A stretch of 64,000 nucleotides of DNA from Labilibaculum antarcticum (GTDB lineage: Bacteria; Bacteroidota; Bacteroidia; Bacteroidales; Marinifilaceae): the NCBI RefSeq assembly GCF_002356295.1, contig NZ_AP018042.1, positions 372,001 through 436,000 of the forward strand, given 5' to 3'. A program made the position numbers and the translations under genes. This document shows positions 1-64,000 of this stretch, in pieces (the first letter of the stretch is position 1; each line of letters starts with the position of its first letter). The notes below the pieces were generated by a model. The model made no database searches and was not told the DNA's origin. It saw nothing but the letters and a program-made list of their open reading frames with translations.

Positions 1-1
1 A

Positions 2-937
2 TACGCTCAAGAGGAAGAAAAAGGAATTAACTACAGCGCACAACTCGATACCAATGTAATTGTAATTGGTGATCAAATAAATCTTTTGCTTTCAGTAGAA
101 CAACCCAAAGGTCTTAGGATAGAGTTCCCTGTATTTACGGACAGTATTGGTTCTGGAGTTGAGATTATTAAACAATCTCCTCAGGATACCCTCCCGCTGG
201 AGAATGGAATCATTAAAGTGAATAAAAACTTTTTGATTACTTCTTTTGATGATGGAGTACATAAAATGAATCCTTTTGAATTCAAGATTCATGATGAAAA
301 TCTGATGAATATTATTCGAACCGATACAATGTTACTAGGCGTAAAGACATTTGACATTGACACTAGCAAAGCTAATTTCGACATCATAATGCCAATAAAT
401 ACACCCATTGCATTTGCGGAAATTGCTCCCTGGGTGTTTGGTGGATTGATAGTTGCGGCATTGATTGTATTATTGCTTTTATATCTGCGCAAGCGGAAGA
501 AAAACCAGCCACTGTTCGTAAAAGCAAAACCAAGCGAACCGGCTCATGTTATTGCCTTGCGAAAGTTGGATGAGATCAGGCAACAAAAGCTTTGGGAGAC
601 CGGAAAGGTGAAAGAGTTTCATTCTGACCTGACGGATACCATTCGAAATTATTTAGATGAACGTTTCCATCTTTCAACACTGGAATCAACCACTGATGAA
701 ATATTAAAAGCAGTAAATTCGGTTGAAGTAAATTCAGAATGGCACGCTAAACTAAGGGACGTTCTTGAACGTGCCGATTTGGCCAAATTTGCAAAGCACG
801 CACCACTTCAGGACGAAAATGAATTAAGCTTAAAGTATGCTTACAAAATTATTGAGACAACCATTGTAGAGGAAGTTTCCGAAAAAAAGGAAAAAGAATC
901 GATTGCATTGGAAGAGACAAAAAAGGAAGAAAAGTAA
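2..937 (+). CDS. Aerotolerance-operon membrane protein upstream of BatA, 5' partial
   Basis: The reading frame is open to the left edge of the window, so the true start lies outside. The visible part has an extracytoplasmic N-terminal region, one transmembrane helix (about residues 140-160, rich in Ala, Ile, Val and Leu) followed at once by a basic stop-transfer RKRKK, and a helical cytoplasmic domain of about 100 residues ending in a Lys/Glu-rich tail. This position and shape match the DUF4381-like or BatD-like protein that sits between the MoxR/DUF58 genes and batA in Bacteroidota. It ends 18 bases before the chosen batA start, so the two are probably cotranscribed. The family assignment rests on context and topology rather than on a clear motif. 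Confidence 0.75.
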   Translation, partial: YAQEEEKGINYSAQLDTNVIVIGDQINLLLSVEQPKGLRIEFPVFTDSIGSGVEIIKQSPQDTLPLENGIIKVNKNFLITSFDDGVHKMNPFEFKIHDENLMNIIRTDTMLLGVKTFDIDTSKANFDIIMPINTPIAFAEIAPWVFGGLIVAALIVLLLLYLRKRKKNQPLFVKAKPSEPAHVIALRKLDEIRQQKLWETGKVKEFHSDLTDTIRNYLDERFHLSTLESTTDEILKAVNSVEVNSEWHAKLRDVLERADLAKFAKHAPLQDENELSLKYAYKIIETTIVEEVSEKKEKESIALEETKKEEK

Positions 938-955
938 ACTTTGAAAATACAAAGT

Positions 956-1948
956 ATGAGTTCTATACAATTTGCAAATCCTGAATATTTTTACTTGCTG
1001 ATCCTTTTGATACCACTTATTGCGTGGTACATTTTAAAGGACAAAAATGCTCATGCAAGTATTCAGGTATCAACATTAAAAGGCTTTCATTCAAGCGCGA
1101 AAACCTACAAATACTATTTGCGACATGCTTTATTTGTATTTCGCGTTTTAGCAATTGTATTTTTAGTGTTTGCTATTGCCCGCCCGCAATCCAGTAATAG
1201 CTGGGAGAATGTTACTACAGAAGGAATAGACATTGTGATGTCTCTGGACATTTCGAGTAGTATGCTTGCCCGCGATTTTGAACCAAACAGATTGGAAGCA
1301 GCTAAAGAGGTTGCTGTTAATTTTATTACCGGACGGGAGGATGATAAAATAGGATTGGTGATTTTTAGTGGCGAGAGTTTTACTCAATGTCCTTTAACAA
1401 CCGATCATGCAGTTTTAATTAACCTGTTCAAAGACATTCAGAGTGGAATGATTGAAGATGGTACTGCAATTGGCCTTGGATTAGCCAATGCGGTGAATCG
1501 TTTAAAGGACAGCAAATCGAAATCGAAAGTAGTTATTCTCTTAACTGATGGTGTAAATAATCAAGGAGAGATTGCTCCCATTACCGCTGCTGAACTAGCA
1601 AAGACCTTTGGTATAAGAGTGTATACAGTTGGTATTGGAACTATGGGAATGGCTCCCTATCCCATTCAAACTGCCTTTGGCATTAGTATGAGGAACATGC
1701 CTGTTAAAATTGACGAAGAAGTATTGAGGCAAATTGCCGATATGACTGGTGGTCAATACTTCAGGGCAACCGACAATAATAAACTAAAAGCAATTTACGA
1801 ACAGATTGACAAGTTGGAGAAAAGTAAAATTGAGGTGAAACAATACAGTACAAAAAGTGAGGAGTATTTAATTTTCGCTCTGTTCGCCGCTCTGTTTTTA
1901 CTTCTTGAAATTGCTTTGCGTAATTCGATATTGCGAAACATTCCGTAA
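956..1948 (+). CDS. batA: BatA, von Willebrand factor A membrane protein
   Basis: Inner-membrane VWA protein of the bat (Bacteroides aerotolerance) operon. N-terminal membrane segments lie at about residues 10-25 and 60-75. The VWA domain follows with a complete MIDAS motif DISSS near residue 98 and the TDG motif further on (ILLTDGVNNQGE). A last helix near the C-terminus gives the usual BatA topology with the VWA domain in the periplasm. ATG at 956 is preferred; an in-frame TTG at 941 would add only five residues. Its product (330 aa) has normal family length. batB follows after 34 bases. The molecular role of Bat proteins is not settled; they are linked to oxygen tolerance and envelope stress, and MoxR ATPases are their usual partners. 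Confidence 0.95.
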   Translation: MSSIQFANPEYFYLLILLIPLIAWYILKDKNAHASIQVSTLKGFHSSAKTYKYYLRHALFVFRVLAIVFLVFAIARPQSSNSWENVTTEGIDIVMSLDISSSMLARDFEPNRLEAAKEVAVNFITGREDDKIGLVIFSGESFTQCPLTTDHAVLINLFKDIQSGMIEDGTAIGLGLANAVNRLKDSKSKSKVVILLTDGVNNQGEIAPITAAELAKTFGIRVYTVGIGTMGMAPYPIQTAFGISMRNMPVKIDEEVLRQIADMTGGQYFRATDNNKLKAIYEQIDKLEKSKIEVKQYSTKSEEYLIFALFAALFLLLEIALRNSILRNIP

Positions 1949-1982
1949 TTGTTATTAACTGAACACAGAAAATCATTGAACA

Positions 1983-3020
1983 ATGAATCAATTTCGTCTT
2001 GATCATCCGGATCTTCTATATTTATTTCTAATTCTTCCAATTCTTGGAATTTTATATTGGATTAGTTATTCAAGAAAAAAGAAAGCTCTTGCTGAGTTTG
2101 GTGAGATGAATATCATCTCGCAACTAATGCCTTACGCTTCATTTACCCGACCGTTTTTAAAGTTTGGGATTCTTTTGCTGGCATTAAGTTTTATCATTTT
2201 TGGTCTTGCCGGACCCCAATTTGGTTCAAAACTCCAAACCATTAAAAGAAAAGGAGTCGAAATTATCATCGCATTAGATGTATCCAATTCGATGATGGCA
2301 CAGGACATTCAACCCAACAGATTGGAACGGGCAAAACGAGCTGTTTCCAAAATGGTTGACAAATTGAATAATGACAAAATCGGCTTGGTCATTTTTGCCG
2401 GCGAGGCATATACCCAATTACCGATTACAACAGATTATGCTTCAGCAAAAATGTTCTTGTCCTCCATTAGTACAGATATTGTTCCCATACAAGGAACTGC
2501 AATTGGAGCGGCAATAAATTTGTCTGTGAAGAGTTTTACTCCTGATAGTGAAGCAAGCAAGGCAATTATTGTAATAACTGATGGTGAAAACCATGAGGAT
2601 GACGCAATCGCTGCTGCAAAAGCTGCATTAGACCAAGGGATTATAGTACACACCATTGCCATGGGATTGCCGGAAGGTGCTCCGATTCCTGTGAGTCCCG
2701 GCTCTCGCGATTTCAAAAGAGATGAGAAAGGTAATATTGTAATTTCAAGATTGGATCAGCAAATGGTTGAACAAATTGCAACAGCCGGAGGCGGAAAACC
2801 GGTGATAGCCAACAATACGACTACCGGTTTAAATGCTCTTTTTACTGAAATTAATAAAATGAACAAAACAGAACTAGAGCAGAGAGTATATGCTGCCTAC
2901 GACGAAAAATTCCAATTGTTTATTGCTATCGGATTGCTGTTACTTTTCCTTGAATTTTTAGTTCTGGAACGTAAAAACCGCCATTTGAAGGATATCAATT
3001 TGTTTAAACCATCGAAATAG
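1983..3020 (+). CDS. batB: BatB, von Willebrand factor A membrane protein
   Basis: Second VWA protein of the operon, 345 aa, a paralogue of BatA. It has two N-terminal membrane helices (about 10-27 and 60-78), a MIDAS motif DVSNS near residue 99, the conserved TDGENHEDD stretch, and a C-terminal helix rich in Leu and Phe followed by a basic tail. BatA and BatB are thought to form a membrane complex with the TPR proteins BatC and BatE. The gene starts 34 bases after batA and ends 18 bases before batC, so cotranscription is likely. All metal-site residues expected of an active VWA domain are present. Confidence 0.95.
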   Translation: MNQFRLDHPDLLYLFLILPILGILYWISYSRKKKALAEFGEMNIISQLMPYASFTRPFLKFGILLLALSFIIFGLAGPQFGSKLQTIKRKGVEIIIALDVSNSMMAQDIQPNRLERAKRAVSKMVDKLNNDKIGLVIFAGEAYTQLPITTDYASAKMFLSSISTDIVPIQGTAIGAAINLSVKSFTPDSEASKAIIVITDGENHEDDAIAAAKAALDQGIIVHTIAMGLPEGAPIPVSPGSRDFKRDEKGNIVISRLDQQMVEQIATAGGGKPVIANNTTTGLNALFTEINKMNKTELEQRVYAAYDEKFQLFIAIGLLLLFLEFLVLERKNRHLKDINLFKPSK

Positions 3021-3038
3021 AACTCAATTCTGATTATT

Positions 3039-3806
3039 ATGAACAAATATATAGCAGTATTCATTAGTTTGCTTTGCCTCTTAAGTTTTGACGCATTAGC
3101 ACAAAAGGAAAGGAAATTTATCCGCAAGGGAAATGGCCTGTTTGAAGGAAATGAATATGAAAACTCTGAAGTAGAATATCGAAAGGCACTCAATAAAAAA
3201 ATCAATTCTTATGAGGCTGGTTTTAACTTGGGTGATGCCCTATACAAGCAAAAGAAATACGATGAAGCCTTGAAACAATATCAGGCTTTAACAGTAACGG
3301 AGCAGGATCCTAAAAAATTGGGGGAAATCTACCACAACATTGGTAATACTCTTCTGATGAACCGGAAAATCGACGAAAGTATTGAAGCTTATAAGGAATC
3401 GCTTCGGCACTCCCCTAATTCCAAAGAAACCAAGTACAACTTGGAATATGCCAAACGAATGAAACAGAAAGAGGAAGAGGAGAAAAAGAAACAGGATCAA
3501 AATAAAGACAAAAATAAGGATCAGGATAAGAAAGACCAAGATAAAAAAGATCAGGACAAGAAGGATCAGAAAGATCAAAACAAAGATCAAGATAAAAAGG
3601 ATCAGGAAGATCAGAAAAACAAACCTGAAGATCAGGATAAAAAGAAAGGTGATCCTGAAGAGCAACAGAATAAGATCTCTAAACAGGATGCCAACCGCTT
3701 GTTGGAAGCTCTTGAAAATGATGAAAAGAAGGTTCAGGAAAAGGTGCAAAAAGCAAAAGCTGCTGCTCAAAAAACAAAAAGAACCAAAATCAAAAAGGAT
3801 TGGTAA
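3039..3806 (+). CDS. batC: BatC, periplasmic TPR protein with charged repeat linker
   Basis: 255 aa with a signal peptide (cut probably after LSFDALA), then two to three TPR units at about residues 40-130 (NSEVEYRKAL, GFNLGDALYKQKKYDEALKQY, NIGNTLLMNRKIDESIEAYKESL). After them comes a low-complexity stretch of about 65 residues made almost only of Asp, Lys, Gln, Asn and Glu, built from DKKDQ-like steps, and a helical basic tail. The short TPR protein at this place in the operon is BatC, which is believed to hold BatA/BatB complexes in the periplasm. The linker is encoded by an imperfect DNA repeat (about 3480-3640) and would be prone to length change by slippage. Confidence 0.9.
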   Translation: MNKYIAVFISLLCLLSFDALAQKERKFIRKGNGLFEGNEYENSEVEYRKALNKKINSYEAGFNLGDALYKQKKYDEALKQYQALTVTEQDPKKLGEIYHNIGNTLLMNRKIDESIEAYKESLRHSPNSKETKYNLEYAKRMKQKEEEEKKKQDQNKDKNKDQDKKDQDKKDQDKKDQKDQNKDQDKKDQEDQKNKPEDQDKKKGDPEEQQNKISKQDANRLLEALENDEKKVQEKVQKAKAAAQKTKRTKIKKDW

Positions 3807-3820
3807 TAGATCTTCCCAAA

Positions 3821-3854
3821 TTGATTATTCCTAATTGATTAATCAGTAAATTTG
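3821..3854 (+). promoter_or_regulatory. Possible internal promoter before batD
   Basis: TAAATTTG at 3847-3854 matches the Bacteroidota -7 box TAnnTTTG. A TTG at 3821-3823 is the nearest -33 candidate; its 23-base spacer is longer than the usual 19-21. The box lies in the 110-base gap between batC and batD, so batD and batE may have their own transcript. Confidence 0.4.
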
Positions 3855-3890
3855 CGGAAGAATTACCGAACAAATTAATCGCGTTTATAA

Positions 3891-3919
3891 CATCTGACAC
3901 ACACATATATATACAGATG
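3891..3919 (+). promoter_or_regulatory. Inverted repeat that includes the batD start codon
   Basis: CATCTG (3891-3896) is the reverse complement of CAGATG (3914-3919), and the last three bases are the batD ATG. In the RNA the start codon would lie in the 3' arm of a 6-bp stem. The same arrangement precedes batE. A role in limiting translation is inference. Confidence 0.4.
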
Positions 3920-5726
3920 AAGAAAATATTTCTCTCTTTATTAACAGTTATTTTAATTGCAACATCGGTATTTGCCGATGAAATTAAATTTACTGCTTCG
4001 GCCCCAAATGTGGTGGAACTTGGTGAACAATTTCGTTTAACTTATTCCGTAAACAGCAAGGGCAAAAACATTAAAATTCCAGCTCTTAATGGATTTAGGG
4101 TGCTTATGGGCCCTTCAACATCAAGCAGCATGAGTACACAAATAATTAATGGAAAAGTTAGCTCTAACTCCTCCTACTCATACACTTATGTTCTTTTGGC
4201 CGAAGAGGAAGGAAAATTTGACATCACTCCTGCAACTATTACTATAGATGGTGAGACAAAAACATCAAATTCGCTCACTATTGAAGTGGTCGAGGTAAAT
4301 AAAACACGGCAGGACACTCAATCAAGCCAATCGAACAATACGGCCTCCGACGATAAAATCACAGAAAATAATTTATTTGTTAAAGTAGATTTAGACCGAA
4401 AAAGTGTTTACATGGGTGAACACATTGTTGCTAGTATTAAAGTATACACACGACTTACCATTGCTGGATTTGGGGATTCCAAATTCCCATCCTTTAATGG
4501 ATTTTTAAGTCAGGAAGTACCCACTCCGGGACAAATATCTTTGGAAGAGAAAATATTAACGGGACCATTTACAATACAGGAATCATTCGTAAATTAATTC
4601 TTTTCCCTCAGCACACCGGCGAAATTACAATCGACCCTTTTGAATTAGAGGTGCTGATTCGTCAGCGAGGAGCAAACAAAAGAAGTGGCTTCTTTGATGA
4701 TTTCTTTGATAATTATCAAGACGTTAGAGTTCCCCGAAAAAGCAAGCCTATAACCATTAAAGTGAAAGACTTCCCATCAAAAAAACCTTCAAGTTTGCTG
4801 GTGCGGTTGGGAACTTTGATTTGACCACGACTATCGATAAAGACTCAGTTACCGCAAATGATGCAATTACCATGCGGGTAAAAGTAGCTGGGAACGGAAA
4901 TCTGAAACTGATTAAACCATTGGAATTTAATTTCCCTCCCGATTTTGAAGTTTATGATCCTAAAACTTCTCAGAACTTAAAGAGTACCGAAGCGGGTATG
5001 AGTGGCTCAACCACTTTTGAATATCTGATTATTCCACGTCATGGCGGTGAATATGAAATTCCGTCGGTTGATTTCAGCTTCTTCGATCCGAAAGCTGAAA
5101 TATTCAGAACACGTTCTACTAAAAAATTCACCATTAAAGTAGCTAAAGGCGAAGGAGATAATTCGGGAACTATCATTAGCTCCTTCTCTAAAGAGAAAGT
5201 GAAATTTCTGGGAAAAGATATCCGCTATATTAAAACCAATGATTTCACCCCTCAATTAAAAGGTGAGGTTTTCTTTGGAACCACAAATTTCTATTTGGCG
5301 TATATCATTCCTTTCTTCCTGTTTGTTTTGGCCTTTGTATTCAACAGAAAACGAATAAAAGAAAACGCCGATACTGCAAAATTAAAAAATAAACGTGCCA
5401 ATCGTGTAGCGATGAAAAGGTTAAAAGCAGCCTCGGCAAGTTTAAAAGCGAAACAAAAGGATCAGTTTTACGATGAAATTCTAAAAGCAATTTGGGGATA
5501 TACATCGGATAAGCTGAATTTACCATTGGAGAATCTGAACAAAGAAAATATTAGTGAAATTCTGCTTAGTAAAGATATTGAATTAGAACTTAAAGATGAA
5601 TTTATAAGCATTCTGGACACCTGCGAATTTGCAAGGTATTCTCCATCGGCCGGATCATCGGAAATGGATGAATTGTATCAGAAAAGTATGGATACAATCA
5701 CCAAATTGGAGAAAAATATCAAATAG
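3917..5726 (+). pseudogene. batD: BatD, interrupted by two -1 frameshifts
   Basis: BatD is a large exported protein with Ig-like repeats and a C-terminal membrane anchor, part of the Bat complex. The gene begins well (signal peptide ending in TSVFA) but is read in three frames. Frame one ends at 4597. From about 4550 the homology continues in the next frame (NGTIYNTGIIRKLILFPQ, then TGEITIDPFEL), and from about 4785 in the third frame (KFAGAVGNFDL) to the stop at 5726. Each break lies at a run of A: AAAA at 4550-4553 and AAAAAAA at 4779-4785. One extra A at each place would restore a single frame of about 600 aa. The C-terminal part keeps a transmembrane helix and a basic cytoplasmic domain. 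Either the gene is decayed or both are base-calling errors; the well-preserved sequence on both sides favours recent loss or error. Confidence 0.85.
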
Positions 5727-5755
5727 ATTAGTCGGTTGTGTACTATCAAATAAAC

Positions 5756-5860
5756 ATGAAACCTCCATGATTAAATAATTAGTAACTCATACATGAGCAT
5801 GGTAATTTAATCAAGCTAAGTGCCATCTGACAACGGCATGAAAATTATAAACAGATGAAA
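5756..5860 (+). repeat. Dispersed leader repeat, copy 1
   Basis: This segment and 9051-9138 share several blocks in the same order: ATGAAAC-TCCATGATTA, a GGTAAT block, CCATCT-A-AAC, and AAAATTATAAACAGATGAAA. In copy 1 the last block runs into the batE start. Identity is patchy, so the two are old copies or share a regulatory design. Confidence 0.45.
5824..5857 (+). promoter_or_regulatory. Inverted repeat that includes the batE start codon
   Basis: CATCTG (5824-5829) and CAGATG (5852-5857) can pair; the last three bases are the batE ATG. This repeats the arrangement at batD, where the loop sequence differs, so the stem rather than the loop is what the two share. Confidence 0.4.
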
Positions 5861-6604
5861 AAAGCATTACAATTTATACTCGCCATATTTCTAAGCACTC
5901 AGGTTTGGGCTCAAGTCAACCCAATTTCTGAGGCCAACGAAATGTATAAAAAAGGCGAATACGAGAAAGCAATTCAAGCCTACGAATTTGTGTTGGATAC
6001 GCATTTAGAAGCTCCCGAAATTTATTTTAATCTGGGGAATGCTTACTATAAAACAGGCGAAATCTCGTCAGCAATTTTAAATTTCGAACGAGCACTACTT
6101 TACTCTCCTGACGATAAGGATATTCAATACAATTTAGACTTAGCTCGTAAACACGTTTTAGATAAGTTTGAAGTTTTGCCTGAAATTTTTATTGAAAGAT
6201 GGTTCTCTGGATTTAGAAATAGTTTTTCGGCCGATATGTGGTCCTACTTCTCTATTCTGTTTTTCTTACTGACGCTTACTTTTGCCTGCTTTTATCTGTA
6301 CAGCAATAAGTCCGGACTTAAAAAACTAGGTTTCTTTCTGGCATTTTTTGCTTTTGGCATTTCAATACTAACATATTCTTTTGCTTCGCAGAAAACGGAT
6401 GAAATCAATATTCGGGTGCATGCCATTATTGTTAGCCCAAGTGTAACCATAAAAGGTTCGCCTGATAAAAGCGGCACCGAATTGTTCCTCCTGCACGAAG
6501 GCACAAAGGTTAAGGTAATTGGTGAACTGCAGGAATGGAGAAACATTCAGCTTAGTGATGGAAACGAAGGTTGGCTGAAAAAAGAAGACATTGAAATGAT
6601 ATAA
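5855..6604 (+). CDS. batE: BatE, TPR and SH3-domain membrane protein
   Basis: 249 aa. A signal peptide (cut near QVWAQ) leads into two TPR units (about residues 25-100: YKKGEYEKAIQAYEFVL, YFNLGNAYYKTGEISSAILNFERAL). Two transmembrane helices follow (about 132-150 and 158-175). The C-terminal 65 residues form a bacterial SH3 domain (VKVIGELQEWRNIQLSDGNEGWL). This is the standard BatE layout, and it closes the aerotolerance operon, as shown by the terminator just after it. The gap of 128 bases from batD holds the start-codon hairpin and a repeat block also found near 9.1 kb. Confidence 0.92.
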   Translation: MKKALQFILAIFLSTQVWAQVNPISEANEMYKKGEYEKAIQAYEFVLDTHLEAPEIYFNLGNAYYKTGEISSAILNFERALLYSPDDKDIQYNLDLARKHVLDKFEVLPEIFIERWFSGFRNSFSADMWSYFSILFFLLTLTFACFYLYSNKSGLKKLGFFLAFFAFGISILTYSFASQKTDEINIRVHAIIVSPSVTIKGSPDKSGTELFLLHEGTKVKVIGELQEWRNIQLSDGNEGWLKKEDIEMI

Positions 6605-6615
6605 TTGCATAGAAT

Positions 6616-6648
6616 AAAGGATTTCGGTTTTCGAAATCCTTTTTTTTA
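6616..6648 (+). terminator. Rho-independent terminator of the bat operon
   Basis: Eleven-base stem (AAAGGATTTCG at 6616-6626 with CGAAATCCTTT at 6632-6642), a five-base loop and a T run of about nine. It lies 12 bases after the batE stop. Confidence 0.9.
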
Positions 6649-6816
6649 TTAAGAATACGGCATTTACAGCTTTCAGCAGACGATGGAAGCTTGTCGCGCC
6701 GGTGTTTGGGTTTTCCATTAAATTACTAAAAAGCCAATCTGTTTTACGACTAAATAGCCCATTAATCCTTAAATTTAATGCGGTTTACAAACAGCGAAAA
6801 AATAAATCTTACACCG

Positions 6817-7695
6817 ATGAAATATAGCATACAAAACGAATTCTTTCGAATTGAAGTTCTTGAAAAGGGAGCTGAACTTTGCAGCATCAAATCTCTAACT
6901 ACAAATCAGGAATATCTATGGCAAGCTGATCCGGAAATTTGGGGAAGCCACGCTCCCAACCTATTCCCCGTTATTGGTTGCTTAAAAGATGATGGATTTA
7001 TTCATGAAGGCAAAGAGTATCCAATGCCCAAACATGGATTTATTCGCAACAATGAAGATATTCAATTGCACAGCAAATCGGAAAATGAGCTTTGTTTTGT
7101 ATTAAAATCGAACGAAAACACACGTAAAGTCTACCCATTCGAATTTGAATACTACATTCATTATATTCTGGATGGCAAAAAGTTACATGTGAAAATCGAT
7201 GTAATCAATACCGACCCAAACAAACTATTCTTTTGTCTGGGTGCACATCCGGCTTTCGCATGTCCTTTGAAAAAAGGCGAAAAATACACGGATTACTATC
7301 TTGAATTTGAGCAAAAAGAAACTGCTCACACCTGGATGATTGTTGACAATGGACTTATTGGTCAGGAAGGGAAATTGATTTTAGATGAAAATGATCGAAT
7401 TGAACTAACACCGGATTTATTCGCAAAGGATGCTCTGATTTTTAAGAATCTAAAATCCTCATTTGTACAATTAAAAAGTAAGAATTCAAATTTCTCACTA
7501 AAAGTTAGCCTTGATGATTTCCCATATCTTGGGCTTTGGGCAAAACCAAATGCACCCTATGTTTGCATCGAACCTTGGATTGGAATCGCCGACAGCTATG
7601 ATTCAAGCCGGGAATTTTCCGAAAAGGAGATGATTCAATCACTCGATCCTGAACAAACATTTAGTGCCACTTACACCATTGATATCACAGAATAA
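6817..7695 (+). CDS. Aldose 1-epimerase family protein (LacX-like)
   Basis: Beta-sandwich sugar mutarotase relative, 292 aa from ATG 6817. An in-frame ATG at 6778 would add 13 residues that look unlike the family, so the later start is chosen (MKYSIQNEFFRIEV). Family signs are the N-terminal GAELCSIKS, WGSHAPNLFPVIG with the following HGFIRN (candidate catalytic His near residue 74), LGAHPAF (second conserved His) and the C-terminal CIEPWIGIAD (acidic residue). Such cytoplasmic proteins act on the anomeric carbon of hexoses or hexose phosphates; the exact substrate cannot be read from sequence. It stands alone between two terminators. Confidence 0.85.
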   Translation: MKYSIQNEFFRIEVLEKGAELCSIKSLTTNQEYLWQADPEIWGSHAPNLFPVIGCLKDDGFIHEGKEYPMPKHGFIRNNEDIQLHSKSENELCFVLKSNENTRKVYPFEFEYYIHYILDGKKLHVKIDVINTDPNKLFFCLGAHPAFACPLKKGEKYTDYYLEFEQKETAHTWMIVDNGLIGQEGKLILDENDRIELTPDLFAKDALIFKNLKSSFVQLKSKNSNFSLKVSLDDFPYLGLWAKPNAPYVCIEPWIGIADSYDSSREFSEKEMIQSLDPEQTFSATYTIDITE

Positions 7696-7697
7696 AG

Positions 7698-7738
7698 GAA
7701 AATGGCTCTCATCGTAATAGTTGAGAGCCATTTTCTTA
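7698..7738. terminator. Bidirectional terminator between convergent genes
   Basis: Perfect 14-bp stem (7698-7711 with 7722-7735), flanked by A on the left and T on the right. It serves the epimerase (+) and lies just past the end of the old yellow enzyme gene (-). Confidence 0.85.
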
Positions 7739-7765
7739 TGCTGTCTTTTTTGCAGTATTTACAAA

Positions 7766-8866
7766 TCACAGTTCTTTTAGCTGTTCTGAAAGAGTAGGAT
7801 AATCTGTATACCCAACTTCATTCCCTCCATAAAAAGTTTCCTTATTGGCTGCATTCAATTCAGCTCCTTGTTCAAATCGTTTTTCTAAATCGGGATTGGC
7901 CAAATAGGGTACTCCGAATGAAACCAGCTCTGCCTTTTTCGAAGTAATTGCATCATGACCAGTATCTTTGGTAAATCCTCCATTCACCATTCGAACACCC
8001 TTGTATTGCTTCCCGTAATAATCAGCCACATCTTTCATCAATTGCGGGTGATCATCAAGCGGCATTAGAGGTTCAATCAAATGCAAAAAGGAAAGATTGT
8101 AAGCATTCAGCTTCTCAATCACATAATTAAAGATTGATGTTGGCTCCGAATCTCCCATATCATTAAATAAGCCACTAGGCGAAAGACGAATACCAACCTC
8201 CGAAGCATCCCAAACCTGAAGCGTAGCCTCTAAAACTTCAAACAGTAAGCGGGCACGATTCTCTACAGATCCACCATATTTATCTGTTCTATGATTTGTT
8301 TTATCTTCTAAAAACTGATCAATCAAATAACCATTTGCAGCATGAATTTCAACGCCATCAAAACCAGCTTTCTTTGCATTTTTTGCTGCAATTTTATAAT
8401 CCTCAACAATGGATTTTATTTCTTCTGTTTCCAGAGCTCTGGGCGTAACAAAATCTTTCAAACCCTCATAAGTAAATGCTTGCCCTGCCGGACGAATTGC
8501 CGAAGGCGCAACAGGCAATCCTCCATTGTGAAAATCGGGATGCGAAATTCGACCAACATGCCAAAGCTGAATGAAAATCTTTCCTCCTTTAGCATGAACT
8601 GCCTCTATAACTTGTTTCCAACCTTCCACTTGTTCTTCACTATAAATTCCTGGCGTTGCCGGATAACCCATTCCCTGAGGTGAAATTTGACTGCCCTCTG
8701 TAATAATTAATCCTGCTCCTGCCCTTTGTCGATAGTACTCTGCCATTAGCTTTGTAGGAACATTTCCTTCTCCAGCTCTGTTTCTGGTCATTGGAGCCAT
8801 CACCATTCTATTTTCCAATTCAATTTTGCCAATCGCAAAAGGAGTCAATAATGTATTTTTATTCAT
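7766..8866 (-). CDS. Old yellow enzyme family alkene reductase (NemA-like)
   Basis: FMN-dependent NADH:flavin oxidoreductase, 366 aa, the usual length. It reduces activated C=C bonds of enones or nitro compounds in the cytoplasm. Visible motifs are the N-terminal LENRMVMAPMTRNRA (flavin site), IQLWHVGRISHPD, the active-site pair in EIHAANGYLIDQFL (His and Asn that bind the substrate carbonyl or nitro group), TDKYGGSVENRARLL and the C-terminal phosphate-binding VSFGVPYLANPDL. It is monocistronic. NemA-type enzymes are often induced by electrophile stress, but no operator was found here. Confidence 0.93.
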   Translation of the reverse strand: MNKNTLLTPFAIGKIELENRMVMAPMTRNRAGEGNVPTKLMAEYYRQRAGAGLIITEGSQISPQGMGYPATPGIYSEEQVEGWKQVIEAVHAKGGKIFIQLWHVGRISHPDFHNGGLPVAPSAIRPAGQAFTYEGLKDFVTPRALETEEIKSIVEDYKIAAKNAKKAGFDGVEIHAANGYLIDQFLEDKTNHRTDKYGGSVENRARLLFEVLEATLQVWDASEVGIRLSPSGLFNDMGDSEPTSIFNYVIEKLNAYNLSFLHLIEPLMPLDDHPQLMKDVADYYGKQYKGVRMVNGGFTKDTGHDAITSKKAELVSFGVPYLANPDLEKRFEQGAELNAANKETFYGGNEVGYTDYPTLSEQLKEL

Positions 8867-9050
8867 CTTCTTTTTTGTTATTTTTATTTAGTCAAGATAT
8901 AAATAAGATTTCGATTTCTAAAAAAAGAAATATTAGAGATAAGTATAAATAAATTTATAGTTGCGGTTTTTCGCTGAGCAAGAAAACAATCAAGCTGAAT
9001 TTCTATTGATCTCAACATTGCTTCGTATCTTCGCTAAAAATTTGAAAAGA

Positions 9051-9138
9051 ATGAAACGTCCATGATTATTTAATCACGGTAATCCCGAAAGCTTTCGGGA
9101 CCATCTAATAACTAAATCAAAATTATAAACAGATGAAA
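9051..9138 (+). repeat. Dispersed leader repeat, copy 2, with palindrome
   Basis: Copy of the segment before batE. Between the shared blocks it contains the 18-bp perfect palindrome TCCCGAAAGCTTTCGGGA (9083-9100). It ends in an ATG at 9133 that opens a 13-codon reading frame (to 9174), either a leader peptide or a leftover. The 353-base gap 8867-9219 holds nothing else that I can identify. Confidence 0.45.
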
Positions 9139-9219
9139 CGAGCCATAAGAAAAAGTTCTCACACACGAGAATAACTATTTGGCGAGTTCCATGTGACATC
9201 TTTGAACAATTTTAGACAC

Positions 9220-11040
9220 ATGAAACAAGTTGAACTATTAGCTCCAGCCAAAAATCTGGAAACCGGAATGGCTGCAATAAATTACGGAGCTGATGCTATC
9301 TATATTGGTGCACCTAAATTTGGTGCCCGCTCTGCTGCAAGTAATACGCTCGAAGATATTGGCGAGTTAATTAAATACGCTCATAAATACTGGGCGAAAG
9401 TATTCATTACAATGAATACCATTTTATATGATAATGAATTAAAAGAAGCTGAAGAGCTGATTCATCAACTATACAAACTTGGTGCCGATGCATTAATTGT
9501 TCAGGATATGGGTATTTTAGAAATGAACCTTCCTCCTATTGAACTTCATGCCAGCACACAAACTCATAATTACGATCTGGAGCGTATCAAATTTCTGGAA
9601 CAAGTCGGATTCAAAAGAATTATTCTCGCAAGAGAACTTTCCCTTGATCAAATTAAGGAGATTAGAAAAAACACCTCGGTAGAACTTGAATATTTTATTC
9701 ATGGCGCATTATGTGTTTCATTAAGTGGCCAGTGTTATTTTTCCCATGCAATTGGTGGTCGGTCTGCGAACCGCGGAGAATGTAGTCAGGCCTGCCGCAT
9801 GAAATACGATTTGGTTGACGGAGAAGGAAAAGTAATTGCGAAAGACAAACACTTGCTTTCTTTAAAAGACTTGAATCTTTCAGGCCATATGAAAGAATTG
9901 GTCGAAAGTGGAATCTGTTCGCTAAAAATTGAAGGGCGCTTAAAAGACAGCTCCTACCTGAAAAATGTAACCAGTTATTACAGGAAGGAATTAGATGATG
10001 TGTTTGAGAAGAAAAAAGAATTCAGAAAAGCATCATCAGGAACAGTAAAACCAAACTTTGAACCGGATTTAGAGAAAACTTTTAACCGAGGGTTTACCAA
10101 CTACTTTTTTTCAGGCCGAATTCCTGAAATCGCAAATTTCCATACGCCAAAATCATTAGGAAAAGAAATTGGCAAGATTGTAGCTGTTCGAAATGATCAT
10201 TTTATAATTGACACCAAATTTGAAATTCACAACGGCGATGGTCTTTGCTTTTTTAATCGCAACAAGCTGCTAAAAGGTATTCAGGTAAACGGTGTAAAAG
10301 GCAAACTGATTTTCCCAAATGAAATGAATATGTTGGTTGCAGGCGCTGTTTTGTATCGCAATAACGATCATGAATTTGCAAAAACACTTAAAAAAGATAA
10401 CTCAACCCGTAGAATTTCAACAGAACTACTTTTAGAATTTAAGGAAAACATCCTCACCTTAATTGCTACTGATGAAGATGGGATAAGTGCTTCTGTTCAG
10501 CTTAAGGAAGAATTTGAATTGGCTCGCAATACCGAAATGGCAATTACAAATTTTAAAACCCAGTTGTCGAAATCAGGAGATTCTATCTACTCGATCCATA
10601 CCATTGAAACCAATTTTACCGAGGCTCCCTTTGTTCAGGCTAAAGTACTTAATGAGTTGCGCCGAAAGGTTCTTGATTCTCTAACCGAAAATAGAGTTGC
10701 CGCCTTTCAGCAACCCAAAACACAGGCTTTAATCTCGCATCCTAAATACCACACAAAAAACCTAAATTACATGGGCAATGTGGTCAACTGTAAGGCCGAA
10801 GATTTTTATCACAAGTGTGGTGTTGAAAAAATTGAAAAAGGTTTTGAGCTGCAATCCGATTATAAAGGGAAAACACTAATGACTACCAAGCATTGTTTAC
10901 GTCATGAATTTGGTATGTGTAACAAAGAGTTTAGTACAGATAAAAAAGCAAATCAACCTTTATATTTGGTCGATAATAAAAATCGTTACAAACTAGAATT
11001 TCATTGCCAACGTTGCGAAATGAAAATCATTTTTGAATAG
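9220..11040 (+). CDS. Peptidase U32 family RNA-hydroxylation protein, first paralogue
   Basis: U32 proteins were named as peptidases; in E. coli the members TrhP and RlhA take part in hydroxylation of tRNA U34 and 23S rRNA C2501. The start MKQVELLAPAKN at 9220 matches the family; a GTG at 9193 would add nine unlike residues. Visible: the TIM-barrel N-terminus, HASTQTHNY, and the cysteine cluster around residues 165-190 (CVSLSGQCYFSH, then GECSQACR) that binds an Fe-S cluster in this family. The SLKIEGRLKD motif follows. The C-terminus carries more cysteines (CLRHEFGMC, CQRCEMK). At 606 aa it is near RlhA in length. A second, longer paralogue lies at 26988-29252. Which RNA it acts on is not determined. 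Confidence 0.85.
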   Translation: MKQVELLAPAKNLETGMAAINYGADAIYIGAPKFGARSAASNTLEDIGELIKYAHKYWAKVFITMNTILYDNELKEAEELIHQLYKLGADALIVQDMGILEMNLPPIELHASTQTHNYDLERIKFLEQVGFKRIILARELSLDQIKEIRKNTSVELEYFIHGALCVSLSGQCYFSHAIGGRSANRGECSQACRMKYDLVDGEGKVIAKDKHLLSLKDLNLSGHMKELVESGICSLKIEGRLKDSSYLKNVTSYYRKELDDVFEKKKEFRKASSGTVKPNFEPDLEKTFNRGFTNYFFSGRIPEIANFHTPKSLGKEIGKIVAVRNDHFIIDTKFEIHNGDGLCFFNRNKLLKGIQVNGVKGKLIFPNEMNMLVAGAVLYRNNDHEFAKTLKKDNSTRRISTELLLEFKENILTLIATDEDGISASVQLKEEFELARNTEMAITNFKTQLSKSGDSIYSIHTIETNFTEAPFVQAKVLNELRRKVLDSLTENRVAAFQQPKTQALISHPKYHTKNLNYMGNVVNCKAEDFYHKCGVEKIEKGFELQSDYKGKTLMTTKHCLRHEFGMCNKEFSTDKKANQPLYLVDNKNRYKLEFHCQRCEMKIIFE

Positions 11041-11079
11041 AATTAACTCAGGTTCGAACCCTATTTAAGGATTTTAGCT

Positions 11080-11736
11080 ATGGTTCACTATATAGAAAAA
11101 CTAATTCGTGAAGGAGAGCATCAGCAACAGGATTTTAAATTCTGTATTACTGATTCCCGAAAAATTGCCAAGTCACTATCTGCTTTTGCCAATACAGATG
11201 GTGGCAAATTGCTTATTGGCGTGAAGGACAACGGAAAAATTACCGGAGCAAAAGTCGAAGAAGAATTCCATATGATAAAAGCGGCAGCTGAAATTTACTG
11301 TCGTCCCAAAATTCCTTTCGAGAGTAAGGTATGGCAGCTTAACGGAAAAAATGTCTTGGAAATAACAATTCATCGTTCTAGGAAAATGCCTCATTATGCA
11401 GAAAACAAAAAAGGCAAATGGTTGGCTTACCTTCGCAAAGATGATGAAAACCTCTTGGCTAATAAAATACTTCTTGAAGTTTGGAAAAGAAAGTCAAAAC
11501 CAACCGGCACTTATTTGGAATACACCGAAACAGAGACTGTACTAATGAATTATCTGAATGACAAAGAAGAAATTAGTATGAATCAATTTTGTAGAATTGC
11601 ACGAATTAGTCGCAACAAAGCGGAAAGAATATTGGTAAAGTTAATTTGCTGGAATGTGATTGAATTAGATATTTCGGAAACTGGCACCAAATATCACATA
11701 AAACAGAAAGAAAATTCAAAAATTAGATACACCTGA
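11080..11736 (+). CDS. AlbA_2 (Schlafen-type) domain protein with C-terminal winged helix
   Basis: 218 aa. The N-terminal half is an AlbA_2/AAA_4 domain: EGEHQQQDFKF, then FANTDGGKLLIGVKDNGKITG and a C-terminal ITIHRSRKMPHY. Such domains occur in Schlafen-like nucleic-acid proteins and in bacterial regulators. The rest (about residues 150-210) looks like a winged helix-turn-helix. It follows the U32 gene by 39 bases and may be cotranscribed with it. The last 75 bases belong to the 735-bp tandem duplication; a decayed second copy of this 3' end lies at 12398-12471. The exact function is unknown. Confidence 0.8.
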   Translation: MVHYIEKLIREGEHQQQDFKFCITDSRKIAKSLSAFANTDGGKLLIGVKDNGKITGAKVEEEFHMIKAAAEIYCRPKIPFESKVWQLNGKNVLEITIHRSRKMPHYAENKKGKWLAYLRKDDENLLANKILLEVWKRKSKPTGTYLEYTETETVLMNYLNDKEEISMNQFCRIARISRNKAERILVKLICWNVIELDISETGTKYHIKQKENSKIRYT

Positions 11737-11814
11737 ACGAGCATCATCCGAAAGACCTTAAAACGAAGCAGTTAACACTTGCATCTATCTAAGTAGATGC
11801 TAAAAAAAAGGCAT

Positions 11815-12004
11815 AAAAAAACCGCACTAATTAATTGGATTTTAAACTCCTAAATGACAGGATTTGAGTGCCAGCCTGATCAAGTTTCCCCTGTGCCGAA
11901 ACAACCCGAAGGTTGGGGCCTGCTTTAACAAGCTTGTAGCTTTCTCGGTATACTATGAATGTTGAGTTTAACAATCGATAATTAATGCGGTATGCTATTA
12001 TATT
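11815..12004 (-). ncRNA. Structured RNA, copy A (6S-like candidate)
   Basis: Read on the minus strand, an RNA of about 190 nt. Its ends pair: ACCGCA and TAATTA near the 5' end (from 11991 down) match TAATTA and TGCGGT near the 3' end, with one mismatch between blocks. A run of seven T (11815-11821) follows directly, as in a terminator. The middle holds CAACC-TTCG-GGTTG, a stem with a stable cUUCGg tetraloop (on the plus strand it would be CGAA, so the minus strand is favoured), and the small hairpin GCTTGTTAAAGC. A weak promoter-like TTCTTTG lies at 12010-12016. Long rod, closed ends and size recall 6S RNA, but I cannot confirm the family. 5' end approximate. Confidence 0.65.
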
Positions 12005-12166
12005 TTATGCAAAGAACGTTCTACTTATTACTTGCAAGCTAAGGAAGAATCTCTATTTTTGCAAGGCTTACGATGTATTTTTCATTCTAAATTAAACAAA
12101 TACACTCCTATCCTATCCCAAATCACAAGAAATTAAATCGTTATACAGTCAATATTTATTCTTTGA

Positions 12167-12397
12167 AAGGAAAATTTGTGTCAATCAGCAATATTTGCAT
12201 TTCTTCCAAAAAAACTGAATTTGTCTGTGCTACCTAATATCATCATACATACTCATCACTAGAATGATTACTCGAATGTATGTTTTGTCCTTTCAATTAA
12301 TCCGGGAGAACAAATAACAAATGGGGTAACTGTGTTTATTCTATTGGGATCCATCCATGGAATAGTAATTCGACTGATTTAGCTTCGGACATTCAGA
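12167..12397 (+). pseudogene. Truncated copy of the tatD 5' end
   Basis: This is the first-unit counterpart of 12902-13132. It is dead: the ATG equivalent of 12902 is AGG, an in-frame TAG replaces the codon after the HTHH metal motif, the -7 promoter box of the intact gene (TACTTTTG) reads CATTTCTT, and the sequence breaks off at the duplication joint. Confidence 0.85.
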
Positions 12398-12471
12398 AAT
12401 TAGATATTCCGGAAACAGGAACCAAATATCACATAAAACAGAAAAAAAATTCAAAAATTGGAGACACCCGA
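12398..12471 (+). pseudogene. Decayed copy of the AlbA_2 gene 3' end
   Basis: Second-unit copy of 11663-11736, covering only the last 25 or so codons (LDI-ETGTKYHIKQK region recognisable). Its stop codon has changed from TGA to CGA. No start or promoter belongs to it. Confidence 0.8.
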
Positions 12472-12550
12472 ATAAGTAGCATCCAAAAACCCTGAAAACG
12501 AACCAGTTACCACTTATATTTACCAAAATAAATGGTAAAAAAAAAGACAC

Positions 12551-12740
12551 AAAAAAACCGCACTAATTAATTGGATTTTAAACTCCTAAATGACAGGATT
12601 TGAGTGCCAGCCTGATCAAGTTTCCCCTGTGCCGAAACAACCCGAAGGTTGGGGCCTGCTTTAACAAGCTTTAAGCTTTCTCGGTATCTTAAAAATGTTG
12701 AGTTTAACAATCGATAATTAATGCGGTATGCTATTATCTT
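12551..12740 (-). ncRNA. Structured RNA, copy B (6S-like candidate)
   Basis: Second copy of the RNA at 11815-12004. The 114 bases 12558-12671 equal 11822-11935 with no difference that I can see, while the flanking copies differ at many places. The T7 tail (12551-12557), UUCG hairpin and closing stem are all kept. A cluster of changes near 12672-12690 (TAAGC for GTAGC, then CTTAAAAAT for ACTATGAAT) lies on the 5' side of the RNA. Such uneven divergence suggests that both copies are under selection, or that gene conversion keeps them alike. Function and family unconfirmed. Confidence 0.65.
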
Positions 12741-12908
12741 TTATGCAAAGAACATTCTCTTATTACTTGCAAGCTAAGGAAGAATCTCTGCTTTTGCAAG
12801 GCTTACCATGTGTTTTTCATTCTAAATTACACAAAACGCTCTTATTACACCTCAAAACACAAGCAATTAAATCATTATAAAATCGATATATATTCTTTGA
12901 AATGAAAA

Positions 12909-12939
12909 TTTGTGTCAATCAGCAATATTTGTACTTTTG
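12909..12939 (+). promoter_or_regulatory. Bacteroidota-type promoter of tatD
   Basis: TTTG (12909-12912), a 19-base spacer and TACTTTTG (12932-12939) match the Bacteroidota primary sigma consensus. Transcription would begin near 12946, so the ATG at 12902 could not be used. The dead first-unit copy has lost the -7 box. Confidence 0.7.
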
Positions 12940-12961
12940 CCACAAAATACTGAATTTGCCT

Positions 12962-13621
12962 GTGCTACCTTATATCAACATACATACTCATCACTTGAAT
13001 GATTACTCGAATGTTTGTATTGTCCTTTCAATTAATCCGGGAGAACAAATAACAAATCGGGAAGCTGTGTTCTATTCTGTGGGGATCCATCCATGGGATA
13101 GCAATTTGACTGATGTACCTTCGGCCATTCATGAATTGGAAATTTCAGCTTCTGATTCCAATGTTATAGCCATAGGCGAAACTGGACTTGATCGAATGAT
13201 AGAAACTCCGCTTTCTATTCAGGAAGATGTTTTTCAAAAACAATTGCAGATAGCTGAGAAATATAATAAGCCGGTAATCATTCATTGCGTAAAATGCTTT
13301 TCAGAATTAATTAGCATCCGCAAAAAAAAATCCATCAAACTTCCTTGGATTGTTCACGACTTCAGAAAAAATATTCAAATTGCAGAAGATTTAATTGCAT
13401 TAGGATGCTATCTCTCATTTGGAAAGGCATTACTTACGGATGAGAAGTTACAAACTGTTTTCCGAAGCCTTCCAATGAATAAACTATTTTTGGAAACTGA
13501 TGATAGTGATATAAAAATTGAAGAGTTATATAAAAAGGCAAGCCTAGTAAAAGGCCTTAATTTAGAGGATCTAAAAGAAGAACTATTTTCAAATTTCACA
13601 ACTTGTTTTAATAGAATATGA
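12962..13621 (+). CDS. TatD family metal-dependent hydrolase
   Basis: TIM-barrel metallohydrolase of the TatD DNase family, 219 aa from GTG 12962, somewhat shorter than the usual 255-265. Metal ligands are visible: HTHH at the N-terminus, the Glu of IAIGETGLDR, the His of VIIHCV, the His of WIVHDF, and the Asp of LFLETDD. SVGIHPWD is also typical. The start is uncertain: ATG 12902 lies upstream of and inside the likely promoter, TTG 12956 is possible, and GTG 12962 places PYINIHTHH right at the N-terminus as in relatives. The stop overlaps the next gene in ATGA. TatD proteins are 3'-exonucleases or D-aminoacyl-tRNA deacylase-like enzymes; the substrate here is not known. Confidence 0.85.
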   Translation: MLPYINIHTHHLNDYSNVCIVLSINPGEQITNREAVFYSVGIHPWDSNLTDVPSAIHELEISASDSNVIAIGETGLDRMIETPLSIQEDVFQKQLQIAEKYNKPVIIHCVKCFSELISIRKKKSIKLPWIVHDFRKNIQIAEDLIALGCYLSFGKALLTDEKLQTVFRSLPMNKLFLETDDSDIKIEELYKKASLVKGLNLEDLKEELFSNFTTCFNRI

Positions 13622-14337
13622 GTACAGAATGGCTAAGCAGGACAGAACTGCTTCTTGGGAATGAGAAAATGGATAAGCTGAGAAATTCACATGTGCTGGT
13701 TGTAGGACTAGGTGGTGTTGGAGCTTATGCTGCAGAACAAATATGTCGCGCAGGAGTTGGAGAAATGACCATTGTTGATGGCGATAATATTGAAATCACA
13801 AACATAAATCGTCAGTTGCCAGCAAGCATCAGCAATCTGGGAAAAGACAAAGCGAAAGTAATGGGTGATCGCCTTTTAGATATCAATCCAAATTTGAAAC
13901 TCAACATCATTAACGAATACCTTCACAATGAGAGAATGATTGAGGTACTGGAAGAGAAAAAATACGACTATGTTGTGGATGCAATCGACACTTTAGCACC
14001 TAAAATTTTTCTTATTTTTCATAGTTTAAAAAACAAGCTTAATATAGTAAGTGCTATGGGAGCTGGAGGAAAAGTTGATCCCTCTAAAATTCAAATTACT
14101 GATATTTCAAAATCCTACAACTGCAAGTTGGCAAGAATGCTTCGAAAAAAATTACATCAATTGGGTGTTCGTGAGGGTGTGCAAGTTGTATTTTCGCCAG
14201 AAGATGTATCAAAAGATGCCATGGTTCTTTCCGATAGCCGAAATAAAAGATCGAATGTTGGAACCATTTCCTATATGCCACCCTTGTTTGGATGTTTCTG
14301 CTCTTCGGTAGTAATAAAGGGTCTGCTGGCTCAATAA
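13618..14337 (+). CDS. tcdA: tRNA threonylcarbamoyladenosine dehydratase
   Basis: E1-like (ThiF/MoeB fold) enzyme of 239 aa that uses ATP to cyclise the t6A base at position 37 of tRNAs to ct6A. The nucleotide-binding loop VVGLGGVGAYAAE is near residue 29, followed by IVDGDNIEITNINRQ and the conserved VVDAIDTLAPK. GNEKMDKLRNSHV and the C-terminal region SVVIKGLL also fit CsdL/TcdA. It overlaps tatD by four bases, so the two are translationally coupled. Other ThiF-type activities cannot be excluded, but the length and the absence of a rhodanese domain favour TcdA. Confidence 0.88.
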   Translation: MSTEWLSRTELLLGNEKMDKLRNSHVLVVGLGGVGAYAAEQICRAGVGEMTIVDGDNIEITNINRQLPASISNLGKDKAKVMGDRLLDINPNLKLNIINEYLHNERMIEVLEEKKYDYVVDAIDTLAPKIFLIFHSLKNKLNIVSAMGAGGKVDPSKIQITDISKSYNCKLARMLRKKLHQLGVREGVQVVFSPEDVSKDAMVLSDSRNKRSNVGTISYMPPLFGCFCSSVVIKGLLAQ

Positions 14338-14350
14338 ACCAATTTAGTTT

Positions 14351-14370
14351 ACCGGAATTCATATTCCGGT
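14351..14370 (+). terminator. Hairpin after tcdA
   Basis: ACCGGAAT (14351-14358) pairs with ATTCCGGT (14363-14370). There is no T run after it, so it may be a weak terminator or a transcript-end stem. Confidence 0.4.
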
Positions 14371-14445
14371 GAATCTCTGGAATTTGTAATAAAATCATTA
14401 CATTAACAAAGACTTGGACGGCTTCGTTTATCTAAAATTCCTGCT

Positions 14446-14952
14446 ATGCTTTACTATGATATTCTCCCTTCACCTATTGGCAAGTTATTACTTGTTGCAA
14501 ATAATATCGGACTAAAACAGATTTTGTTTGAAGATGAGAATCAATTAGAAAAAATCAAAGCTGATTGGATTAAAGATCCAAGTAAATTAAAGCCTGTTTC
14601 CGATCAATTAGTTGCCTATTTTAATAAGGAACGCACTACATTTGATGTGAAACTCTCACCCGATGGTACTGCTTTTCAACAACAAATTTGGAAACAACTT
14701 TTAGAAATTCCATATGGAGAAACATGTTCTTATTTGGATATTGCCATACGCATAAATAAACCTTCTGCCTGCAGAGCTATTGGCATGGCTAATTCTAAAA
14801 ACCCAATTCCTATTATTATTCCTTGTCACAGAGTTATTGGGAAAAATGGGAAACTTACAGGTTATGCCGGAGGACTTACCAATAAGGCCAAACTACTGAA
14901 AATTGAGAACGTTGATTTTACTCCCTCCAAAGAACAATATCAGCTATTTTAA
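14446..14952 (+). CDS. ogt: Methylated-DNA--protein-cysteine S-methyltransferase (Ogt/MGMT type)
   Basis: 168 aa, the single-domain length. It repairs O6-alkylguanine by moving the alkyl group to its own cysteine in one suicide step. The active-site motif IPCHRVIG is complete with Cys near residue 127. The helix-turn-helix-like DNA-binding part precedes it (FQQQIWKQLLEIPYGETCSYLDIA, then ACRAIGMANSKNPIPI), and GYAGGL follows. No Ada N-terminal zinc domain is present. The gene stands alone, 108 bases after tcdA. Confidence 0.95.
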   Translation: MLYYDILPSPIGKLLLVANNIGLKQILFEDENQLEKIKADWIKDPSKLKPVSDQLVAYFNKERTTFDVKLSPDGTAFQQQIWKQLLEIPYGETCSYLDIAIRINKPSACRAIGMANSKNPIPIIIPCHRVIGKNGKLTGYAGGLTNKAKLLKIENVDFTPSKEQYQLF

Positions 14953-15131
14953 CTGCGGTTTTTTCCTTATTCACGTTTCTGGGGTTTTCCCTGAATAGCA
15001 AATAGAAATACGTAAAATAGCTTTGATGTCATTGACAAAAAAGCTAACTTGCGCATGGTATTTTTACAGCTAAACACCTTTGTTTTGGCGATAAAACTTA
15101 TCCAAAATCATAAAAATCAATATTCAATTAC

Positions 15132-16928
15132 ATGAGTAAAATTTTAGGACATAGTTTCCATATCCCTGTTATGGGAACTGGATTTACGGTGGATACTCCT
15201 GTAAAAGTGGCTCATTTAGGAATCTCATCTGTTGTTTCAATTGTTGATGATACCCTACTTGAGAAAATGAGAGAATTGTATTGCAATAAACTCAGCTTGC
15301 CATTTTTACCAATTTCGGAGAAGACTAAAGATTTTCGTGCAGAAAGAATCACCTCTTACCTTAATTTGATAGATGAGATCGTAAAAGAGAAATTTGAGAA
15401 TCTTAAAACATCCGTACAAGAAAAGAAAGAAGATCTTGAGGAATATCTTGATATGCTTCCCGATTTTTCGGAAGTAAAAAAAGAATTTAAAGAGAAATTT
15501 GAAGGCAATTCTTACGTTAAAGAAGCGAAAGAATGGTTATCGAATCATCTTCCTCTTGGGGCGATTGATGTAAACATCATGACCAAGTTAGACAAAGATA
15601 ACTTTTATGAAGGTGAGCAATTACCTGCGGAATATAACGATGCACATGCAGCTCTTCGCGGATTTGCCATGAGTAACCTGGATAGTTCCATGGTTTTATC
15701 TGCGGGAATGAACCCACGCTTATATGGCTATTTAGACCAATTTGAAGACTTTTATCCTGACGAAACAGGATACATAAAGAAGAAAATTGTACTGAAAGTT
15801 AGCGATTATCGATCGGCTTTGATACAAGGTAAATACCTTGCTAAAAAAGGAATCTGGATTTCTGAGTTTCGTATTGAATCCGGTCTTAATTGTGGAGGCC
15901 ATGCCTTTGCAACCGAAGGCTTTTTAATGGGGCCAATTCTAGAAGAATTCAAGACAAACAGAGACGAATTAACAAAAACTCTCAACGAGATTTTATTTCA
16001 AGCTTTAAAAGGAAAAGAAAGAGTCTGTCCTAAAACCGATCTAAATATTAAAGTTACGGCACAAGGCGGAGTAGGAACAGCTAAAGAACAAGAATTCCTT
16101 ATGACCCACTATAATCTGGATTCTATTGGTTGGGGAACTCCATTTCTTTTGGTTCCTGAAGTTTGTAATGTTGATGAAGGTACTTTACACCTACTTGAGG
16201 AAGCTAAAGAAAAGGATTTAGTACTAAGTCATGCTTCACCACTAGGTGTTCGTTACAATAATCTTCTCGGAAATACAAGAGACATAAATGTTCTTAAGAA
16301 TTTTGCAGAGAACAAGCCAGGGAGCCCATGTTCCAAAAAATACATGATATGTAATACTGAATTTACTGAAAAGCCGATCTGTACTGCTTCCATTCAATAT
16401 CAGAAATTGAAACTGACTGATTTGAAAAAGAAAAATCTACAAAAACAGGAATATGAAAAAGAAATTAGTTTACTTCTTGAAAAAACCTGTTTGTGTAAAG
16501 GATTGTCGGCCTCTTCGTTTTTAGTTAATCAGATCGATACAAAATCCGATGGTGATGGAGTTTCAATTTGTCCTGGACCAAACTTGGCCTATTTTTCGAA
16601 AAGAGTCAAATTAAAAGAAATGGTTGACCACATCTACAATCGAACCAATCTGATTGTTAGAACTGATAGGCCTCACATGTTCATAAAAGAAATGAATATG
16701 TACATTGACTATTTAAAGGAACAGATTGATGAGCTTCACAACCCTGTAGCGAAACAATTAAGATCCTTGGAAAAATACAAACAAAACCTACTAACGGGAG
16801 TTGATTATTATAAAGATTTATCGAATAATATAACCGGTAAATTTAAAAACATGAAAAGTCAGGTTGGTAATGATCTTGAAAAATTAGAATTAGAAATTCG
16901 AGGATTACTTATCACCTCAGAAAAATAA
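15132..16928 (+). CDS. Conserved 598-aa protein of unknown function, possibly a TIM-barrel flavoprotein
   Basis: I do not recognise a named family. The protein begins HIPVMGTGFTVDTPVKVAHLG, followed by SSVVSIVDD, which resembles the start of nitronate monooxygenase and glutamate-synthase-type FMN barrels. The middle has GLNCGGHAFATEGFLMGP, then VTAQGGVGTAKEQEFL and IGWGTPFLLVPE; AQGGVGT recalls the FMN phosphate-binding loop of nitronate monooxygenases. A charged coiled region lies at about 75-140. The C-terminal third has spaced cysteines (SPCSKKYMIC, EKPICTAS, TCLCKG, SICPGPN) that could hold a metal cluster, and a coiled-coil tail. No signal peptide or membrane helix. It ends at a strong terminator and starts 179 bases after ogt, so it is its own unit. 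Flavoprotein or Fe-S character is inference. Confidence 0.6.
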   Translation: MSKILGHSFHIPVMGTGFTVDTPVKVAHLGISSVVSIVDDTLLEKMRELYCNKLSLPFLPISEKTKDFRAERITSYLNLIDEIVKEKFENLKTSVQEKKEDLEEYLDMLPDFSEVKKEFKEKFEGNSYVKEAKEWLSNHLPLGAIDVNIMTKLDKDNFYEGEQLPAEYNDAHAALRGFAMSNLDSSMVLSAGMNPRLYGYLDQFEDFYPDETGYIKKKIVLKVSDYRSALIQGKYLAKKGIWISEFRIESGLNCGGHAFATEGFLMGPILEEFKTNRDELTKTLNEILFQALKGKERVCPKTDLNIKVTAQGGVGTAKEQEFLMTHYNLDSIGWGTPFLLVPEVCNVDEGTLHLLEEAKEKDLVLSHASPLGVRYNNLLGNTRDINVLKNFAENKPGSPCSKKYMICNTEFTEKPICTASIQYQKLKLTDLKKKNLQKQEYEKEISLLLEKTCLCKGLSASSFLVNQIDTKSDGDGVSICPGPNLAYFSKRVKLKEMVDHIYNRTNLIVRTDRPHMFIKEMNMYIDYLKEQIDELHNPVAKQLRSLEKYKQNLLTGVDYYKDLSNNITGKFKNMKSQVGNDLEKLELEIRGLLITSEK

Positions 16929-16933
16929 ACCAG

Positions 16934-16968
16934 AAAAAAGCCAATCATACCGATTGGCTTTTTTTATT
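16934..16968 (+). terminator. Rho-independent terminator
   Basis: AAAAAAGCCAATC (16934-16946) pairs with GATTGGCTTTTTT (16952-16964), ending in a T run. It closes the 598-aa gene. Confidence 0.92.
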
Positions 16969-17189
16969 CCTTTCAACTAAAGCCCAGATGCTTACTACAC
17001 ACTCGGCTATTAGATGGCGCAAATTACCCATTACATTTGAGTATTTTATTCCTGCACTTTGGGTAAATTCAATGACTCTTGCCAATATAAAAACATGCAT
17101 TTTTGTAAGGTGAAAGGGATATAACAATGAGGAGAGTAAACCAAATTGTTAAATGAGACGAGAATAGCAGCATTTGCTTCTGCTTATAG

Positions 17190-17251
17190 AACACTTCAAA
17201 TCCTATGGGTTTAGGTTAGGGTTAGAATTGTGTAGTAGGATTTGAAGTGTT
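17190..17251. other. Long hairpin with telomere-like loop
   Basis: Perfect 15-bp inverted repeat, AACACTTCAAATCCT (17190-17204) with AGGATTTGAAGTGTT (17237-17251), extendable outward with one bulge. The 32-base loop contains TTAGGTTAGGGTTAG. The stretch 16969-17310 has no gene that I can support; this hairpin is its only clear structure. Confidence 0.6.
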
Positions 17252-17316
17252 TCTATCTTCTTTTACAAAATAGTTAGAATTCATTGGAATGTTTTCCATA
17301 TTGTTAGTTTTTGCGC

Positions 17317-17360
17317 AAACTGTAAAAAAGCCTTCACCAGCTTTTTTACAGTTTTTTTTT
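17317..17360 (+). terminator. Strong plus-strand terminator without an evident gene
   Basis: AAACTGTAAAAAAG (17317-17330) pairs with CTTTTTTACAGTTT (17341-17354) and nine T follow. The nearest plus-strand gene already ended at another terminator at 16934, so this may end a small untranslated RNA that includes the hairpin at 17190, or be a back-up terminator. Confidence 0.75.
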
Positions 17361-17364
17361 GCAC

Positions 17365-17395
17365 AAAAAAAAACTGATTCCCCTTCAGAAATCAG
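17365..17395 (-). terminator. Terminator of the aconitase-citrate synthase operon
   Basis: On the minus strand CTGATT and AATCAG (17390-17395 with 17374-17379) form a stem, followed by nine T (17373-17365). It lies 11 bases after the citrate synthase stop. Confidence 0.8.
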
Positions 17396-17405
17396 CTCAG
17401 TCTTA

Positions 17406-18746
17406 TTATAAAGTGGTTTTCTCTTCAGTTTCCACCATTTTCTTAATGCCGGCTATTTTCTCCAGCATATCAGTAGTAATAGACTTTGGCCTTTCCAAAG
17501 GATATCCCAAAGCTCTGTCCCAAATTACATTGGCACAGATACCTATTGAACGTCCAATACCAAAAAGAACCGTATAAAAATCATATTCCGTAACCCCATA
17601 GTGCCATTGAATCACACCTGATTGCGCATCAACATTTGGCCAAGGATTCTTTGCTTTTCCATGTTCCATAAGAATATCGGGTACCACTTGATAAAGCATG
17701 TCTGCATACTTAAAAATTGGATCCTCAGGCAAATGTTTCAAGCTAAATTCACGCTGAAGCATATATCTTGGATCGGTCTTGCGCAATACAGCATGACCAA
17801 AACCAGGAATTACCTGCCCTGAATTTAATGTATCCCAAACAAACTGTGTCATCTCCTCTTTAGTAGGAATACGATTGTCCATTTTATCCATTACCTCATG
17901 CAACCATCTCAGAACTTCCTGATTAGCAAGACCGTGCAATGGTCCCGCCAAACCATTAATCATTGCCGAAATAGAAAGGTAAATATCAGATAACGAACTC
18001 GCGACCAAGTGACCTGTATGCGCACTCACATTACCACTTTCATGATCACTATGAATGATAAAATGCAAACGGGAAACATCATCGTAAGGCTTAGCAACGC
18101 CCATCATGTGGGCAAAATTTGCTCCCATATCCAAATTCGGATTGGATTGAATTCTTGGTCCCTGACGATACAATTTATTATAAATATAAGACGCGATTTC
18201 CGGAAGTTTAGCAAGCAAATTTAATGAATCCTCATAGGTCGCATCCCAATACTCCTTTTTATTTAATCCGGCATGATACTGTCTGTTAAAAACAGATTCT
18301 CTACTCAGAGTAAGAATAGCCGTTGAGAAAATGGTCATTGGATGACTACAGCAAGGAAATGAATCAATTACCTCATAAACATATCGAGGCACAATTCGAC
18401 GCTTGCTAAATTCATCCACAACTTGCATTACCTCTTCCTGATTCGGAAAATCTCCGGTAAGTAGTAAATAAAACAATCCCTCCACGTAAGGCATGTCTGC
18501 TCCCTTAGGTTTCGGTAAGCCTTCAATTACTTCTTCCAATGTAAATCCTCTGTAACGAATTCCCTCTTCCGGATCAAGATAAGAAATGTCCGTAACCAAA
18601 GATTTGAGTCCCCTCATTCCTCCAATTATTTGGGATATGGTAACCTGATCAACAACGACATCCCCGTATTCTTCCAATAATCTTTTTGTCCTAGGTCTAT
18701 GTTCCTTAATTTTTTTGAACAAAGTTTGCTTTAGTGTCTTTTTCAT
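17406..18746 (-). CDS. gltA: Citrate synthase, mitochondrial (eukaryotic) type
   Basis: Condenses oxaloacetate and acetyl-CoA to citrate. The 446-aa sequence closely follows the mitochondrial enzyme rather than E. coli GltA: GGMRGLKSLV, LDPEEGIRYRGFT, AGPLHGLANQEVLRWL with the first catalytic His, NSGQVIPGFGHAVLRKTDPRY with the second, KNPWPNVDAQSGV with the catalytic Asp, and ALGYPLERPKS. No mitochondrial-style leader is present and none is expected. It follows the aconitase gene by 67 bases on the same strand, so the two form an operon for the first steps of the TCA cycle. Related citrate synthases are known in Bacteroidota. Confidence 0.95.
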   Translation of the reverse strand: MKKTLKQTLFKKIKEHRPRTKRLLEEYGDVVVDQVTISQIIGGMRGLKSLVTDISYLDPEEGIRYRGFTLEEVIEGLPKPKGADMPYVEGLFYLLLTGDFPNQEEVMQVVDEFSKRRIVPRYVYEVIDSFPCCSHPMTIFSTAILTLSRESVFNRQYHAGLNKKEYWDATYEDSLNLLAKLPEIASYIYNKLYRQGPRIQSNPNLDMGANFAHMMGVAKPYDDVSRLHFIIHSDHESGNVSAHTGHLVASSLSDIYLSISAMINGLAGPLHGLANQEVLRWLHEVMDKMDNRIPTKEEMTQFVWDTLNSGQVIPGFGHAVLRKTDPRYMLQREFSLKHLPEDPIFKYADMLYQVVPDILMEHGKAKNPWPNVDAQSGVIQWHYGVTEYDFYTVLFGIGRSIGICANVIWDRALGYPLERPKSITTDMLEKIAGIKKMVETEEKTTL

Positions 18747-18813
18747 CTGGTCTAAACTTTAGGTTTGGAAACCAACCGGGGAGATTGATTTCACGTTAGG
18801 AAATGTGTAATGT

Positions 18814-21081
18814 CTATTTTGCATTTTGTATTCTGATTAAATTCAAAGCACTGCCTGCTTTAAACCACTCAATTTGAACATCGTTATAAGTATGATTCGC
18901 CACGATAGTATCTTTTGAACCATCCTCGTGCGTAATAATTAATTCCAATGCTTTTCCAGGGGTAAAATTTGCTAATCCGATCACATCAAATTTATCCTTC
19001 TCCTGAATTTTATCGTAATCAGCTTTGTTTGCAAATGTCAATCCCAAAACACCTTGCTTTTTAAGGTTCGTTTCGTGAATTCTTGCGAAAGAACGAACAA
19101 TTACTACCTTAACACCTAAATGTCTTGGTTCCATGGCTGCATGTTCTCTTGATGATCCTTCCCCGTAATTTTCATCTCCAACCACAATTGAGCCCAATCC
19201 GCTGGCTTTTAAATCTCGTGCGGTAACCGGAACTTCTTCGTATTTGCCGTTTACCGGATTAAATACTGAATTGGTTTCCTCATTGAAATAATTAACTGCA
19301 CCAATCAGCATATTATTAGATATATTATCCAAATGTCCCCTATATCTTAACCATGGACCTGCCATAGAAATATGATCGGTTGTACATTTTCCTTTTGCCT
19401 TAATCAATAATTTCAAGCCATTCATATTTTTACCATCCCAGGCCTGAAATGGAGCAAGCAATTGCAAACGTTCCGAACTCTCATTCACATTTATAATAAG
19501 TGAACCTCCATCTGTTCCAGGATCCAAGTAACCGGAATCCTTCATATCAAATCCATTTGGAGGAAATTCTAAACCTGTTGGTTCATCTAATCTCACTTCA
19601 ACACCATCTTCATTAATCAAAGTATCGGTCATCGGATTAAAACAAAGATCACCGGCTATAGCCAAAGCTGTTACTATCTCTGGTGATGCCACAAAACCAT
19701 GTGTGTTAGGGTTTCCATCGTTACGTTTGGCAAAATTTCTATTAAAGGAAGTAATAATAGAATTCCTCCGAGTTGGATCCTCCGCATGACGTTTCCACTG
19801 TCCGATACAAGGTCCGCAAGCGTTAGCCATGATGACTCCTCCAATGTCTTCAAACTCCTTTAAAATACCATCTCGTTCGGTTGTATATCTCACCAATTCG
19901 GAACCTGGCGTAACCACAAATTCTGCTTTAACCTTCAAATTCTTATCCTTTGCCTGTTTGGCCAAAGAAGCTGCTCTCGAAAGATCTTCGTAAGAAGAAT
20001 TAGTACAAGAGCCAATCAAACCAACCTCTAATTTTTGAGGATAATTGTTTTCTTTAACAGCTTTTCCAAAGTCCTCTAATTTATGAGCTAAATCGGGAGT
20101 AAAAGGGCCGTTGATATAAGGCTGCATTTCCGATAAGTTAATTTCAATTACCTGATCGTAATACATCTCCGGATTTTTGTACACTTCTTCATCAGCACGT
20201 AAATCTCCCATTACAACATCTGCAAGGTCAGCAACATCTTCGCGACCTGTAAGACGCAAATAATTACTCATATTTCGATCGTAAGCAAAAATAGAAGTTG
20301 TTGCCCCTATTTCAGCTCCCATATTACAAATAGTTCCTTTACCTGTACATGAAATTGAATCGGCACCTTCCCCAAAATATTCAACAATAGCTCCGGTACC
20401 CCCTTTTACGGTAAGTATTCCTGCAACGTTTAATATTACATCTTTAGGAGAAACCCAACCACTTAATTTCCCGGTTAACTTTACTCCTATCAGTTTAGGC
20501 ATTTTCAATTCCCAAGGCATTCCTGCCATCACATCAACAGCATCGGCACCGCCAACTCCAATTGCAACCATTCCTAATCCACCTGCATTTACAGTATGCG
20601 AATCAGTTCCAATCATCATTCCACCGGGAAAGGCATAATTTTCCAGTACAACCTGATGAATAATACCAGCACCTGGCTTCCAAAAGCCAATTCCATATTT
20701 CTGAGATACTGATTCCAAGAAATCGTATACTTCGTTATTTTGTTGTTTTGCATCAGCCAAATCCTTATCGGCACCTATAGATGCTTGAATTAGATGATCA
20801 CAATGAACCGTTGACGGAACAGCAACTTTAGTTTTCCCTGCATTCATAAATTGCAAAAGTGCCATTTGCGCTGTTGCATCCTGCATGGCTACCCTATCGG
20901 GAGCAAAATTCACATAATCCTCTCCTCGTGTAAACTTATTCCCTTTTTCCTCAGCAGATAAATGTGAGTATAAAATTTTCTCGCTCAAGGTGAGTGGTTT
21001 GCCTAAATTCTTCCGAGCAGTTTTCACCCTTTCAGGCATTTGTTCGTAAACAGATTTTATCAATTTAAAATCAAATAGCAT
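18814..21081 (-). CDS. acn: Aconitate hydratase, mitochondrial type
   Basis: Fe-S hydratase that isomerises citrate to isocitrate. The start [16 protein letters not shown] at 21081 is chosen; an upstream in-frame ATG at 21123 adds 14 residues unlike the family. The 755-aa product has the mitochondrial-aconitase length, shorter than AcnA (about 890). Cluster ligands are visible in [14 protein letters not shown] (one Cys) and [10 protein letters not shown] (two Cys). [12 protein letters not shown] and, in the swivelling C-terminal domain, [15 protein letters not shown] are conserved. It is the first gene of the acn-gltA operon. The 378-base gap behind its start (21082-21459) is AT-rich and holds no feature I can identify beyond the likely promoter of this operon. 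Confidence 0.95.
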
Positions 21082-21459
21082 AGTTTGATAAATTTTTTGA
21101 TTTATATATATATTATTTGGCACCTAGTTATAATCTGAAAGAAAACGTAGAAGGAATTAAATAGTATCGGATTTAGCGATCTTTTTATGCATTTTACATC
21201 AGGTATTAATTAAATGCCGAACTTCTGACTTACAGTTGCTTAGAAGGCTTTCAGCAAAAAAAACAATCTGTTAAGTATAATTAAATTTAAATATCTAAAT
21301 ATAACAAAAACTTAGTATATTAAAAAGCTAGGGCTAAAAATCTTTATAACCTTTCAGATGGCTTAAAAAAAGCGCATAACTATCATCCTAATCCAATAAA
21401 TTTCCCCTCGATAAAATAGACTTTTTCAGATATTGTAAAGTTTGACAGATAGTTAACCG

Positions 21460-21960
21460 CTACTTGCCCTTACTTCCAAATTCCACCACTTGAAGATCTT
21501 TTATTTCCTTTGCTTCAATTGTAAATTTAACCATTGTCTGCACTTTGTGGAAACCAGAAATCCCCGAAGCGCCTGGATTTATATGCAACAGATTTAATTC
21601 TTTATCGAAAATAACCTTAAGAATATGAGAATGCCCTGAAATAAATAATTGTGGAGCATCCTCAAAAATTTCAGGTTTGACATTTCGATCGTAATGTTTG
21701 GGATAACCTCCTATGTGTGTGATCCAAACATCAACATCCTCACAATGAAAACGCTGGTGCTTAGGGTAAACAATACGAACATCATGGTCGTCTATATTTC
21801 CATGAACTGCTCTAAGCGGAGCAATTTCAGATAATTTATCAGCAATTTCAATTCCTCCAATATCTCCGGCATGCCATATTTCATCGCATTCCTTAAGATG
21901 CTTTACCACAACCGGGTCAAGCCATCCATGAGTATCCGAAAGTAATCCTATTCGCTTCAT
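21460..21960 (-). CDS. YfcE/MJ0936-type metallophosphoesterase
   Basis: Small cytoplasmic two-metal phosphodiesterase of 166 aa. All metal motifs are present: LLSDTHG at the N-terminus, HAGDIGG, VHGNIDDHD (GNxDxHD), ITHIGGYP and SGHSH. Members of this family hydrolyse bis-p-nitrophenyl phosphate and related diesters; the physiological substrate is unknown. It is a single gene with its start facing away from prfC. Confidence 0.9.
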   Translation of the reverse strand: MKRIGLLSDTHGWLDPVVVKHLKECDEIWHAGDIGGIEIADKLSEIAPLRAVHGNIDDHDVRIVYPKHQRFHCEDVDVWITHIGGYPKHYDRNVKPEIFEDAPQLFISGHSHILKVIFDKELNLLHINPGASGISGFHKVQTMVKFTIEAKEIKDLQVVEFGSKGK

Positions 21961-22165
21961 AATTTTTCCTTATTCGCAATTTTGAAGTGTAAATCTACAA
22001 AAAGAAACGTGAAAAAATGCAGGCCAAATCAAATTATATCAAGCAATCGTTAGCGCTGCGAGTAGCATGTACGAAGGCAGTAAATCAGATGTCAATCCCT
22101 TAAATCAGGTCAAAGCCCAAACGATTTAATCAATAATTAACCACATATAATCAGTAAAAAATGAT

Positions 22166-22173
22166 TACTTTTG
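22166..22173 (+). promoter_or_regulatory. -7 promoter box before prfC
   Basis: TACTTTTG matches TAnnTTTG and lies 30 bases before the prfC start. No clear -33 TTG sits at the ideal distance. Confidence 0.45.
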
Positions 22174-22203
22174 CATGCTTTATTTTAAAAGAAAATACTA
22201 TCG

Positions 22204-23778
22204 ATGGGGTTTAAAGAAGAGATAAAAAGACGAAGAACATTTGGGATTATTTCTCATCCGGATGCGGGAAAAACAACACTAACTGAAAAATTACTTTTGT
22301 TTGGTGGTGCTATTCATGTTGCAGGTGCTGTAAAATCTAATAAAATAAAGAAAACGGCTACTTCCGATTTCATGGAAATTGAAAGACAGAGAGGAATTTC
22401 TGTTGCAACTTCCGTTATGGGATTTGAATACAAAGGTCATAAAATAAATATCCTTGATACACCAGGTCACCAGGATTTTGCGGAAGATACATTTCGTACA
22501 CTTACAGCATGCGATAGTGTAATTATCGTTATTGATGTTGCGAAAGGGGTTGAGGCACAAACCAGAAAACTGATGCAGGTTTGTAGAATGCGAAAGACTC
22601 CGGTTATTGTTTTCATTAACAAAATGGACCGAAGCGGTAAAGACGCATTTGATTTGCTGGATGAAATTGAAACAGAATTACAAATTAGTGTAAACCCATT
22701 AAGCTGGCCAATTAATATGGGCCCTGATTTTAAAGGTGTTTACAATATCTATCAGAAAAACTTGAGCTTGTTTACTCCTGCAACTCAAACTATTCAGGAA
22801 ACTATTGAATTTGACGATCTCTCCAATCCTAAATTGGAAGAATACATAGGTGATGATGCCGAAATACTTAGAGAAGAAATTGAGCTCGTTTCAGGTGTTT
22901 ATCCTGAGCTGGATCTTCAGGAATATCTAGATGCAAAAATTGCTCCTGTTTTCTTCGGATCAGCCTTAAATAACTTTGGTGTTCGTGAGCTTTTGGATGC
23001 TTTTATTCAGATTGCACCTTCTCCCCGTCCTTGCCAGACTGTTGAACGAGTGATTGAACCAACAGAAGAAAAATTCTCAGGATTTATTTTTAAGATTCAT
23101 GCTAACATGGATCCAAACCACCGTGATAGAATTGCTTTTGTGAAAATTGTATCGGGTGTATTTAGAAGAAATACAGCCTATTTACATGTGCGAAATGGCA
23201 AAAAACTAAAATTTTCGAGTCCTACAGCATTTATGGCCGAGAAAAAATCAATTATTGAGGAAGCCTATCCTGGTGATATTGTTGGTTTGCACGATACAGG
23301 AAACTTTAAAATTGGTGATACTTTAACTGAAGGTGAAAAAATTAACTTCAAAGGAATTCCAAGCTTCTCTCCTGAGCTGTTTAAATACATTGAGAATGCC
23401 GATCCGATGAAATCGAAGCAATTGGCAAAAGGGGTTGACCAATTAATGGATGAAGGGGTTGCTCAGCTATTTACATCCCAGTTTAACGGAAGAAAAGTAA
23501 TTGGAACTGTTGGTGCTCTGCAGTTTGAAGTTATTGAGTATCGTTTACTTCACGAATATAGTGCTTCCTGTAGATGGGAACATATTAATCTGCACAAAGC
23601 ATGCTGGATTAAGTCAAATGATGAAGAACAGCTAACAGAATTTAAAAAGGCTAAATTCCAGTTCATCGCAAAAGATAAGCATGGCAGAGATGTTTTCCTT
23701 GCTGATTCAAGTTACATGCTGCAAATGGCACAAAACAATTACCCGAAACTAGAATTCCACTTCACATCAGAGTTCTAA
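22204..23778 (+). CDS. prfC: Peptide chain release factor 3
   Basis: Translational GTPase of 524 aa that recycles release factors RF1/RF2 from the ribosome after termination. The G motifs are [11 protein letters not shown] (P-loop, near residue 18), the effector segment [20 protein letters not shown] and NKMDRSGKD. The following domains ([28 protein letters not shown]) are those of RF3 rather than EF-G, which would be about 700 aa. It sits 30 bases before a thioesterase gene on the same strand. Confidence 0.96.
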
Positions 23779-23808
23779 TAATAAATTACGATACAAACAT
23801 ACATCTAT

Positions 23809-24183
23809 ATGGCTTTAGCAGAAGGATTAACTGTAACACAAACAATGACTGTGACCAAATTGGACACAGCAATACACCATGGTTCTGGTAAATTAGAAGT
23901 ATTTGCCACTCCAGCAATGGTGGCATTCATGGAAAATACGGCGCTTGCCTGTATTGCTCCGGAAATGGAAAAAGGCACAGACAGTGTTGGCATACAAATT
24001 GACACCAAACACAGCAAGGCTAATAAAGTTGGTACTCTTGTAACTTGTACCGCAAAATTAGTAAAAGTAGATGGTAAAAAGCTAAGTTTCGAAATTGAAG
24101 CCTCAGACGAAGATGGAAAAATAGGAAGTGCGTTTCATCTTCGATACATCATCGACCCGGTTAAATTTATGAGTAGACTGTAA
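23809..24183 (+). CDS. Hotdog-fold thioesterase, FlK-like
   Basis: 124-aa single-domain acyl-CoA thioesterase-like protein. ATPAMVAFMENTALACI is typical of the fluoroacetyl-CoA thioesterase (FlK) group: Thr and Glu of this segment and the His of GSAFHLRYIID are candidate active-site residues. Proteins like this are common in Bacteroidota and Firmicutes without any link to fluoroacetate, so the substrate is open. The short 30-base gap to prfC suggests cotranscription. Confidence 0.85.
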   Translation: MALAEGLTVTQTMTVTKLDTAIHHGSGKLEVFATPAMVAFMENTALACIAPEMEKGTDSVGIQIDTKHSKANKVGTLVTCTAKLVKVDGKKLSFEIEASDEDGKIGSAFHLRYIIDPVKFMSRL

Positions 24184-24206
24184 AGTTCTAACTTAAAAAT
24201 ACAATA

Positions 24207-24239
24207 AAAGCCTGCAATTCGATTGAATTTGCAGGCTTT
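24207..24239. terminator. Bidirectional terminator between convergent genes
   Basis: AAAGCCTGCAA (24207-24217) pairs with TTGCAGGCTTT (24229-24239); the inner ATTC/GAAT can extend the stem. It separates the thioesterase (+) from the DUF438 gene (-). Confidence 0.88.
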
Positions 24240-24258
24240 CTTGTATAATCAAATAGTA

Positions 24259-25500
24259 CTAATCCATCAAACGTTTTTCACCATCGAGTTTACGGATATC
24301 GGTAATATCCTGACCAACCTCGATGCAGCCCTTGTAGGCATTATCCTCATCGCGCAAAGCGAAATATTGAATGAGTATAAAGCGTCCTTTCATTTGAATC
24401 CAAAATGATTCGCTGTCTTTTTCGCCACTTTTAAATGCGTTTACTAAATCGACAACCACATGAACACTCTCCGGTGGATGACAGTTTTGAACGGTTCGAC
24501 CAATAATTGCCTTCGAACGAGGAAAAAAGCGTTCTTTAGGATTGGAAAAGAAACAAACCCGATCATTTTCATCGATCATCGTAATATCTACGGGCAAATG
24601 ATTGAACAACATCATTGCTTGCTTCAAAGTCATTAAACCAGTTTCGAAATTAAGTACCGTGTCTCCTAATTGATCCATATCCAATTCTTCACCTTTCATA
24701 TCACTCTCCTTCTTTACTGATTTTTTATTCGTTTTAACAATCTCTGGTGTCTCAATAAAACTAAACCCGATTTCATAGCTCTGTTTATTCATCTCATCCC
24801 ACAATTCATCGGAAACAGCATTCACAGCTACCGGAAATAACAAGTACTCCTCTCTGGAAATAATTGCATACATGAAGAAGAACAAATCGCCCAACAATTT
24901 ATTAATGAGTTTTAGGTCGATAAAACTGGATTGTAATTCAGTAACCAATTGCTTTTGAACCCTGCGGATATCATCATGAATAGACCACATTACACCCAAG
25001 CATTTGTATTCTGGAAACTGATTTTCAAAATAAGGAAAGAAAATGTTCTCTTTGCGCTGATAATGCTTATCCATCTCACTTAATGCCTGAATCTTAGATT
25101 TTAATAAAGACATTTCGGCAGCCAATTCTTTTCCATCTTTTAAGCTGTTAATGCTTTTGGCTAAAGGCTTAATCTCTTTCAATCGAGTATCCAACTCATC
25201 ATTTTCCTGCATCATAATGCCCAGAAAATGCTTTGGACTCACTTGCGCTTTCGGATGATTTTGAATTGCCTTGTGAAACACGTTTAAGGCTTTATTGATA
25301 CCAAGCTTAAGATCTTCCATTGGAACATTGGCCTCAACCAATCTGTGAACAACCAAAACAATATCGTTTGGTGTCAATTGATCAATGGCAGACTGGTGTT
25401 TTTTGATTAAGTCAGTACCCTTCGCTCCTTTTATCAGCTGAAAGCAGAAGTCGTACAAAGAATCAACTCGTGCTTGATTGTTATTTATGAATTCGGACAT
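24259..25500 (-). CDS. DUF438-hemerythrin-PAS protein
   Basis: 413 aa with three parts. The first 80 residues are DUF438 (LIKGAKGTDLIKKHQSAID). The middle is a hemerythrin-like four-helix domain with spaced His and Glu (KHFLGIMMQENDELDTRL, YQRKENIFFPYFENQ, GVMWSIHDDIRR, REEYLLFPVAVNAV), which should hold a di-iron centre for oxygen or NO sensing. The C-terminal 115 residues are a PAS domain (VDITMIDENDRVCFFSNPKERFFPRS, then GRTVQNCHPP). No kinase or output domain follows, so it may act through partners. Proteins of this architecture are often linked to redox or nitrosative stress in anaerobes. It stands alone. Confidence 0.88.
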   Translation of the reverse strand: MSEFINNNQARVDSLYDFCFQLIKGAKGTDLIKKHQSAIDQLTPNDIVLVVHRLVEANVPMEDLKLGINKALNVFHKAIQNHPKAQVSPKHFLGIMMQENDELDTRLKEIKPLAKSINSLKDGKELAAEMSLLKSKIQALSEMDKHYQRKENIFFPYFENQFPEYKCLGVMWSIHDDIRRVQKQLVTELQSSFIDLKLINKLLGDLFFFMYAIISREEYLLFPVAVNAVSDELWDEMNKQSYEIGFSFIETPEIVKTNKKSVKKESDMKGEELDMDQLGDTVLNFETGLMTLKQAMMLFNHLPVDITMIDENDRVCFFSNPKERFFPRSKAIIGRTVQNCHPPESVHVVVDLVNAFKSGEKDSESFWIQMKGRFILIQYFALRDEDNAYKGCIEVGQDITDIRKLDGEKRLMD

Positions 25501-25591
25501 ATTGTAATTTTAGATCATACCCTATTTTGGGAAAAATACAATAAAAAGCCCATGAAACCAACACCCACTATTACTTCTGACTTTTAAAAAC

Positions 25592-25765
25592 TTATGTACT
25601 TGCAGTAAAGTGAGTCATTAAATAATCAATCACACTTCGGGCATTATCAGGGTAATTAATGTGTGTAGACTTTGCATTTTCTTTCAACCAACATCCAATT
25701 AGCGTCGCGCTGCATTCTTCCAAATCAGCAAAAACAGGAATCTGAAAATGCTTCCTTTGTTGGCA
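25592..25765 (-). pseudogene. Protein-coding remnant, origin unknown
   Basis: About 54 codons on the minus strand read like real protein (HFQIPVFADLEECSATLIG, then THINYPDNARSVIDYLM) and end in TAA at 25592. Upstream the frame meets a stop near 25767 and no good start exists. It may be the tail of a lost gene. I cannot name the family. The rest of the gap 25501-25890 shows nothing clear. Confidence 0.35.
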
Positions 25766-25904
25766 AAACAAATTAATTTACAGAATCATTGTATCCTCTG
25801 TTTGTTATCTTATAGCTTTGCTTAGGGAATAATGAAAAAGTTCGGCTCTGCTAGTAAGAAATTGCTGCAACTGCGAAAAATAGCGATGGGAGATCATTTT
25901 TTTA

Positions 25905-26125
25905 CGCCGAACATTCGGCGAAATCGGGCGGGCATCCGGCGAATCGGGCGAGGGTTCGACGAACTCGGAATAAGGCTCGGCGAAATCGGGCGGGCATCCG
26001 GTGAATCGGGCGAGGGTTCGGCGAACTCGGAATAAGGCTCGGCGAAATCGGGCGAGCATTCGGCGAAGTCGGGCAAGCAATTTCCGAATCGGGCGAGCAA
26101 TGGCCAAAATCGCTGGCAAGCATTC
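25905..26125. repeat. GC-rich tandem repeat, 62-bp period
   Basis: Just under three copies of a 62-bp unit; AAATCGGG recurs at 25921, 25983 and 26045. Each 62-bp unit is itself three variants of a 20-22-bp module with consensus TTCGGCGAAnTCGGGCGAG, about ten modules in all, the last ones degraded. Its high GC contrasts sharply with the AT-rich genome. All reading frames across it are low-complexity products of the repeat, so I do not call a gene. Not a CRISPR: no unique spacers. Confidence 0.85.
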
Positions 26126-26138
26126 CGATCTGTTTTAG

Positions 26139-26165
26139 CCTTCGCCGCACTTAGCGAAGGGTTTT
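26139..26165 (+). terminator. Hairpin at the end of the GC-rich repeat
   Basis: CCTTCGC (26139-26145) pairs with GCGAAGG (26154-26160), followed by GTTTT. It resembles a terminator in the plus direction, or a last member of the repeat, because its arms share TTCGC/GCGAA with it. Confidence 0.5.
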
Positions 26166-26182
26166 ACTCGCTTTTTTGCGTA

Positions 26183-26890
26183 TTATTTCAATAGTTGTTT
26201 AAAGAAACCAGGAATACCTGTTTCAAATGTCATCTCTTTTTTTGTAAAAGGATGCTGTATAGTAAGTGATGCTGAATGAAGAGCCAGACGTTTTACGCCC
26301 TTTCCTTTTATTCCATATATTCGATCACCAGCAACTGGATTTCCATGTTCGGCGAAATGGACACGAATCTGGTTTTTACGACCTGTGAATAGATTTATTT
26401 CGAGCATGCTATAGTGTTTCGATTCCCTTAAAACCTTATAACCTGTTTTAGCAAACTTGCCCTTATTGGGATTTTGAACCGAAAATACCCTGTGGATACT
26501 GTTCTCGGTGAGGTACGATTCTATAATGCCTTCTTTTTCGGCCAATGTTCCCTCTACAACAGCAATGTATTTTTTACTGAAACTTTGCCACTCGGTTTGC
26601 AAGAATACTTTTGCCGCTTCTGTTTTTGCAAACACCAATACGCCCGAAGTATCTTTATCAAGACGATGAACGATAAATACCCGGTTTCTTGATTTTGGAT
26701 TGCCTTTTTTTACGTAATGAGTTAAATGCTGATAAGCCGTTTTCGTGCGTTCGCTATCACTTCCCATTGTGAGCAATCCACTAACCTTTTCCACAACAAT
26801 AATATCCTGATCTTCGTGAAGAATAGTACAACCCGTTGGTTGAAATCTTAGCTTGACTTTATGTTGTGGTTTCTGATTCTCTTCCATCAT
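26183..26890 (-). CDS. RluA family RNA pseudouridine synthase
   Basis: 235 aa. The catalytic motif HRLDKDTSGVLVFAKT contains the essential Asp. IIVVEKVSGLLTMGSD at the front and INLFTGRKNQIRVHFAEHGNPVAGDRIYG near the end are typical of the RluA group. There is no N-terminal S4 domain, as in short RluA/TruC-like members. It modifies uridines in rRNA or tRNA; the target cannot be set from sequence. The double ATG at the N-terminus leaves the start uncertain by one codon. Confidence 0.9.
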   Translation of the reverse strand: MMEENQKPQHKVKLRFQPTGCTILHEDQDIIVVEKVSGLLTMGSDSERTKTAYQHLTHYVKKGNPKSRNRVFIVHRLDKDTSGVLVFAKTEAAKVFLQTEWQSFSKKYIAVVEGTLAEKEGIIESYLTENSIHRVFSVQNPNKGKFAKTGYKVLRESKHYSMLEINLFTGRKNQIRVHFAEHGNPVAGDRIYGIKGKGVKRLALHSASLTIQHPFTKKEMTFETGIPGFFKQLLK

Positions 26891-26987
26891 TATTATTATT
26901 TCGAATACGGGATGTTACTGATTAAGGCAATTAAAACATTATTTTTTTTGATCGTGCAAAGATCACTCTTTCCTTTTAAGCATACAA

Positions 26988-29252
26988 CTAAATTCCCTTT
27001 TTGTATTGCTTGTTGGTGGTAGATTGAATGACTTTTTTCAATATCGTTTCAGAATTGGCAGTCTCTTCCAATCGGTTTTCAAAAAGTTGAATAAGTTCCG
27101 ATTTCGAACTGGCTAGCTTGGTTTCAGTTTTCACATCTCGTAAATCAATCATGAAAGAGGAAAAAACAGCTGGCAAATCGTTCAGAATTTCTGTATTCAG
27201 GAAATTGTTTTGATTGTAGATGGTATGATAGTTTCCTTTTGATTTTTCAATCATAAAGGATTCCTTTTTTAGATTGATAATGGATGAAGATTTCTCACAG
27301 GCCTGAATGCATGTATCATCCACTCTATTTTTCTCACAACCAGTTACCTGATGAAATAAACATTGCCTGCTGGTCATGAGTACGATGGGATGATAAATGC
27401 TGTAATGCAATTTAAAATTCGTCGGTTTTTTAATCCCTTTTATCTGATTCCGGTTCAACTCATTAGAAATAAACGCGCCAGAGCAATTCAAAGCCTCTTT
27501 TAAAGCCAGTAGACTGTACGAATTCACAATATTTAAGTGCGGACCAGCGATCCAATCAATTCCCAACTGATAAGCCTCGTAGGCAATTCCTGTATTGTTT
27601 GTAACAATCAATTTTGGTTTTAGCTGTTTCAGAAATTCTACAGCTATTGAGTAATCTTCCCCAATAATCACCGAAGGAAAGTAAGGAATTAACTTTTTGT
27701 ATCGGGTAAATAAATCTGTAAAATCAGAACATTTGTCTTTGAAACAATTCGGCAATTGAAAATAGATATCGGCCTTAGTTTCATCAGTAAGATAAATATC
27801 TTCCTCAGAAGAAATCAACACCGAAAGACTCGGTTTATCGGCCTCTAGCCCCAAATTGGTAATAGCAGGAACTTGAACTGGCTCAAGCGATTCTTTCGAT
27901 CCATTTAAAAGGTAAAGAATTCTTTTCTTTAGCGATGTTAGCTCTTTAAAAGAAATGTAAACATCCGCCTTTATCTCCTCCAGACTCATTTCCTCAATGA
28001 AATATTCGGTATCGTTGAAAGCCTTGAATCTTTTCAGAACCATTTCATAATCCAAAGGCTGAGTTCCTTTTGCCAGCAAATCACATTCTGAATGCACAAC
28101 AAATGTTCTCTCGGGTGTTGTCACCGATACTTTTAATGGAGTACCACATTCTCCGGAAAGGTGAATTTGCAAGGGCACTTTTTTCGCACTTAGCTGATTG
28201 ATCTTAGCCTCAACCAAAGCTTTAATCTCTTCCTTTTCCTGATATAATTTTAACTGCCCAGCCTCTACCTCATCAGCGGAAGCGTAGGAATTAATTTCCG
28301 AAAGATGCTTTATGGAATGATCACGAGGATTATCGATGAACATGTTTTTGCTAATCTCGCCTTTCAGCAGAGTATCCGAAAAATCGCGATTGAAAACCTT
28401 GTACAAATGGCTGTTATCTTCTCCAATCTTATTCTGATTGTGAAAAGTATCCAATTGCTTTCTCCAGGCATCAACCACCGTGTACACGTAAGCATACTTC
28501 TTAATTCTTCCTTCAATTTTAAGTGAATCAACACCAGCTTCGTACAATTCCTTTAGATCGAAAAAGGCTGAGTTGTCTTTTAAATTAAGAGGGTAATTTT
28601 TACCTGCTGCAGTTGTAATGTACTGATCGCGGCAAGGCTGACTGCAACGTCCTCTGTTGCCGGAGTTTCCGCTCAAGACCGAACTAATATAGCATATTCC
28701 TGAAAAGGAAATGCAATTGGAACCATGCACAAACACTTCGGTCAAGACATTATTCTCATGTGCTACTGAAGTTAAATGCTGTATTTCGTGGATATTTAGC
28801 TCGCGGGATAAATTTACGCGGGTAGAAGATAATTTGCTTAGGAATTTTATCTGACCCGAGTTGTGATTGGTCAGCTGAGTTGAAGCATGAACATTGAGTG
28901 ATTTAAAATACTTTCTTAGCAAATAAAGCATTCCCAAATCCTGCACAATTACACCATCGATACTGGTATTCACCAATTTGTTGAGTAAGCTAATTAAGGC
29001 AGGAATTTCACGTTCTATTATAATGATATTGAGCGTAAGAAAAACTTCGCAATTGTAGCTGTGAGCTAAATGCAGAATGCCCTGCAGATTCTCAAAACTG
29101 ATATTGGCAGCTCGATTTCTAGCGTTAAACTGATCCAAACCGCAATATACCGCATTCGCTCCTGCAAGTATTGCGGCTTTTATGGAATCAACATCTCCTC
29201 CTGGCGCTAATAATTCAATCTTTCTTTTTGTCACAATCTCTAACTCTTTCAT
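26988..29252 (-). CDS. Peptidase U32 family protein, second and longer paralogue
   Basis: 754 aa. The N-terminal half is a typical U32 barrel: KIELLAPGGDVDSIKAAILAG, HASTQLTNHN, then the Fe-S cysteine cluster GICYISSVLSG and RGRCSQPCRDQY near residues 190-210, and SLKIEGRIKKYAY. The C-terminal half has a second conserved block with Cys (SRQCLFHQVTGCEKNRVDDTC) and YHTIYNQNNFLNTEIL. The long form resembles RlhA-type proteins that act with prephenate-derived hydroxyl donors on 23S rRNA. Together with the protein at 9220-11040 it may give the cell two RNA-hydroxylation activities. Assignment of each to a target is open. Confidence 0.85.
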   Translation of the reverse strand: MKELEIVTKRKIELLAPGGDVDSIKAAILAGANAVYCGLDQFNARNRAANISFENLQGILHLAHSYNCEVFLTLNIIIIEREIPALISLLNKLVNTSIDGVIVQDLGMLYLLRKYFKSLNVHASTQLTNHNSGQIKFLSKLSSTRVNLSRELNIHEIQHLTSVAHENNVLTEVFVHGSNCISFSGICYISSVLSGNSGNRGRCSQPCRDQYITTAAGKNYPLNLKDNSAFFDLKELYEAGVDSLKIEGRIKKYAYVYTVVDAWRKQLDTFHNQNKIGEDNSHLYKVFNRDFSDTLLKGEISKNMFIDNPRDHSIKHLSEINSYASADEVEAGQLKLYQEKEEIKALVEAKINQLSAKKVPLQIHLSGECGTPLKVSVTTPERTFVVHSECDLLAKGTQPLDYEMVLKRFKAFNDTEYFIEEMSLEEIKADVYISFKELTSLKKRILYLLNGSKESLEPVQVPAITNLGLEADKPSLSVLISSEEDIYLTDETKADIYFQLPNCFKDKCSDFTDLFTRYKKLIPYFPSVIIGEDYSIAVEFLKQLKPKLIVTNNTGIAYEAYQLGIDWIAGPHLNIVNSYSLLALKEALNCSGAFISNELNRNQIKGIKKPTNFKLHYSIYHPIVLMTSRQCLFHQVTGCEKNRVDDTCIQACEKSSSIINLKKESFMIEKSKGNYHTIYNQNNFLNTEILNDLPAVFSSFMIDLRDVKTETKLASSKSELIQLFENRLEETANSETILKKVIQSTTNKQYKKGI

Positions 29253-29314
29253 GAGATGCCAAAAGTAAAGATTTTTTATTTGGGTTCAGGAAACAAATTT
29301 TCAGGATATAAATA

Positions 29315-29343
29315 AAGGTGACTGAGAACATCCCAATCACCTT
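29315..29343 (-). terminator. Hairpin after the corrinoid protein gene
   Basis: AAGGTGA (29337-29343 read on minus) pairs with TCACCTT (29315-29321), followed by TATTTAT on the minus strand. A modest terminator for the methyltransferase operon. Confidence 0.5.
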
Positions 29344-29365
29344 CATGTAAATCTTGTTCCCTTAT

Positions 29366-30034
29366 TTAGGAAGCAATACTGTTTAAGTATTCAACAACTC
29401 CCTGAGGACCTTGACTGTAACTGTCGGCTCCAATTTTATCGCAAAACTCTTGATTAACAGGAGCTCCACCGATACAAACCCTTCTGTTTTCGTTATTTGC
29501 CTTAATTGCCTTAACTATTTTCTCCATATTTGGCATCGTTGTAGTCAATAATGAAGACAAACCAATCACACTACCTGGATATTTATCTGCAGCTTCAATA
29601 AAGCTTTCCGCTTTCACATCAGTACCCAAGTCAATTACTTCGTATCCATTTCCTTCTATCATCATGGAAACCAAATTCTTTCCAATATTGTGAAGATCTC
29701 CTTCGACGGTTCCAATTACGAAAACACCTTTGCGTTTAGCCGCACCCGATGAAAAAAATGGCTTAAGGTGTTTCATAGCGCCCTCCATGGCTTTTGCAGA
29801 CATCAGCACTTGTGGTACAAAAACTTTATTATCTCTAAACTTGATGCCTATCTTTTCCATTCCTAACACCAAAGCCTTGCTTAAAATATCGCCAGCCGCA
29901 GCTCCTTTTTCAAGCAATTGAATTGTTATTTCATCTGCTCCATCTTCCCCTTTTAAATTAGGAGGATAAGGAGACACTTTATTGATTTTACCGAATTCAA
30001 CGGCATGTGCTAGTTTGATATATAATTCTTCCAT
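29366..30034 (-). CDS. Methyltransferase cognate corrinoid protein (MtaC/MtbC-like)
   Basis: 222 aa with a helical cap domain (residues 1-90, ILSKALVLGMEKIGIKF, VPQVLMSAKAMEGAM) and a Rossmann B12-binding domain. The cobalt-ligand motif DLHNIGKN is at about residue 112, followed by VIGLSSLLTT and RVCIGGAPV, all three corrinoid contacts. Such proteins shuttle a methyl group from a substrate-specific methyltransferase to a second methyltransferase. The gene starts two bases after the UroD-type gene, so the two are translationally linked. No substrate-specific MtaB/MtmB-like subunit is visible nearby. Confidence 0.92.
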   Translation of the reverse strand: MEELYIKLAHAVEFGKINKVSPYPPNLKGEDGADEITIQLLEKGAAAGDILSKALVLGMEKIGIKFRDNKVFVPQVLMSAKAMEGAMKHLKPFFSSGAAKRKGVFVIGTVEGDLHNIGKNLVSMMIEGNGYEVIDLGTDVKAESFIEAADKYPGSVIGLSSLLTTTMPNMEKIVKAIKANNENRRVCIGGAPVNQEFCDKIGADSYSQGPQGVVEYLNSIAS

Positions 30035-30036
30035 GA

Positions 30037-31053
30037 TTAATTTTCTTTAAAAGTTGGTTGATTTTGTGCTACATCAATAAAGGCTAATATTTTTTCTAAG
30101 CTGGTATCACTTTCCACAGAGTGTGAGGGTGAAAAAATATAACCACCATCTTTACCAAGTTCAATCAATCCCTTCGATTCTCTTAGTACATCTTCAACAG
30201 TTCCAAAAGGAAGCGTTTTTTGCATAGATAAACCTCCGTGAAATGCCAATCGACCTTTGTACATCGGTAATATTTCATACAAATCCATTACTTCGGGTTG
30301 AAAAGGATTGAAACTATTTAATCCTGCTTCTACCAATAATGGGAACAACTCATCTACATCGCCGCAGCTATGAATCATTACATATTTTCCTGCATCGCGA
30401 ACTCTTTTATACATTCGCTGTATTTGAGGATATAAGAATTCCTTCCAAGTATCAATTCCCATGATTAGGCCTTCCTGTTGGCCCCAATCATCACCAAAAT
30501 AAACGGCATCAATATCGTATTCCAATGCCTTATCAATTTGAGCTATGTTGTAATCACCAATTTTCTCCATTAGTTCGTGAACAAAATCAGGGTAAAGCAT
30601 GAAATCCATCAACAGGTTTTCCATTCCACGCATAGTCCAGGCTCTTTCGTATAATGAAAATCCGATTTGGAATACACGAAACAAATCTGGTTTCTTTGCA
30701 ATTTCAGGTTCGATATTGGAATAAAATCGAGGATCATGCGGATTAGGAAAATAAACACCTTCCATGCTTGGTTCTTTAATCAAAACCTCAACCGGCATTC
30801 CAATATCTTTATCAACCGAACGATCCCAAACTACGTTAAAAACGTCCTTAAACATATTAGGTGCAACCTCATCGAAAAAACCAATATCACTTCCTAAATT
30901 AAGAATGTGGTTTCCCAAAGGGATATCTAAATCTTCCTCTTTATAATAATCCTGAAGAATCTCTTTCGGTTCAACAGTGAATTTAAAAGACCAGGGTACA
31001 TACGGTGGCTTTTTCCCGTCAAGAACCATTTTTACAACTTCTCTTTTTGTCAT
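30037..31053 (-). CDS. Uroporphyrinogen decarboxylase-family methyltransferase (MtaA/MtbA-like)
   Basis: 338 aa, UroD fold. In this branch the proteins transfer methyl groups between a corrinoid protein and a thiol or folate and bind zinc. Candidate zinc ligands are in [21 protein letters not shown] (His and Cys) and a late His/Cys-poor segment [39 protein letters not shown] is family-typical. It is not HemE: the arginine-rich N-terminal porphyrinogen motif is absent. It heads the operon with the corrinoid gene and faces a divergent AraC gene across 192 bases. CAAATTAA at 31092-31099 may be its minus-strand -7 box. Confidence 0.85.
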
Positions 31054-31126
31054 GATGTTTAGTATTTTGGGTTTAACAGTTTCATTTACTACAAATTAAA
31101 AGAATATTAACATGGTTTTCTTTCTC

Positions 31127-31154
31127 TTTGTTGACTTGTATTTAGCTATATTTG
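31127..31154 (+). promoter_or_regulatory. Promoter of the AraC-type regulator
   Basis: TATATTTG (31147-31154) matches the -7 box; TTTG at 31127-31130 is a -33 candidate with a 16-base spacer. Confidence 0.5.
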
Positions 31155-31245
31155 CCTAACACCACGAATTGAGCAAAAATACCATGGTGAGAAGAATGAT
31201 TTCACTTATCTTGTCATTTGAAATACGAATACAATTAACAAGCGA

Positions 31246-32112
31246 ATGATCCCCAAAGTTGAGAGAGTCGAAAAAAGAAATGGTGAATCTTTTGTTGTTG
31301 GCAAATACAGCAATAAATGGTTTGAACGCACTTGGCATTATCATCCTGAATATGAGTTGTTATTAATTACCAAAGGATCCGGCATTCGCGTAATTGGGAA
31401 CAATAGGAGTACATTTAAGGAAGGTGACTTGGTTCTGGTAGGTGGAGATATTCCTCATGCCTGGTTCTCCGATGCGTCCTTTTTCGAAGCTGATAATCAT
31501 GAGCTTTGTGAATCTACTTACGTGCAATTCAACCGATCCATTTTTGGCAACCACTTCGCAAATCTCCCTGAAATGAAAAACATTCAGAGAATGCTTGACG
31601 AAGCTAAATTTGGATTAAATTTTTGGGATGTAAACAAGTCGGAAATCTTCAATCAAATTAAAGATCTGCCCAACAGTTCGGGTCTTACACGTTTACTAAG
31701 TTTAATAAAAATACTGGAGCTCTTTATGCAGGGAAAACCCCAGCTTATTATTTCAAAAGATTACTTTACCGATTCATTTATCTCAAAATCTGTTCGAATA
31801 AGGAAAGTACATGAGTATGTAATGAATTATTACATGGATGATATTAGCCTGCAAAATGCAGCAAAATTAGTTGAAATGAATGTGAGTTCTTTTTGCCGTT
31901 TCTTCAAAAAAATGACCAAACGAACTTTCTCTCAGTATGTAAAAGAAACCCGAATTGATTTTGCTCAGCAATTACTAATTAATACCGAATTAGCATCCAA
32001 TCAGATTGGTTTTGAATGCGGTTTTAGTTCCGTAGCCTATTTCAACCAATGTTTTAAAAGCATTAGCGATATGTCACCACTGGAATACCGTTCAAGGTAT
32101 AAAAAGATATAA
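31246..32112 (+). CDS. AraC family regulator with cupin sensor
   Basis: 288 aa. The N-terminal cupin (about residues 20-110: FERTWHYHPEYELLLITKGSG, EGDLVLVGGDIPHAW) has the His pattern of AraC-type sugar sensors. The last 100 residues hold two helix-turn-helix motifs (VRIRKVHEYVMNYYMDDIS, then IGFECGFSSVAYFNQCFK). It is divergent from the methyltransferase pair and precedes, tail to tail, a secreted GH2 gene that ends 17 bases away, so it probably controls one or both. Confidence 0.9.
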   Translation: MIPKVERVEKRNGESFVVGKYSNKWFERTWHYHPEYELLLITKGSGIRVIGNNRSTFKEGDLVLVGGDIPHAWFSDASFFEADNHELCESTYVQFNRSIFGNHFANLPEMKNIQRMLDEAKFGLNFWDVNKSEIFNQIKDLPNSSGLTRLLSLIKILELFMQGKPQLIISKDYFTDSFISKSVRIRKVHEYVMNYYMDDISLQNAAKLVEMNVSSFCRFFKKMTKRTFSQYVKETRIDFAQQLLINTELASNQIGFECGFSSVAYFNQCFKSISDMSPLEYRSRYKKI

Positions 32113-32128
32113 GACAAACACCTCAACC

Positions 32129-34600
32129 TTATTCCGTTATAATTACAATCTCGTTGGATTCCAATTTACCTGCTTTCGCAGATATTTTTATTTCACCCGC
32201 TTTTCGTGTGCTTTGAACCAATAACATTGCCCTGCCATTATGAGTTACAATTAAATTGGATTTATGATTTTGTACGTTCCGATCCCATCCATTGTCAACC
32301 CCAATGTTTACTCCTTCTCCTTCGATAGTAAAGGAAAGCTGCATTTCTTTGTCGGGAACTAAATCGCCCGATTTTGTTTGAGTAAATGCCTCAATATGGA
32401 TTGCATCATAGCCATTTGCATTCATATTTGTTCTGTCTGCTTTTAGAACAATTTTCGATATATACTTAGCCGTTCTAATGGCATACTCTGCTTCTTTTAT
32501 ATCTGCGTTTACCCCTACTGCTTTTATTTCTCCTACCTGATAGGACACCAAATATTTCACAATATGATCGCTAAAATCAGATGGACTTTTTAAACCATAG
32601 CTTTTTTTGTTCACGAACAGTTCTACTTGCGGAGAGTTCGAATAAACCTCAACAAATACAGAATCGCCTTCGTTATAATTCCAGGTTTGTTCTACATCTT
32701 CAAACAACCATTTATCCAACCAATTTTGCACCCGATTATCGATAAACTTTCCATTTTCGTATTTCCACTGCGCTTTTTTAGCGTGTTTGGTAGCCAAATA
32801 AGTGTATGGCTTATCGTTCCAAAGGGTTCTGTAAAAATGACCTCTAGGTGTATAAAATGCACTGAAATCCAGTAAAGAAATCTCTAAACCTTTCCATGGA
32901 AACGGACCTGATTCGCCCAAATAAGCAATACCGGTCCAGATAAAAATACCAGCAACAAAATCACGATCTACAGCATCTTTCCATTCCTGATAAGTTCCCC
33001 AATTCTCTGATCCATACATGAGACGATTTGGGTAATTCTTATGATCTTCATCATAATTCTGCGCTCTGTAATTATAACCAATTACATCGGGCACATCAAA
33101 ATATCCAGTAATATTTCCAGCTCTGGGAAGTACTCCTCCAGTAGTAACAAAACGGCTCTGATCCACTTCTTTGATCCATTTTTCGATCTGCTCTGCCGTT
33201 TCTTTTAACTCATCATGTCCATCGCCAGTTTCTTCAACCAAAACTTTATTACCCAAACCTTGATTACTCTTCTCCATCTTAAAGTAATACGGGTAGGTCC
33301 ATTCGATTTCGTTGCCCATGCTCCACATAATTATCGAAGGGTGATTGCGCGAATAACGAACCATATCTTTCACATCACGCTCTGCCCATTCATCAAAATC
33401 ATCACCGTATCCAGTTTCTAAATCAGGTCGCATATCATCTGCAAAACGAGAAGTAATCCATTTACTCTTGTTACGTTTCCACTCATCCAAGGCCTCGTTG
33501 ATTACCACAAATCCCATTTCGTCGCACAATGTTAAAAGACCAGGATCACCAGGATTATGAGCCAGTCGAATGGCATTTACACCAATCTCTTTCAGTTTTA
33601 ACAATCGTCTTTTCCAAACGTCACGAATAAATACGGCACCAACGGCTCCTGCATCGTGATGAAGACAAACTCCTTTTAATTTAACACTCTTATCATTTAA
33701 AAAGAAACCTTTGTTCGCATCAAAGCGAATCGATCGAACTCCAAAATCAACAGTATAAGTGTCTACTATATTTTTCCCTGATAGAACCTGAATTTCGGCC
33801 TTGTACATATTGGTTTGCTCAATACTCCATAGTTTTGGATTCTTAAGCGATAAACTCAAATTTGCAGTATCACAAGATGTAGAGCTCAGCTTTTCATCAG
33901 CTTTTGCAATTGTATTGTTCTGTTTGTCTTTTATCAAGACTTTAATATTCAATTTTTGTGATTTACGCTCAGCATTTTTCACAACTACAGCCAAAACTAC
34001 TTTTGCATTTTGTGTTGTAACCTGTGGAGTTTCAACCCAAGCTCCAAACTGAGGAACATATACTTTAGATGTATTTACCAATCGTACACTTCGGTAGATT
34101 CCAGAACCGGAATACCAACGGGAATCTGCGTAATTAGAATGGTCTACCTTTACTGCAATGGTGTTTTCACCTCCGTAGTTTAGATATTGACTTAGCTCGT
34201 AAGTAAAAGCGCTGTAACCATAAGGTCGTTTCCCTAAATAATGCCCATTAATCCAAACCTCCGAATTACGATACACACCATCGAATTCAATATGAGTAAT
34301 TGTATTTTTCCAAGCAGAAGCTACTTCGAATGTTTTTCGGTACCAACCAATGCCTGTAGGTAGAAAACCTGTAGAGCCAGCCGTATTTTCTGTCGTATAG
34401 CTTTGTTCGATCGACCAATCGTGAGGAAGATTTAGCAAACGCCAATCAGCATCGTCAAATTGAGAATTCTGAGCTTCATTCACATCTCCAAGATGAAACT
34501 TCCAATCAAAATTAAAATCTTTATTTGTTCGTGAATTATCAGCAAAACCAGATGAGGTAACTGCTAAAAGAAGTACTAAAGCTAAAATTGATTTTTTCAT
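32129..34600 (-). CDS. Secreted glycoside hydrolase family 2 enzyme (beta-galactosidase-like)
   Basis: 823 aa. Signal peptide (cut near SSGFA), then the GH2 sugar-binding domain (DWRLLNLPHDWSIEQ, WYRKTFEV, VWINGHYLGKRPYGYS, SRWYSGSGIYR), an Ig-like domain, and the TIM barrel. The acid/base Glu is in MWSMGNEIEW and the nucleophile is probably the Glu of LMYGSENWG. A C-terminal Ig-like domain follows (residues about 690-823). Substrates in this branch include beta-galactosides, beta-glucuronides and algal or plant side chains; the sequence does not decide. No SusC/SusD pair is next to it, so it is not a full polysaccharide locus. Stop codon 17 bases from the AraC stop. Confidence 0.93.
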   Translation of the reverse strand: MKKSILALVLLLAVTSSGFADNSRTNKDFNFDWKFHLGDVNEAQNSQFDDADWRLLNLPHDWSIEQSYTTENTAGSTGFLPTGIGWYRKTFEVASAWKNTITHIEFDGVYRNSEVWINGHYLGKRPYGYSAFTYELSQYLNYGGENTIAVKVDHSNYADSRWYSGSGIYRSVRLVNTSKVYVPQFGAWVETPQVTTQNAKVVLAVVVKNAERKSQKLNIKVLIKDKQNNTIAKADEKLSSTSCDTANLSLSLKNPKLWSIEQTNMYKAEIQVLSGKNIVDTYTVDFGVRSIRFDANKGFFLNDKSVKLKGVCLHHDAGAVGAVFIRDVWKRRLLKLKEIGVNAIRLAHNPGDPGLLTLCDEMGFVVINEALDEWKRNKSKWITSRFADDMRPDLETGYGDDFDEWAERDVKDMVRYSRNHPSIIMWSMGNEIEWTYPYYFKMEKSNQGLGNKVLVEETGDGHDELKETAEQIEKWIKEVDQSRFVTTGGVLPRAGNITGYFDVPDVIGYNYRAQNYDEDHKNYPNRLMYGSENWGTYQEWKDAVDRDFVAGIFIWTGIAYLGESGPFPWKGLEISLLDFSAFYTPRGHFYRTLWNDKPYTYLATKHAKKAQWKYENGKFIDNRVQNWLDKWLFEDVEQTWNYNEGDSVFVEVYSNSPQVELFVNKKSYGLKSPSDFSDHIVKYLVSYQVGEIKAVGVNADIKEAEYAIRTAKYISKIVLKADRTNMNANGYDAIHIEAFTQTKSGDLVPDKEMQLSFTIEGEGVNIGVDNGWDRNVQNHKSNLIVTHNGRAMLLVQSTRKAGEIKISAKAGKLESNEIVIITE

Positions 34601-34663
34601 GATGCTCAGGATAAGTTTTATAAGTCAGCTATCAAATTAAATCTATATTGATATCTGAAAACA

Positions 34664-34696
34664 CAAAACTACAAAACAGAGATGATTTTTGTCAAA
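34664..34696 (-). promoter_or_regulatory. Promoter of the GH2 gene
   Basis: On the minus strand TAGTTTTG (34671-34664) is the -7 box and TTTG (34696-34693) the -33 box, spacer 21 bases. This gives a leader of about 60 bases. Confidence 0.55.
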
Positions 34697-34820
34697 ACTA
34701 TATTGCCAATCATTTAGTTATATTGCCTTTCGAAATCTATAAGGTGAATATTTTCAGATGAATTCTCTAAATGAATTTTCTGTTCAAAAAAGCAGACCGA
34801 CTTATTTCTCCCAGTTCTGA

Positions 34821-35330
34821 TTAATCTGTTTTAGAATACAAAAACTTTGCCCGATCTAAATCAATAGGCTGGTCAATATCAAGGGATAAAAAGTACTTCA
34901 ACTGCCATTTTTGTGTTTTTTCTGCTTGCTTACTATTTGTCTTATCCCAAGGTGGATAAACCCGAAATGCTCTTTTCCCTCCCTTCCCTTCAGTAGAAAT
35001 AATGCCTTGCTTTACTAATTCTGATATAGGAAAAACAAATTGTCCAAAACAGTTGTCCGAGCACGTATTTATGATGAAAAAATCAATTCTATCGGAACTA
35101 TCAAAAGCCTGTATGGGTCCATTCCCTATTCTTTTCCAAACCGTAACAAATTGTCCTGTTTTTGTAGGAGTAATTTTGGACCTTCTTGCAATAACAAAAG
35201 ATTTGTTGATTTCGAATGTGCAGGCATCATATTCCCTACTCTCTTTTTCCAAAACAAAGTTCTTAATTTCAAAAGCACATTTGTCGTAAACCAGCTCCTT
35301 TACCCCTGAAAAATCAAAGTTTGATGTCAT
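34821..35330 (-). CDS. MepB family protein
   Basis: 169 aa matching the MepB family, first seen in the Staphylococcus mepRAB locus and of unknown function. Typical parts: DACTFEINKSFVIARRSKITPTKTGQFVTVWKR, IDFFIINTCSDNCFGQFVFP, GKGGKRAFRVYPPWDKTNSKQAEKTQKWQ. It overlaps the hipA stop, which puts it in one operon with hipB and hipA. Soluble, no signal peptide. Confidence 0.88.
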   Translation of the reverse strand: MTSNFDFSGVKELVYDKCAFEIKNFVLEKESREYDACTFEINKSFVIARRSKITPTKTGQFVTVWKRIGNGPIQAFDSSDRIDFFIINTCSDNCFGQFVFPISELVKQGIISTEGKGGKRAFRVYPPWDKTNSKQAEKTQKWQLKYFLSLDIDQPIDLDRAKFLYSKTD

Positions 35331-36658
35331 TAGCTAGATTTTTCTTTTCCAAAATTCAATAGTGTCCCTTTAATGGCGTCTCGCAATTTAGAATCTACGC
35401 TAACTTTATCTGCATAACGATCCCAGTTTTGCACTTTAGCATTTATTTCAGAGATGATTTTTTCTGATTTTTTGATATTCATTGCTTTAGCAAAGGCTAA
35501 CAGATCACTTCTTTGCAGATCTTTCCTTTTGCCATTAATACTTAAAGAATGCTGACTTACCCAAATACTATCCGGCCGGTAGGCATGGCAAATATCGTAT
35601 GCTGGTGCCAACTCCCAACTCTCTCCTTCTTTTAATCTAAAAGCAAAATTCTTTGTATGGTCATCACAATTACGTGCAATTACATTAAATATCATTCTTC
35701 GATACATTTGCTCTGCTTGTGGGTATGGCAAACGAAGTATTCTCATGGTCTGAAACAATTGCTCGTAACTAAAACTTCTTACCTCGTTAAAATCATAATG
35801 CTGCATCGCACAAAATGTTTGAATGTGGTATTTTTCAGATCCATTTTCACGGTCAAATCGCTTGGTCATAAAATGTGCTCTGCCATTTTCCTCCAATAGA
35901 TCAGATTCCATCATCTCAATACCACAGTCTTTTGCCATGTTGTAATAGGCCATTTCGATTCTTCCATAACCAATGGTTTTTCCAAATTGAGCATCACTTA
36001 CACCATCCAGCTTTATTAACCAATGCTCAAACCCTTTCGGAGCATTCGCTTGACCGGAACGAACCTGTCCTGTTTTTTTATTATAGGCAATAATTGCTTT
36101 GGGTCTTGCTCCACCAGCTGATGTTCCTATTTTTAGGATTTCCATCATTGCCCGTTGTTCATCTTTGCTCAAATTGGCTTCAAAATCTTCTCGTTTACCA
36201 AGCATTTTTTGTGCAATATCAACGAGTCCATTGATCTCAACCTGAAAAGAATTTTTATTTGAGTTGAGTTGAGTAGGTTCAAATTCTAAAGCACCCATAC
36301 CTCTTGTTCCGATAAAACAGAGTTGTTCTATGGGATTCATACTATTTTCGGGACGACCATTTTGTGCTAACCAAACATTTATAAGCTGATTTCCATATTT
36401 ATCGGGTAATACATCTGCTAATAAACCTGGCAAGCCTTTAAATGTATCGTATTCGCTGTTTTTTGAAGGTCTGAGTTCAGGAAATGAAAATATGCGCTGA
36501 CTGGATTGAATGGGCATTTTGACTGGTGCTAAATCTATCCCCAGCGATTTAAATTTAGGCTCGTATTCGAAACTGGCAAGGCCTTGATTCTCATCCCAAG
36601 CTACAGCCCCAACCGTCTGACCCCAAATTTTGACATATGCTGTTTTTATTTCTACCAT
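35330..36658 (-). CDS. hipA: HipA family serine/threonine kinase toxin
   Basis: 442 aa, full HipA length. HipA phosphorylates a tRNA synthetase (GltX in E. coli) or related target and induces dormancy. The N-terminal domain (YVKIWGQTVGAVAWDE, FSFPELRPSK, FKGLPGLLADVLPDKYG) is intact. The kinase core has the Gly/Ser loop GTSAGGARPKAI near 190, the lysine in EHWLIKLDG, the ARNCDDHTKNFAF catalytic segment (Asp as base) and the Mg-binding Asp in LAPAYDICH. Its start overlaps hipB by seven bases. All catalytic parts are present, so it should be active. Confidence 0.93.
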   Translation of the reverse strand: MVEIKTAYVKIWGQTVGAVAWDENQGLASFEYEPKFKSLGIDLAPVKMPIQSSQRIFSFPELRPSKNSEYDTFKGLPGLLADVLPDKYGNQLINVWLAQNGRPENSMNPIEQLCFIGTRGMGALEFEPTQLNSNKNSFQVEINGLVDIAQKMLGKREDFEANLSKDEQRAMMEILKIGTSAGGARPKAIIAYNKKTGQVRSGQANAPKGFEHWLIKLDGVSDAQFGKTIGYGRIEMAYYNMAKDCGIEMMESDLLEENGRAHFMTKRFDRENGSEKYHIQTFCAMQHYDFNEVRSFSYEQLFQTMRILRLPYPQAEQMYRRMIFNVIARNCDDHTKNFAFRLKEGESWELAPAYDICHAYRPDSIWVSQHSLSINGKRKDLQRSDLLAFAKAMNIKKSEKIISEINAKVQNWDRYADKVSVDSKLRDAIKGTLLNFGKEKSS

Positions 36659-36996
36659 TCGCTTTCATTTTGCTCATTATCATCCTTGCCTCTTGCTCTT
36701 TGCCTTTTTTGCTTATCCAACTTGGCCAGTTCCAATGGACTTAACTGACTTTCAATCTTAAAATTATCAAGTACATGCAATAAGTCAAGCGCTCTCAGAA
36801 TTTGTAGTAGGGAAATCAATGAAACAGCTTCCCCTTTTTCAATTTGACTCACTGTCCAGCGATTAACACCGGCAGTTTCAGCAATTTTTGCTTGTGTTTT
36901 ATTTTGCAGTAAACGTTGCTGCTTCACATACCCACCAATGGTAGAAATGATTGCCTTATCACTCATCGAAACCCAATCCATGTTGGTATTTGCCAT
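36652..36996 (-). CDS. hipB: HipB-like antitoxin, XRE helix-turn-helix
   Basis: 114 aa from ATG 36996 (GTG 36999 or ATG 36981 are alternatives). The XRE-type DNA-binding domain spans about residues 20-75: VKQQRLLQNKTQAKIAETAG, VNRWTVSQIEKGEAVSLIS. The tail is charged and probably contacts HipA. It is the first gene of hipB-hipA-mepB. One of the three operator-like repeats overlaps its first codons, so the real start could be ATG 36981. Confidence 0.88.
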   Translation of the reverse strand: MANTNMDWVSMSDKAIISTIGGYVKQQRLLQNKTQAKIAETAGVNRWTVSQIEKGEAVSLISLLQILRALDLLHVLDNFKIESQLSPLELAKLDKQKRQRARGKDDNEQNESEW

Positions 36997-37092
36997 CACT
37001 AATGCTTTTAAATATATTTAATGTTAGTATTCACCAGCATAAATATAAAAAAAAATAATTCACTTACAAATAATTATTGTTGGTAAATCCAA
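36983..37092. promoter_or_regulatory. Three operator-like repeats of the hip operon
   Basis: TTGGTATTTGCCA (36983-36995), TTAGTATTCACCA (37024-37036) and TTGGTAAATCCAA (37080-37092) share the partly palindromic pattern TTrGTAnnnnCCA. They flank the expected promoter of hipB, spaced 41 and 56 bases apart, and are good candidates for HipB binding and autorepression. Confidence 0.6.
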
Positions 37093-37252
37093 TCACTATA
37101 AGCAATTATGATCTTTTATGCTGGGGTTCCCCATCATAAAAGATCATCTTAATTGTATGTAAATTAATTGGTGTTTTTACGGAATTGAACTCTAAATCAA
37201 TGGACGATAGAATTCTTTAAGCCCAAATACTTTCTATAGAATAATTTACTCC

Positions 37253-38050
37253 TTAGTTTCCTGCATTAAGTTTCGCTAAAGCAGCTATCACATCGTTAGG
37301 CTCAGCACGATTTCTATAATCTGCATCTAAAAAGGCATATTGTATGATTCCTTTTTGATCGATAACGTAGGTTGCAGCTAAAGGCAATTCATCGCTTTCA
37401 TCTCCATTGTAACTGTGCATATCGAAAGCTTTCTGGTACAAAGCTGCTACTTCAGGAGTAAGTTTAAATACGACACCATATTCCTTTGCTACTTTATTAG
37501 CAACATCGCTCAATACAGTAAATTCAAGTGAGTGTTTCTCCGTTGTGTTTAAAGACTGGTCAGGTATCTCTGGTGTTAGAGCGATTAAAGAAGCTCCTGC
37601 CTTTTGAAAATCAGGAAGTCGTTCTTGCAAATTATGCAAGGTAATATTGCAATATGGACACCATCCACCTCTGTACCAAACAAGAATAACCGGGCCTTTT
37701 TTTAGCTCATTATATAATGTAACCGGCTTACTCATTTGGTTATTTAAGGTAAAATCAGGAACCTTGTCTCCAATATTTAATGCTTTTTCAAGTATCCCAG
37801 AATTTTTTACGGCATCAATACCTTCAGCATAAGCCTTTTTCACTTCTTCTGGAGCAGCTTTTGTAAATTCCTCACGTCTTACATTCAATAATGAAGCTAA
37901 TGGTGTGTTTTCAGTACTACTTTCTTCCCTACTATTAACTTGTTGTTTCGTATTCATTTCTTTTGATTTTCCTTCTTTACTGTCTTTCGTTTGACAACTT
38001 ACAGTGATCAGTAAACCCGTGATTACTGTTAATATGGTTTTCGTATACAT
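37253..38050 (-). CDS. Peroxiredoxin-like thiol lipoprotein
   Basis: 265 aa. The lipobox TVSC places a lipidated Cys at residue 19, so the protein is membrane-anchored outside the cytoplasm. A Ser/Lys-rich linker leads to a thioredoxin-fold AhpC/TSA domain: PDFTLNNQMSKPVTL, VWYRGGWCPYC (CxxC at about 131-134), ITLHNLQERLPDF, ATYVIDQKGIIQYAF. This resembles the Prx-like group with CPYC rather than a classical two-Cys peroxiredoxin. It is last in a run of minus-strand genes; the HAD gene ends 20 bases ahead. Confidence 0.87.
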   Translation of the reverse strand: MYTKTILTVITGLLITVSCQTKDSKEGKSKEMNTKQQVNSREESSTENTPLASLLNVRREEFTKAAPEEVKKAYAEGIDAVKNSGILEKALNIGDKVPDFTLNNQMSKPVTLYNELKKGPVILVWYRGGWCPYCNITLHNLQERLPDFQKAGASLIALTPEIPDQSLNTTEKHSLEFTVLSDVANKVAKEYGVVFKLTPEVAALYQKAFDMHSYNGDESDELPLAATYVIDQKGIIQYAFLDADYRNRAEPNDVIAALAKLNAGN

Positions 38051-38070
38051 GATATCGTATTTATAATGAT

Positions 38071-38736
38071 CTAGCTTGTTTTAAATAGATCTGTTAATGC
38101 ACTTATTACTGTTGTCGGCTCAATTCCCCATGGATCAAAAACTGTATCTGGAGATCGTTGTACCCATGCGGAGCGCATGCCGTAAGAAACCGCTCCTATT
38201 ACATCAAAAGGATTACTTGAGATTAACCAGGAATCGGATTTAGTAGAGTTTGTTTGCTGATTGAAATGCTCATAAACTAAAGGGCTTGGTTTAAAAACCT
38301 GTACATCTTCCACACTCACAATGCCATCAAAAAGATCGATAATTTCTGCATTTACCAAAAGTTCCGAAATAGCACTTGAACTTCCATTTGAGAAGGCAAA
38401 TAATTTGTGTCCTGATTCCTTTAGCTTTTCCAATCCAGCTTTTACATCTGGGAAAGCTGGCAATACTGTATATCCATACATTAAATCACTTTGTTGCGCT
38501 TCACTTAAATCAATTTTAAAGACTTTACAACAGTATGTTAATGCATCTTTAGTACAAACCGAAAAGTCAACATATTTATTCATCAGTCCCCGTCTGAAAG
38601 AATATTCCAGTTGCTTATTTCTCCAAGTATCCATGAAGGATTTTGCTTGTTTTCCGATCAATTCTTCCAATGAATCAAAAATGCCAGATGTGTTTATTAA
38701 TGTCCCGTAAACATCAAATGCCAATGTATATTTCAT
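38071..38736 (-). CDS. Haloacid dehalogenase type II
   Basis: 221 aa, HAD superfamily. Motif I is FDVYGTLINT with nucleophile Asp near residue 8 (the DxYGT form of L-2-haloacid dehalogenases rather than DxDGT). Motif II is AFSNGSSS, the Lys is in VFKPSPLVYEH, and the last motif is LISSNPFDVIGAVSYGMRSAWVQR. The enzyme may act on 2-haloacids or other small substrates. It is in the thiol/redox gene group on the minus strand. Confidence 0.87.
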   Translation of the reverse strand: MKYTLAFDVYGTLINTSGIFDSLEELIGKQAKSFMDTWRNKQLEYSFRRGLMNKYVDFSVCTKDALTYCCKVFKIDLSEAQQSDLMYGYTVLPAFPDVKAGLEKLKESGHKLFAFSNGSSSAISELLVNAEIIDLFDGIVSVEDVQVFKPSPLVYEHFNQQTNSTKSDSWLISSNPFDVIGAVSYGMRSAWVQRSPDTVFDPWGIEPTTVISALTDLFKTS

Positions 38737-38758
38737 CCTTTAAAGTTTTACTAGTTTC

Positions 38759-39034
38759 TTACTCCCTTTCACTTCCAATTTTAGTAACCATACTCATCTT
38801 GCTCATTACATGCTTATAGGCATTTTTGGTATGAGGCAATGTGCAATCACTACAATCTTTATGTCCATTGGTATATTTGAAATTACCTCCACATTGATCT
38901 TTTAACATGTACAAGGGGCAAAAACAAAACAAACAATTAAACTCGGCCTCATTTTCAACTTTATGACAAGGGAAAAATTCGCACTTTGTATTTTGGGTAA
39001 ATTTGTAATTCTCTGTAGTAAATTTGAATTTCAT
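38759..39034 (-). CDS. Cysteine-rich small domain protein
   Basis: 91 aa with nine cysteines in the pattern of the Cys-rich small domain family (PF04071): KCEFFPCHK, FNCLFCFCPLY, DQCGGNF, DCSDCTLPH. It should bind a metal or Fe-S centre. This domain is known in archaea, clostridia and others, sometimes beside cobalamin genes. The gene starts 39 bases after DsrE. Confidence 0.85.
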   Translation of the reverse strand: MKFKFTTENYKFTQNTKCEFFPCHKVENEAEFNCLFCFCPLYMLKDQCGGNFKYTNGHKDCSDCTLPHTKNAYKHVMSKMSMVTKIGSERE

Positions 39035-39073
39035 ATGCGCTATAGTAAATCGGTTTTGTAAATAATTAACAGC

Positions 39074-39409
39074 TTATAAAGTCAGCATTTTTTCATCATT
39101 TTTAAGATATGCCGTTAATGGTTCTCCCATGTATTTAACGTCAAGATTTAAATTTTCCAATATTTCGCTTACACCGTAATTATCTGAGCAGGCCCGACAT
39201 GCTTCAATCTGAACTCCAGCCGCCAGCATTTTACGAACTTCATTTTGTATTTCAACATCTTCACCAACAAGTTTAGCCGAAGGTCCCCAAATAATCACAT
39301 TGACCTCTTTCCACCATCCCTGTTTCTTAGCATTGGTAGAATACATTGAGATCATGTTTATTACGGTATCCTTATTGTCAGTTGTCCAAAGTATGTTTAG
39401 TTTATCCAT
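39074..39409 (-). CDS. DsrE family protein
   Basis: 111 aa. Small sulfur-relay fold: NILWTTDNKDTVINMISMYS, VNVIIWGPSAKLV, VEIQNEVRKMLAAGVQIEACRACSDNYG, with Cys in EACRAC as the candidate persulfide carriers. DsrE-like proteins move sulfur or act in thiol chemistry. It precedes the Cys-rich protein and follows the FrnE gene by 175 bases. Confidence 0.83.
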   Translation of the reverse strand: MDKLNILWTTDNKDTVINMISMYSTNAKKQGWWKEVNVIIWGPSAKLVGEDVEIQNEVRKMLAAGVQIEACRACSDNYGVSEILENLNLDVKYMGEPLTAYLKNDEKMLTL

Positions 39410-39584
39410 TTTATTTGATTTTTAGAAATCATTTTCATCCCTGTTGTATTTTTTTGGTAAAGACTGGGATTTTAATTTGTCCAAATTTATTAAAAAAAGG
39501 CTTGATCTCCTGGTATAAACATGCCCCTCTCGCAAATGCAGTCCAAATTTTTATTTATTTTGCCAGAATGAGGTTTTCATCTCT

Positions 39585-40226
39585 TTATTTTAACAAGTCC
39601 GCTAAAACCTGCTTGTATACATCTACAGATTGAGAACCAACAAGCGAACTGGATCGATTAAAAACTATTGTTGGCACCGATGATATTCCAGCATTTTTCC
39701 ATAACGATTCCTGACTTAGAACACGTTCTCGAGCCTCATTATTCTCCAATCTTGCCATTGCCTCATCAAGGTTTAAACCAACACGTTTAACTTCCTCTTT
39801 TAGAATTTCACGATCAGAGACATTTTTTCCTTCCGTAAAATAGGCCGCAAACAAACGCATTTTCAGTTCGGTCTGCTTGCCCATTTCTTTTGCATAAGCA
39901 AGTAAAACATGTGCATCTCTGGTGTTTACAATTCTTTTTCCTTCAAAGAAATTAAATTCGAATCCAACACCTTCTCCTAGTTTTAGCATGTTTGACTGTG
40001 AATCTCTCCATTGTTCTGGAGAACTTCCATATTTTCGTTTTACATGATCCAAAATATCTTCCCCCTCTTTAGGCATATTCGAATTCAACTCGAACGGCTG
40101 CCATTCAATTTCCACCTTATCTTGTATTCCCATTTCAGAAATAGCTTGTTCCAGTCGTTTATACCCTACAATACACCACGGGCAAACAACATCCGATATG
40201 ATGTCTAATTTTATTTTATCTGTCAT
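39585..40226 (-). CDS. DsbA family oxidoreductase, FrnE-like
   Basis: 213 aa. No signal peptide, so cytoplasmic, as for FrnE. The CxxC motif VVCPWCIVGYKRLEQ is at residues 14-17, and the cis-Pro loop SVPTIVFN comes near 185. The all-helical insertion (residues 55-150) is typical. FrnE-like proteins are disulfide isomerases linked to oxidative stress. It follows the AhpD-like gene by 87 bases. Confidence 0.9.
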   Translation of the reverse strand: MTDKIKLDIISDVVCPWCIVGYKRLEQAISEMGIQDKVEIEWQPFELNSNMPKEGEDILDHVKRKYGSSPEQWRDSQSNMLKLGEGVGFEFNFFEGKRIVNTRDAHVLLAYAKEMGKQTELKMRLFAAYFTEGKNVSDREILKEEVKRVGLNLDEAMARLENNEARERVLSQESLWKNAGISSVPTIVFNRSSSLVGSQSVDVYKQVLADLLK

Positions 40227-40313
40227 ATTAAAATTGTATTACTAAAATTATCCATTCTCCTTAATCGCTTATTACAACACAAACAATAAAGTTCGTCCTG
40301 ATTCAACAATTTA

Positions 40314-40865
40314 CTAATTCTTCGACCAAGTAAATTTTTCAAATGGCTTATCAATTGGTGTTTCGGCAATATGATTTGTGTAGTTGCTGATTATTTTTTG
40401 CGAAAGACCTAGAATAATATCCAATAGATGACGTTTCTCGTATCCTGCGGCGTAAAAAGCCTCTAATTCCTCACCAGAAACATTTCCACGCTTACGAACA
40501 ACAGAAAGTGTCATTTCATGTAATGCTTGCAGTTTCTCAGTTGGCATTGCAGTTTGATTTCTTAAGGCTTCTGTTATCGCAGGATCTACTTTCATCATGT
40601 TCGCAATACCTGTATGTGCTGGCACACAGTAATGACATTCATGTTCTACATTAATTGTTTGCCACACCACTGTTAACTCATCATTATTGAATGAAGAATT
40701 AGAAAATAATTCATGCAACACTTGGTAAGCTTCAAGCAATTGTGGCGATTCAGCCAAAACTCCGTGCAAACCAGGTAACATACCAAAAGCTTTTACTGAT
40801 TTTTCTAATAATACTTTACTGTTTTCCGGTGCTGAATCTATACTGTGAACTTTTAATTTACTCAT
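40314..40865 (-). CDS. Carboxymuconolactone decarboxylase family protein (AhpD-like)
   Basis: 183 aa. The AhpD-type motif EHECHYCVPAH gives a CxxC pair at about 77-80 with a nearby His, which in AhpD serves peroxide reduction through alkyl hydroperoxide reductase. NMMKVDPAITEALRN and LHEMTLSVVRKRGNVS are family-like. It starts just 44 bases from a palindromic operator and is probably the first gene controlled by the TetR protein. Confidence 0.88.
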   Translation of the reverse strand: MSKLKVHSIDSAPENSKVLLEKSVKAFGMLPGLHGVLAESPQLLEAYQVLHELFSNSSFNNDELTVVWQTINVEHECHYCVPAHTGIANMMKVDPAITEALRNQTAMPTEKLQALHEMTLSVVRKRGNVSGEELEAFYAAGYEKRHLLDIILGLSQKIISNYTNHIAETPIDKPFEKFTWSKN

Positions 40866-40899
40866 GATTTTTCCTTTTATTATTATAATTATCTGATTT

Positions 40900-40926
40900 C
40901 AAAATTTTACTAAGCAACCGCTTAGT
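40900..40926 (-). promoter_or_regulatory. TetR-type operator at the AhpD-like gene
   Basis: ACTAAGCAACCGCTTAGT (40909-40926) is an imperfect palindrome with 7-bp arms. It adjoins TAAAATTTTG (minus strand, 40909-40900), a -7-like box for the AhpD-like gene. A near-identical site lies before tetR. Confidence 0.7.
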
Positions 40927-40944
40927 TTATTGATAAAAAAAATG

Positions 40945-41508
40945 CTAGAGATTTTCAAAAACATTTTCAATATAATCATCTAACTGATCTCTACTAAAAA
41001 ACTTAGATGCCATCGACAATCCTAACATTGAAATTATTAAATAGTTAGCCTGTTTTTCTATCGTTTCCTCACTTTTGCCTGTATCAAATTTCAAATTATC
41101 CACAAATAAGTTTCTAACCTCATTTGTAAATTTAAAACTCTCCTCCATTATTAAACTGTCCGCACTTCCTCCTAATTCATTAACCGCATTCGTAACTAAA
41201 CATCCTTTTTTAGTTTCATTTTCTTTCGAAAATTCAATAAAATCAATAAAGTATTGCTTAATTCCTTCTTTCCCATTTGCCGATACCTTTAGCTTATCTG
41301 TAAGTAGTCCTAATTTCTTTTTATAGCACTTTAAACTTTCCAAAAAAACACCTTCTTTACTTCCAAAACTAGAGTATATGGAGAATTGGTTGATACCCAT
41401 TTCTTTTTCCAACATACGAGTTGAAGTAGATTCATAACCATTCAGCCAGAAAAGGTTCATCGCCTTTTCTATCACTTCCTCTTCAATATATTCTTTTCGT
41501 CTAGCCAT
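40945..41508 (-). CDS. TetR/AcrR family repressor
   Basis: 187 aa. The N-terminal helix-turn-helix spans about residues 8-55 (EEEVIEKAMNLFWLNGYESTSTRMLEKEMGINQFSIYSSFGSKEGVFLESL). The C-terminal helical domain has a Cys (KKGCLVTNAVNEL) that could sense thiol reagents, as in NemR-like regulators. Two matching palindromes, at its own promoter and before the AhpD-like gene, suggest that it represses both. It stands at the head of the minus-strand redox group. Confidence 0.9.
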   Translation of the reverse strand: MARRKEYIEEEVIEKAMNLFWLNGYESTSTRMLEKEMGINQFSIYSSFGSKEGVFLESLKCYKKKLGLLTDKLKVSANGKEGIKQYFIDFIEFSKENETKKGCLVTNAVNELGGSADSLIMEESFKFTNEVRNLFVDNLKFDTGKSEETIEKQANYLIISMLGLSMASKFFSRDQLDDYIENVFENL

Positions 41509-41527
41509 TTTTTTTCTTACTACAATA

Positions 41528-41549
41528 CAAAACTAAACAACTGCTTAGT
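41528..41549 (-). promoter_or_regulatory. TetR autoregulatory operator and promoter
   Basis: ACTAAACAACTGCTTAGT (41532-41549) differs from the site at 40909 at only two positions. On the minus strand TAGTTTTG (41535-41528) is a -7 box that overlaps the palindrome, so bound repressor would block it. Confidence 0.7.
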
Positions 41550-41779
41550 TAAAAGCAAATTTTTAACTTTTTTTAATAATCCAAACTGACACAAAGCATA
41601 TATTTCAATATATACCAGAGTTATTGAATAACAATTCAAATATGGAAGCTTGCGCATTTCAAAAAGTCGTCTTATCAATATAGCTAATGAGTTTTGCTTG
41701 CTGTTTTTTATTCTTTCTTAGCCTTAGCTCTTGTTTCAAGTTTATCCCCTTACTCCTTTCTTACAAGCCTATAAAAAAA

Positions 41780-41809
41780 TTGCAACTTTAATTCATTTAA
41801 CTATATTTG
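41780..41809 (+). promoter_or_regulatory. Promoter of ppnP
   Basis: TTG (41780-41782), 19-base spacer, TATATTTG (41802-41809): a near-ideal Bacteroidota promoter, ending 23 bases before the ppnP start. Confidence 0.75.
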
Positions 41810-41832
41810 CTTAAATTTTAAAAAATAAAATT

Positions 41833-42114
41833 ATGATTTCGGCTAACGCATATTTTAATGATACCGTAAAATCTTTAGGCTACACAACTGCATCGGGTAA
41901 ATCAACTGTTGGAGTTATGGAAGAAGGCAACTATGAATTTGGAACTTCAATGCACGAAACAATGACTGTTCTTGAAGGTGAATTAATTGTATTACTTCCT
42001 AACAAAACTGAATGGAAATCTTACAAACCAAGCGAAACTTTTGAAATTGAAGCGAATGCTTCTTTTAAAGTAAAATCGATTGGACAAACCTCCTATTTGT
42101 GTCAATACAAATAA
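41833..42114 (+). CDS. ppnP: Pyrimidine/purine nucleoside phosphorylase PpnP (DUF1255)
   Basis: 93-aa cupin-like protein of the YaiE/PpnP family. It cleaves nucleosides with phosphate to a base and ribose-1-phosphate. Typical stretches: SLGYTTASGKSTVGVMEEGNYEFGTS, ETMTVLEGELIVLLP, GTSMHE near the front, and the C-terminal ASFKVKSIGQTSYLCQYK. Single gene with its own promoter. Confidence 0.93.
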   Translation: MISANAYFNDTVKSLGYTTASGKSTVGVMEEGNYEFGTSMHETMTVLEGELIVLLPNKTEWKSYKPSETFEIEANASFKVKSIGQTSYLCQYK

Positions 42115-42146
42115 TCAATTTGCTATAAAAATTATTAACTAGTTTA

Positions 42147-42165
42147 GCGACACGATACGTGTCGC
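42147..42165 (+). terminator. Hairpin after ppnP
   Basis: GCGACACG (42147-42154) pairs with CGTGTCGC (42158-42165), three-base loop, followed by TTCTCTATTC. The T run is weak. Confidence 0.6.
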
Positions 42166-42279
42166 TTCTCTATTCATTTATTATAAGTAACCCACCTCTT
42201 TAAAAAAAATCCACCTAAATACTGATCTCCATCTTTCGTTGTTGCAAGTTGTTTCCCATTGCCACTGCCAAAGAGTTAA

Positions 42280-42420
42280 AACTGTGGATAAAAGCAAAAC
42301 CACCAACCTACTGGCCGGGATGTAGTTCACTCTCATGATCGCAGATTGCTGGGCACTTTCCTGTCCAACCGCTAGGTAGTTTAAGCAGGTTACAAACCCT
42401 GATATTCTGCAAATATTTAC
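42280..42420 (-). ncRNA. Possible structured RNA of unknown class
   Basis: On the minus strand the region has GC-rich pairing in an AT-rich gap. CAGGGTTTGTAACCTG makes a small hairpin, AAACTACC and GGTGGTTT can close a multi-branch structure, and GGACA/TGCCC pair inside it. GGTTTTGCTTTTA follows as a poor terminator-like tail. TATTTTG and ATATTTG lie just upstream as promoter-like boxes. An 89-codon frame (42181-42450, minus) also crosses it, but its Trp/Gln-rich sequence is not like any protein I know. Neither reading is secure. Confidence 0.3.
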
Positions 42421-42499
42421 ACAAAATATGGTATGTTTTTTATTATCCAAGTCATTTTATTCGAAGCAATAGAATAATCATGATTGTAGATTTGCAACT

Positions 42500-42850
42500 T
42501 TTCCCCGAACAAATAATTAAGCGATTTGTTTTATTACTGATTTTCCATATTCTTCAGGCGTTAAATAACCAAGGTATGAATGTTGCCGTTGCCTGTCGTA
42601 TCATATTTCTATAAATTCAAAAATATCTATTCGGGCTTGAAAGTAGCTTTGATTTATTGTGATTTGCCATTTCAGATTTAATATCTTAAAGAAGTTTTCA
42701 GCGACTTATCCCAGCAATTACGTTTTCTGCTCATACTTTGTATCACATTACAACTTTTAATTCCTTACGGAATGATTCTGAAGCATATTGGATGCGCGAT
42801 CAGAATAAAAGATCATCTAGTGACCTACAGTTTTCACAATAACGAATAAC
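42500..42850 (-). pseudogene. IS3-family transposase remnant (OrfB C-terminus)
   Basis: Minus-strand translation gives the end of an IS3/IS150-type integrase in several frames: VIQSMSRKRNCWD, then VAENFFKILN, IDIFEFIEI, a stop where Trp is expected, and YDRQRQHSYLGYLTPEEYG. The frame changes at least twice and in-frame stops occur. The stop of the fragment is at 42517, and GCAACTTTTCCCCGAAC (42494-42510) resembles an IS3-type end. No left end or OrfA remains, so this is a dead element. Confidence 0.85.
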
Positions 42851-42918
42851 ACTAACTATATTCAATTGGTATAATATGGAAGATAAACTGAGTGTACTGC
42901 TTAATAAAAGTATCAAAA

Positions 42919-42949
42919 AAAAATCTCAAAACCATTGGCTTTGAGATTT
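42919..42949 (-). terminator. Terminator of the 369-aa lipoprotein gene
   Basis: AAATCTCAAA and TTTGAGATTT pair, with a run of A on the left that gives T on the minus strand. It lies 20 bases after the stop at 42970. Confidence 0.75.
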
Positions 42950-42969
42950 TTATATAACACTTAATTCTT

Positions 42970-44079
42970 TTAGTTACAAACAGCCACATCAAGATGAACG
43001 GCATAATATGCATATTCATCAACCGGCACAGTTAAATCTGTTCCTTTGTATGTGAAATGTCCAGCTGCAGGTCTCGTTGTTGGAAGAGTATCGTATCCTT
43101 TAATTTTCACAGCTTCATCATCATCTATTAACGACATACTATCACCAAGCTCAATTCTAATTTCACCGTTAACATATTCAACATAAGCACCGTCTACTAC
43201 ATATTGTCCTGCATATATTGCTTGCTGGCCACCAACAGAAGCGTCATAGTAAAACCACCAAGCACGTCCTTCTCCCTTAAAAGCACCACCCCATGCCGTT
43301 TCTAAACGACAATCAGCACACCAACTTGCAGGCAAAACAAAACCCAGATCATAAATACCCTCAGGAAGCACACCTTGTGGAAGCTCAGGAAGGCTATTAA
43401 TATATTTGTAATCCTCGTCTGTCATTCCGGCTCCATTGGTTATATGCCAAACAATTTTCTGCAACATATCTTTTACATCATTGTAAAAACTACCTGCACC
43501 ATCTCCATAATAAATCATATAATCTTCATAATTCACCATCTTACCTTGAAGAGTATTAACCAGTTCCATCATAACCTCAGATTGAGTTACACCCAATAAT
43601 TTATATGAAGCACTATCATCTGAATCACTTTTCCCAGCATTTAAACAATATAAATACAAAGTTACAATTCTTTCCTCTCCAGGGGATAAACAAATAACCA
43701 CAGGCGCTAATGATATGCCATTCTGATAACCTGGAAGATTAACTTCAAAAACGGTTCCTGCTCTCAAATAGACTGATCTCCATTCAGCAGAATTAGTATT
43801 TGTTATTGTTAAGGTCACAACAACCTCATCGCCAGAGCCTTGCGCAACTCCTTCTATAACCACTTCATCAAATGAAGCAGACTTTAAATTATCGCCAACA
43901 CCAATTATTGGACTAAACACGAGGTCCTCATGAAAATCGTATTTTTCGACCTCAAGCTCCCCAACGGCATTTCCCATACCAGGAATTTCACCTGCCAATT
44001 CTGATTTTTCTTTTTCACAAGAATTAAATCCTAAGCCCAAGATGGCTATTATCAATAACAGTTTGCTTAATCTTTTCAT
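42970..44079 (-). CDS. Predicted lipoprotein of unknown function
   Basis: 369 aa. Signal peptide with lipobox GFNSC (Cys near residue 20). The rest is beta-rich, with GDEVVVTLTITNTNSAEWRSVYLRAGTVFEV suggesting an Ig-like domain (about 75-150), a helical middle, and a C-terminal half with aromatic-rich strands (WCADCRLETAWGG, GRAWWFYYD). Cysteines at WCADC and the very C-terminal VCN may form disulfides. I do not recognise the family. It is a single gene; the 818-base stretch behind it up to 44897 holds only AT-rich sequence and spurious frames. Confidence 0.6.
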   Translation of the reverse strand: MKRLSKLLLIIAILGLGFNSCEKEKSELAGEIPGMGNAVGELEVEKYDFHEDLVFSPIIGVGDNLKSASFDEVVIEGVAQGSGDEVVVTLTITNTNSAEWRSVYLRAGTVFEVNLPGYQNGISLAPVVICLSPGEERIVTLYLYCLNAGKSDSDDSASYKLLGVTQSEVMMELVNTLQGKMVNYEDYMIYYGDGAGSFYNDVKDMLQKIVWHITNGAGMTDEDYKYINSLPELPQGVLPEGIYDLGFVLPASWCADCRLETAWGGAFKGEGRAWWFYYDASVGGQQAIYAGQYVVDGAYVEYVNGEIRIELGDSMSLIDDDEAVKIKGYDTLPTTRPAAGHFTYKGTDLTVPVDEYAYYAVHLDVAVCN

Positions 44080-44865
44080 ATCTCTTTGGTTAATTGTTTT
44101 TATAATACTGATCTTAATAAAGATAAAGAAAAATTCATGAGTAAATCAGCAGTTTTAATTACTTGTATAAACAAACAATTGATCGTTTATTTTGAATCTA
44201 TCATGGCAAAAGGCAACGTAAGGCAATGTATGTATGCCCTTTAGCCCTTTGTGCTTTAACATTAACCTATACGTTAGCATTTTAATATTTGATAAATATA
44301 TTGTATTCTTTGATGAAATGAGCCTTATTAAAGATTTCTTGTTATATCGGAATTATGTATGCGTGCATGTGTGTATGTATGTGTACAGGGAGATAGTTTA
44401 CAGTTGTACAAGTCACATGGTTGGCACTATGTGGTCTGTTAACCGAATACTCTTTTCTCTATATTTTAAAAATTTATCGTTTATGTAGCCTAAAAATACA
44501 TCTCGATAAAAGACTTTACCTTTTTGCAAGAGATTTTTTAAGCTTCACATCAAATTAGAGAGAAAATCGCGTTTAAGAAATACAAAATCAGATCTTCAAC
44601 AAAAATCATTCATAAATTTAATTATTACACACTAAGCACTCCTACTCTATTTTAAATATTATGCTTAGAATCAGTAGAAATTAATTCGACCAAGAAAAGT
44701 ACTTATGAATTCATCTCCACAAATCATCAATTGAGAACTGCTGAAATAATGGTATGCTATTTGATTAGGAAATAATAATCATGCTAGTCGCTAGTTGTAT
44801 GAGGAGAATAAATCAGAAAAAAACAGAACCTTAACAGTTGGCTAGCGTATTCTCAATTTTAAAAT

Positions 44866-44873
44866 TAAATTTG
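44866..44873 (+). promoter_or_regulatory. -7 promoter box before the 382-aa lipoprotein
   Basis: TAAATTTG lies 24 bases before ATG 44898. It supports that start over an upstream frame extension to 44838. Confidence 0.5.
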
Positions 44874-44897
44874 CACCGTAACCTATATCCTACATCT

Positions 44898-46046
44898 ATG
44901 AATAAAATGATACGCTACACAATTATTGCTCTACTATTTATTTCAGCGGCTTGCAGTACTGGAAAAAAAGCCTTGCAAAATGGAGATTACTATTCTGCAG
45001 TTATTAAATCGGTAGATCGGTTACGATCAAATCCCGATAAGGCAAAGGCACAAGTAACTTTAAAGAAAAGTTATCCATTGGCAGTGAACTGGTATCAGCA
45101 AGAGATTAGTACCCTTTTATCTTCGGGTGATCCATTTAAGTATTCGAAAACAGTTGGGCATTACCAAACCTTGAATCGTATGACTGACGAAATAAGAAGA
45201 TGTCCTGGTGCTTTGCAAGTTATTCCTTATCCAAAACAATATCAGACTGAAGAGGATATGGCCAAGCAAAATGCAGCTCCGGAATGTTATGCTGCCGGAA
45301 TGCTAGAGCTGGCGAAAGGCACTCGACAAAATGCAGTAACTGCCTTCTCACACTTCGAAAAAGCCAATAGTTTTGTTCCTAACTATAAAGATGTTAACGA
45401 CAAATTGGCTGAAGCTGAGGATATGGCGACTTTGAAAGTAATTATCGATCATGTTCCTGTTAACTCGACTAAATATCAGCTGAGTGCTGAATTTTTTCAA
45501 GATCAGGTAACGCAATATATCTTTCACAATATCAAACGAAGATTTGTACGATTCTACACTCCTCAACAAGCTGAATTGGAGAAATTAGAATATCCTGATC
45601 AAATTATCGGGATGCGTTTTGAAGATTTTGTGGTGGGCCAAACTCACGATACAGATATCGAAAAGCAAGTAGTAAGTGCCGATAGTGTTGAAGTTGGCTC
45701 GACCAAACTAAAAAATGGCGAAACAATTAAAGTTTACAATATCGTGAAAGCAAAATTACATATTCACAAGCGCGAAGTGATTTCGAAAGGAATTCTTTCT
45801 CTACACATTATTGAATTCGACAATAAAAAAGAATTGAATAACAAACAGTTTGGTGGTCAATTTAACTGGTTTCACCAATGGGGAAATTACAATGGTGACG
45901 AAAGAGCTTTAACAAAGGAAGAATTGGAAATTTGCAATAGTGAGCCAATCCTACCTCCTGCTCACCAGAATTTATTTGTAGAATTTACAAAACCAATTTT
46001 CACTGATCTTACTTCAGAACTGCGACGGTTCTATAACAAATACTAA
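44898..46046 (+). CDS. Predicted lipoprotein with TPR-like repeats
   Basis: 382 aa from ATG 44898. Signal peptide and lipobox FISAACS (Cys near residue 20). KKALQNGDYYSAVIKSVDRLRSNPDKAKAQ and NAVTAFSHFEKANSFVPNYKDVNDKLAEAEDMA look like TPR helices. The C-terminal half is a mixed alpha/beta domain of unknown type (VNIVKAKLHIHKREVISKG-like, GQFNWFHQWGNYNGDERAL). Similar lipoproteins are widespread in Bacteroidota without known function; an outer-membrane or periplasmic scaffold role is inference. Single gene with terminator. Confidence 0.7.
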   Translation: MNKMIRYTIIALLFISAACSTGKKALQNGDYYSAVIKSVDRLRSNPDKAKAQVTLKKSYPLAVNWYQQEISTLLSSGDPFKYSKTVGHYQTLNRMTDEIRRCPGALQVIPYPKQYQTEEDMAKQNAAPECYAAGMLELAKGTRQNAVTAFSHFEKANSFVPNYKDVNDKLAEAEDMATLKVIIDHVPVNSTKYQLSAEFFQDQVTQYIFHNIKRRFVRFYTPQQAELEKLEYPDQIIGMRFEDFVVGQTHDTDIEKQVVSADSVEVGSTKLKNGETIKVYNIVKAKLHIHKREVISKGILSLHIIEFDNKKELNNKQFGGQFNWFHQWGNYNGDERALTKEELEICNSEPILPPAHQNLFVEFTKPIFTDLTSELRRFYNKY

Positions 46047-46071
46047 AATATTCAAACAAAGTTTACAAGCT

Positions 46072-46097
46072 AAAGGCTGTCCATTAGGATGGCCTTT
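46072..46097 (+). terminator. Terminator after the TPR lipoprotein
   Basis: AAAGGC-TGTCC pairs with GGAT-GGCCTTT around the loop ATTA, followed by CTCACTC. It also lies next to the end of sigZ on the other strand. Confidence 0.65.
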
Positions 46098-46104
46098 CTC
46101 ACTC

Positions 46105-46668
46105 TTAACAATTTGCATTGCTGTCCTTACAGTTATCACAACTGGGTGATTTCTTCTCATAATCGATCAATCTTCCTTTTGAATCGTGCTCGAAACTGCA
46201 ACAAGTACTAAGTGCTTCTTTTAGCAAGGAACGACCACGCTGAACCCGCGATTTGGCTGCAGAATAAGAGATGTGTAATTTATCGGCCAGCTTCTTCTGA
46301 CTTAAACCGTTAAGCTCTGTCATTAAAAGTGCATCCCGATAATCTTCAGGTAAAGATTTAATCATAGGAACAATGCAAGACTGAATATCCTGCAAAGCAA
46401 TAGGTTCATCTTCATCTTCCAAATCGTTTAATTCATCCAGACTTCCATCAAGTGGATTTGCTTTTCGATAGTAATCGATAATGGTATTGCGGGTAATTTG
46501 GAACAACCAGGCTTTTATCTTCTTATTGTCCTGCAAACTATCAATTCTTGTGTGAATTTTAATGAATACTTCCTGTAAAATATCATCGGCCATCGAAGAA
46601 TCCGATACTCTCTGTTGAATAAAAGAAAGCAACTGCTTGTGATATGTTTGCCAGATATGTTCTACCAT
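46105..46668 (-). CDS. sigZ: ECF-type sigma factor SigZ with Cys-rich tail
   Basis: 187 aa. Region 2 is clear (QQRVSDSSMADDILQEVFIKIHTRIDSL, AWLFQITRNTIIDYYRK) and region 4 too (LPEDYRDALLMTELNGLSQKKLADKLHISYSAAKSRVQRGR). The C-terminal 35 residues hold five Cys (STCCSFEHD, PSCDNCKDSNANC), as in SigZ proteins, and may bind metal or sense redox state. No anti-sigma gene is adjacent. The only neighbour on the strand is a 12-Cys small protein upstream, 208 bases away. A GCTTTCAG/CTGAAAGC repeat lies in that gap. Confidence 0.88.
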   Translation of the reverse strand: MVEHIWQTYHKQLLSFIQQRVSDSSMADDILQEVFIKIHTRIDSLQDNKKIKAWLFQITRNTIIDYYRKANPLDGSLDELNDLEDEDEPIALQDIQSCIVPMIKSLPEDYRDALLMTELNGLSQKKLADKLHISYSAAKSRVQRGRSLLKEALSTCCSFEHDSKGRLIDYEKKSPSCDNCKDSNANC

Positions 46669-46876
46669 TCTTGAGAAATTTATTTTGGTAGACGCAAAAA
46701 TACAAAAAAGAAACAGTAATCTGTATCGATTCTAAATAATATAAGGATAGCTACTACCAGCTTTCAGGGTTTATAGGGCGAACCACTTAAAATCCGCCAA
46801 AATCTGAAAGCCAATAACAGCCTGAAAATTAATTAACATTATCACATTTCGTAATTAAACTTTAGTCTGATCTGCT

Positions 46877-47134
46877 TTAATTACATCCGCAATTTCCTCC
46901 GCAAGCACATCCGCTTCCTGCGTATTTAATGTCTTTAAATTGATCAGAAATAGATTCTTCTTTTTTATCCTCCGGCGCACACTGACAAGGGCCAAGTCCC
47001 TGACATGCACAATCCTTAAGAGGCTTTTCCTCCTGTGCATTTACTACCTGACTTACCAATATCGCATTCACCGATTGATCGTTGCAACACACTCCCGTAT
47101 GATACAACTGAGATCCACAACATTCATTATTCAT
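46877..47134 (-). CDS. Small 12-cysteine protein, metallothionein-like tail
   Basis: 85 aa with 12 Cys: NECCGS, GVCCND, DCACQGLGPCQC and the last residues CACGGNCGCN. A hydrophobic stretch of about 12 residues (VNAILVSQVVNA) lies between the first and second pairs; it might be a weak membrane or export segment but is short. The tail resembles metallothionein-type metal binding. I do not recognise a family. It is upstream of sigZ on the same strand, and both are Cys-rich, which hints at a shared metal or thiol stress role. Confidence 0.7.
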   Translation of the reverse strand: MNNECCGSQLYHTGVCCNDQSVNAILVSQVVNAQEEKPLKDCACQGLGPCQCAPEDKKEESISDQFKDIKYAGSGCACGGNCGCN

Positions 47135-47217
47135 ATGCTTCTTGTTTTTTTTGATTTCACTTCAATTTTCTAGTCTTATTTGGGTAGACGTAGTGTTTGA
47201 GAAAAAGACGCAAAAAA

Positions 47218-47247
47218 AAGAGGTAGAAAAATAATTTTCTGCCTCTT
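47218..47247 (-). terminator. Terminator of the RDD gene
   Basis: AAGAGGTAGAAAA (47218-47230) pairs with TTTTCTGCCTCTT (47235-47247), with eight A on the left giving T on the minus strand. Confidence 0.85.
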
Positions 47248-47264
47248 GCTATATTTTTAACCAC

Positions 47265-47981
47265 TTATTTGTCGCGATGAATCAAATTGTAGTCAATTAG
47301 TAATGTTTTAAAAAACTGTAAGGGCTGCATCTCAGTCTTAATTTCGAGCTTTTCCATTACATTCTTTCGTGCACGTAATCCAAATTGCAATTTTTCAACC
47401 GGATCCTCCAAACTCTCGATCTGGGCAATCACCTTTTTGAACAGAGGAAGATCTCGTTCATTAATATTTTTTGATTCAGGAAAAACAAGCTCATAATTTT
47501 CCGGGATATCGACTAAAATAGTATTTTGAATTGATACTTTCCGTTTTGTTTTAATTACTGTTGTTTTTGCAAGAATGTCGCCTAATCGTTGTCCTTTTTC
47601 GCCGATTACAATGCAAAGAATTCCACAAATGCCATAAGTCAATGAAATATCAATCAACCTAAACATCCATCGAATCAAATAATTCGAAAAAGTTGGCGCA
47701 GATCCATCCACCATACTCACTTTAATTTTCATGATCTTTTTACCCGGTGTTTGCCCATTCATAAAAACTTCAAACAGCAAGGTGTAAAATAACAAAGGAA
47801 TCATGAACAACAACCCCCAAACCTTACTTTCCCCTAGTATACCCGCGAATAGCATTATAATTATAGACATGACAAATAAGAACAAGAAATCGAGTAAACT
47901 TGCTGAAATTCTTTCGCCTACACTAGCCAATTGAAAATTAATTCGAACATTTTGAGTTGTTTCTATTCCTACATCTGCCAT
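47265..47981 (-). CDS. RDD family membrane protein
   Basis: 238 aa with an RDD domain in the first 140 residues: three membrane helices (about 27-48, 53-70, 105-130), ASVGERISASLLDFLFLFVMS at the start, NGQTPGKKIMKIKV between helices. The C-terminal 100 residues are soluble and charged. It is divergent from SpoIIM across 202 bases, as in the common Bacteroidota order RDD / SpoIIM / membrane protein / DUF4129 / DUF4350 / MoxR / DUF58. Confidence 0.88.
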   Translation of the reverse strand: MADVGIETTQNVRINFQLASVGERISASLLDFLFLFVMSIIIMLFAGILGESKVWGLLFMIPLLFYTLLFEVFMNGQTPGKKIMKIKVSMVDGSAPTFSNYLIRWMFRLIDISLTYGICGILCIVIGEKGQRLGDILAKTTVIKTKRKVSIQNTILVDIPENYELVFPESKNINERDLPLFKKVIAQIESLEDPVEKLQFGLRARKNVMEKLEIKTEMQPLQFFKTLLIDYNLIHRDK

Positions 47982-48135
47982 TGCAATCTATATTTTTTGT
48001 GCAAACGAATATACCTATCATAAGAAAGCAAAAGAAATTTTTAAATAAATATTTTCAACATTTAAAATCATTCGACTGACTTATTGCTAGTTAGTAAACA
48101 ATTTTACAATTTAACCTTAATCCTTTATTTGTATT

Positions 48136-48164
48136 TTTGTTTAATTACAATAACTTTAGCTTTG
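48136..48164 (+). promoter_or_regulatory. Promoter of the SpoIIM-to-DUF58 operon
   Basis: TTTG (48136-48139), 17-base spacer, TAGCTTTG (48157-48164), 19 bases before the first gene. Confidence 0.6.
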
Positions 48165-48183
48165 TTTTATAGAAACCCCCTAA

Positions 48184-49146
48184 ATGAAAGAAGTAGTTTT
48201 TCTGGATCGTAACAGCAAAAAATGGAAAGAATTTGAAAACATTCTCACTAATGAATCACATAGTGATCCGGATGCCATCGCTGATTTATACATTCAATTA
48301 ACGGATGATCTATCCTACGCTCAAACCTTTTATCCTAACTCTTCAACAACTGATTACCTAAATCAACTAAGTGTAAGTGTTCATCAGGAAATCTATAAAA
48401 ATCAGAAAGCTGAAAAGGGAAAATTCAAACAATTTTGGACTACCGAATTGCCTTTAATCCTTTTCCAGACACGAAAACAATTACTCTATTCTTTACTGAT
48501 ATTTCTTGTCTCAACAATTTTAGGTGCTGTATCTGCAAGTAACGAACAGTCTTTTGTGCGTGCTATTCTTGGTGATAACTACGTGAATATGACCATCGAT
48601 AACATTAAAAAAGGAGACCCAATGGCCGTTTATAAACAGGAAGGACAGACAGCAATGTTTCTTGGAATTACCATTAACAACATTAAAGTATCATTTATGG
48701 CTTTTGTTTTTGGAATACTTACCGCTTTTGGTACGGGTTACGTTCTATTTAACAATGGGGTTATGCTGGGAGGTTTCACCTATTTCTTTGTTGAAAATGG
48801 ATTGTTTTGGGAAAGCACCCGAGTCATCTGGATTCATGGAACACTTGAAATATCAGCAATTATAATATCGGGAGCAGCAGGAATTGTTTTGGGAAACAGT
48901 ATGATCTTCCCAGGTACTCTGCCTCGAAAAACATCCATGCAAATAGGAGTTCGTAAAGGCATCAAAATTATTATAGGAATAATTCCAATGTTTATAGTTG
49001 CCGGCTTTTTAGAAGGCTATGTAACCCGCCTTACCGAAATGCCTATGTGGCTTAGCTGGGTCATTATTATTTGTTCCCTCCTATTCGTTATTTGGTATTT
49101 TATTATTAACCCCAAACTCGTTTATCAAAAAATAAGTAATTCCTAA
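48184..49146 (+). CDS. Stage II sporulation protein M family membrane protein
   Basis: 320 aa. A soluble N-terminal part of 100 residues precedes five or six helices: LLYSLLIFLVSTILGAVSA, ITINNIKVSFMAFVFGILTAFGTGYVLFNNGVMLGG, TLEISAIIISGAAGIVLG, IKIIIGIIPMFIVAGFLEG, MWLSWVIIICSLLFVIWYF. The pattern NNIKVSFMAFVFG and H-G-x-E-I in WIHGTLEISA are typical of SpoIIM. No sporulation is implied; the family is common in nonsporulating Bacteroidota and is always in this gene order. First gene of the operon. Confidence 0.9.
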   Translation: MKEVVFLDRNSKKWKEFENILTNESHSDPDAIADLYIQLTDDLSYAQTFYPNSSTTDYLNQLSVSVHQEIYKNQKAEKGKFKQFWTTELPLILFQTRKQLLYSLLIFLVSTILGAVSASNEQSFVRAILGDNYVNMTIDNIKKGDPMAVYKQEGQTAMFLGITINNIKVSFMAFVFGILTAFGTGYVLFNNGVMLGGFTYFFVENGLFWESTRVIWIHGTLEISAIIISGAAGIVLGNSMIFPGTLPRKTSMQIGVRKGIKIIIGIIPMFIVAGFLEGYVTRLTEMPMWLSWVIIICSLLFVIWYFIINPKLVYQKISNS

Positions 49147-49171
49147 AAACCCAATCTAATTTTTTAAAGAA

Positions 49172-50029
49172 ATGACAGACAGTAAATTACAACTCGAAAA
49201 GAACCGTGATTTCGGAGAACTCTTTAACGACACATTCCTTTTTATTAAGTACAATTTCAAAAATTTACTAATGGGAATGATCTATTTTGTTATTCCTTTT
49301 GCATTATTACAAGGAATAGCACTCGGAGTGTATCAATATCAATCATTATCATCTATTACTGAGCAATCATCAAATCCATTTGCAGCAATGGAAGGAGCAA
49401 TGAGTTCAATGTTAATCACCTATCTGTTTACCATGATTACCTATACATTTGCAATGGCATTTGTATTCCAATATATCAAACTATACAAAACATCGGAAAA
49501 TAATGAAGTTGAACTAAAACAAGTTTGGAAATTGATGCTTGGGGTTGCTCCAAAAATTTTCCTATCAATATTTGTTATTGGACTTCTATCAGGCCTTGGC
49601 TTTGTTTTCTTAATTATTCCAGGTATTTATTTAATGATTTGTTTTAGTCTGGTTATCCCAATTATTATATTCCAAGGCGATTCGCTTGGCGAAGCTATGA
49701 GTTCTTGTTTTTCACTAATTAAAAATAACTGGTGGCTAACATTTGGTTTTCTACTAATACTAGGCGTGATAGCTACAGCATTGCAATTTGTTTTCCAATT
49801 ACCTGCCGTTATTTATCAAGCAATTGCAGGTTTTCAGATGGTGCAAAATGGAGTTACATCAACGAGTCAAAGTTTAAGTATTCTATTTTCTATTTTCCAA
49901 TCAATGGGAGCATGCTTAATGCAGATAATTCCATTTGTAGGAATTGGAATTCTTTACTTTAGTCTTGTAGAACAAAAACAAAATCCTGCATTATTAAAAG
50001 AGTTGGAAAACGTTGGGGCGAATGAGTAA
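49172..50029 (+). CDS. Polytopic membrane protein in MoxR/DUF58 operon
   Basis: 285 aa with five to six helices: LLMGMIYFVIPFALLQGIALG, MLITYLFTMITYTFAMAFVFQYI, IFLSIFVIGLLSGLGFVFLIIPGIYLMICFSLVIPIII, WWLTFGFLLILGVIATALQFVF, IIPFVGIGILYFSLVE. VFLIIPGIYLMICFSLVIPIII followed by FQGDSLGEAMSSC resembles the glycerophosphodiesterase membrane-domain/DUF975 type of protein. Function unknown. Its last eight bases overlap the next start, so translation is coupled. Confidence 0.75.
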   Translation: MTDSKLQLEKNRDFGELFNDTFLFIKYNFKNLLMGMIYFVIPFALLQGIALGVYQYQSLSSITEQSSNPFAAMEGAMSSMLITYLFTMITYTFAMAFVFQYIKLYKTSENNEVELKQVWKLMLGVAPKIFLSIFVIGLLSGLGFVFLIIPGIYLMICFSLVIPIIIFQGDSLGEAMSSCFSLIKNNWWLTFGFLLILGVIATALQFVFQLPAVIYQAIAGFQMVQNGVTSTSQSLSILFSIFQSMGACLMQIIPFVGIGILYFSLVEQKQNPALLKELENVGANE

Positions 50030-50768
50030 AAAAATACTAGCAATACTATTTATCGGCTGGCTCCACTTCTTTATTGGAACCAGCCCTATTTTAGCACAGG
50101 AAACTTTCAATTCAGATAGCCTTGTGATGGATACTGGGCAAGTTCAACTATGGGAAAAATCTGTTCCTGAAGAACGAATTGAAAATTACCGCAAACAAAG
50201 CGATTTTAATTACAATTTAACTGAAGTAAAACAGGAAACTGTTTGGGGACGTTTTGTTCAATGGATTAAAAATTGGTTTACTATCATGATTAAAGGGCTT
50301 GGAGTTATCTGGTATTTAAGATACATTATTCTTGCCGCTCTGGTTCTATTGCTAATCACCCTAATTTATCGCAGTAAATTTACAGGTTTATTTCATCCCA
50401 ATCAGGAAGTTACAGCCATGGAATTTAGCGATACAGCAAATCCAACAAAGGTAAATTGGGAACAAAAAATTAAAGAAGCACATCTTCAAAAAGAATACCG
50501 CTTAGCAGTACGCTATCATTATCTATCCCTTTTAAAAGGCTTAAGCCAGCATAAAATTATTGCCTGGAAATCGGAAAAAACCAATTACGATTACATCAAA
50601 GAAATAAAACATGATAAAATAAAAACAGATTTCATTGAATTAAGCGAATTGTACGAGGCCGTTTGGTATGGAGATTTCCCCATTGCTAAACATGATTATC
50701 ATCAAATTGATGATGAATTTGCACGTTTGAACATTCTAGTATCACAAACCAAAGAATTCGCCTCATGA
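50022..50768 (+). CDS. DUF4129 domain protein
   Basis: 248 aa from ATG 50022. Signal peptide (cut near SPILAQ), an extracytoplasmic segment, a transmembrane helix (about 100-120, RYIILAALVLLLITLIY), and a cytoplasmic DUF4129 domain of 100 residues (AHLQKEYRLAVRYHYLSLLKGLSQHKIIAW, LSELYEAVWYGDFPI). In these clusters DUF4129 proteins act with MoxR/DUF58 and transglutaminase-like partners. It overlaps the next gene by four bases. Confidence 0.85.
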   Translation: MSKKILAILFIGWLHFFIGTSPILAQETFNSDSLVMDTGQVQLWEKSVPEERIENYRKQSDFNYNLTEVKQETVWGRFVQWIKNWFTIMIKGLGVIWYLRYIILAALVLLLITLIYRSKFTGLFHPNQEVTAMEFSDTANPTKVNWEQKIKEAHLQKEYRLAVRYHYLSLLKGLSQHKIIAWKSEKTNYDYIKEIKHDKIKTDFIELSELYEAVWYGDFPIAKHDYHQIDDEFARLNILVSQTKEFAS

Positions 50769-51955
50769 AAATAAATATCCCTAAAAATGCGTTTCCCGTA
50801 ATTGGAATCTTGATTATCCTGATTCTAATGGAACTTTTTGCCCCTCAGCCAATCGACTGGACAAGAAGTTTTAATGAGGATGACAAACGCCCGTTTGGTT
50901 GTTTTCTCTTGCGTGAATTAATAGAAGAAGAATTCTTCCCTGAACAGGAATTTGAAATTAGTAGAGAGGCTATTTTCAACTATCCGATTCTTGACAGTCT
51001 CGCGCCAAACAAGAATTATATTTTTGTGACAGATGATTTTTCTCCACAGAAATGGGAAATTAAACGACTACTGAATTTGGTTAAAAATGGAAATCAGATA
51101 GTAATTGCAACATCTAATTTGGGTAAAGTTTTCTCGGACACCATACATGTGCAATTTAACAGCGATCTTGAATTTACAGATCTGGCCGTAAAAAATGCAA
51201 GGTCTCAGAATTTTGAAAACCCAAATTTAAAAGATAAAAACAACTCAAAATATTCAAAAGCATTTGATAATACATCAATTAATAAATTTCACAAGGACAG
51301 TCTGATCGTTTTGGGACGCGACAACCAAAAAAGAATTCAATTGGTAAAGATCCCCTATGGCAAAGGAAATTTTTTCATAAGCAGTCAGCCTTTAGCCTTC
51401 ACAAATTACAATGTGGTTCAAAACAAAAATGCAGATTATATTGCAGGCGTATTCAGCTACTTACCTGCCAATCCTATAGTTTGGGATGAATATTACAAAC
51501 CTCTTAGAGCTTTACGATCGACTAGTCCAATTGTATTTTTGCTCTCAAGTCCACCCTTAAAAATGGCGTACTATCTTCTTTTGACTTGTCTTATTCTTGT
51601 TCTTATTTTTCAAGGAAAACGCAAACAAAAAATGATTCCAATACTAAAACCGATTCCCAATACAACTCTGCAGTTCATTAGAACAATGGGTAGATTGTAT
51701 TACAATCGTAAAAACCACAAAGACATTGCCCTCAAAAAAATAAAATACCTAAAAGAATTCTGTAAGAGTCGTTACCACATCGATCTAAGCATCGATACTT
51801 TAAATGAAGTAAGTAAACGATCGGGAATTTCCTTAAAAACTCTTGAAATTCTATTTAAACTAATAAACAAAATATCAAATTCCAATAACATCTCGAAAGA
51901 AGAATTGGAAGACTTAAATTCTAAAGTTGATTACATTTATAAATCCGGCAAATAA
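50765..51955 (+). CDS. DUF4350 domain protein
   Basis: 396 aa. An N-terminal membrane helix (FPVIGILIILILMELFAP) precedes an extracytoplasmic DUF4350 domain (RPFGCFLLRELIEEEF, NYIFVTDDFSPQKWEIKRLLNLVKNGNQIVIATSN, GKGNFFISSQPLAFTNYN). A second helix is at about 267-285 (MAYYLLLTCLILVLIFQ). The cytoplasmic tail is helical and may contact the MoxR ATPase; this is inference. ATGA overlap with the DUF4129 gene. Confidence 0.85.
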   Translation: MKINIPKNAFPVIGILIILILMELFAPQPIDWTRSFNEDDKRPFGCFLLRELIEEEFFPEQEFEISREAIFNYPILDSLAPNKNYIFVTDDFSPQKWEIKRLLNLVKNGNQIVIATSNLGKVFSDTIHVQFNSDLEFTDLAVKNARSQNFENPNLKDKNNSKYSKAFDNTSINKFHKDSLIVLGRDNQKRIQLVKIPYGKGNFFISSQPLAFTNYNVVQNKNADYIAGVFSYLPANPIVWDEYYKPLRALRSTSPIVFLLSSPPLKMAYYLLLTCLILVLIFQGKRKQKMIPILKPIPNTTLQFIRTMGRLYYNRKNHKDIALKKIKYLKEFCKSRYHIDLSIDTLNEVSKRSGISLKTLEILFKLINKISNSNNISKEELEDLNSKVDYIYKSGK

Positions 51956-51967
51956 TATAAACGCAGA

Positions 51968-52948
51968 ATGGAAAATAAACCTCAATTTAAAAACCGTATC
52001 GATTTGGAAGAACTCAATCATTTGGTTGCACAAATTAAATACGAGATTAAAAAAGTAATTATTGGACAAGAGAAAAATATCGACCTATTGCTTGTTGGTT
52101 TATTTGCCCAAGGACACGTTTTAATTGAAGGTGTTCCAGGAATTGCTAAAACCCTTTCTGCAAAACTATTGGCAAAATCAATTTCTTCCGATTTTTCGAG
52201 AATTCAATTTACTCCGGATTTAATGCCTTCGGATGTTTTAGGAACCACAATTTTCAACCTAAGTACATCTAAATTTGAGTTTAACAAAGGTCCTATTTTC
52301 TCCAATATCATTTTGATAGATGAAATTAACCGTGCTCCGGCAAAAACCCAATCGGCTCTTTTTGAGGTAATGGAAGAGGCTCAAATCACTATTGATGGAA
52401 CAACTCATAAAATGGAGCAACCGTTCTGGGTGATTGCAACACAAAACCCTATTGAACAAGAAGGTACGTATCGTTTACCAGAGGCCCAACTGGATCGTTT
52501 TCTGATGAAAATAGAATTCACTTACCCTGATGAACTGGAAGAACTTGAAATTCTGGCAACCAAAAATGAACGAAAAGGTAAAAACGAAATTGCGGTAATT
52601 TCAGAAGTCCTGAATTCGGAACAAATCAACCAGTTGCGTCATCAGGTACAGGAAATACATATCGAAGAAAATCTTCAAAAATACATTGTTCAAATTGTTC
52701 AAAGTACAAGAAATCACCCTGGAATTATTTTAGGTGCTTCTCCCAGAGCATCGGTTGCAGTTATGATGGCCGCAAAAGCACTTTCCGCTATTAGAGGCAG
52801 AGATTTCGTTACTCCGGATGATATTAAAGAGGTTATTATTCCGGCATTGCATCACAGATTGATATTAACTCCTGAAAAGGAAATGGAAGGTGTTCTTCCG
52901 AAGCAAATAATTGCACAGATTATAGAAGGAATTGAAATTCCACGATAG
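51968..52948 (+). CDS. MoxR family AAA+ ATPase
   Basis: 326 aa. Walker A GVPGIAKT at about residues 55-62, Walker B IILIDEINRAPAKTQSALFEVMEE, sensor 1 WVIATQNP, sensor 2 in LGASPRASVAVMMAAKAL. MoxR ATPases act as chaperones for VWA or DUF58 proteins. It sits 12 bases after DUF4350 and 56 before DUF58. Confidence 0.93.
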   Translation: MENKPQFKNRIDLEELNHLVAQIKYEIKKVIIGQEKNIDLLLVGLFAQGHVLIEGVPGIAKTLSAKLLAKSISSDFSRIQFTPDLMPSDVLGTTIFNLSTSKFEFNKGPIFSNIILIDEINRAPAKTQSALFEVMEEAQITIDGTTHKMEQPFWVIATQNPIEQEGTYRLPEAQLDRFLMKIEFTYPDELEELEILATKNERKGKNEIAVISEVLNSEQINQLRHQVQEIHIEENLQKYIVQIVQSTRNHPGIILGASPRASVAVMMAAKALSAIRGRDFVTPDDIKEVIIPALHHRLILTPEKEMEGVLPKQIIAQIIEGIEIPR

Positions 52949-53004
52949 TAGCAACCAGTCAGTTCCATAAATTCATTGTTCACAACAAAAATGAACTACA
53001 ATTA

Positions 53005-54336
53005 ATGAAATTCATTAAATCGATATATCTAACACAAAATTTGTACTGGGGAATGGTTCTTTTGGCTTTAATTTCCATTCTCGGGCATTTTATCCCTCTG
53101 CTGTTTCCTGTCGCCCGACTTCTCTTACTTTTGTTTTTCGTATGCCTCGGACTGGATATTTTTATTCTATACCGAAGTAAAAAAGGCATTATCGCATCAC
53201 GAAAGTGCCCGGAGAAACTATCCAATGGAGATGACAATTCCATTTCAATATTTGTAGAAAACGAAAACCCTTTGGCTACAAGGATAGATATTATCGATGA
53301 ATTGCCTGCTCAGTTTCAAAAAAGAGATTTTCTTTATTCTTTTCAGCTAAAATCTGGAGAGAAAAAACAAATCGATTACGACGTAAGACCCACTGAAAGA
53401 GGCGAATATCATTTTGGACTTTTGAATGTATATGTCTCCTCTTTTTTGCGACTGATCCAAAGAAGATATAAAATAGAGGCCGAACAAATGCTTCCATGTT
53501 ATCCTTCTTTTATGCAGATGCGACAATACGAATTGCTGGCTTTTTCGAATCGACTAAATGATTATGGGGTAAAACGAATCAGACGAATTGGTCACCAGAT
53601 GGAATTTGACCAAATTCGGGAATATGTGAAAGGTGATGATTACAGAACCATTAACTGGAAAGCGACCGCTCGCAAATCACAAATAATGGTGAACCAGTAC
53701 CAGGATGAAAAATCGCAACCTGTGTACTGCCTTATTGATACGGGACGATCGATGAAAATGCCCTTTAATGGGTTAACTCTTCTTGATTATGCCATTAATA
53801 CCAGTTTGGTAATTTCGAACACTGCCGTAATTAAAAATGATAAAGCTGGTTTAATCTGTTTTGGGAAAGATATAAATGCGCATATTCCTGCTGATGGAAG
53901 AAGAACACAAATAAGAAAAATAATGGAGGTTCTGTACAATCAGAAAACCAATTATCCTGAGTCAAATTATGAATTACTGCACAGTTCAGCCCGGCGATTA
54001 CTTCGAAACAGAAGCTTACTAATTCTGTTCACAAATTTTGAGAGTCTTGATTCAATGAAGCGTCAGCTACCCTATTTGCAAGGCTTGGCAAAAGATCATT
54101 TGTTAATGGTTATCTTTTTTACAAATACAGAGATTCAGGAAATAACTCAACAATCAGCCAAAACCATTGAAGAGATTTACATTAAAACCATTGGCGAAAA
54201 GTTTATTTACGATAAAAAATTAATCGTAAAAGAATTGGAAAAATATGGAATTCATGCGATATTGAGTGACCCAAAAGATCTGACTATTAACACACTCAAC
54301 AAATATCTTGAATTTAAGTCCAGAGGATTGATCTAA
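53005..54336 (+). CDS. DUF58 domain protein
   Basis: 443 aa. Two N-terminal membrane helices (about 10-30 and 32-50) lead to an extracytoplasmic beta domain and then to the DUF58 core with the signature REYVKGDDYRTINWKATAR, near residue 205. A degenerate VWA fold follows (VYCLIDTGRSMKMPF in place of the full MIDAS DxSxS; Asp-Thr-Gly-Arg-Ser). As with other DUF58 proteins the metal site is therefore only partly kept. Last gene of the operon; gap of 45 bases to the cyclophilin. Confidence 0.9.
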   Translation: MKFIKSIYLTQNLYWGMVLLALISILGHFIPLLFPVARLLLLLFFVCLGLDIFILYRSKKGIIASRKCPEKLSNGDDNSISIFVENENPLATRIDIIDELPAQFQKRDFLYSFQLKSGEKKQIDYDVRPTERGEYHFGLLNVYVSSFLRLIQRRYKIEAEQMLPCYPSFMQMRQYELLAFSNRLNDYGVKRIRRIGHQMEFDQIREYVKGDDYRTINWKATARKSQIMVNQYQDEKSQPVYCLIDTGRSMKMPFNGLTLLDYAINTSLVISNTAVIKNDKAGLICFGKDINAHIPADGRRTQIRKIMEVLYNQKTNYPESNYELLHSSARRLLRNRSLLILFTNFESLDSMKRQLPYLQGLAKDHLLMVIFFTNTEIQEITQQSAKTIEEIYIKTIGEKFIYDKKLIVKELEKYGIHAILSDPKDLTINTLNKYLEFKSRGLI

Positions 54337-54381
54337 ATGGAAAAATGAATTGAGACAATGGATATGAGAAATACGCGAATC

Positions 54382-54957
54382 ATGAAACACATTTATCTTC
54401 TTCTTGTATCTGTTCTAACACTTTCGAATTGTGCAAACGCTCAAAATCCTAAAGTTGAAATCACAACTACTTTAGGCACAATTGAACTGGAAATTTTTGA
54501 AGACAAAGCTCCTGTTACAGCAAGGTATTTTATGCAGAATGTAGATAACAATGTCTTTAAAGATGCTTGCTTCTATCGTGTAGTTCGAATGGATAACCAA
54601 CCAAACAGCGATATTAAAATTGAGGTGATTCAAGGTGGTTTGTACTTCGAGGAGCTAGTAGATCAGAAACCAACAATTGCTCATGAAACAACAAAAGAGA
54701 CTGGCATTTTACATACCAACGGTGTTATTTCTTTGGCTAGAAATAATCCTGGATCAGCCTCCACGGAATTCTTTATTTGTGTAGGAGAGCAACCAAATTT
54801 AGATTTTGAGGGAATGCGTAATCCCGACGGACAGGGATTTGCAGCCTTTGGTAAGGTGACAAAAGGAATGGATGTAGTCAAACTAATACAGGAGCAAAAA
54901 GACAATGGACAAATGCTGGTAGAACGAATTGACATTTTATCGATAATCCGAAAATAG
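54382..54957 (+). CDS. Cyclophilin-type peptidyl-prolyl isomerase, lipoprotein
   Basis: 191 aa from ATG 54382 (ATG 54358 adds eight residues without need). Signal peptide with lipobox LSNC, so probably anchored in the periplasm. The cyclophilin domain covers residues 28-190: TTLGTIELEIFEDKAPVTARYFMQ, FYRVVRM (catalytic Arg), VIQGG, GVISLARNNPGSASTEFFICV, GFAAFGKVTKGMDVV. Catalyses proline cis-trans change during folding of exported proteins. It ends two bases from the HAD gene on the other strand. Confidence 0.9.
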   Translation: MKHIYLLLVSVLTLSNCANAQNPKVEITTTLGTIELEIFEDKAPVTARYFMQNVDNNVFKDACFYRVVRMDNQPNSDIKIEVIQGGLYFEELVDQKPTIAHETTKETGILHTNGVISLARNNPGSASTEFFICVGEQPNLDFEGMRNPDGQGFAAFGKVTKGMDVVKLIQEQKDNGQMLVERIDILSIIRK

Positions 54958-54958
54958 A

Positions 54959-55648
54959 TTATACAATCGAAATCAATTCCCGAATATTTTGAATCTCACT
55001 TACTCCAGCCTTTTGCAGTTCTTCCTCACTTACCATTTCGTGCTCCCAAGTTGTGTGAAATGGAACATGAACCGCTTTTCCTCCCAAATTAAGTACTGGA
55101 ATAATATCCGATTTTAAGGAATTACCAACCATTAAAAACTCATTGAAATCAATATCTAAATGTTGAATTAACTTTTTGTAATCATCTTCTTTCTTATCAC
55201 TCATTACCTCGATGTGATGAAAGTATCTTAACAAACCTGATTTTTCCAACTTCCTTTCCTGATCCAATAAATCACCTTTCGTAGCAACAATTAACTTGTA
55301 TTTTCCCTGAAGACTTTCCAGTACCTCAACTACACCATCGAGCAATTCAATGGATTTATTCATTTGTTGCTTTCCCAACGAAATAATTGACTGAATTTTT
55401 TCCGAGCTAATATTTCCCTTTGTGATTTTCAGGCTGGTTTCAATCATCGATAAAATAAATGCCTTTGTACCATACCCATACAGAGGAATATTGCCTATTT
55501 CTGTGGCAAACAATTCTTCGCTAACCTCTTCAATGCTCATCCCATTTTTCAACAGATTACAAAACTCCATTTCAGATTCTCTAAAATAGGGTTCATTCAC
55601 CCAAAGGGTATCGTCCGCATCAAAAGCTATTACTTTTATTCCTTCCAT
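54959..55648 (-). CDS. HAD family hydrolase
   Basis: 229 aa from ATG 55648 (MEGIKVIAFDADDTLW); an upstream ATG at 55720 would add 24 hydrophobic residues and is unlikely. Motif I FDADDTLW gives both Asp, motif II is KLIVATKGD, the Lys lies in DKKEDDYKKL, and motif IV is LMVGNSLKSDI. Cytoplasmic phosphatase with a four-helix cap; substrate unknown. The ends of this gene and the cyclophilin are two bases apart, convergent, with no terminator between. Confidence 0.87.
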   Translation of the reverse strand: MEGIKVIAFDADDTLWVNEPYFRESEMEFCNLLKNGMSIEEVSEELFATEIGNIPLYGYGTKAFILSMIETSLKITKGNISSEKIQSIISLGKQQMNKSIELLDGVVEVLESLQGKYKLIVATKGDLLDQERKLEKSGLLRYFHHIEVMSDKKEDDYKKLIQHLDIDFNEFLMVGNSLKSDIIPVLNLGGKAVHVPFHTTWEHEMVSEEELQKAGVSEIQNIRELISIV

Positions 55649-55849
55649 GTTCACTTTTTTTATTAGCACAAAACTGCAAAAAGACATCAAGAATACAAAA
55701 ACTGAATTGCGAAAACACACAAAATAGTTACAAAAACAAAACCTGACGAATATTCCAAATGCGACAACCGACTCATTACCAATTAAATTTGACTTTACTT
55801 ATACAAATCCGTAAATTTAAAATACACATCCTGCTAAAGACATTAACCT

Positions 55850-56224
55850 ATGGAAAAACGTATGTTATTTCAAGACAGTCCATCTCAATTTTATCTGCTT
55901 GTGGCCCGAATTATCGGATTCCTGATTACCACTGTTTTCATTCTATTTATGGTACCTAAATTTATTGTCTTACTAAGTAACGAACCAACCAACAGCGAAG
56001 GATGGGTATTACTCTTTTATCTTCTTTCACTTGCCTATGGAATTGGCTTTTTGTTAACCTTTTGGAAAGTCGGTTTGGGAGGTTTACTACTCGTAATCAG
56101 CAGTGTCTTAATTACACTTTACTCATTTATTGATTCTAAAAGTTGGGCCGTTTTTCTTTTCTTTATCCCTCTTTACTTCCCGGGTATTTTATTCCTGATA
56201 TATTGGAAAAAAGACCAATCCTAA
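55850..56224 (+). CDS. Small four-helix membrane protein
   Basis: 124 aa with four hydrophobic segments: LLVARIIGFLITTVFILFMVP, WVLLFYLLSLAYGIGFLLTFW, LGGLLLVISSVLITLYSFI, WAVFLFFIPLYFPGILFLIYW. Unknown function; small proteins of this form (DUF7670-like) are common in Bacteroidota. Positive residues follow the last helix. Single gene. Confidence 0.65.
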   Translation: MEKRMLFQDSPSQFYLLVARIIGFLITTVFILFMVPKFIVLLSNEPTNSEGWVLLFYLLSLAYGIGFLLTFWKVGLGGLLLVISSVLITLYSFIDSKSWAVFLFFIPLYFPGILFLIYWKKDQS

Positions 56225-56415
56225 CAATCTCGATAAGTCATTAACCTTCTCACTATAGGCTATGTACAACATGCTCTTCTGGGAAGAAATCAAAGTAACT
56301 GGTTGTTACGTATTCGTAATCAAACAATGAATTAATCAATTAAACACGAACAAATCTCAACAAAACAGATACTCACCGGGCTTCTCAACGATGAATAAAG
56401 TTTACTAAATAAAGA

Positions 56416-57354
56416 CTATTTTAATGATGATTTCTTAACCTTCTTTACCGAAATTATATTCTTTTGGTTAAGAGGAAGATTATTATCCCATCGATAGGCA
56501 ACAAAAACACCATCATTGGCAATGCAACCATCCACACAGCACAAATTGCTGCGAACAACACCTGCCTTATCCCCCAAGCAATAGTGTCCGAAAAATACCG
56601 GCTTCTCATTTTCAGGGTAAAGTGGAATATCAAAATAAAGTTGAGATGGAATGCTGTATTCAGGCAGGTGAAATCTATTTCCAAACGAAATATCTTCAAA
56701 ACTTTTCCCATTCATTGGCTCCCACCACTTAATTCGATAGGCCGAACGCTTAAAACCATAACCATCTTTCAGCACTAAATTATCAGGAAAAGCAAACTCT
56801 CTCCCCTTTAGCAGCAACATAGCCGCATTAAAAACCTCACCTTTTTCATAATATATTTTTGTCAGAAACTTCTTGCTCAAACAATTTTCCGGATTTTCTT
56901 TTTTAAGAAGTTCAATCGCTTTCTGATCCCAACAAGCATGAACGACACGAAATCCTTCCAGCTCGAGGAATATAGGTAAAGACCGCATCCATTTCAGATA
57001 GGATTTTCGTTTCACCTTGTCTAACCGGAACTCTTCGTAGGTCTTTTTAATTTGAGTTTTGTTCTTCAAATTATGTGCTCTTAAAAACAGGCCATCACTA
57101 TCTTTGGTATAAAATGCAAGTACATTTAGTTCATGATTTCCCACTATAGCATAGGCATTCCCTGCAGTAACCATTTCCCGGACAATTCTTAGTGTTTCAA
57201 AAATTCCCGGTCCACGATCAACGTAATCACCAACAAAAACAGCTTTTCTTTCAGGATGAAAATATCCTTCTTTGCCTTCCTCATAGTCCAGACTTAGCAA
57301 CATATGTTTCAATGTATTTGCCTCACCATGAATATCTCCTATAATATCGTACAC
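56416..57354 (-). CDS. Metallophosphoesterase of the calcineurin-like PPP group
   Basis: 312 aa. Motifs are IIGDIHGEANTLKHML, VFVGDYVDRGP, AIVGNHELNVLAF and, later, FRVVHACWDQ and VFFGHYCLG. This set is that of bacterial PrpE/ApaH-like phosphatases that act on diadenosine tetraphosphate or protein phosphate. FGHYCL with a following Cys-rich SNLCCVDGCIANDG is unusual. Cytoplasmic. It shares a terminator region with the aminotransferase gene behind it. Confidence 0.87.
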   Translation of the reverse strand: MYDIIGDIHGEANTLKHMLLSLDYEEGKEGYFHPERKAVFVGDYVDRGPGIFETLRIVREMVTAGNAYAIVGNHELNVLAFYTKDSDGLFLRAHNLKNKTQIKKTYEEFRLDKVKRKSYLKWMRSLPIFLELEGFRVVHACWDQKAIELLKKENPENCLSKKFLTKIYYEKGEVFNAAMLLLKGREFAFPDNLVLKDGYGFKRSAYRIKWWEPMNGKSFEDISFGNRFHLPEYSIPSQLYFDIPLYPENEKPVFFGHYCLGDKAGVVRSNLCCVDGCIANDGVFVAYRWDNNLPLNQKNIISVKKVKKSSLK

Positions 57355-57386
57355 GCTAATTTTATTATTTATTCAATCAAAAATAT

Positions 57387-57416
57387 AAAAAAATCCCGAG
57401 AACGAATTCTCAGGAT
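57387..57416 (-). terminator. Terminator of the class V aminotransferase gene
   Basis: ATCCTGAGAA (minus, 57416-57407) pairs with TTCTCGGGAT (57402-57393) around a TTCG loop, followed by seven T (57393-57387). It ends the gene at 57450. Confidence 0.88.
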
Positions 57417-57449
57417 CAAAATCATATTAGTAACAAGAAGAATTATCTG

Positions 57450-58922
57450 CTAGAATTTAAATAAATCATTAACAACAATCTTTTTCTTGGCCTTCTTTTC
57501 TCCACTGTAGAAAAACTCATTTGTTTTACGATTATAGGAATAATCCTTTTTCCAGTCTTCAAAATTTTCAACAATCTGCTCTAAACCATTAATAAACAAC
57601 AAAACCTCTTTGTTTGTTGTTGTAGGATGCAAAGACCAACGCACCCATCCTGGTTTGTGTGTTAAATCGCCTGATGTAATTTCATCGGTAATGGCTTGCG
57701 ATTGCATCTCACTAACCTCTAACAGATAATGTCCGTAAGTTCCTGCGCAAGCACAACCCCCTCTCACCTGAATCCCGAATCGGTCATTCAATAATTTCAC
57801 CAATAAATTATAATGAATGTATTCTACATAGAATGATAAAATACCCAAACGGGTTTGAATATTATCAGCCAACACATGAACATCTTTCACTGCTTTTAAA
57901 CGTTCAAATGCCAAATCAAGAAGTTCGGCCTCTCTTTTAGCGATATTTTCAGTTCCCATTTGATTTTTCACTTCAATTGCCAATGCAATTCGAATTGATT
58001 GCAAAAATCCTGGAGTCCCACCGTCTTCGCGAAGTTCAATACTATCAACATATTTGTATTTCCCCCATGGATTTGTCCAGTCAACTGTTCCTCCACCCGG
58101 ATTATCAGGTACTTCGTTCTTGTATAGTTTCGAATCGAAAATCATCACACCAGAAGAACCGGGTCCCCCCAAAAATTTATGGGGTGAAAAGAAAATACCA
58201 TCCAATTTTTCCAATTCATCTGCCGGATGCATGTCGATATCAACATAAGGAGCTGATGCTGCAAAATCGATAAAGCAAACTCCACCAAATTCGTGCATTA
58301 ATTTTGCCATTTGATGGTATGGAGTTACAATACCTGTTACATTCGAACAAGAAGTAAACGATCCAATCTTCATTTTGCGTTCCTTGTATTTCTCCAACTG
58401 AATTCTCAATTCATTCAGATCAATGGTCAGATCTTTTCCCGGAGGAATCACCACTACATCCACATTGGTTTCGTACCAAGAAGTTTGATTGGAGTGATGC
58501 TCCATGTGCGTAATGAACACAACTGGTTTTTCCCTTTCTTTTTGACAAATCTGTCTCCCAATAATTCCACAACCTTTCAGGCCAAGAATACGCTGCAACT
58601 TGTTAATTACAGCAGTCATTCCGAATCCTGCATGAATAATCACATCATCTGGTCCTGCGTTAACGTGCTCTTTAATTAAGACTTGCGCCCGGTGATAGGA
58701 CTGAGTCATCAGAGTACCCGTTTCATTGGTTTCGGTATGCGTATTTGCAACATAAGGACCAAACTCCTCCGCTATTTTCTTTTCAATAGGTGCATATAAA
58801 CGACCGCTTGCAATCCAATCACCATATACGATTTTCTGCTTTCCGAATGGAGAATAGAAACTGGCATCGTGACCAATCGTATTTTTACGAAATTTCTTAA
58901 AATAATTTTCCAGATTACTCAT
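57450..58922 (-). CDS. Class V aminotransferase-fold PLP enzyme (cysteine desulfurase-like)
   Basis: 490 aa, longer than NifS/IscS (about 400). PLP lysine in FFSPHKFLGGPGSSGVM at about residue 260; cofactor-contact motifs THMEHHSNQTSW (His) and CFIDFAASAPYVDID (Asp). A Cys-rich loop GGCACAGTYGHYLLEV resembles the catalytic-Cys area of desulfurases. The insert around 320-420 is not typical of IscS/SufS, so it may be a separate branch; it could act on cysteine or another amino acid. Single gene with own terminator. Confidence 0.83.
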   Translation of the reverse strand: MSNLENYFKKFRKNTIGHDASFYSPFGKQKIVYGDWIASGRLYAPIEKKIAEEFGPYVANTHTETNETGTLMTQSYHRAQVLIKEHVNAGPDDVIIHAGFGMTAVINKLQRILGLKGCGIIGRQICQKEREKPVVFITHMEHHSNQTSWYETNVDVVVIPPGKDLTIDLNELRIQLEKYKERKMKIGSFTSCSNVTGIVTPYHQMAKLMHEFGGVCFIDFAASAPYVDIDMHPADELEKLDGIFFSPHKFLGGPGSSGVMIFDSKLYKNEVPDNPGGGTVDWTNPWGKYKYVDSIELREDGGTPGFLQSIRIALAIEVKNQMGTENIAKREAELLDLAFERLKAVKDVHVLADNIQTRLGILSFYVEYIHYNLLVKLLNDRFGIQVRGGCACAGTYGHYLLEVSEMQSQAITDEITSGDLTHKPGWVRWSLHPTTTNKEVLLFINGLEQIVENFEDWKKDYSYNRKTNEFFYSGEKKAKKKIVVNDLFKF

Positions 58923-59179
58923 TTAGTGTTAGGCTTAAGTATGTTATTGTTGTTTGTGTCGCACAATTATTAATTATCCTTTCCTTAAAGACAATCAAAA
59001 ACCCATTCTGGGTGAAAAATCGTTAGAAAAAAAAACACTTATTTATTCCTCTCCTCTGAATCCAGCGGGAAATTAGATATTCTGCAAGTGAAAATCAAGG
59101 AGTTTCCTCAGGTTTTTAACCATTTACATATTAAAGTACTCCTGAAGAAATACATTTACTGTTTTTTAATACATACAGC

Positions 59180-59210
59180 TTGTTTGGGACAGGCTAATCA
59201 GCTATTTTTG
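59180..59210 (+). promoter_or_regulatory. Promoter of the acyl-CoA synthetase gene
   Basis: TTG (59180-59182), 20-base spacer, TATTTTTG (59203-59210); the start is 41 bases on. Confidence 0.65.
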
Positions 59211-59251
59211 GGATTCGTAAAAAGAAGTGCATCCTTACAATTTAGAAGTAA

Positions 59252-61174
59252 ATGAAAACGATTATACAACTCTTTGAGAACAGTGTTGATCAATTTGGCA
59301 AAAACCCATTTTTATGGGAAAAAACCAATTCAAGCTATCAATCTGTCAGTTATGAATCATTGTACGAAGAGGTACAGCAATTTGCTGCAGGCTTGTTTTC
59401 GTTAGGGATAAAAAAAACAGATCGAATTGGTCTCCTTTCGGAAGGCCGAAATGCCTGGGTTCTTTCAGAACTTGGGATTTTATTTGCTGGCGCAGTCAAT
59501 GTTCCTTTATCCGTAAAGTTAGATGCTCAAAACGAACTCAAATTTCGATTGAATCATTCGGAAGCCTGTATTGTTGTTGTTTCAAAAAATCATCTCGAAA
59601 AAATCAGATCAATTAAGGATCATTTAGAAAGTATTGAAACCATAATTGTTCTTGATGAAAACATTGAGCTTCAAGAAAAAGAAATTTCACTATCTCAACT
59701 AATAAAACTGGGTAAAGAGCTATCTGAAAATGACCGTTCTGAACTAAATGAAATACAAAAAAACATTGAGGCAGATGATGATGCAAATATCTCCTACACC
59801 TCAGGAACTACTGCCGATCCGAAAGGAATTATTCTTACGCATAATAACTATGCAAGCAATGTTTATCAAGCTTCGAGCTTAATGGAAATTCCCGCCAGCT
59901 TTAAAACCTTGCTGATACTTCCTTGGGATCATTCATTTGCTCACACAGCAGGAATTTACAGTTTCATGCTAAAAGGTGCTTCTATTGCGGCTGTTCAACA
60001 AGGAAAATCTTCAATGGAGGCCTTGAAGAATATCCCAAATAACATCAAAGAAATTAAACCTGATATTATATTGAGTGTTCCGGCTCTGGCTAAAAACTTT
60101 AAAAAGAACATTGAAAAAGGCATAAAGGCCAAAGGTCCTAAGGTCGAGAAGCTTTTTAACAAAGCCCTCGAAGTGGCCTACAAGTACAATGGTTCTGGTT
60201 GGGACAAGGGGAAAGGTTCTCGTATGTTCCTTAAGCCATTGTACATGTTCTACGATAAAATATTATTCTCGAAGGTGAGAGAGAATTTTGGTGGTAACTT
60301 AAAATTCTTTGTTGGCGGAGGAGCTCTCCTAGACATTGAGTTGCAACGCTTCTTTTATGCAATTGGGATTCCTATGTATCAAGGATATGGATTATCGGAA
60401 GCCTCACCAATCATCTCTTCCAATGCACATCACAAGCATAAATTAGGATCTTCAGGATTAATTGTTCAGGATATGGATTTAAAAATCTGCGACGACAATG
60501 GAAACTCTCTTGCTGTGGGAGAAAAAGGCGAAATTGTAATAAAAGGTGGCAATGTGATGAAAGGCTACTGGAAAAATGAGAAAGCTTCGGCTGAGACTCT
60601 TCGCGATGGCTGGTTGCATACCGGTGATATGGGATATGTGGATCAGGATGGATTTCTTTACGTTTTGGGTCGGTTCAAATCTCTTTTAATTGCCAGCGAT
60701 GGTGAAAAATTTAGTCCTGAAGGAATTGAAGAAGCATTTGTAGATCAATCCCCCTTACTGGATCAATGCATTCTACATAACAATCAGGATGCTTATACAA
60801 TTGCACTTATTGTCCCCAACAAAGGAGCTATTATGTCTCAATTAAAACCTCATAATCTTACTTTAGAATCGGAGGAAGGGCAAATGATGGCTTTGAAGCT
60901 CATACAAAATGAATTAAATCAGTATCGTCCGAGAGGAAAACACGAAGACATGTTCCCTCACAGATGGTTGCCAACAGCAATTGGAATTTTACCTGAAGCT
61001 TTTACCGAAGAGAATAAGCTGTTGAACTCAACCATGAAAGTGGTTCGCGACAGGGTGAATAGCTATTTTAAAGAATATGTCGATTTTCTATATACACCAG
61101 AGGGAAAAAACATTTTTAATTCAAAGAATAAAGAGAGCCTGAAAAATGGTTTAAAACAGCAGTCATTCAATTAA
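59252..61174 (+). CDS. AMP-forming acyl-CoA synthetase, long-chain type
   Basis: 640 aa. The adenylation core is complete: SYTSGTTADPKGIILTHNN (P-loop-like), YQGYGLSEASPII, GWLHTGDMGYVDQDGFLYVLGR, and the last-part Lys in FAEENK-like EENKLLNSTMKV. The length and the ending match long-chain fatty acid--CoA ligases. It activates free fatty acids for beta-oxidation or lipid synthesis. The cytoplasmic protein has no membrane helix. Single gene; alkaline phosphatase follows after 74 bases with its own -7 box. Confidence 0.93.
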   Translation: MKTIIQLFENSVDQFGKNPFLWEKTNSSYQSVSYESLYEEVQQFAAGLFSLGIKKTDRIGLLSEGRNAWVLSELGILFAGAVNVPLSVKLDAQNELKFRLNHSEACIVVVSKNHLEKIRSIKDHLESIETIIVLDENIELQEKEISLSQLIKLGKELSENDRSELNEIQKNIEADDDANISYTSGTTADPKGIILTHNNYASNVYQASSLMEIPASFKTLLILPWDHSFAHTAGIYSFMLKGASIAAVQQGKSSMEALKNIPNNIKEIKPDIILSVPALAKNFKKNIEKGIKAKGPKVEKLFNKALEVAYKYNGSGWDKGKGSRMFLKPLYMFYDKILFSKVRENFGGNLKFFVGGGALLDIELQRFFYAIGIPMYQGYGLSEASPIISSNAHHKHKLGSSGLIVQDMDLKICDDNGNSLAVGEKGEIVIKGGNVMKGYWKNEKASAETLRDGWLHTGDMGYVDQDGFLYVLGRFKSLLIASDGEKFSPEGIEEAFVDQSPLLDQCILHNNQDAYTIALIVPNKGAIMSQLKPHNLTLESEEGQMMALKLIQNELNQYRPRGKHEDMFPHRWLPTAIGILPEAFTEENKLLNSTMKVVRDRVNSYFKEYVDFLYTPEGKNIFNSKNKESLKNGLKQQSFN

Positions 61175-61219
61175 TATTAAATTAACTATTTGAATTCAAT
61201 TCAGATAGTAATTAATTAG

Positions 61220-61227
61220 TAAATTTG
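61220..61227 (+). promoter_or_regulatory. -7 promoter box before the alkaline phosphatase
   Basis: TAAATTTG; its place excludes a TTG start at 61225 and supports ATG 61249. The -33 element is not clear. Confidence 0.5.
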
Positions 61228-61248
61228 GGGGAATTTAAACAATATCGA

Positions 61249-62778
61249 ATGTTAAACACTAAGATAAGACTAAGACAAATACTTACAATTGCAATCCTGC
61301 TGATTTCTTGTAACAGCTTTGCTCAGACTAGTGAAAGAGAAGCATACAGTGGCAAAGCGCCTAAATACATATTCTATTTTATTGGCGATGGTATGGGCTT
61401 ATCACAATCAAACGCAGCCGAAGCTTATTTGGGAGCTTTGGAAGATAGCAACGGAATTAAAAAATTACAGTTAAGCACTCTTCCTAATCAAGGATTTTAT
61501 ACGACCTACGCACTGAACCGTTTTATTACAGGATCGGCGGCTGCAGGTACCGCACTTGCAACGGGACATAAAACTACAGTCAACACCATTTCTATGGATG
61601 CTGAACGATTAATTCCCTTTAAAACCATTGCCGAAATGGCGAAAGACAAAGGCTATAAAGTAGGAATCGTATCCTCAGTATCCATCGATCATGCTACACC
61701 TGCTACTTTCTATGCCCATCAGCCTACCCGTAACATGTATTACAATATTAGTCTGGACTTAAGCAAAAGTGGATTCAACTATTTTGCCGGCGGCGGATTC
61801 AAGCATCCCGAAGGAGATGGAACAACAGAAGAGAAAAATTCCCTGTCGAATTTTGGAATGGGAGCAACTGCAGATATTGAAGAGTTAGAGCCTAACTCAA
61901 TGCGAGTTGCTGAATCGAGAGGATATACTTTTGTGAATACCATTCAGGATTTTAAGAAACTAAAAAAGGGAGATGATAAAATTATTGCGATTGCCCCTAA
62001 ACTAGCTGCTGGTTCTTCCCTTCCCTATTCAATAGATCAGGAAAATGAATCGGATATTTCATTGGCAGATTTCACCGAAAAAGGCATCAAACTTTTGGAT
62101 AATTCCAAGGGATTTTTCATGATGGTTGAAGGTGGAAAAATAGATTGGGCCAGTCATGCCAACGATGCTGCAACGGTAATAAAAGAAGTATTACAATTCG
62201 ATAAGGCTGTAACAAAAGCGATCGAATTTTATAATAAACATCCGAAAGAAACATTAATTCTTGTTTGCGGTGATCACGAAACAGGAGGTTTGGCATTGGG
62301 ATTTGCCGGAAGCCATTACAATTCATCTTTTAGCTTGCTTCAATACCAAAATACATCCTACGAGGCATTTTCGAATAAAATAGCTTTGTATAAAAAAGAA
62401 CATGCCGATAACTACAGTATTGCAGATGGTTTAGAAATTGTAAAAGAGAATTTTGGCTTGGGCGATGCCTCGAAAGGCTTAGAATTAACTCCTTTTGAAA
62501 ACCAGCAACTAAAAGATGCCTTTGTAAAAAGCATGACCTATGTTGATACGATGACAAAAAACGATCAGTTCTATTTACTGTACGGAAGTTACGATCCTTT
62601 TACAGTAACCGCCTGTCATATTCTATCGCACAAAGCAGGTATCGGCTGGACATCTTATTCGCACACTGCAACACCAATTCCAATTCGATCGATTGGGGTA
62701 GGATCAAAACTATTCACAGGTTTTTTCGACAATACCGACATACCTAAAAACTTGATGAAACTAATTGAAACCAAATAA
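61249..62778 (+). CDS. Secreted alkaline phosphatase
   Basis: 509 aa from ATG 61249. Signal peptide (cut near CNSFAQ). The metal-site Asp is in YFIGDGMGLSQ, the Ser nucleophile lies in the TGSAAAGTALATGHKT segment, further metal ligands are in VEGGKIDWASHAND, LILVCGDHETGG and the His of SYSHTATPIP. This is the PhoA-type fold used to release phosphate in the periplasm. Expression under phosphate limitation is likely, though no Pho box was seen. Strong terminator after it. Confidence 0.94.
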   Translation: MLNTKIRLRQILTIAILLISCNSFAQTSEREAYSGKAPKYIFYFIGDGMGLSQSNAAEAYLGALEDSNGIKKLQLSTLPNQGFYTTYALNRFITGSAAAGTALATGHKTTVNTISMDAERLIPFKTIAEMAKDKGYKVGIVSSVSIDHATPATFYAHQPTRNMYYNISLDLSKSGFNYFAGGGFKHPEGDGTTEEKNSLSNFGMGATADIEELEPNSMRVAESRGYTFVNTIQDFKKLKKGDDKIIAIAPKLAAGSSLPYSIDQENESDISLADFTEKGIKLLDNSKGFFMMVEGGKIDWASHANDAATVIKEVLQFDKAVTKAIEFYNKHPKETLILVCGDHETGGLALGFAGSHYNSSFSLLQYQNTSYEAFSNKIALYKKEHADNYSIADGLEIVKENFGLGDASKGLELTPFENQQLKDAFVKSMTYVDTMTKNDQFYLLYGSYDPFTVTACHILSHKAGIGWTSYSHTATPIPIRSIGVGSKLFTGFFDNTDIPKNLMKLIETK

Positions 62779-62795
62779 GAGTTGAAACATATATG

Positions 62796-62826
62796 AAACG
62801 CTCTGCAGCAATGCGGGGCGTTTTTT
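62796..62826 (+). terminator. Terminator after the alkaline phosphatase
   Basis: AAACGCTCTGC (62796-62806) pairs with GCGGGGCGTTT (62813-62823) with two G-T pairs; T run to 62826. Confidence 0.88.
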
Positions 62827-62930
62827 GTCACTTCATCTTTTCCTTCTCTTAAAGAAGCAGAGAAGGCAACTCCACTTCCATTTTTACTCATTAGCTTTTC
62901 AACCGTTTATCTTTTAAGACCTTTACATCC

Positions 62931-64000
62931 ATGTTCAAATTCAAGCTTCCTAAAAAATCAGATCTTGTATTAGTAAGCTTACTTTTGGTTTTAAGTGCAG
63001 TTATCCTATACCTTCCAACCGGTTTTTCTGAAACAAATTATCAGAATTCAGAACGTGTAAAAGCTTTGGTGTTAGAAACAGACAATTCTCTGGTTGTAGA
63101 AACCGGAATTATAAAAACCGGCTCGCAAACGGTTCAAATTAGAATTTTAAACGGGAAATTTAAAGGAAAAGAATTGACTGCCTATAATCAGTTGATTGGA
63201 AGAATGGAATTCGATAAATATTTCTTTGCAGGCGATAAAACACTTACCGTTATTAATTTAAGCAAGAATAAAACGGAAATCATTAGTGCCAATGTAATCG
63301 ATCATTACCGAATTAACATAGAAGCCTTTCTGCTTGGTTTATTCGTTCTTTTCCTGATTTTATTTGCAGGATGGACAGGTGTAAAAGCAATGCTCTCGTT
63401 TCTGTTTACAGGCATTACAATTTGGAAATTACTATTGCCTGGTTTACTAAAAGGATTTGCGCCTATCCCCCTTTCATTAGGTATTGTTGCTTTGATTACC
63501 TCTTTTATCATCTTTTTGGTAGCCGGAACAAATAAAAAAGGGCTGGTTGCCTTTTTTGGTGCCATGAGTGGTATCGCAATTACCTGTATAATGGCCCTTC
63601 TATTTGGCAAACTATTCAATATTCACGGTGCCATTAAGCCATTCTCCGAGACCTTATTGTATTCAGGCTATTCTTATTTAAATCTTACCGAAATTTTCCT
63701 TGCCGGGATTTTCATTTCCTCATCGGGAGCAGTGATGGATATTTCGATGGATATTGCCGCCTCGCAAGCTGAAGTGTACCAACAAAACAACAGCATCACC
63801 ACCAAACAATTGCGAAAGTCTGGTTTTGAAGTAGGAAAAGCCGTTGTGGGAACCATGACAACGACACTTCTTTTGGCCTATTCTGGTGGGTTCTCAGCTT
63901 TGCTAATGGTGTTTATTGCCCAAGGAACTCCGATGGTAAACATTTTAAACCTGAATTACGTTTCAGGCGAAATCCTGCACACTTTAGTAGGTAGTTTTGG
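62931..64000 (+). CDS. YibE/F family membrane protein, 3' partial
   Basis: About 356 codons are visible and the frame is open to the right edge. One N-terminal helix (LVLVSLLLVLSAVILYLP-like), a soluble part of about 95 residues with SQTVQIRILNGKFKGKEL, then helices from residue 128 on: FLLGLFVLFLILFAGWTG, FLFTGITIWKLLLPG, LSLGIVALITSFIIFLVAG, FFGAMSGIAITCIMALLFG, and SSSGAVMDISMDIAASQAEV, a conserved segment of the family. YibE/F proteins are permease-like, of unknown substrate. The ATG at 62931 is the first in frame after the terminator. Confidence 0.9.
   Translation, partial: MFKFKLPKKSDLVLVSLLLVLSAVILYLPTGFSETNYQNSERVKALVLETDNSLVVETGIIKTGSQTVQIRILNGKFKGKELTAYNQLIGRMEFDKYFFAGDKTLTVINLSKNKTEIISANVIDHYRINIEAFLLGLFVLFLILFAGWTGVKAMLSFLFTGITIWKLLLPGLLKGFAPIPLSLGIVALITSFIIFLVAGTNKKGLVAFFGAMSGIAITCIMALLFGKLFNIHGAIKPFSETLLYSGYSYLNLTEIFLAGIFISSSGAVMDISMDIAASQAEVYQQNNSITTKQLRKSGFEVGKAVVGTMTTTLLLAYSGGFSALLMVFIAQGTPMVNILNLNYVSGEILHTLVGSF

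Follow-up and report, generated by a model that had tools for sequence, protein, structure and literature searches.

Two nearly identical segments lie close together on the minus strand of a 64,000-nt stretch of the Labilibaculum antarcticum genome (contig NZ_AP018042.1, positions 372,001 to 436,000; hereafter the window), and they raise the question of which RNA they encode and why this genome carries it twice. The original prediction, made from the letters of the window, described two minus-strand copies of an unassigned RNA and guessed at a 6S-type regulator of RNA polymerase. Our analysis placed the copies at 11814-11992 (copy 1) and 12550-12728 (copy 2), on the strand and in the region proposed; they are 97% identical and 557 nt apart. 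When the whole window was analyzed with cmscan, Bacteroidales-1 (RF01693) was the only family above threshold, and it matched both copies at full length with 85.0 bits for copy 1 and 87.5 bits for copy 2 (cut-off 60). The RNA is not unassigned, since this Rfam family covers both copies above its gathering score; Rfam describes it with the words "6S-Bacteroidales RNA suggested". The model R1 gave 217.8 bits for copy 1 and 215.2 bits for copy 2, both copies being already in the alignment behind this model. One match to the drum RNA family (E 8.8) was set aside as chance.

The original prediction had also named covariance models of three families as a check, of which Bacteroidales-1 matched, 6S-Flavo stayed below its cut-off and the general 6S model gave nothing. 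At a relaxed threshold, 6S-Flavo (RF01685) was found at both copies with 49.5 and 50.5 bits (E 1-2e-6), short of the cut-off of 85. This match spans the whole model and includes the common ACUCAAC ... GGAGUUU ends, although the apical tip has 22 bases in the copies and 4 in the model. The general 6S model (RF00013) had zero matches across the window's genome, while a control search with it found matches in 5 of 14 genomes, 4 of them above cut-off. The copies agree with canonical 6S RNA in their plan of a rod with closing stem, central bubble and apical arm, as that plan is outlined in PMC8876501, but not in any covariance match. Compared with other members of RF01693, they belong to the same order and match the full-length model above the gathering score, yet their 85-88 bits are below the order's best of 189 bits.

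Each copy is predicted to fold into a rod, in which a 13-bp closing stem beside the T tail is followed by a second stem of 12 bp that terminates in AAACUC/GAGUUU. Beyond this stem come an open central bubble, with nt 30-46 forming its 5' side, and an apical arm with interruptions, which bears the UUCG hairpin. The pairing ends and the seven-T tail proposed earlier are both present, and the tail adjoins the closing stem in both copies. The hairpin, which had been called stable, exists as AACC-UUCG-GGUU, but it competes with another hairpin and has a pairing probability of 0.48-0.64. Folding energies were -49.6 kcal/mol for copy 1 (z -4.1; equalled by 0 of 200 shuffles) and -48.8 kcal/mol for copy 2 (z -3.4; equalled by 1 of 200). 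A simple terminator scan found no hairpin terminator; a closing stem that encloses the entire RNA is outside what such a scan seeks. The T tail after the closing stem and the lack of any listed minus-strand ORF of at least 80 aa at 8867-11814, downstream of copy 1, indicate a free-standing small RNA gene and not the leader of a downstream gene.

The closing stem, central bubble and apical arm of this 6S-like rod are kept by covariation among relatives. Across 22 distinct sequences, 97.8% of 1049 cells were paired, a count that favours copy 1 because the structure was taken from it, and 7 of the 48 pairs were altered on both sides. In 500 shuffles, none equalled the observed values for paired cells, changed pairs, changed cells or covariation score; the measure of further pair types showed no excess, being equalled in 434 of 500. 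When the 3' strand was shifted by one column, pairing fell to 48-49%. All 48 model pairs are intact in both copies, and the six differences between the copies fall at unpaired positions. The underlying alignment A2 holds 23 sequences (22 distinct, L017 being identical to L038) from Labilibaculum, Marinifilum, Ancylomarina and kin, namely both copies, 16 loci from the RF01693 search of relatives and 5 from a further set of 22 loci. It omits L013 (by eye the same RNA as L012), L003-L006, which belong to different families of the order, the remaining 17 loci of the further set (many of them contigs already covered), the loci of the order-wide search and eight distant loci of the host's family, L024-L031. 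These eight are included in the 31-row alignment A1, on which RNAalifold recovered 29 pairs at -10.04 kcal/mol and missed most of the apical arm, probably due to poor alignment of the distant rows.

With this rod and its central bubble, the RF01693 match and the sub-cut-off 6S-Flavo match, the guess of a 6S-type regulator is supported, and the pair can be regarded as members of a known family, the suggested 6S RNA of Bacteroidales. A survey of 2010 (PMC2864571) lists both Bacteroidales-1 and 6S-flavo. In Bacteroides thetaiotaomicron, dRNA-seq detected the Bacteroides 6S RNA together with pRNAs of two classes (PMC7366714); the text of that report gives no Rfam accession, and the tie of this RNA to RF01693 comes from the Rfam description. 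PMC9723704 further reports the detection of a 6S RNA in Flavobacterium psychrophilum. That the RNA is instead another conserved small RNA and no polymerase regulator would agree with the silence of RF00013 and with polymerase binding being a prediction here, but the two family matches, the bubble-bearing rod and the published detection of 6S RNA with pRNAs in Bacteroides make this very improbable.

The presence of two copies can be traced to a tandem duplication of about 735 bp that runs from the last ~75 bp of an AlbA_2 gene through the first ~240 bp of a tatD gene. With approximate borders, the left unit (11663-12397) comprises the AlbA_2 end, RNA copy 1 and the tatD start, and the right unit (12398-13144) an AlbA_2 remnant, RNA copy 2 and the 5' part of the intact tatD. 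The pair is flanked by an intact plus-strand AlbA_2 (Schlafen-type) gene (11080-11736; PF04326, E 1.4e-20) and an intact plus-strand gene for a TatD-type nuclease (12902-13621; PF01026, E 4.3e-37). Between the RNAs lies a decayed 5' remnant of tatD (12167-12408, plus strand), recovered as tblastn pieces, which has lost its start codon and has stops in all three frames. A 3'-end remnant of AlbA_2 (12379-12468, plus strand), with 63% identity to residues 189-218 of the intact protein, overlaps the junction. The junction itself falls in a short stretch where the AlbA_2 end (GAATTAGATATTTC) resembles tatD (GAATTGGAAATTTC), and recombination at such a chance similarity would fit it. The gene order U32 peptidase, AlbA_2, RNA, TatD and ThiF is repeated in Labilibaculum and Marinifilum loci. 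At loci L007-L022, the tatD beside the RNA has about 43-64% identity, compared with about 72-90% for ThiF, and the tatD of locus L011 matches in two pieces.

A tatD remnant without ATG and with stops in three frames argues for a true, aged duplication and not for two adjacent alleles. An assembly error that joined alleles of two strains is hardly credible: mixed assemblies may exist, as a related public genome (G028) carries conserved regions of another genus's type, but the genome containing the window is one contig of 5.72 Mb, with completeness of 100% and contamination of 0.89%, and decay of the tatD piece between the RNAs would not be expected of a living allele from another strain. Genome G028 itself has Ancylomarina-type 6S, RNase P, tmRNA and rpsL-region sequence (L021, 1490-1770; L090, L096 and L104). 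The foreign-type 6S and RNase P are set in own-genus sequence and the tmRNA and rpsL lie next to it, with a contamination estimate of 5%. Exchange of the 6S gene between genera was considered for this genome and rejected, since the RNase P, tmRNA and rpsL regions are foreign in type as well. A foreign type common to four regions is not special to 6S. Rather than four separate replacements, an assembly that was mixed or wrongly polished is the likelier cause, although true recombination may have occurred. The row from this genome (L021) was kept in A1, A2 and model R1.

We then asked how the copy number compares among relatives. Model R1 matched 50 of the 56 genomes of the host's family, including all 42 of good quality (the window's genome is counted in both), with a single match in each of the other 49 matching genomes and two in the window's genome only. 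With RF01693, matches were obtained in 37 of 59 relatives and, across the order, in 106 of 393 genomes, again counting the window's genome in both, and only this genome had two. Filtering was strict in these searches, and few candidates were scored in each genome (6 in the order-wide search), so a very divergent second copy could be missed in these counts. Porphyromonas gingivalis strains have one Bacteroidales-1 copy each, as reported in PMC5771137. Run on the window's own genome at E up to 1, model R1 found only the two known copies, and viral contigs had 0 matches to one exact pattern taken from the conserved 3' half. The full-text literature, a scope that most subscription papers fall outside, yielded no report of a Bacteroidota genome with two 6S genes. 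The tandem pair in place of the one copy in other matching genomes is the unusual feature of the locus, a private duplication in an otherwise ordinary family. Elsewhere in the same genome, beyond the window, the tmRNA model gave a series of weak matches at even spacing (3123984-3124799), perhaps a tandem tRNA array.

Both copies carry a putative promoter element, GTTCTTTG, 17 nt upstream of the start of the RNA model (minus strand; 12010-12017 for copy 1 and 12746-12753 for copy 2), near the place that the TAnnTTTG (-7) box occupies in homologs elsewhere in the order. Among 34 loci of other families of the order (L003-L006, L054-L083), 29 have TTG-N19-21-TAnnTTTG, which PMC7366714 describes as the phylum's primary promoter. 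It ends 14-32 nt upstream of the RF01693 start, and in these families the RNA thus seems to be a gene with a promoter of its own. The Rfam model of RF01693 may lack the true 5' end, and the transcripts of the window probably start somewhat upstream of it, from the element that takes the position of the -7 box. Canonical TAnnTTTG is absent from the window copies and their close kin, which have GTTCTTTG (8 of 18 close loci) or GTTCTTTA or GTTCTTTT (9 loci) instead; the element is missing in L023. A sigma-70 promoter scan found 8 promoters against a shuffle mean of 5.8 (sd 2.6), no clear excess.

In copy 1, GTTCTTTG overlaps an intact palindrome, AGAACGTTCT (12013-12022), the core of which, GAACGTTC, occurs upstream of the RNA in 17 of the 18 close loci. 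The counterpart in copy 2 (12749-12758) is altered by one base, and the upstream region of copy 1 has one extra base relative to that of copy 2. A role of AGAACGTTCT as a genome-wide operator was rejected, with 3 sites in the genome and 4 for the reversed control. The more distant loci of the family (L024-L031) have GTTCTTTG in 8 of 8 cases and do not keep the rest of the palindrome; together with the lack of site excess, this makes part of a promoter likelier than an operator. Because a GTTCTTTG element sits upstream of each, the two copies are most likely separate transcription units.

The duplication also allowed us to compare the RNA with flanks of the same age. The copies differ at 6 of 178 positions (nt 36, 37, 40, 41, 56 and 57), one further mismatch being the final base, past the T tail. 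The longest unbroken identity, 121 bases (11815-11935 and 12551-12671), slightly extends the 114 identical core bases first noticed. The contrast between a conserved core and diverged surroundings also proved correct, as the flanks of the two units differ at 9-25% of positions: 7 of 74 at the AlbA_2 end, 19 of 77 in the 3'-side spacer, 21 of 172 in the upstream region and 27 of 242 at the tatD start. Divergence of the RNA is about 3- to 7-fold below that of these flanks (Fisher p = 0.004 against 17 of 138 in the 140 nt upstream, p = 0.003 against the tatD remnant and p = 8e-7 against the 3'-side spacer). The single copies of eight other genomes of the genus, when compared with copy 1, differ at 4-15 of 178 RNA positions and 21-43 of 138-140 upstream positions (4/178 and 21/138 in L011, 6/178 and 24/139 in L012, 9/178 and 21/139 in L007). 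As single-copy relatives have the same contrast, both copies in the window have evolved about as slowly as single copies.

Judged by the majority of rows of the genus, the new changes are nt 36, 40 and 41 in copy 1 and nt 37, 56 and 57 in copy 2; nt 40 and 41 of copy 1 are as in L008, another Labilibaculum. Four of the six sites (36, 37, 56 and 57) are invariant across the 21 other rows of A2. Copy 1 has one private change at otherwise invariant sites and copy 2 three; of the 21 other rows, the sole ones with any are L014 with 1 and the divergent L023 with 11, and none occur in eight rows of similar isolation, separated from their nearest row by 4-10 differences. Such private changes point to a slight release from constraint, or to the onset of divergence, after duplication, and they fit relaxed constraint as well as shared function. 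It is possible, though doubtful, that one copy is redundant and heading for loss, and that the low divergence reflects youth plus chance, with only one copy that matters. The single copies of all 49 other matching genomes of the family would accord with this, as would the three private changes and the changed palindrome of copy 2, while the 3- to 7-fold lower divergence of the RNA and the retention in both copies of every pair, the T tail and the GTTCTTTG element speak against it.

With the family match, the fold, the conservation, the duplication and the gene remnants demonstrated, we consider it highly probable that the window holds two complete Bacteroidales 6S RNA genes that arose by one ~735-bp tandem duplication in a lineage within Labilibaculum and that would act on RNA polymerase. 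Most likely both copies do the same job, raising the dosage or simply not yet lost. Each would have a promoter of its own that drives transcription on the minus strand, and each transcript would end at its own closing stem and T tail. By analogy, the rod would bind primary-sigma RNA polymerase by mimicking an open promoter, and the RNA-bound polymerase would be held back in stationary phase, as happens with other 6S RNAs. Synthesis of a short pRNA by the polymerase, with the bubble's 5' side as template, would then bring about release. For E. coli and B. subtilis, PMC8876501 describes a 6S rod that mimics an open promoter, on which polymerase makes short pRNAs, and a pRNA hybrid with the 5' central bubble and adjoining stem that triggers release. 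If the same mechanism operates here, nt 36-41 would lie in or next to the pRNA template.

Four of the six differences between the copies lie among the 17 nt that form the 5' side of the bubble (p = 0.0008 in a hypergeometric test against an even spread, a lenient null since the bubble also varies across the family, at 6 of 17 sites), and the pRNAs of the two copies would probably differ in sequence. An early split of roles, with different pRNAs, release or expression conditions as in a young 6S-1/6S-2 pair, might be read from this clustering, from the private changes that comparably isolated rows lack, and from the altered palindrome of copy 2 and the extra upstream base of copy 1. The changes are few, however, the bubble is variable in the family, and nt 40 and 41 of copy 1 match L008, so we regard such a split as unlikely. 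Were it true, a single cell would produce a pair of pRNAs and a pair of polymerase brakes that differ in their release or expression. A pair of 6S genes side by side is also described for 6S-1 and 6S-2 of Bacillus, in tandem in the B. cereus group (PMC7726162); that pair has one promoter and a shared precursor, whereas the copies in the window have separate conserved upstream regions and separate T tails.

The family question that was left open by the original prediction is settled, in that the RNA is a member of the family proposed by Rfam as the 6S RNA of Bacteroidales. The duplication amounts to a natural experiment, in which near-identical copies in one cell are distinguished by six bases, of which four fall in the region expected to be the pRNA template.
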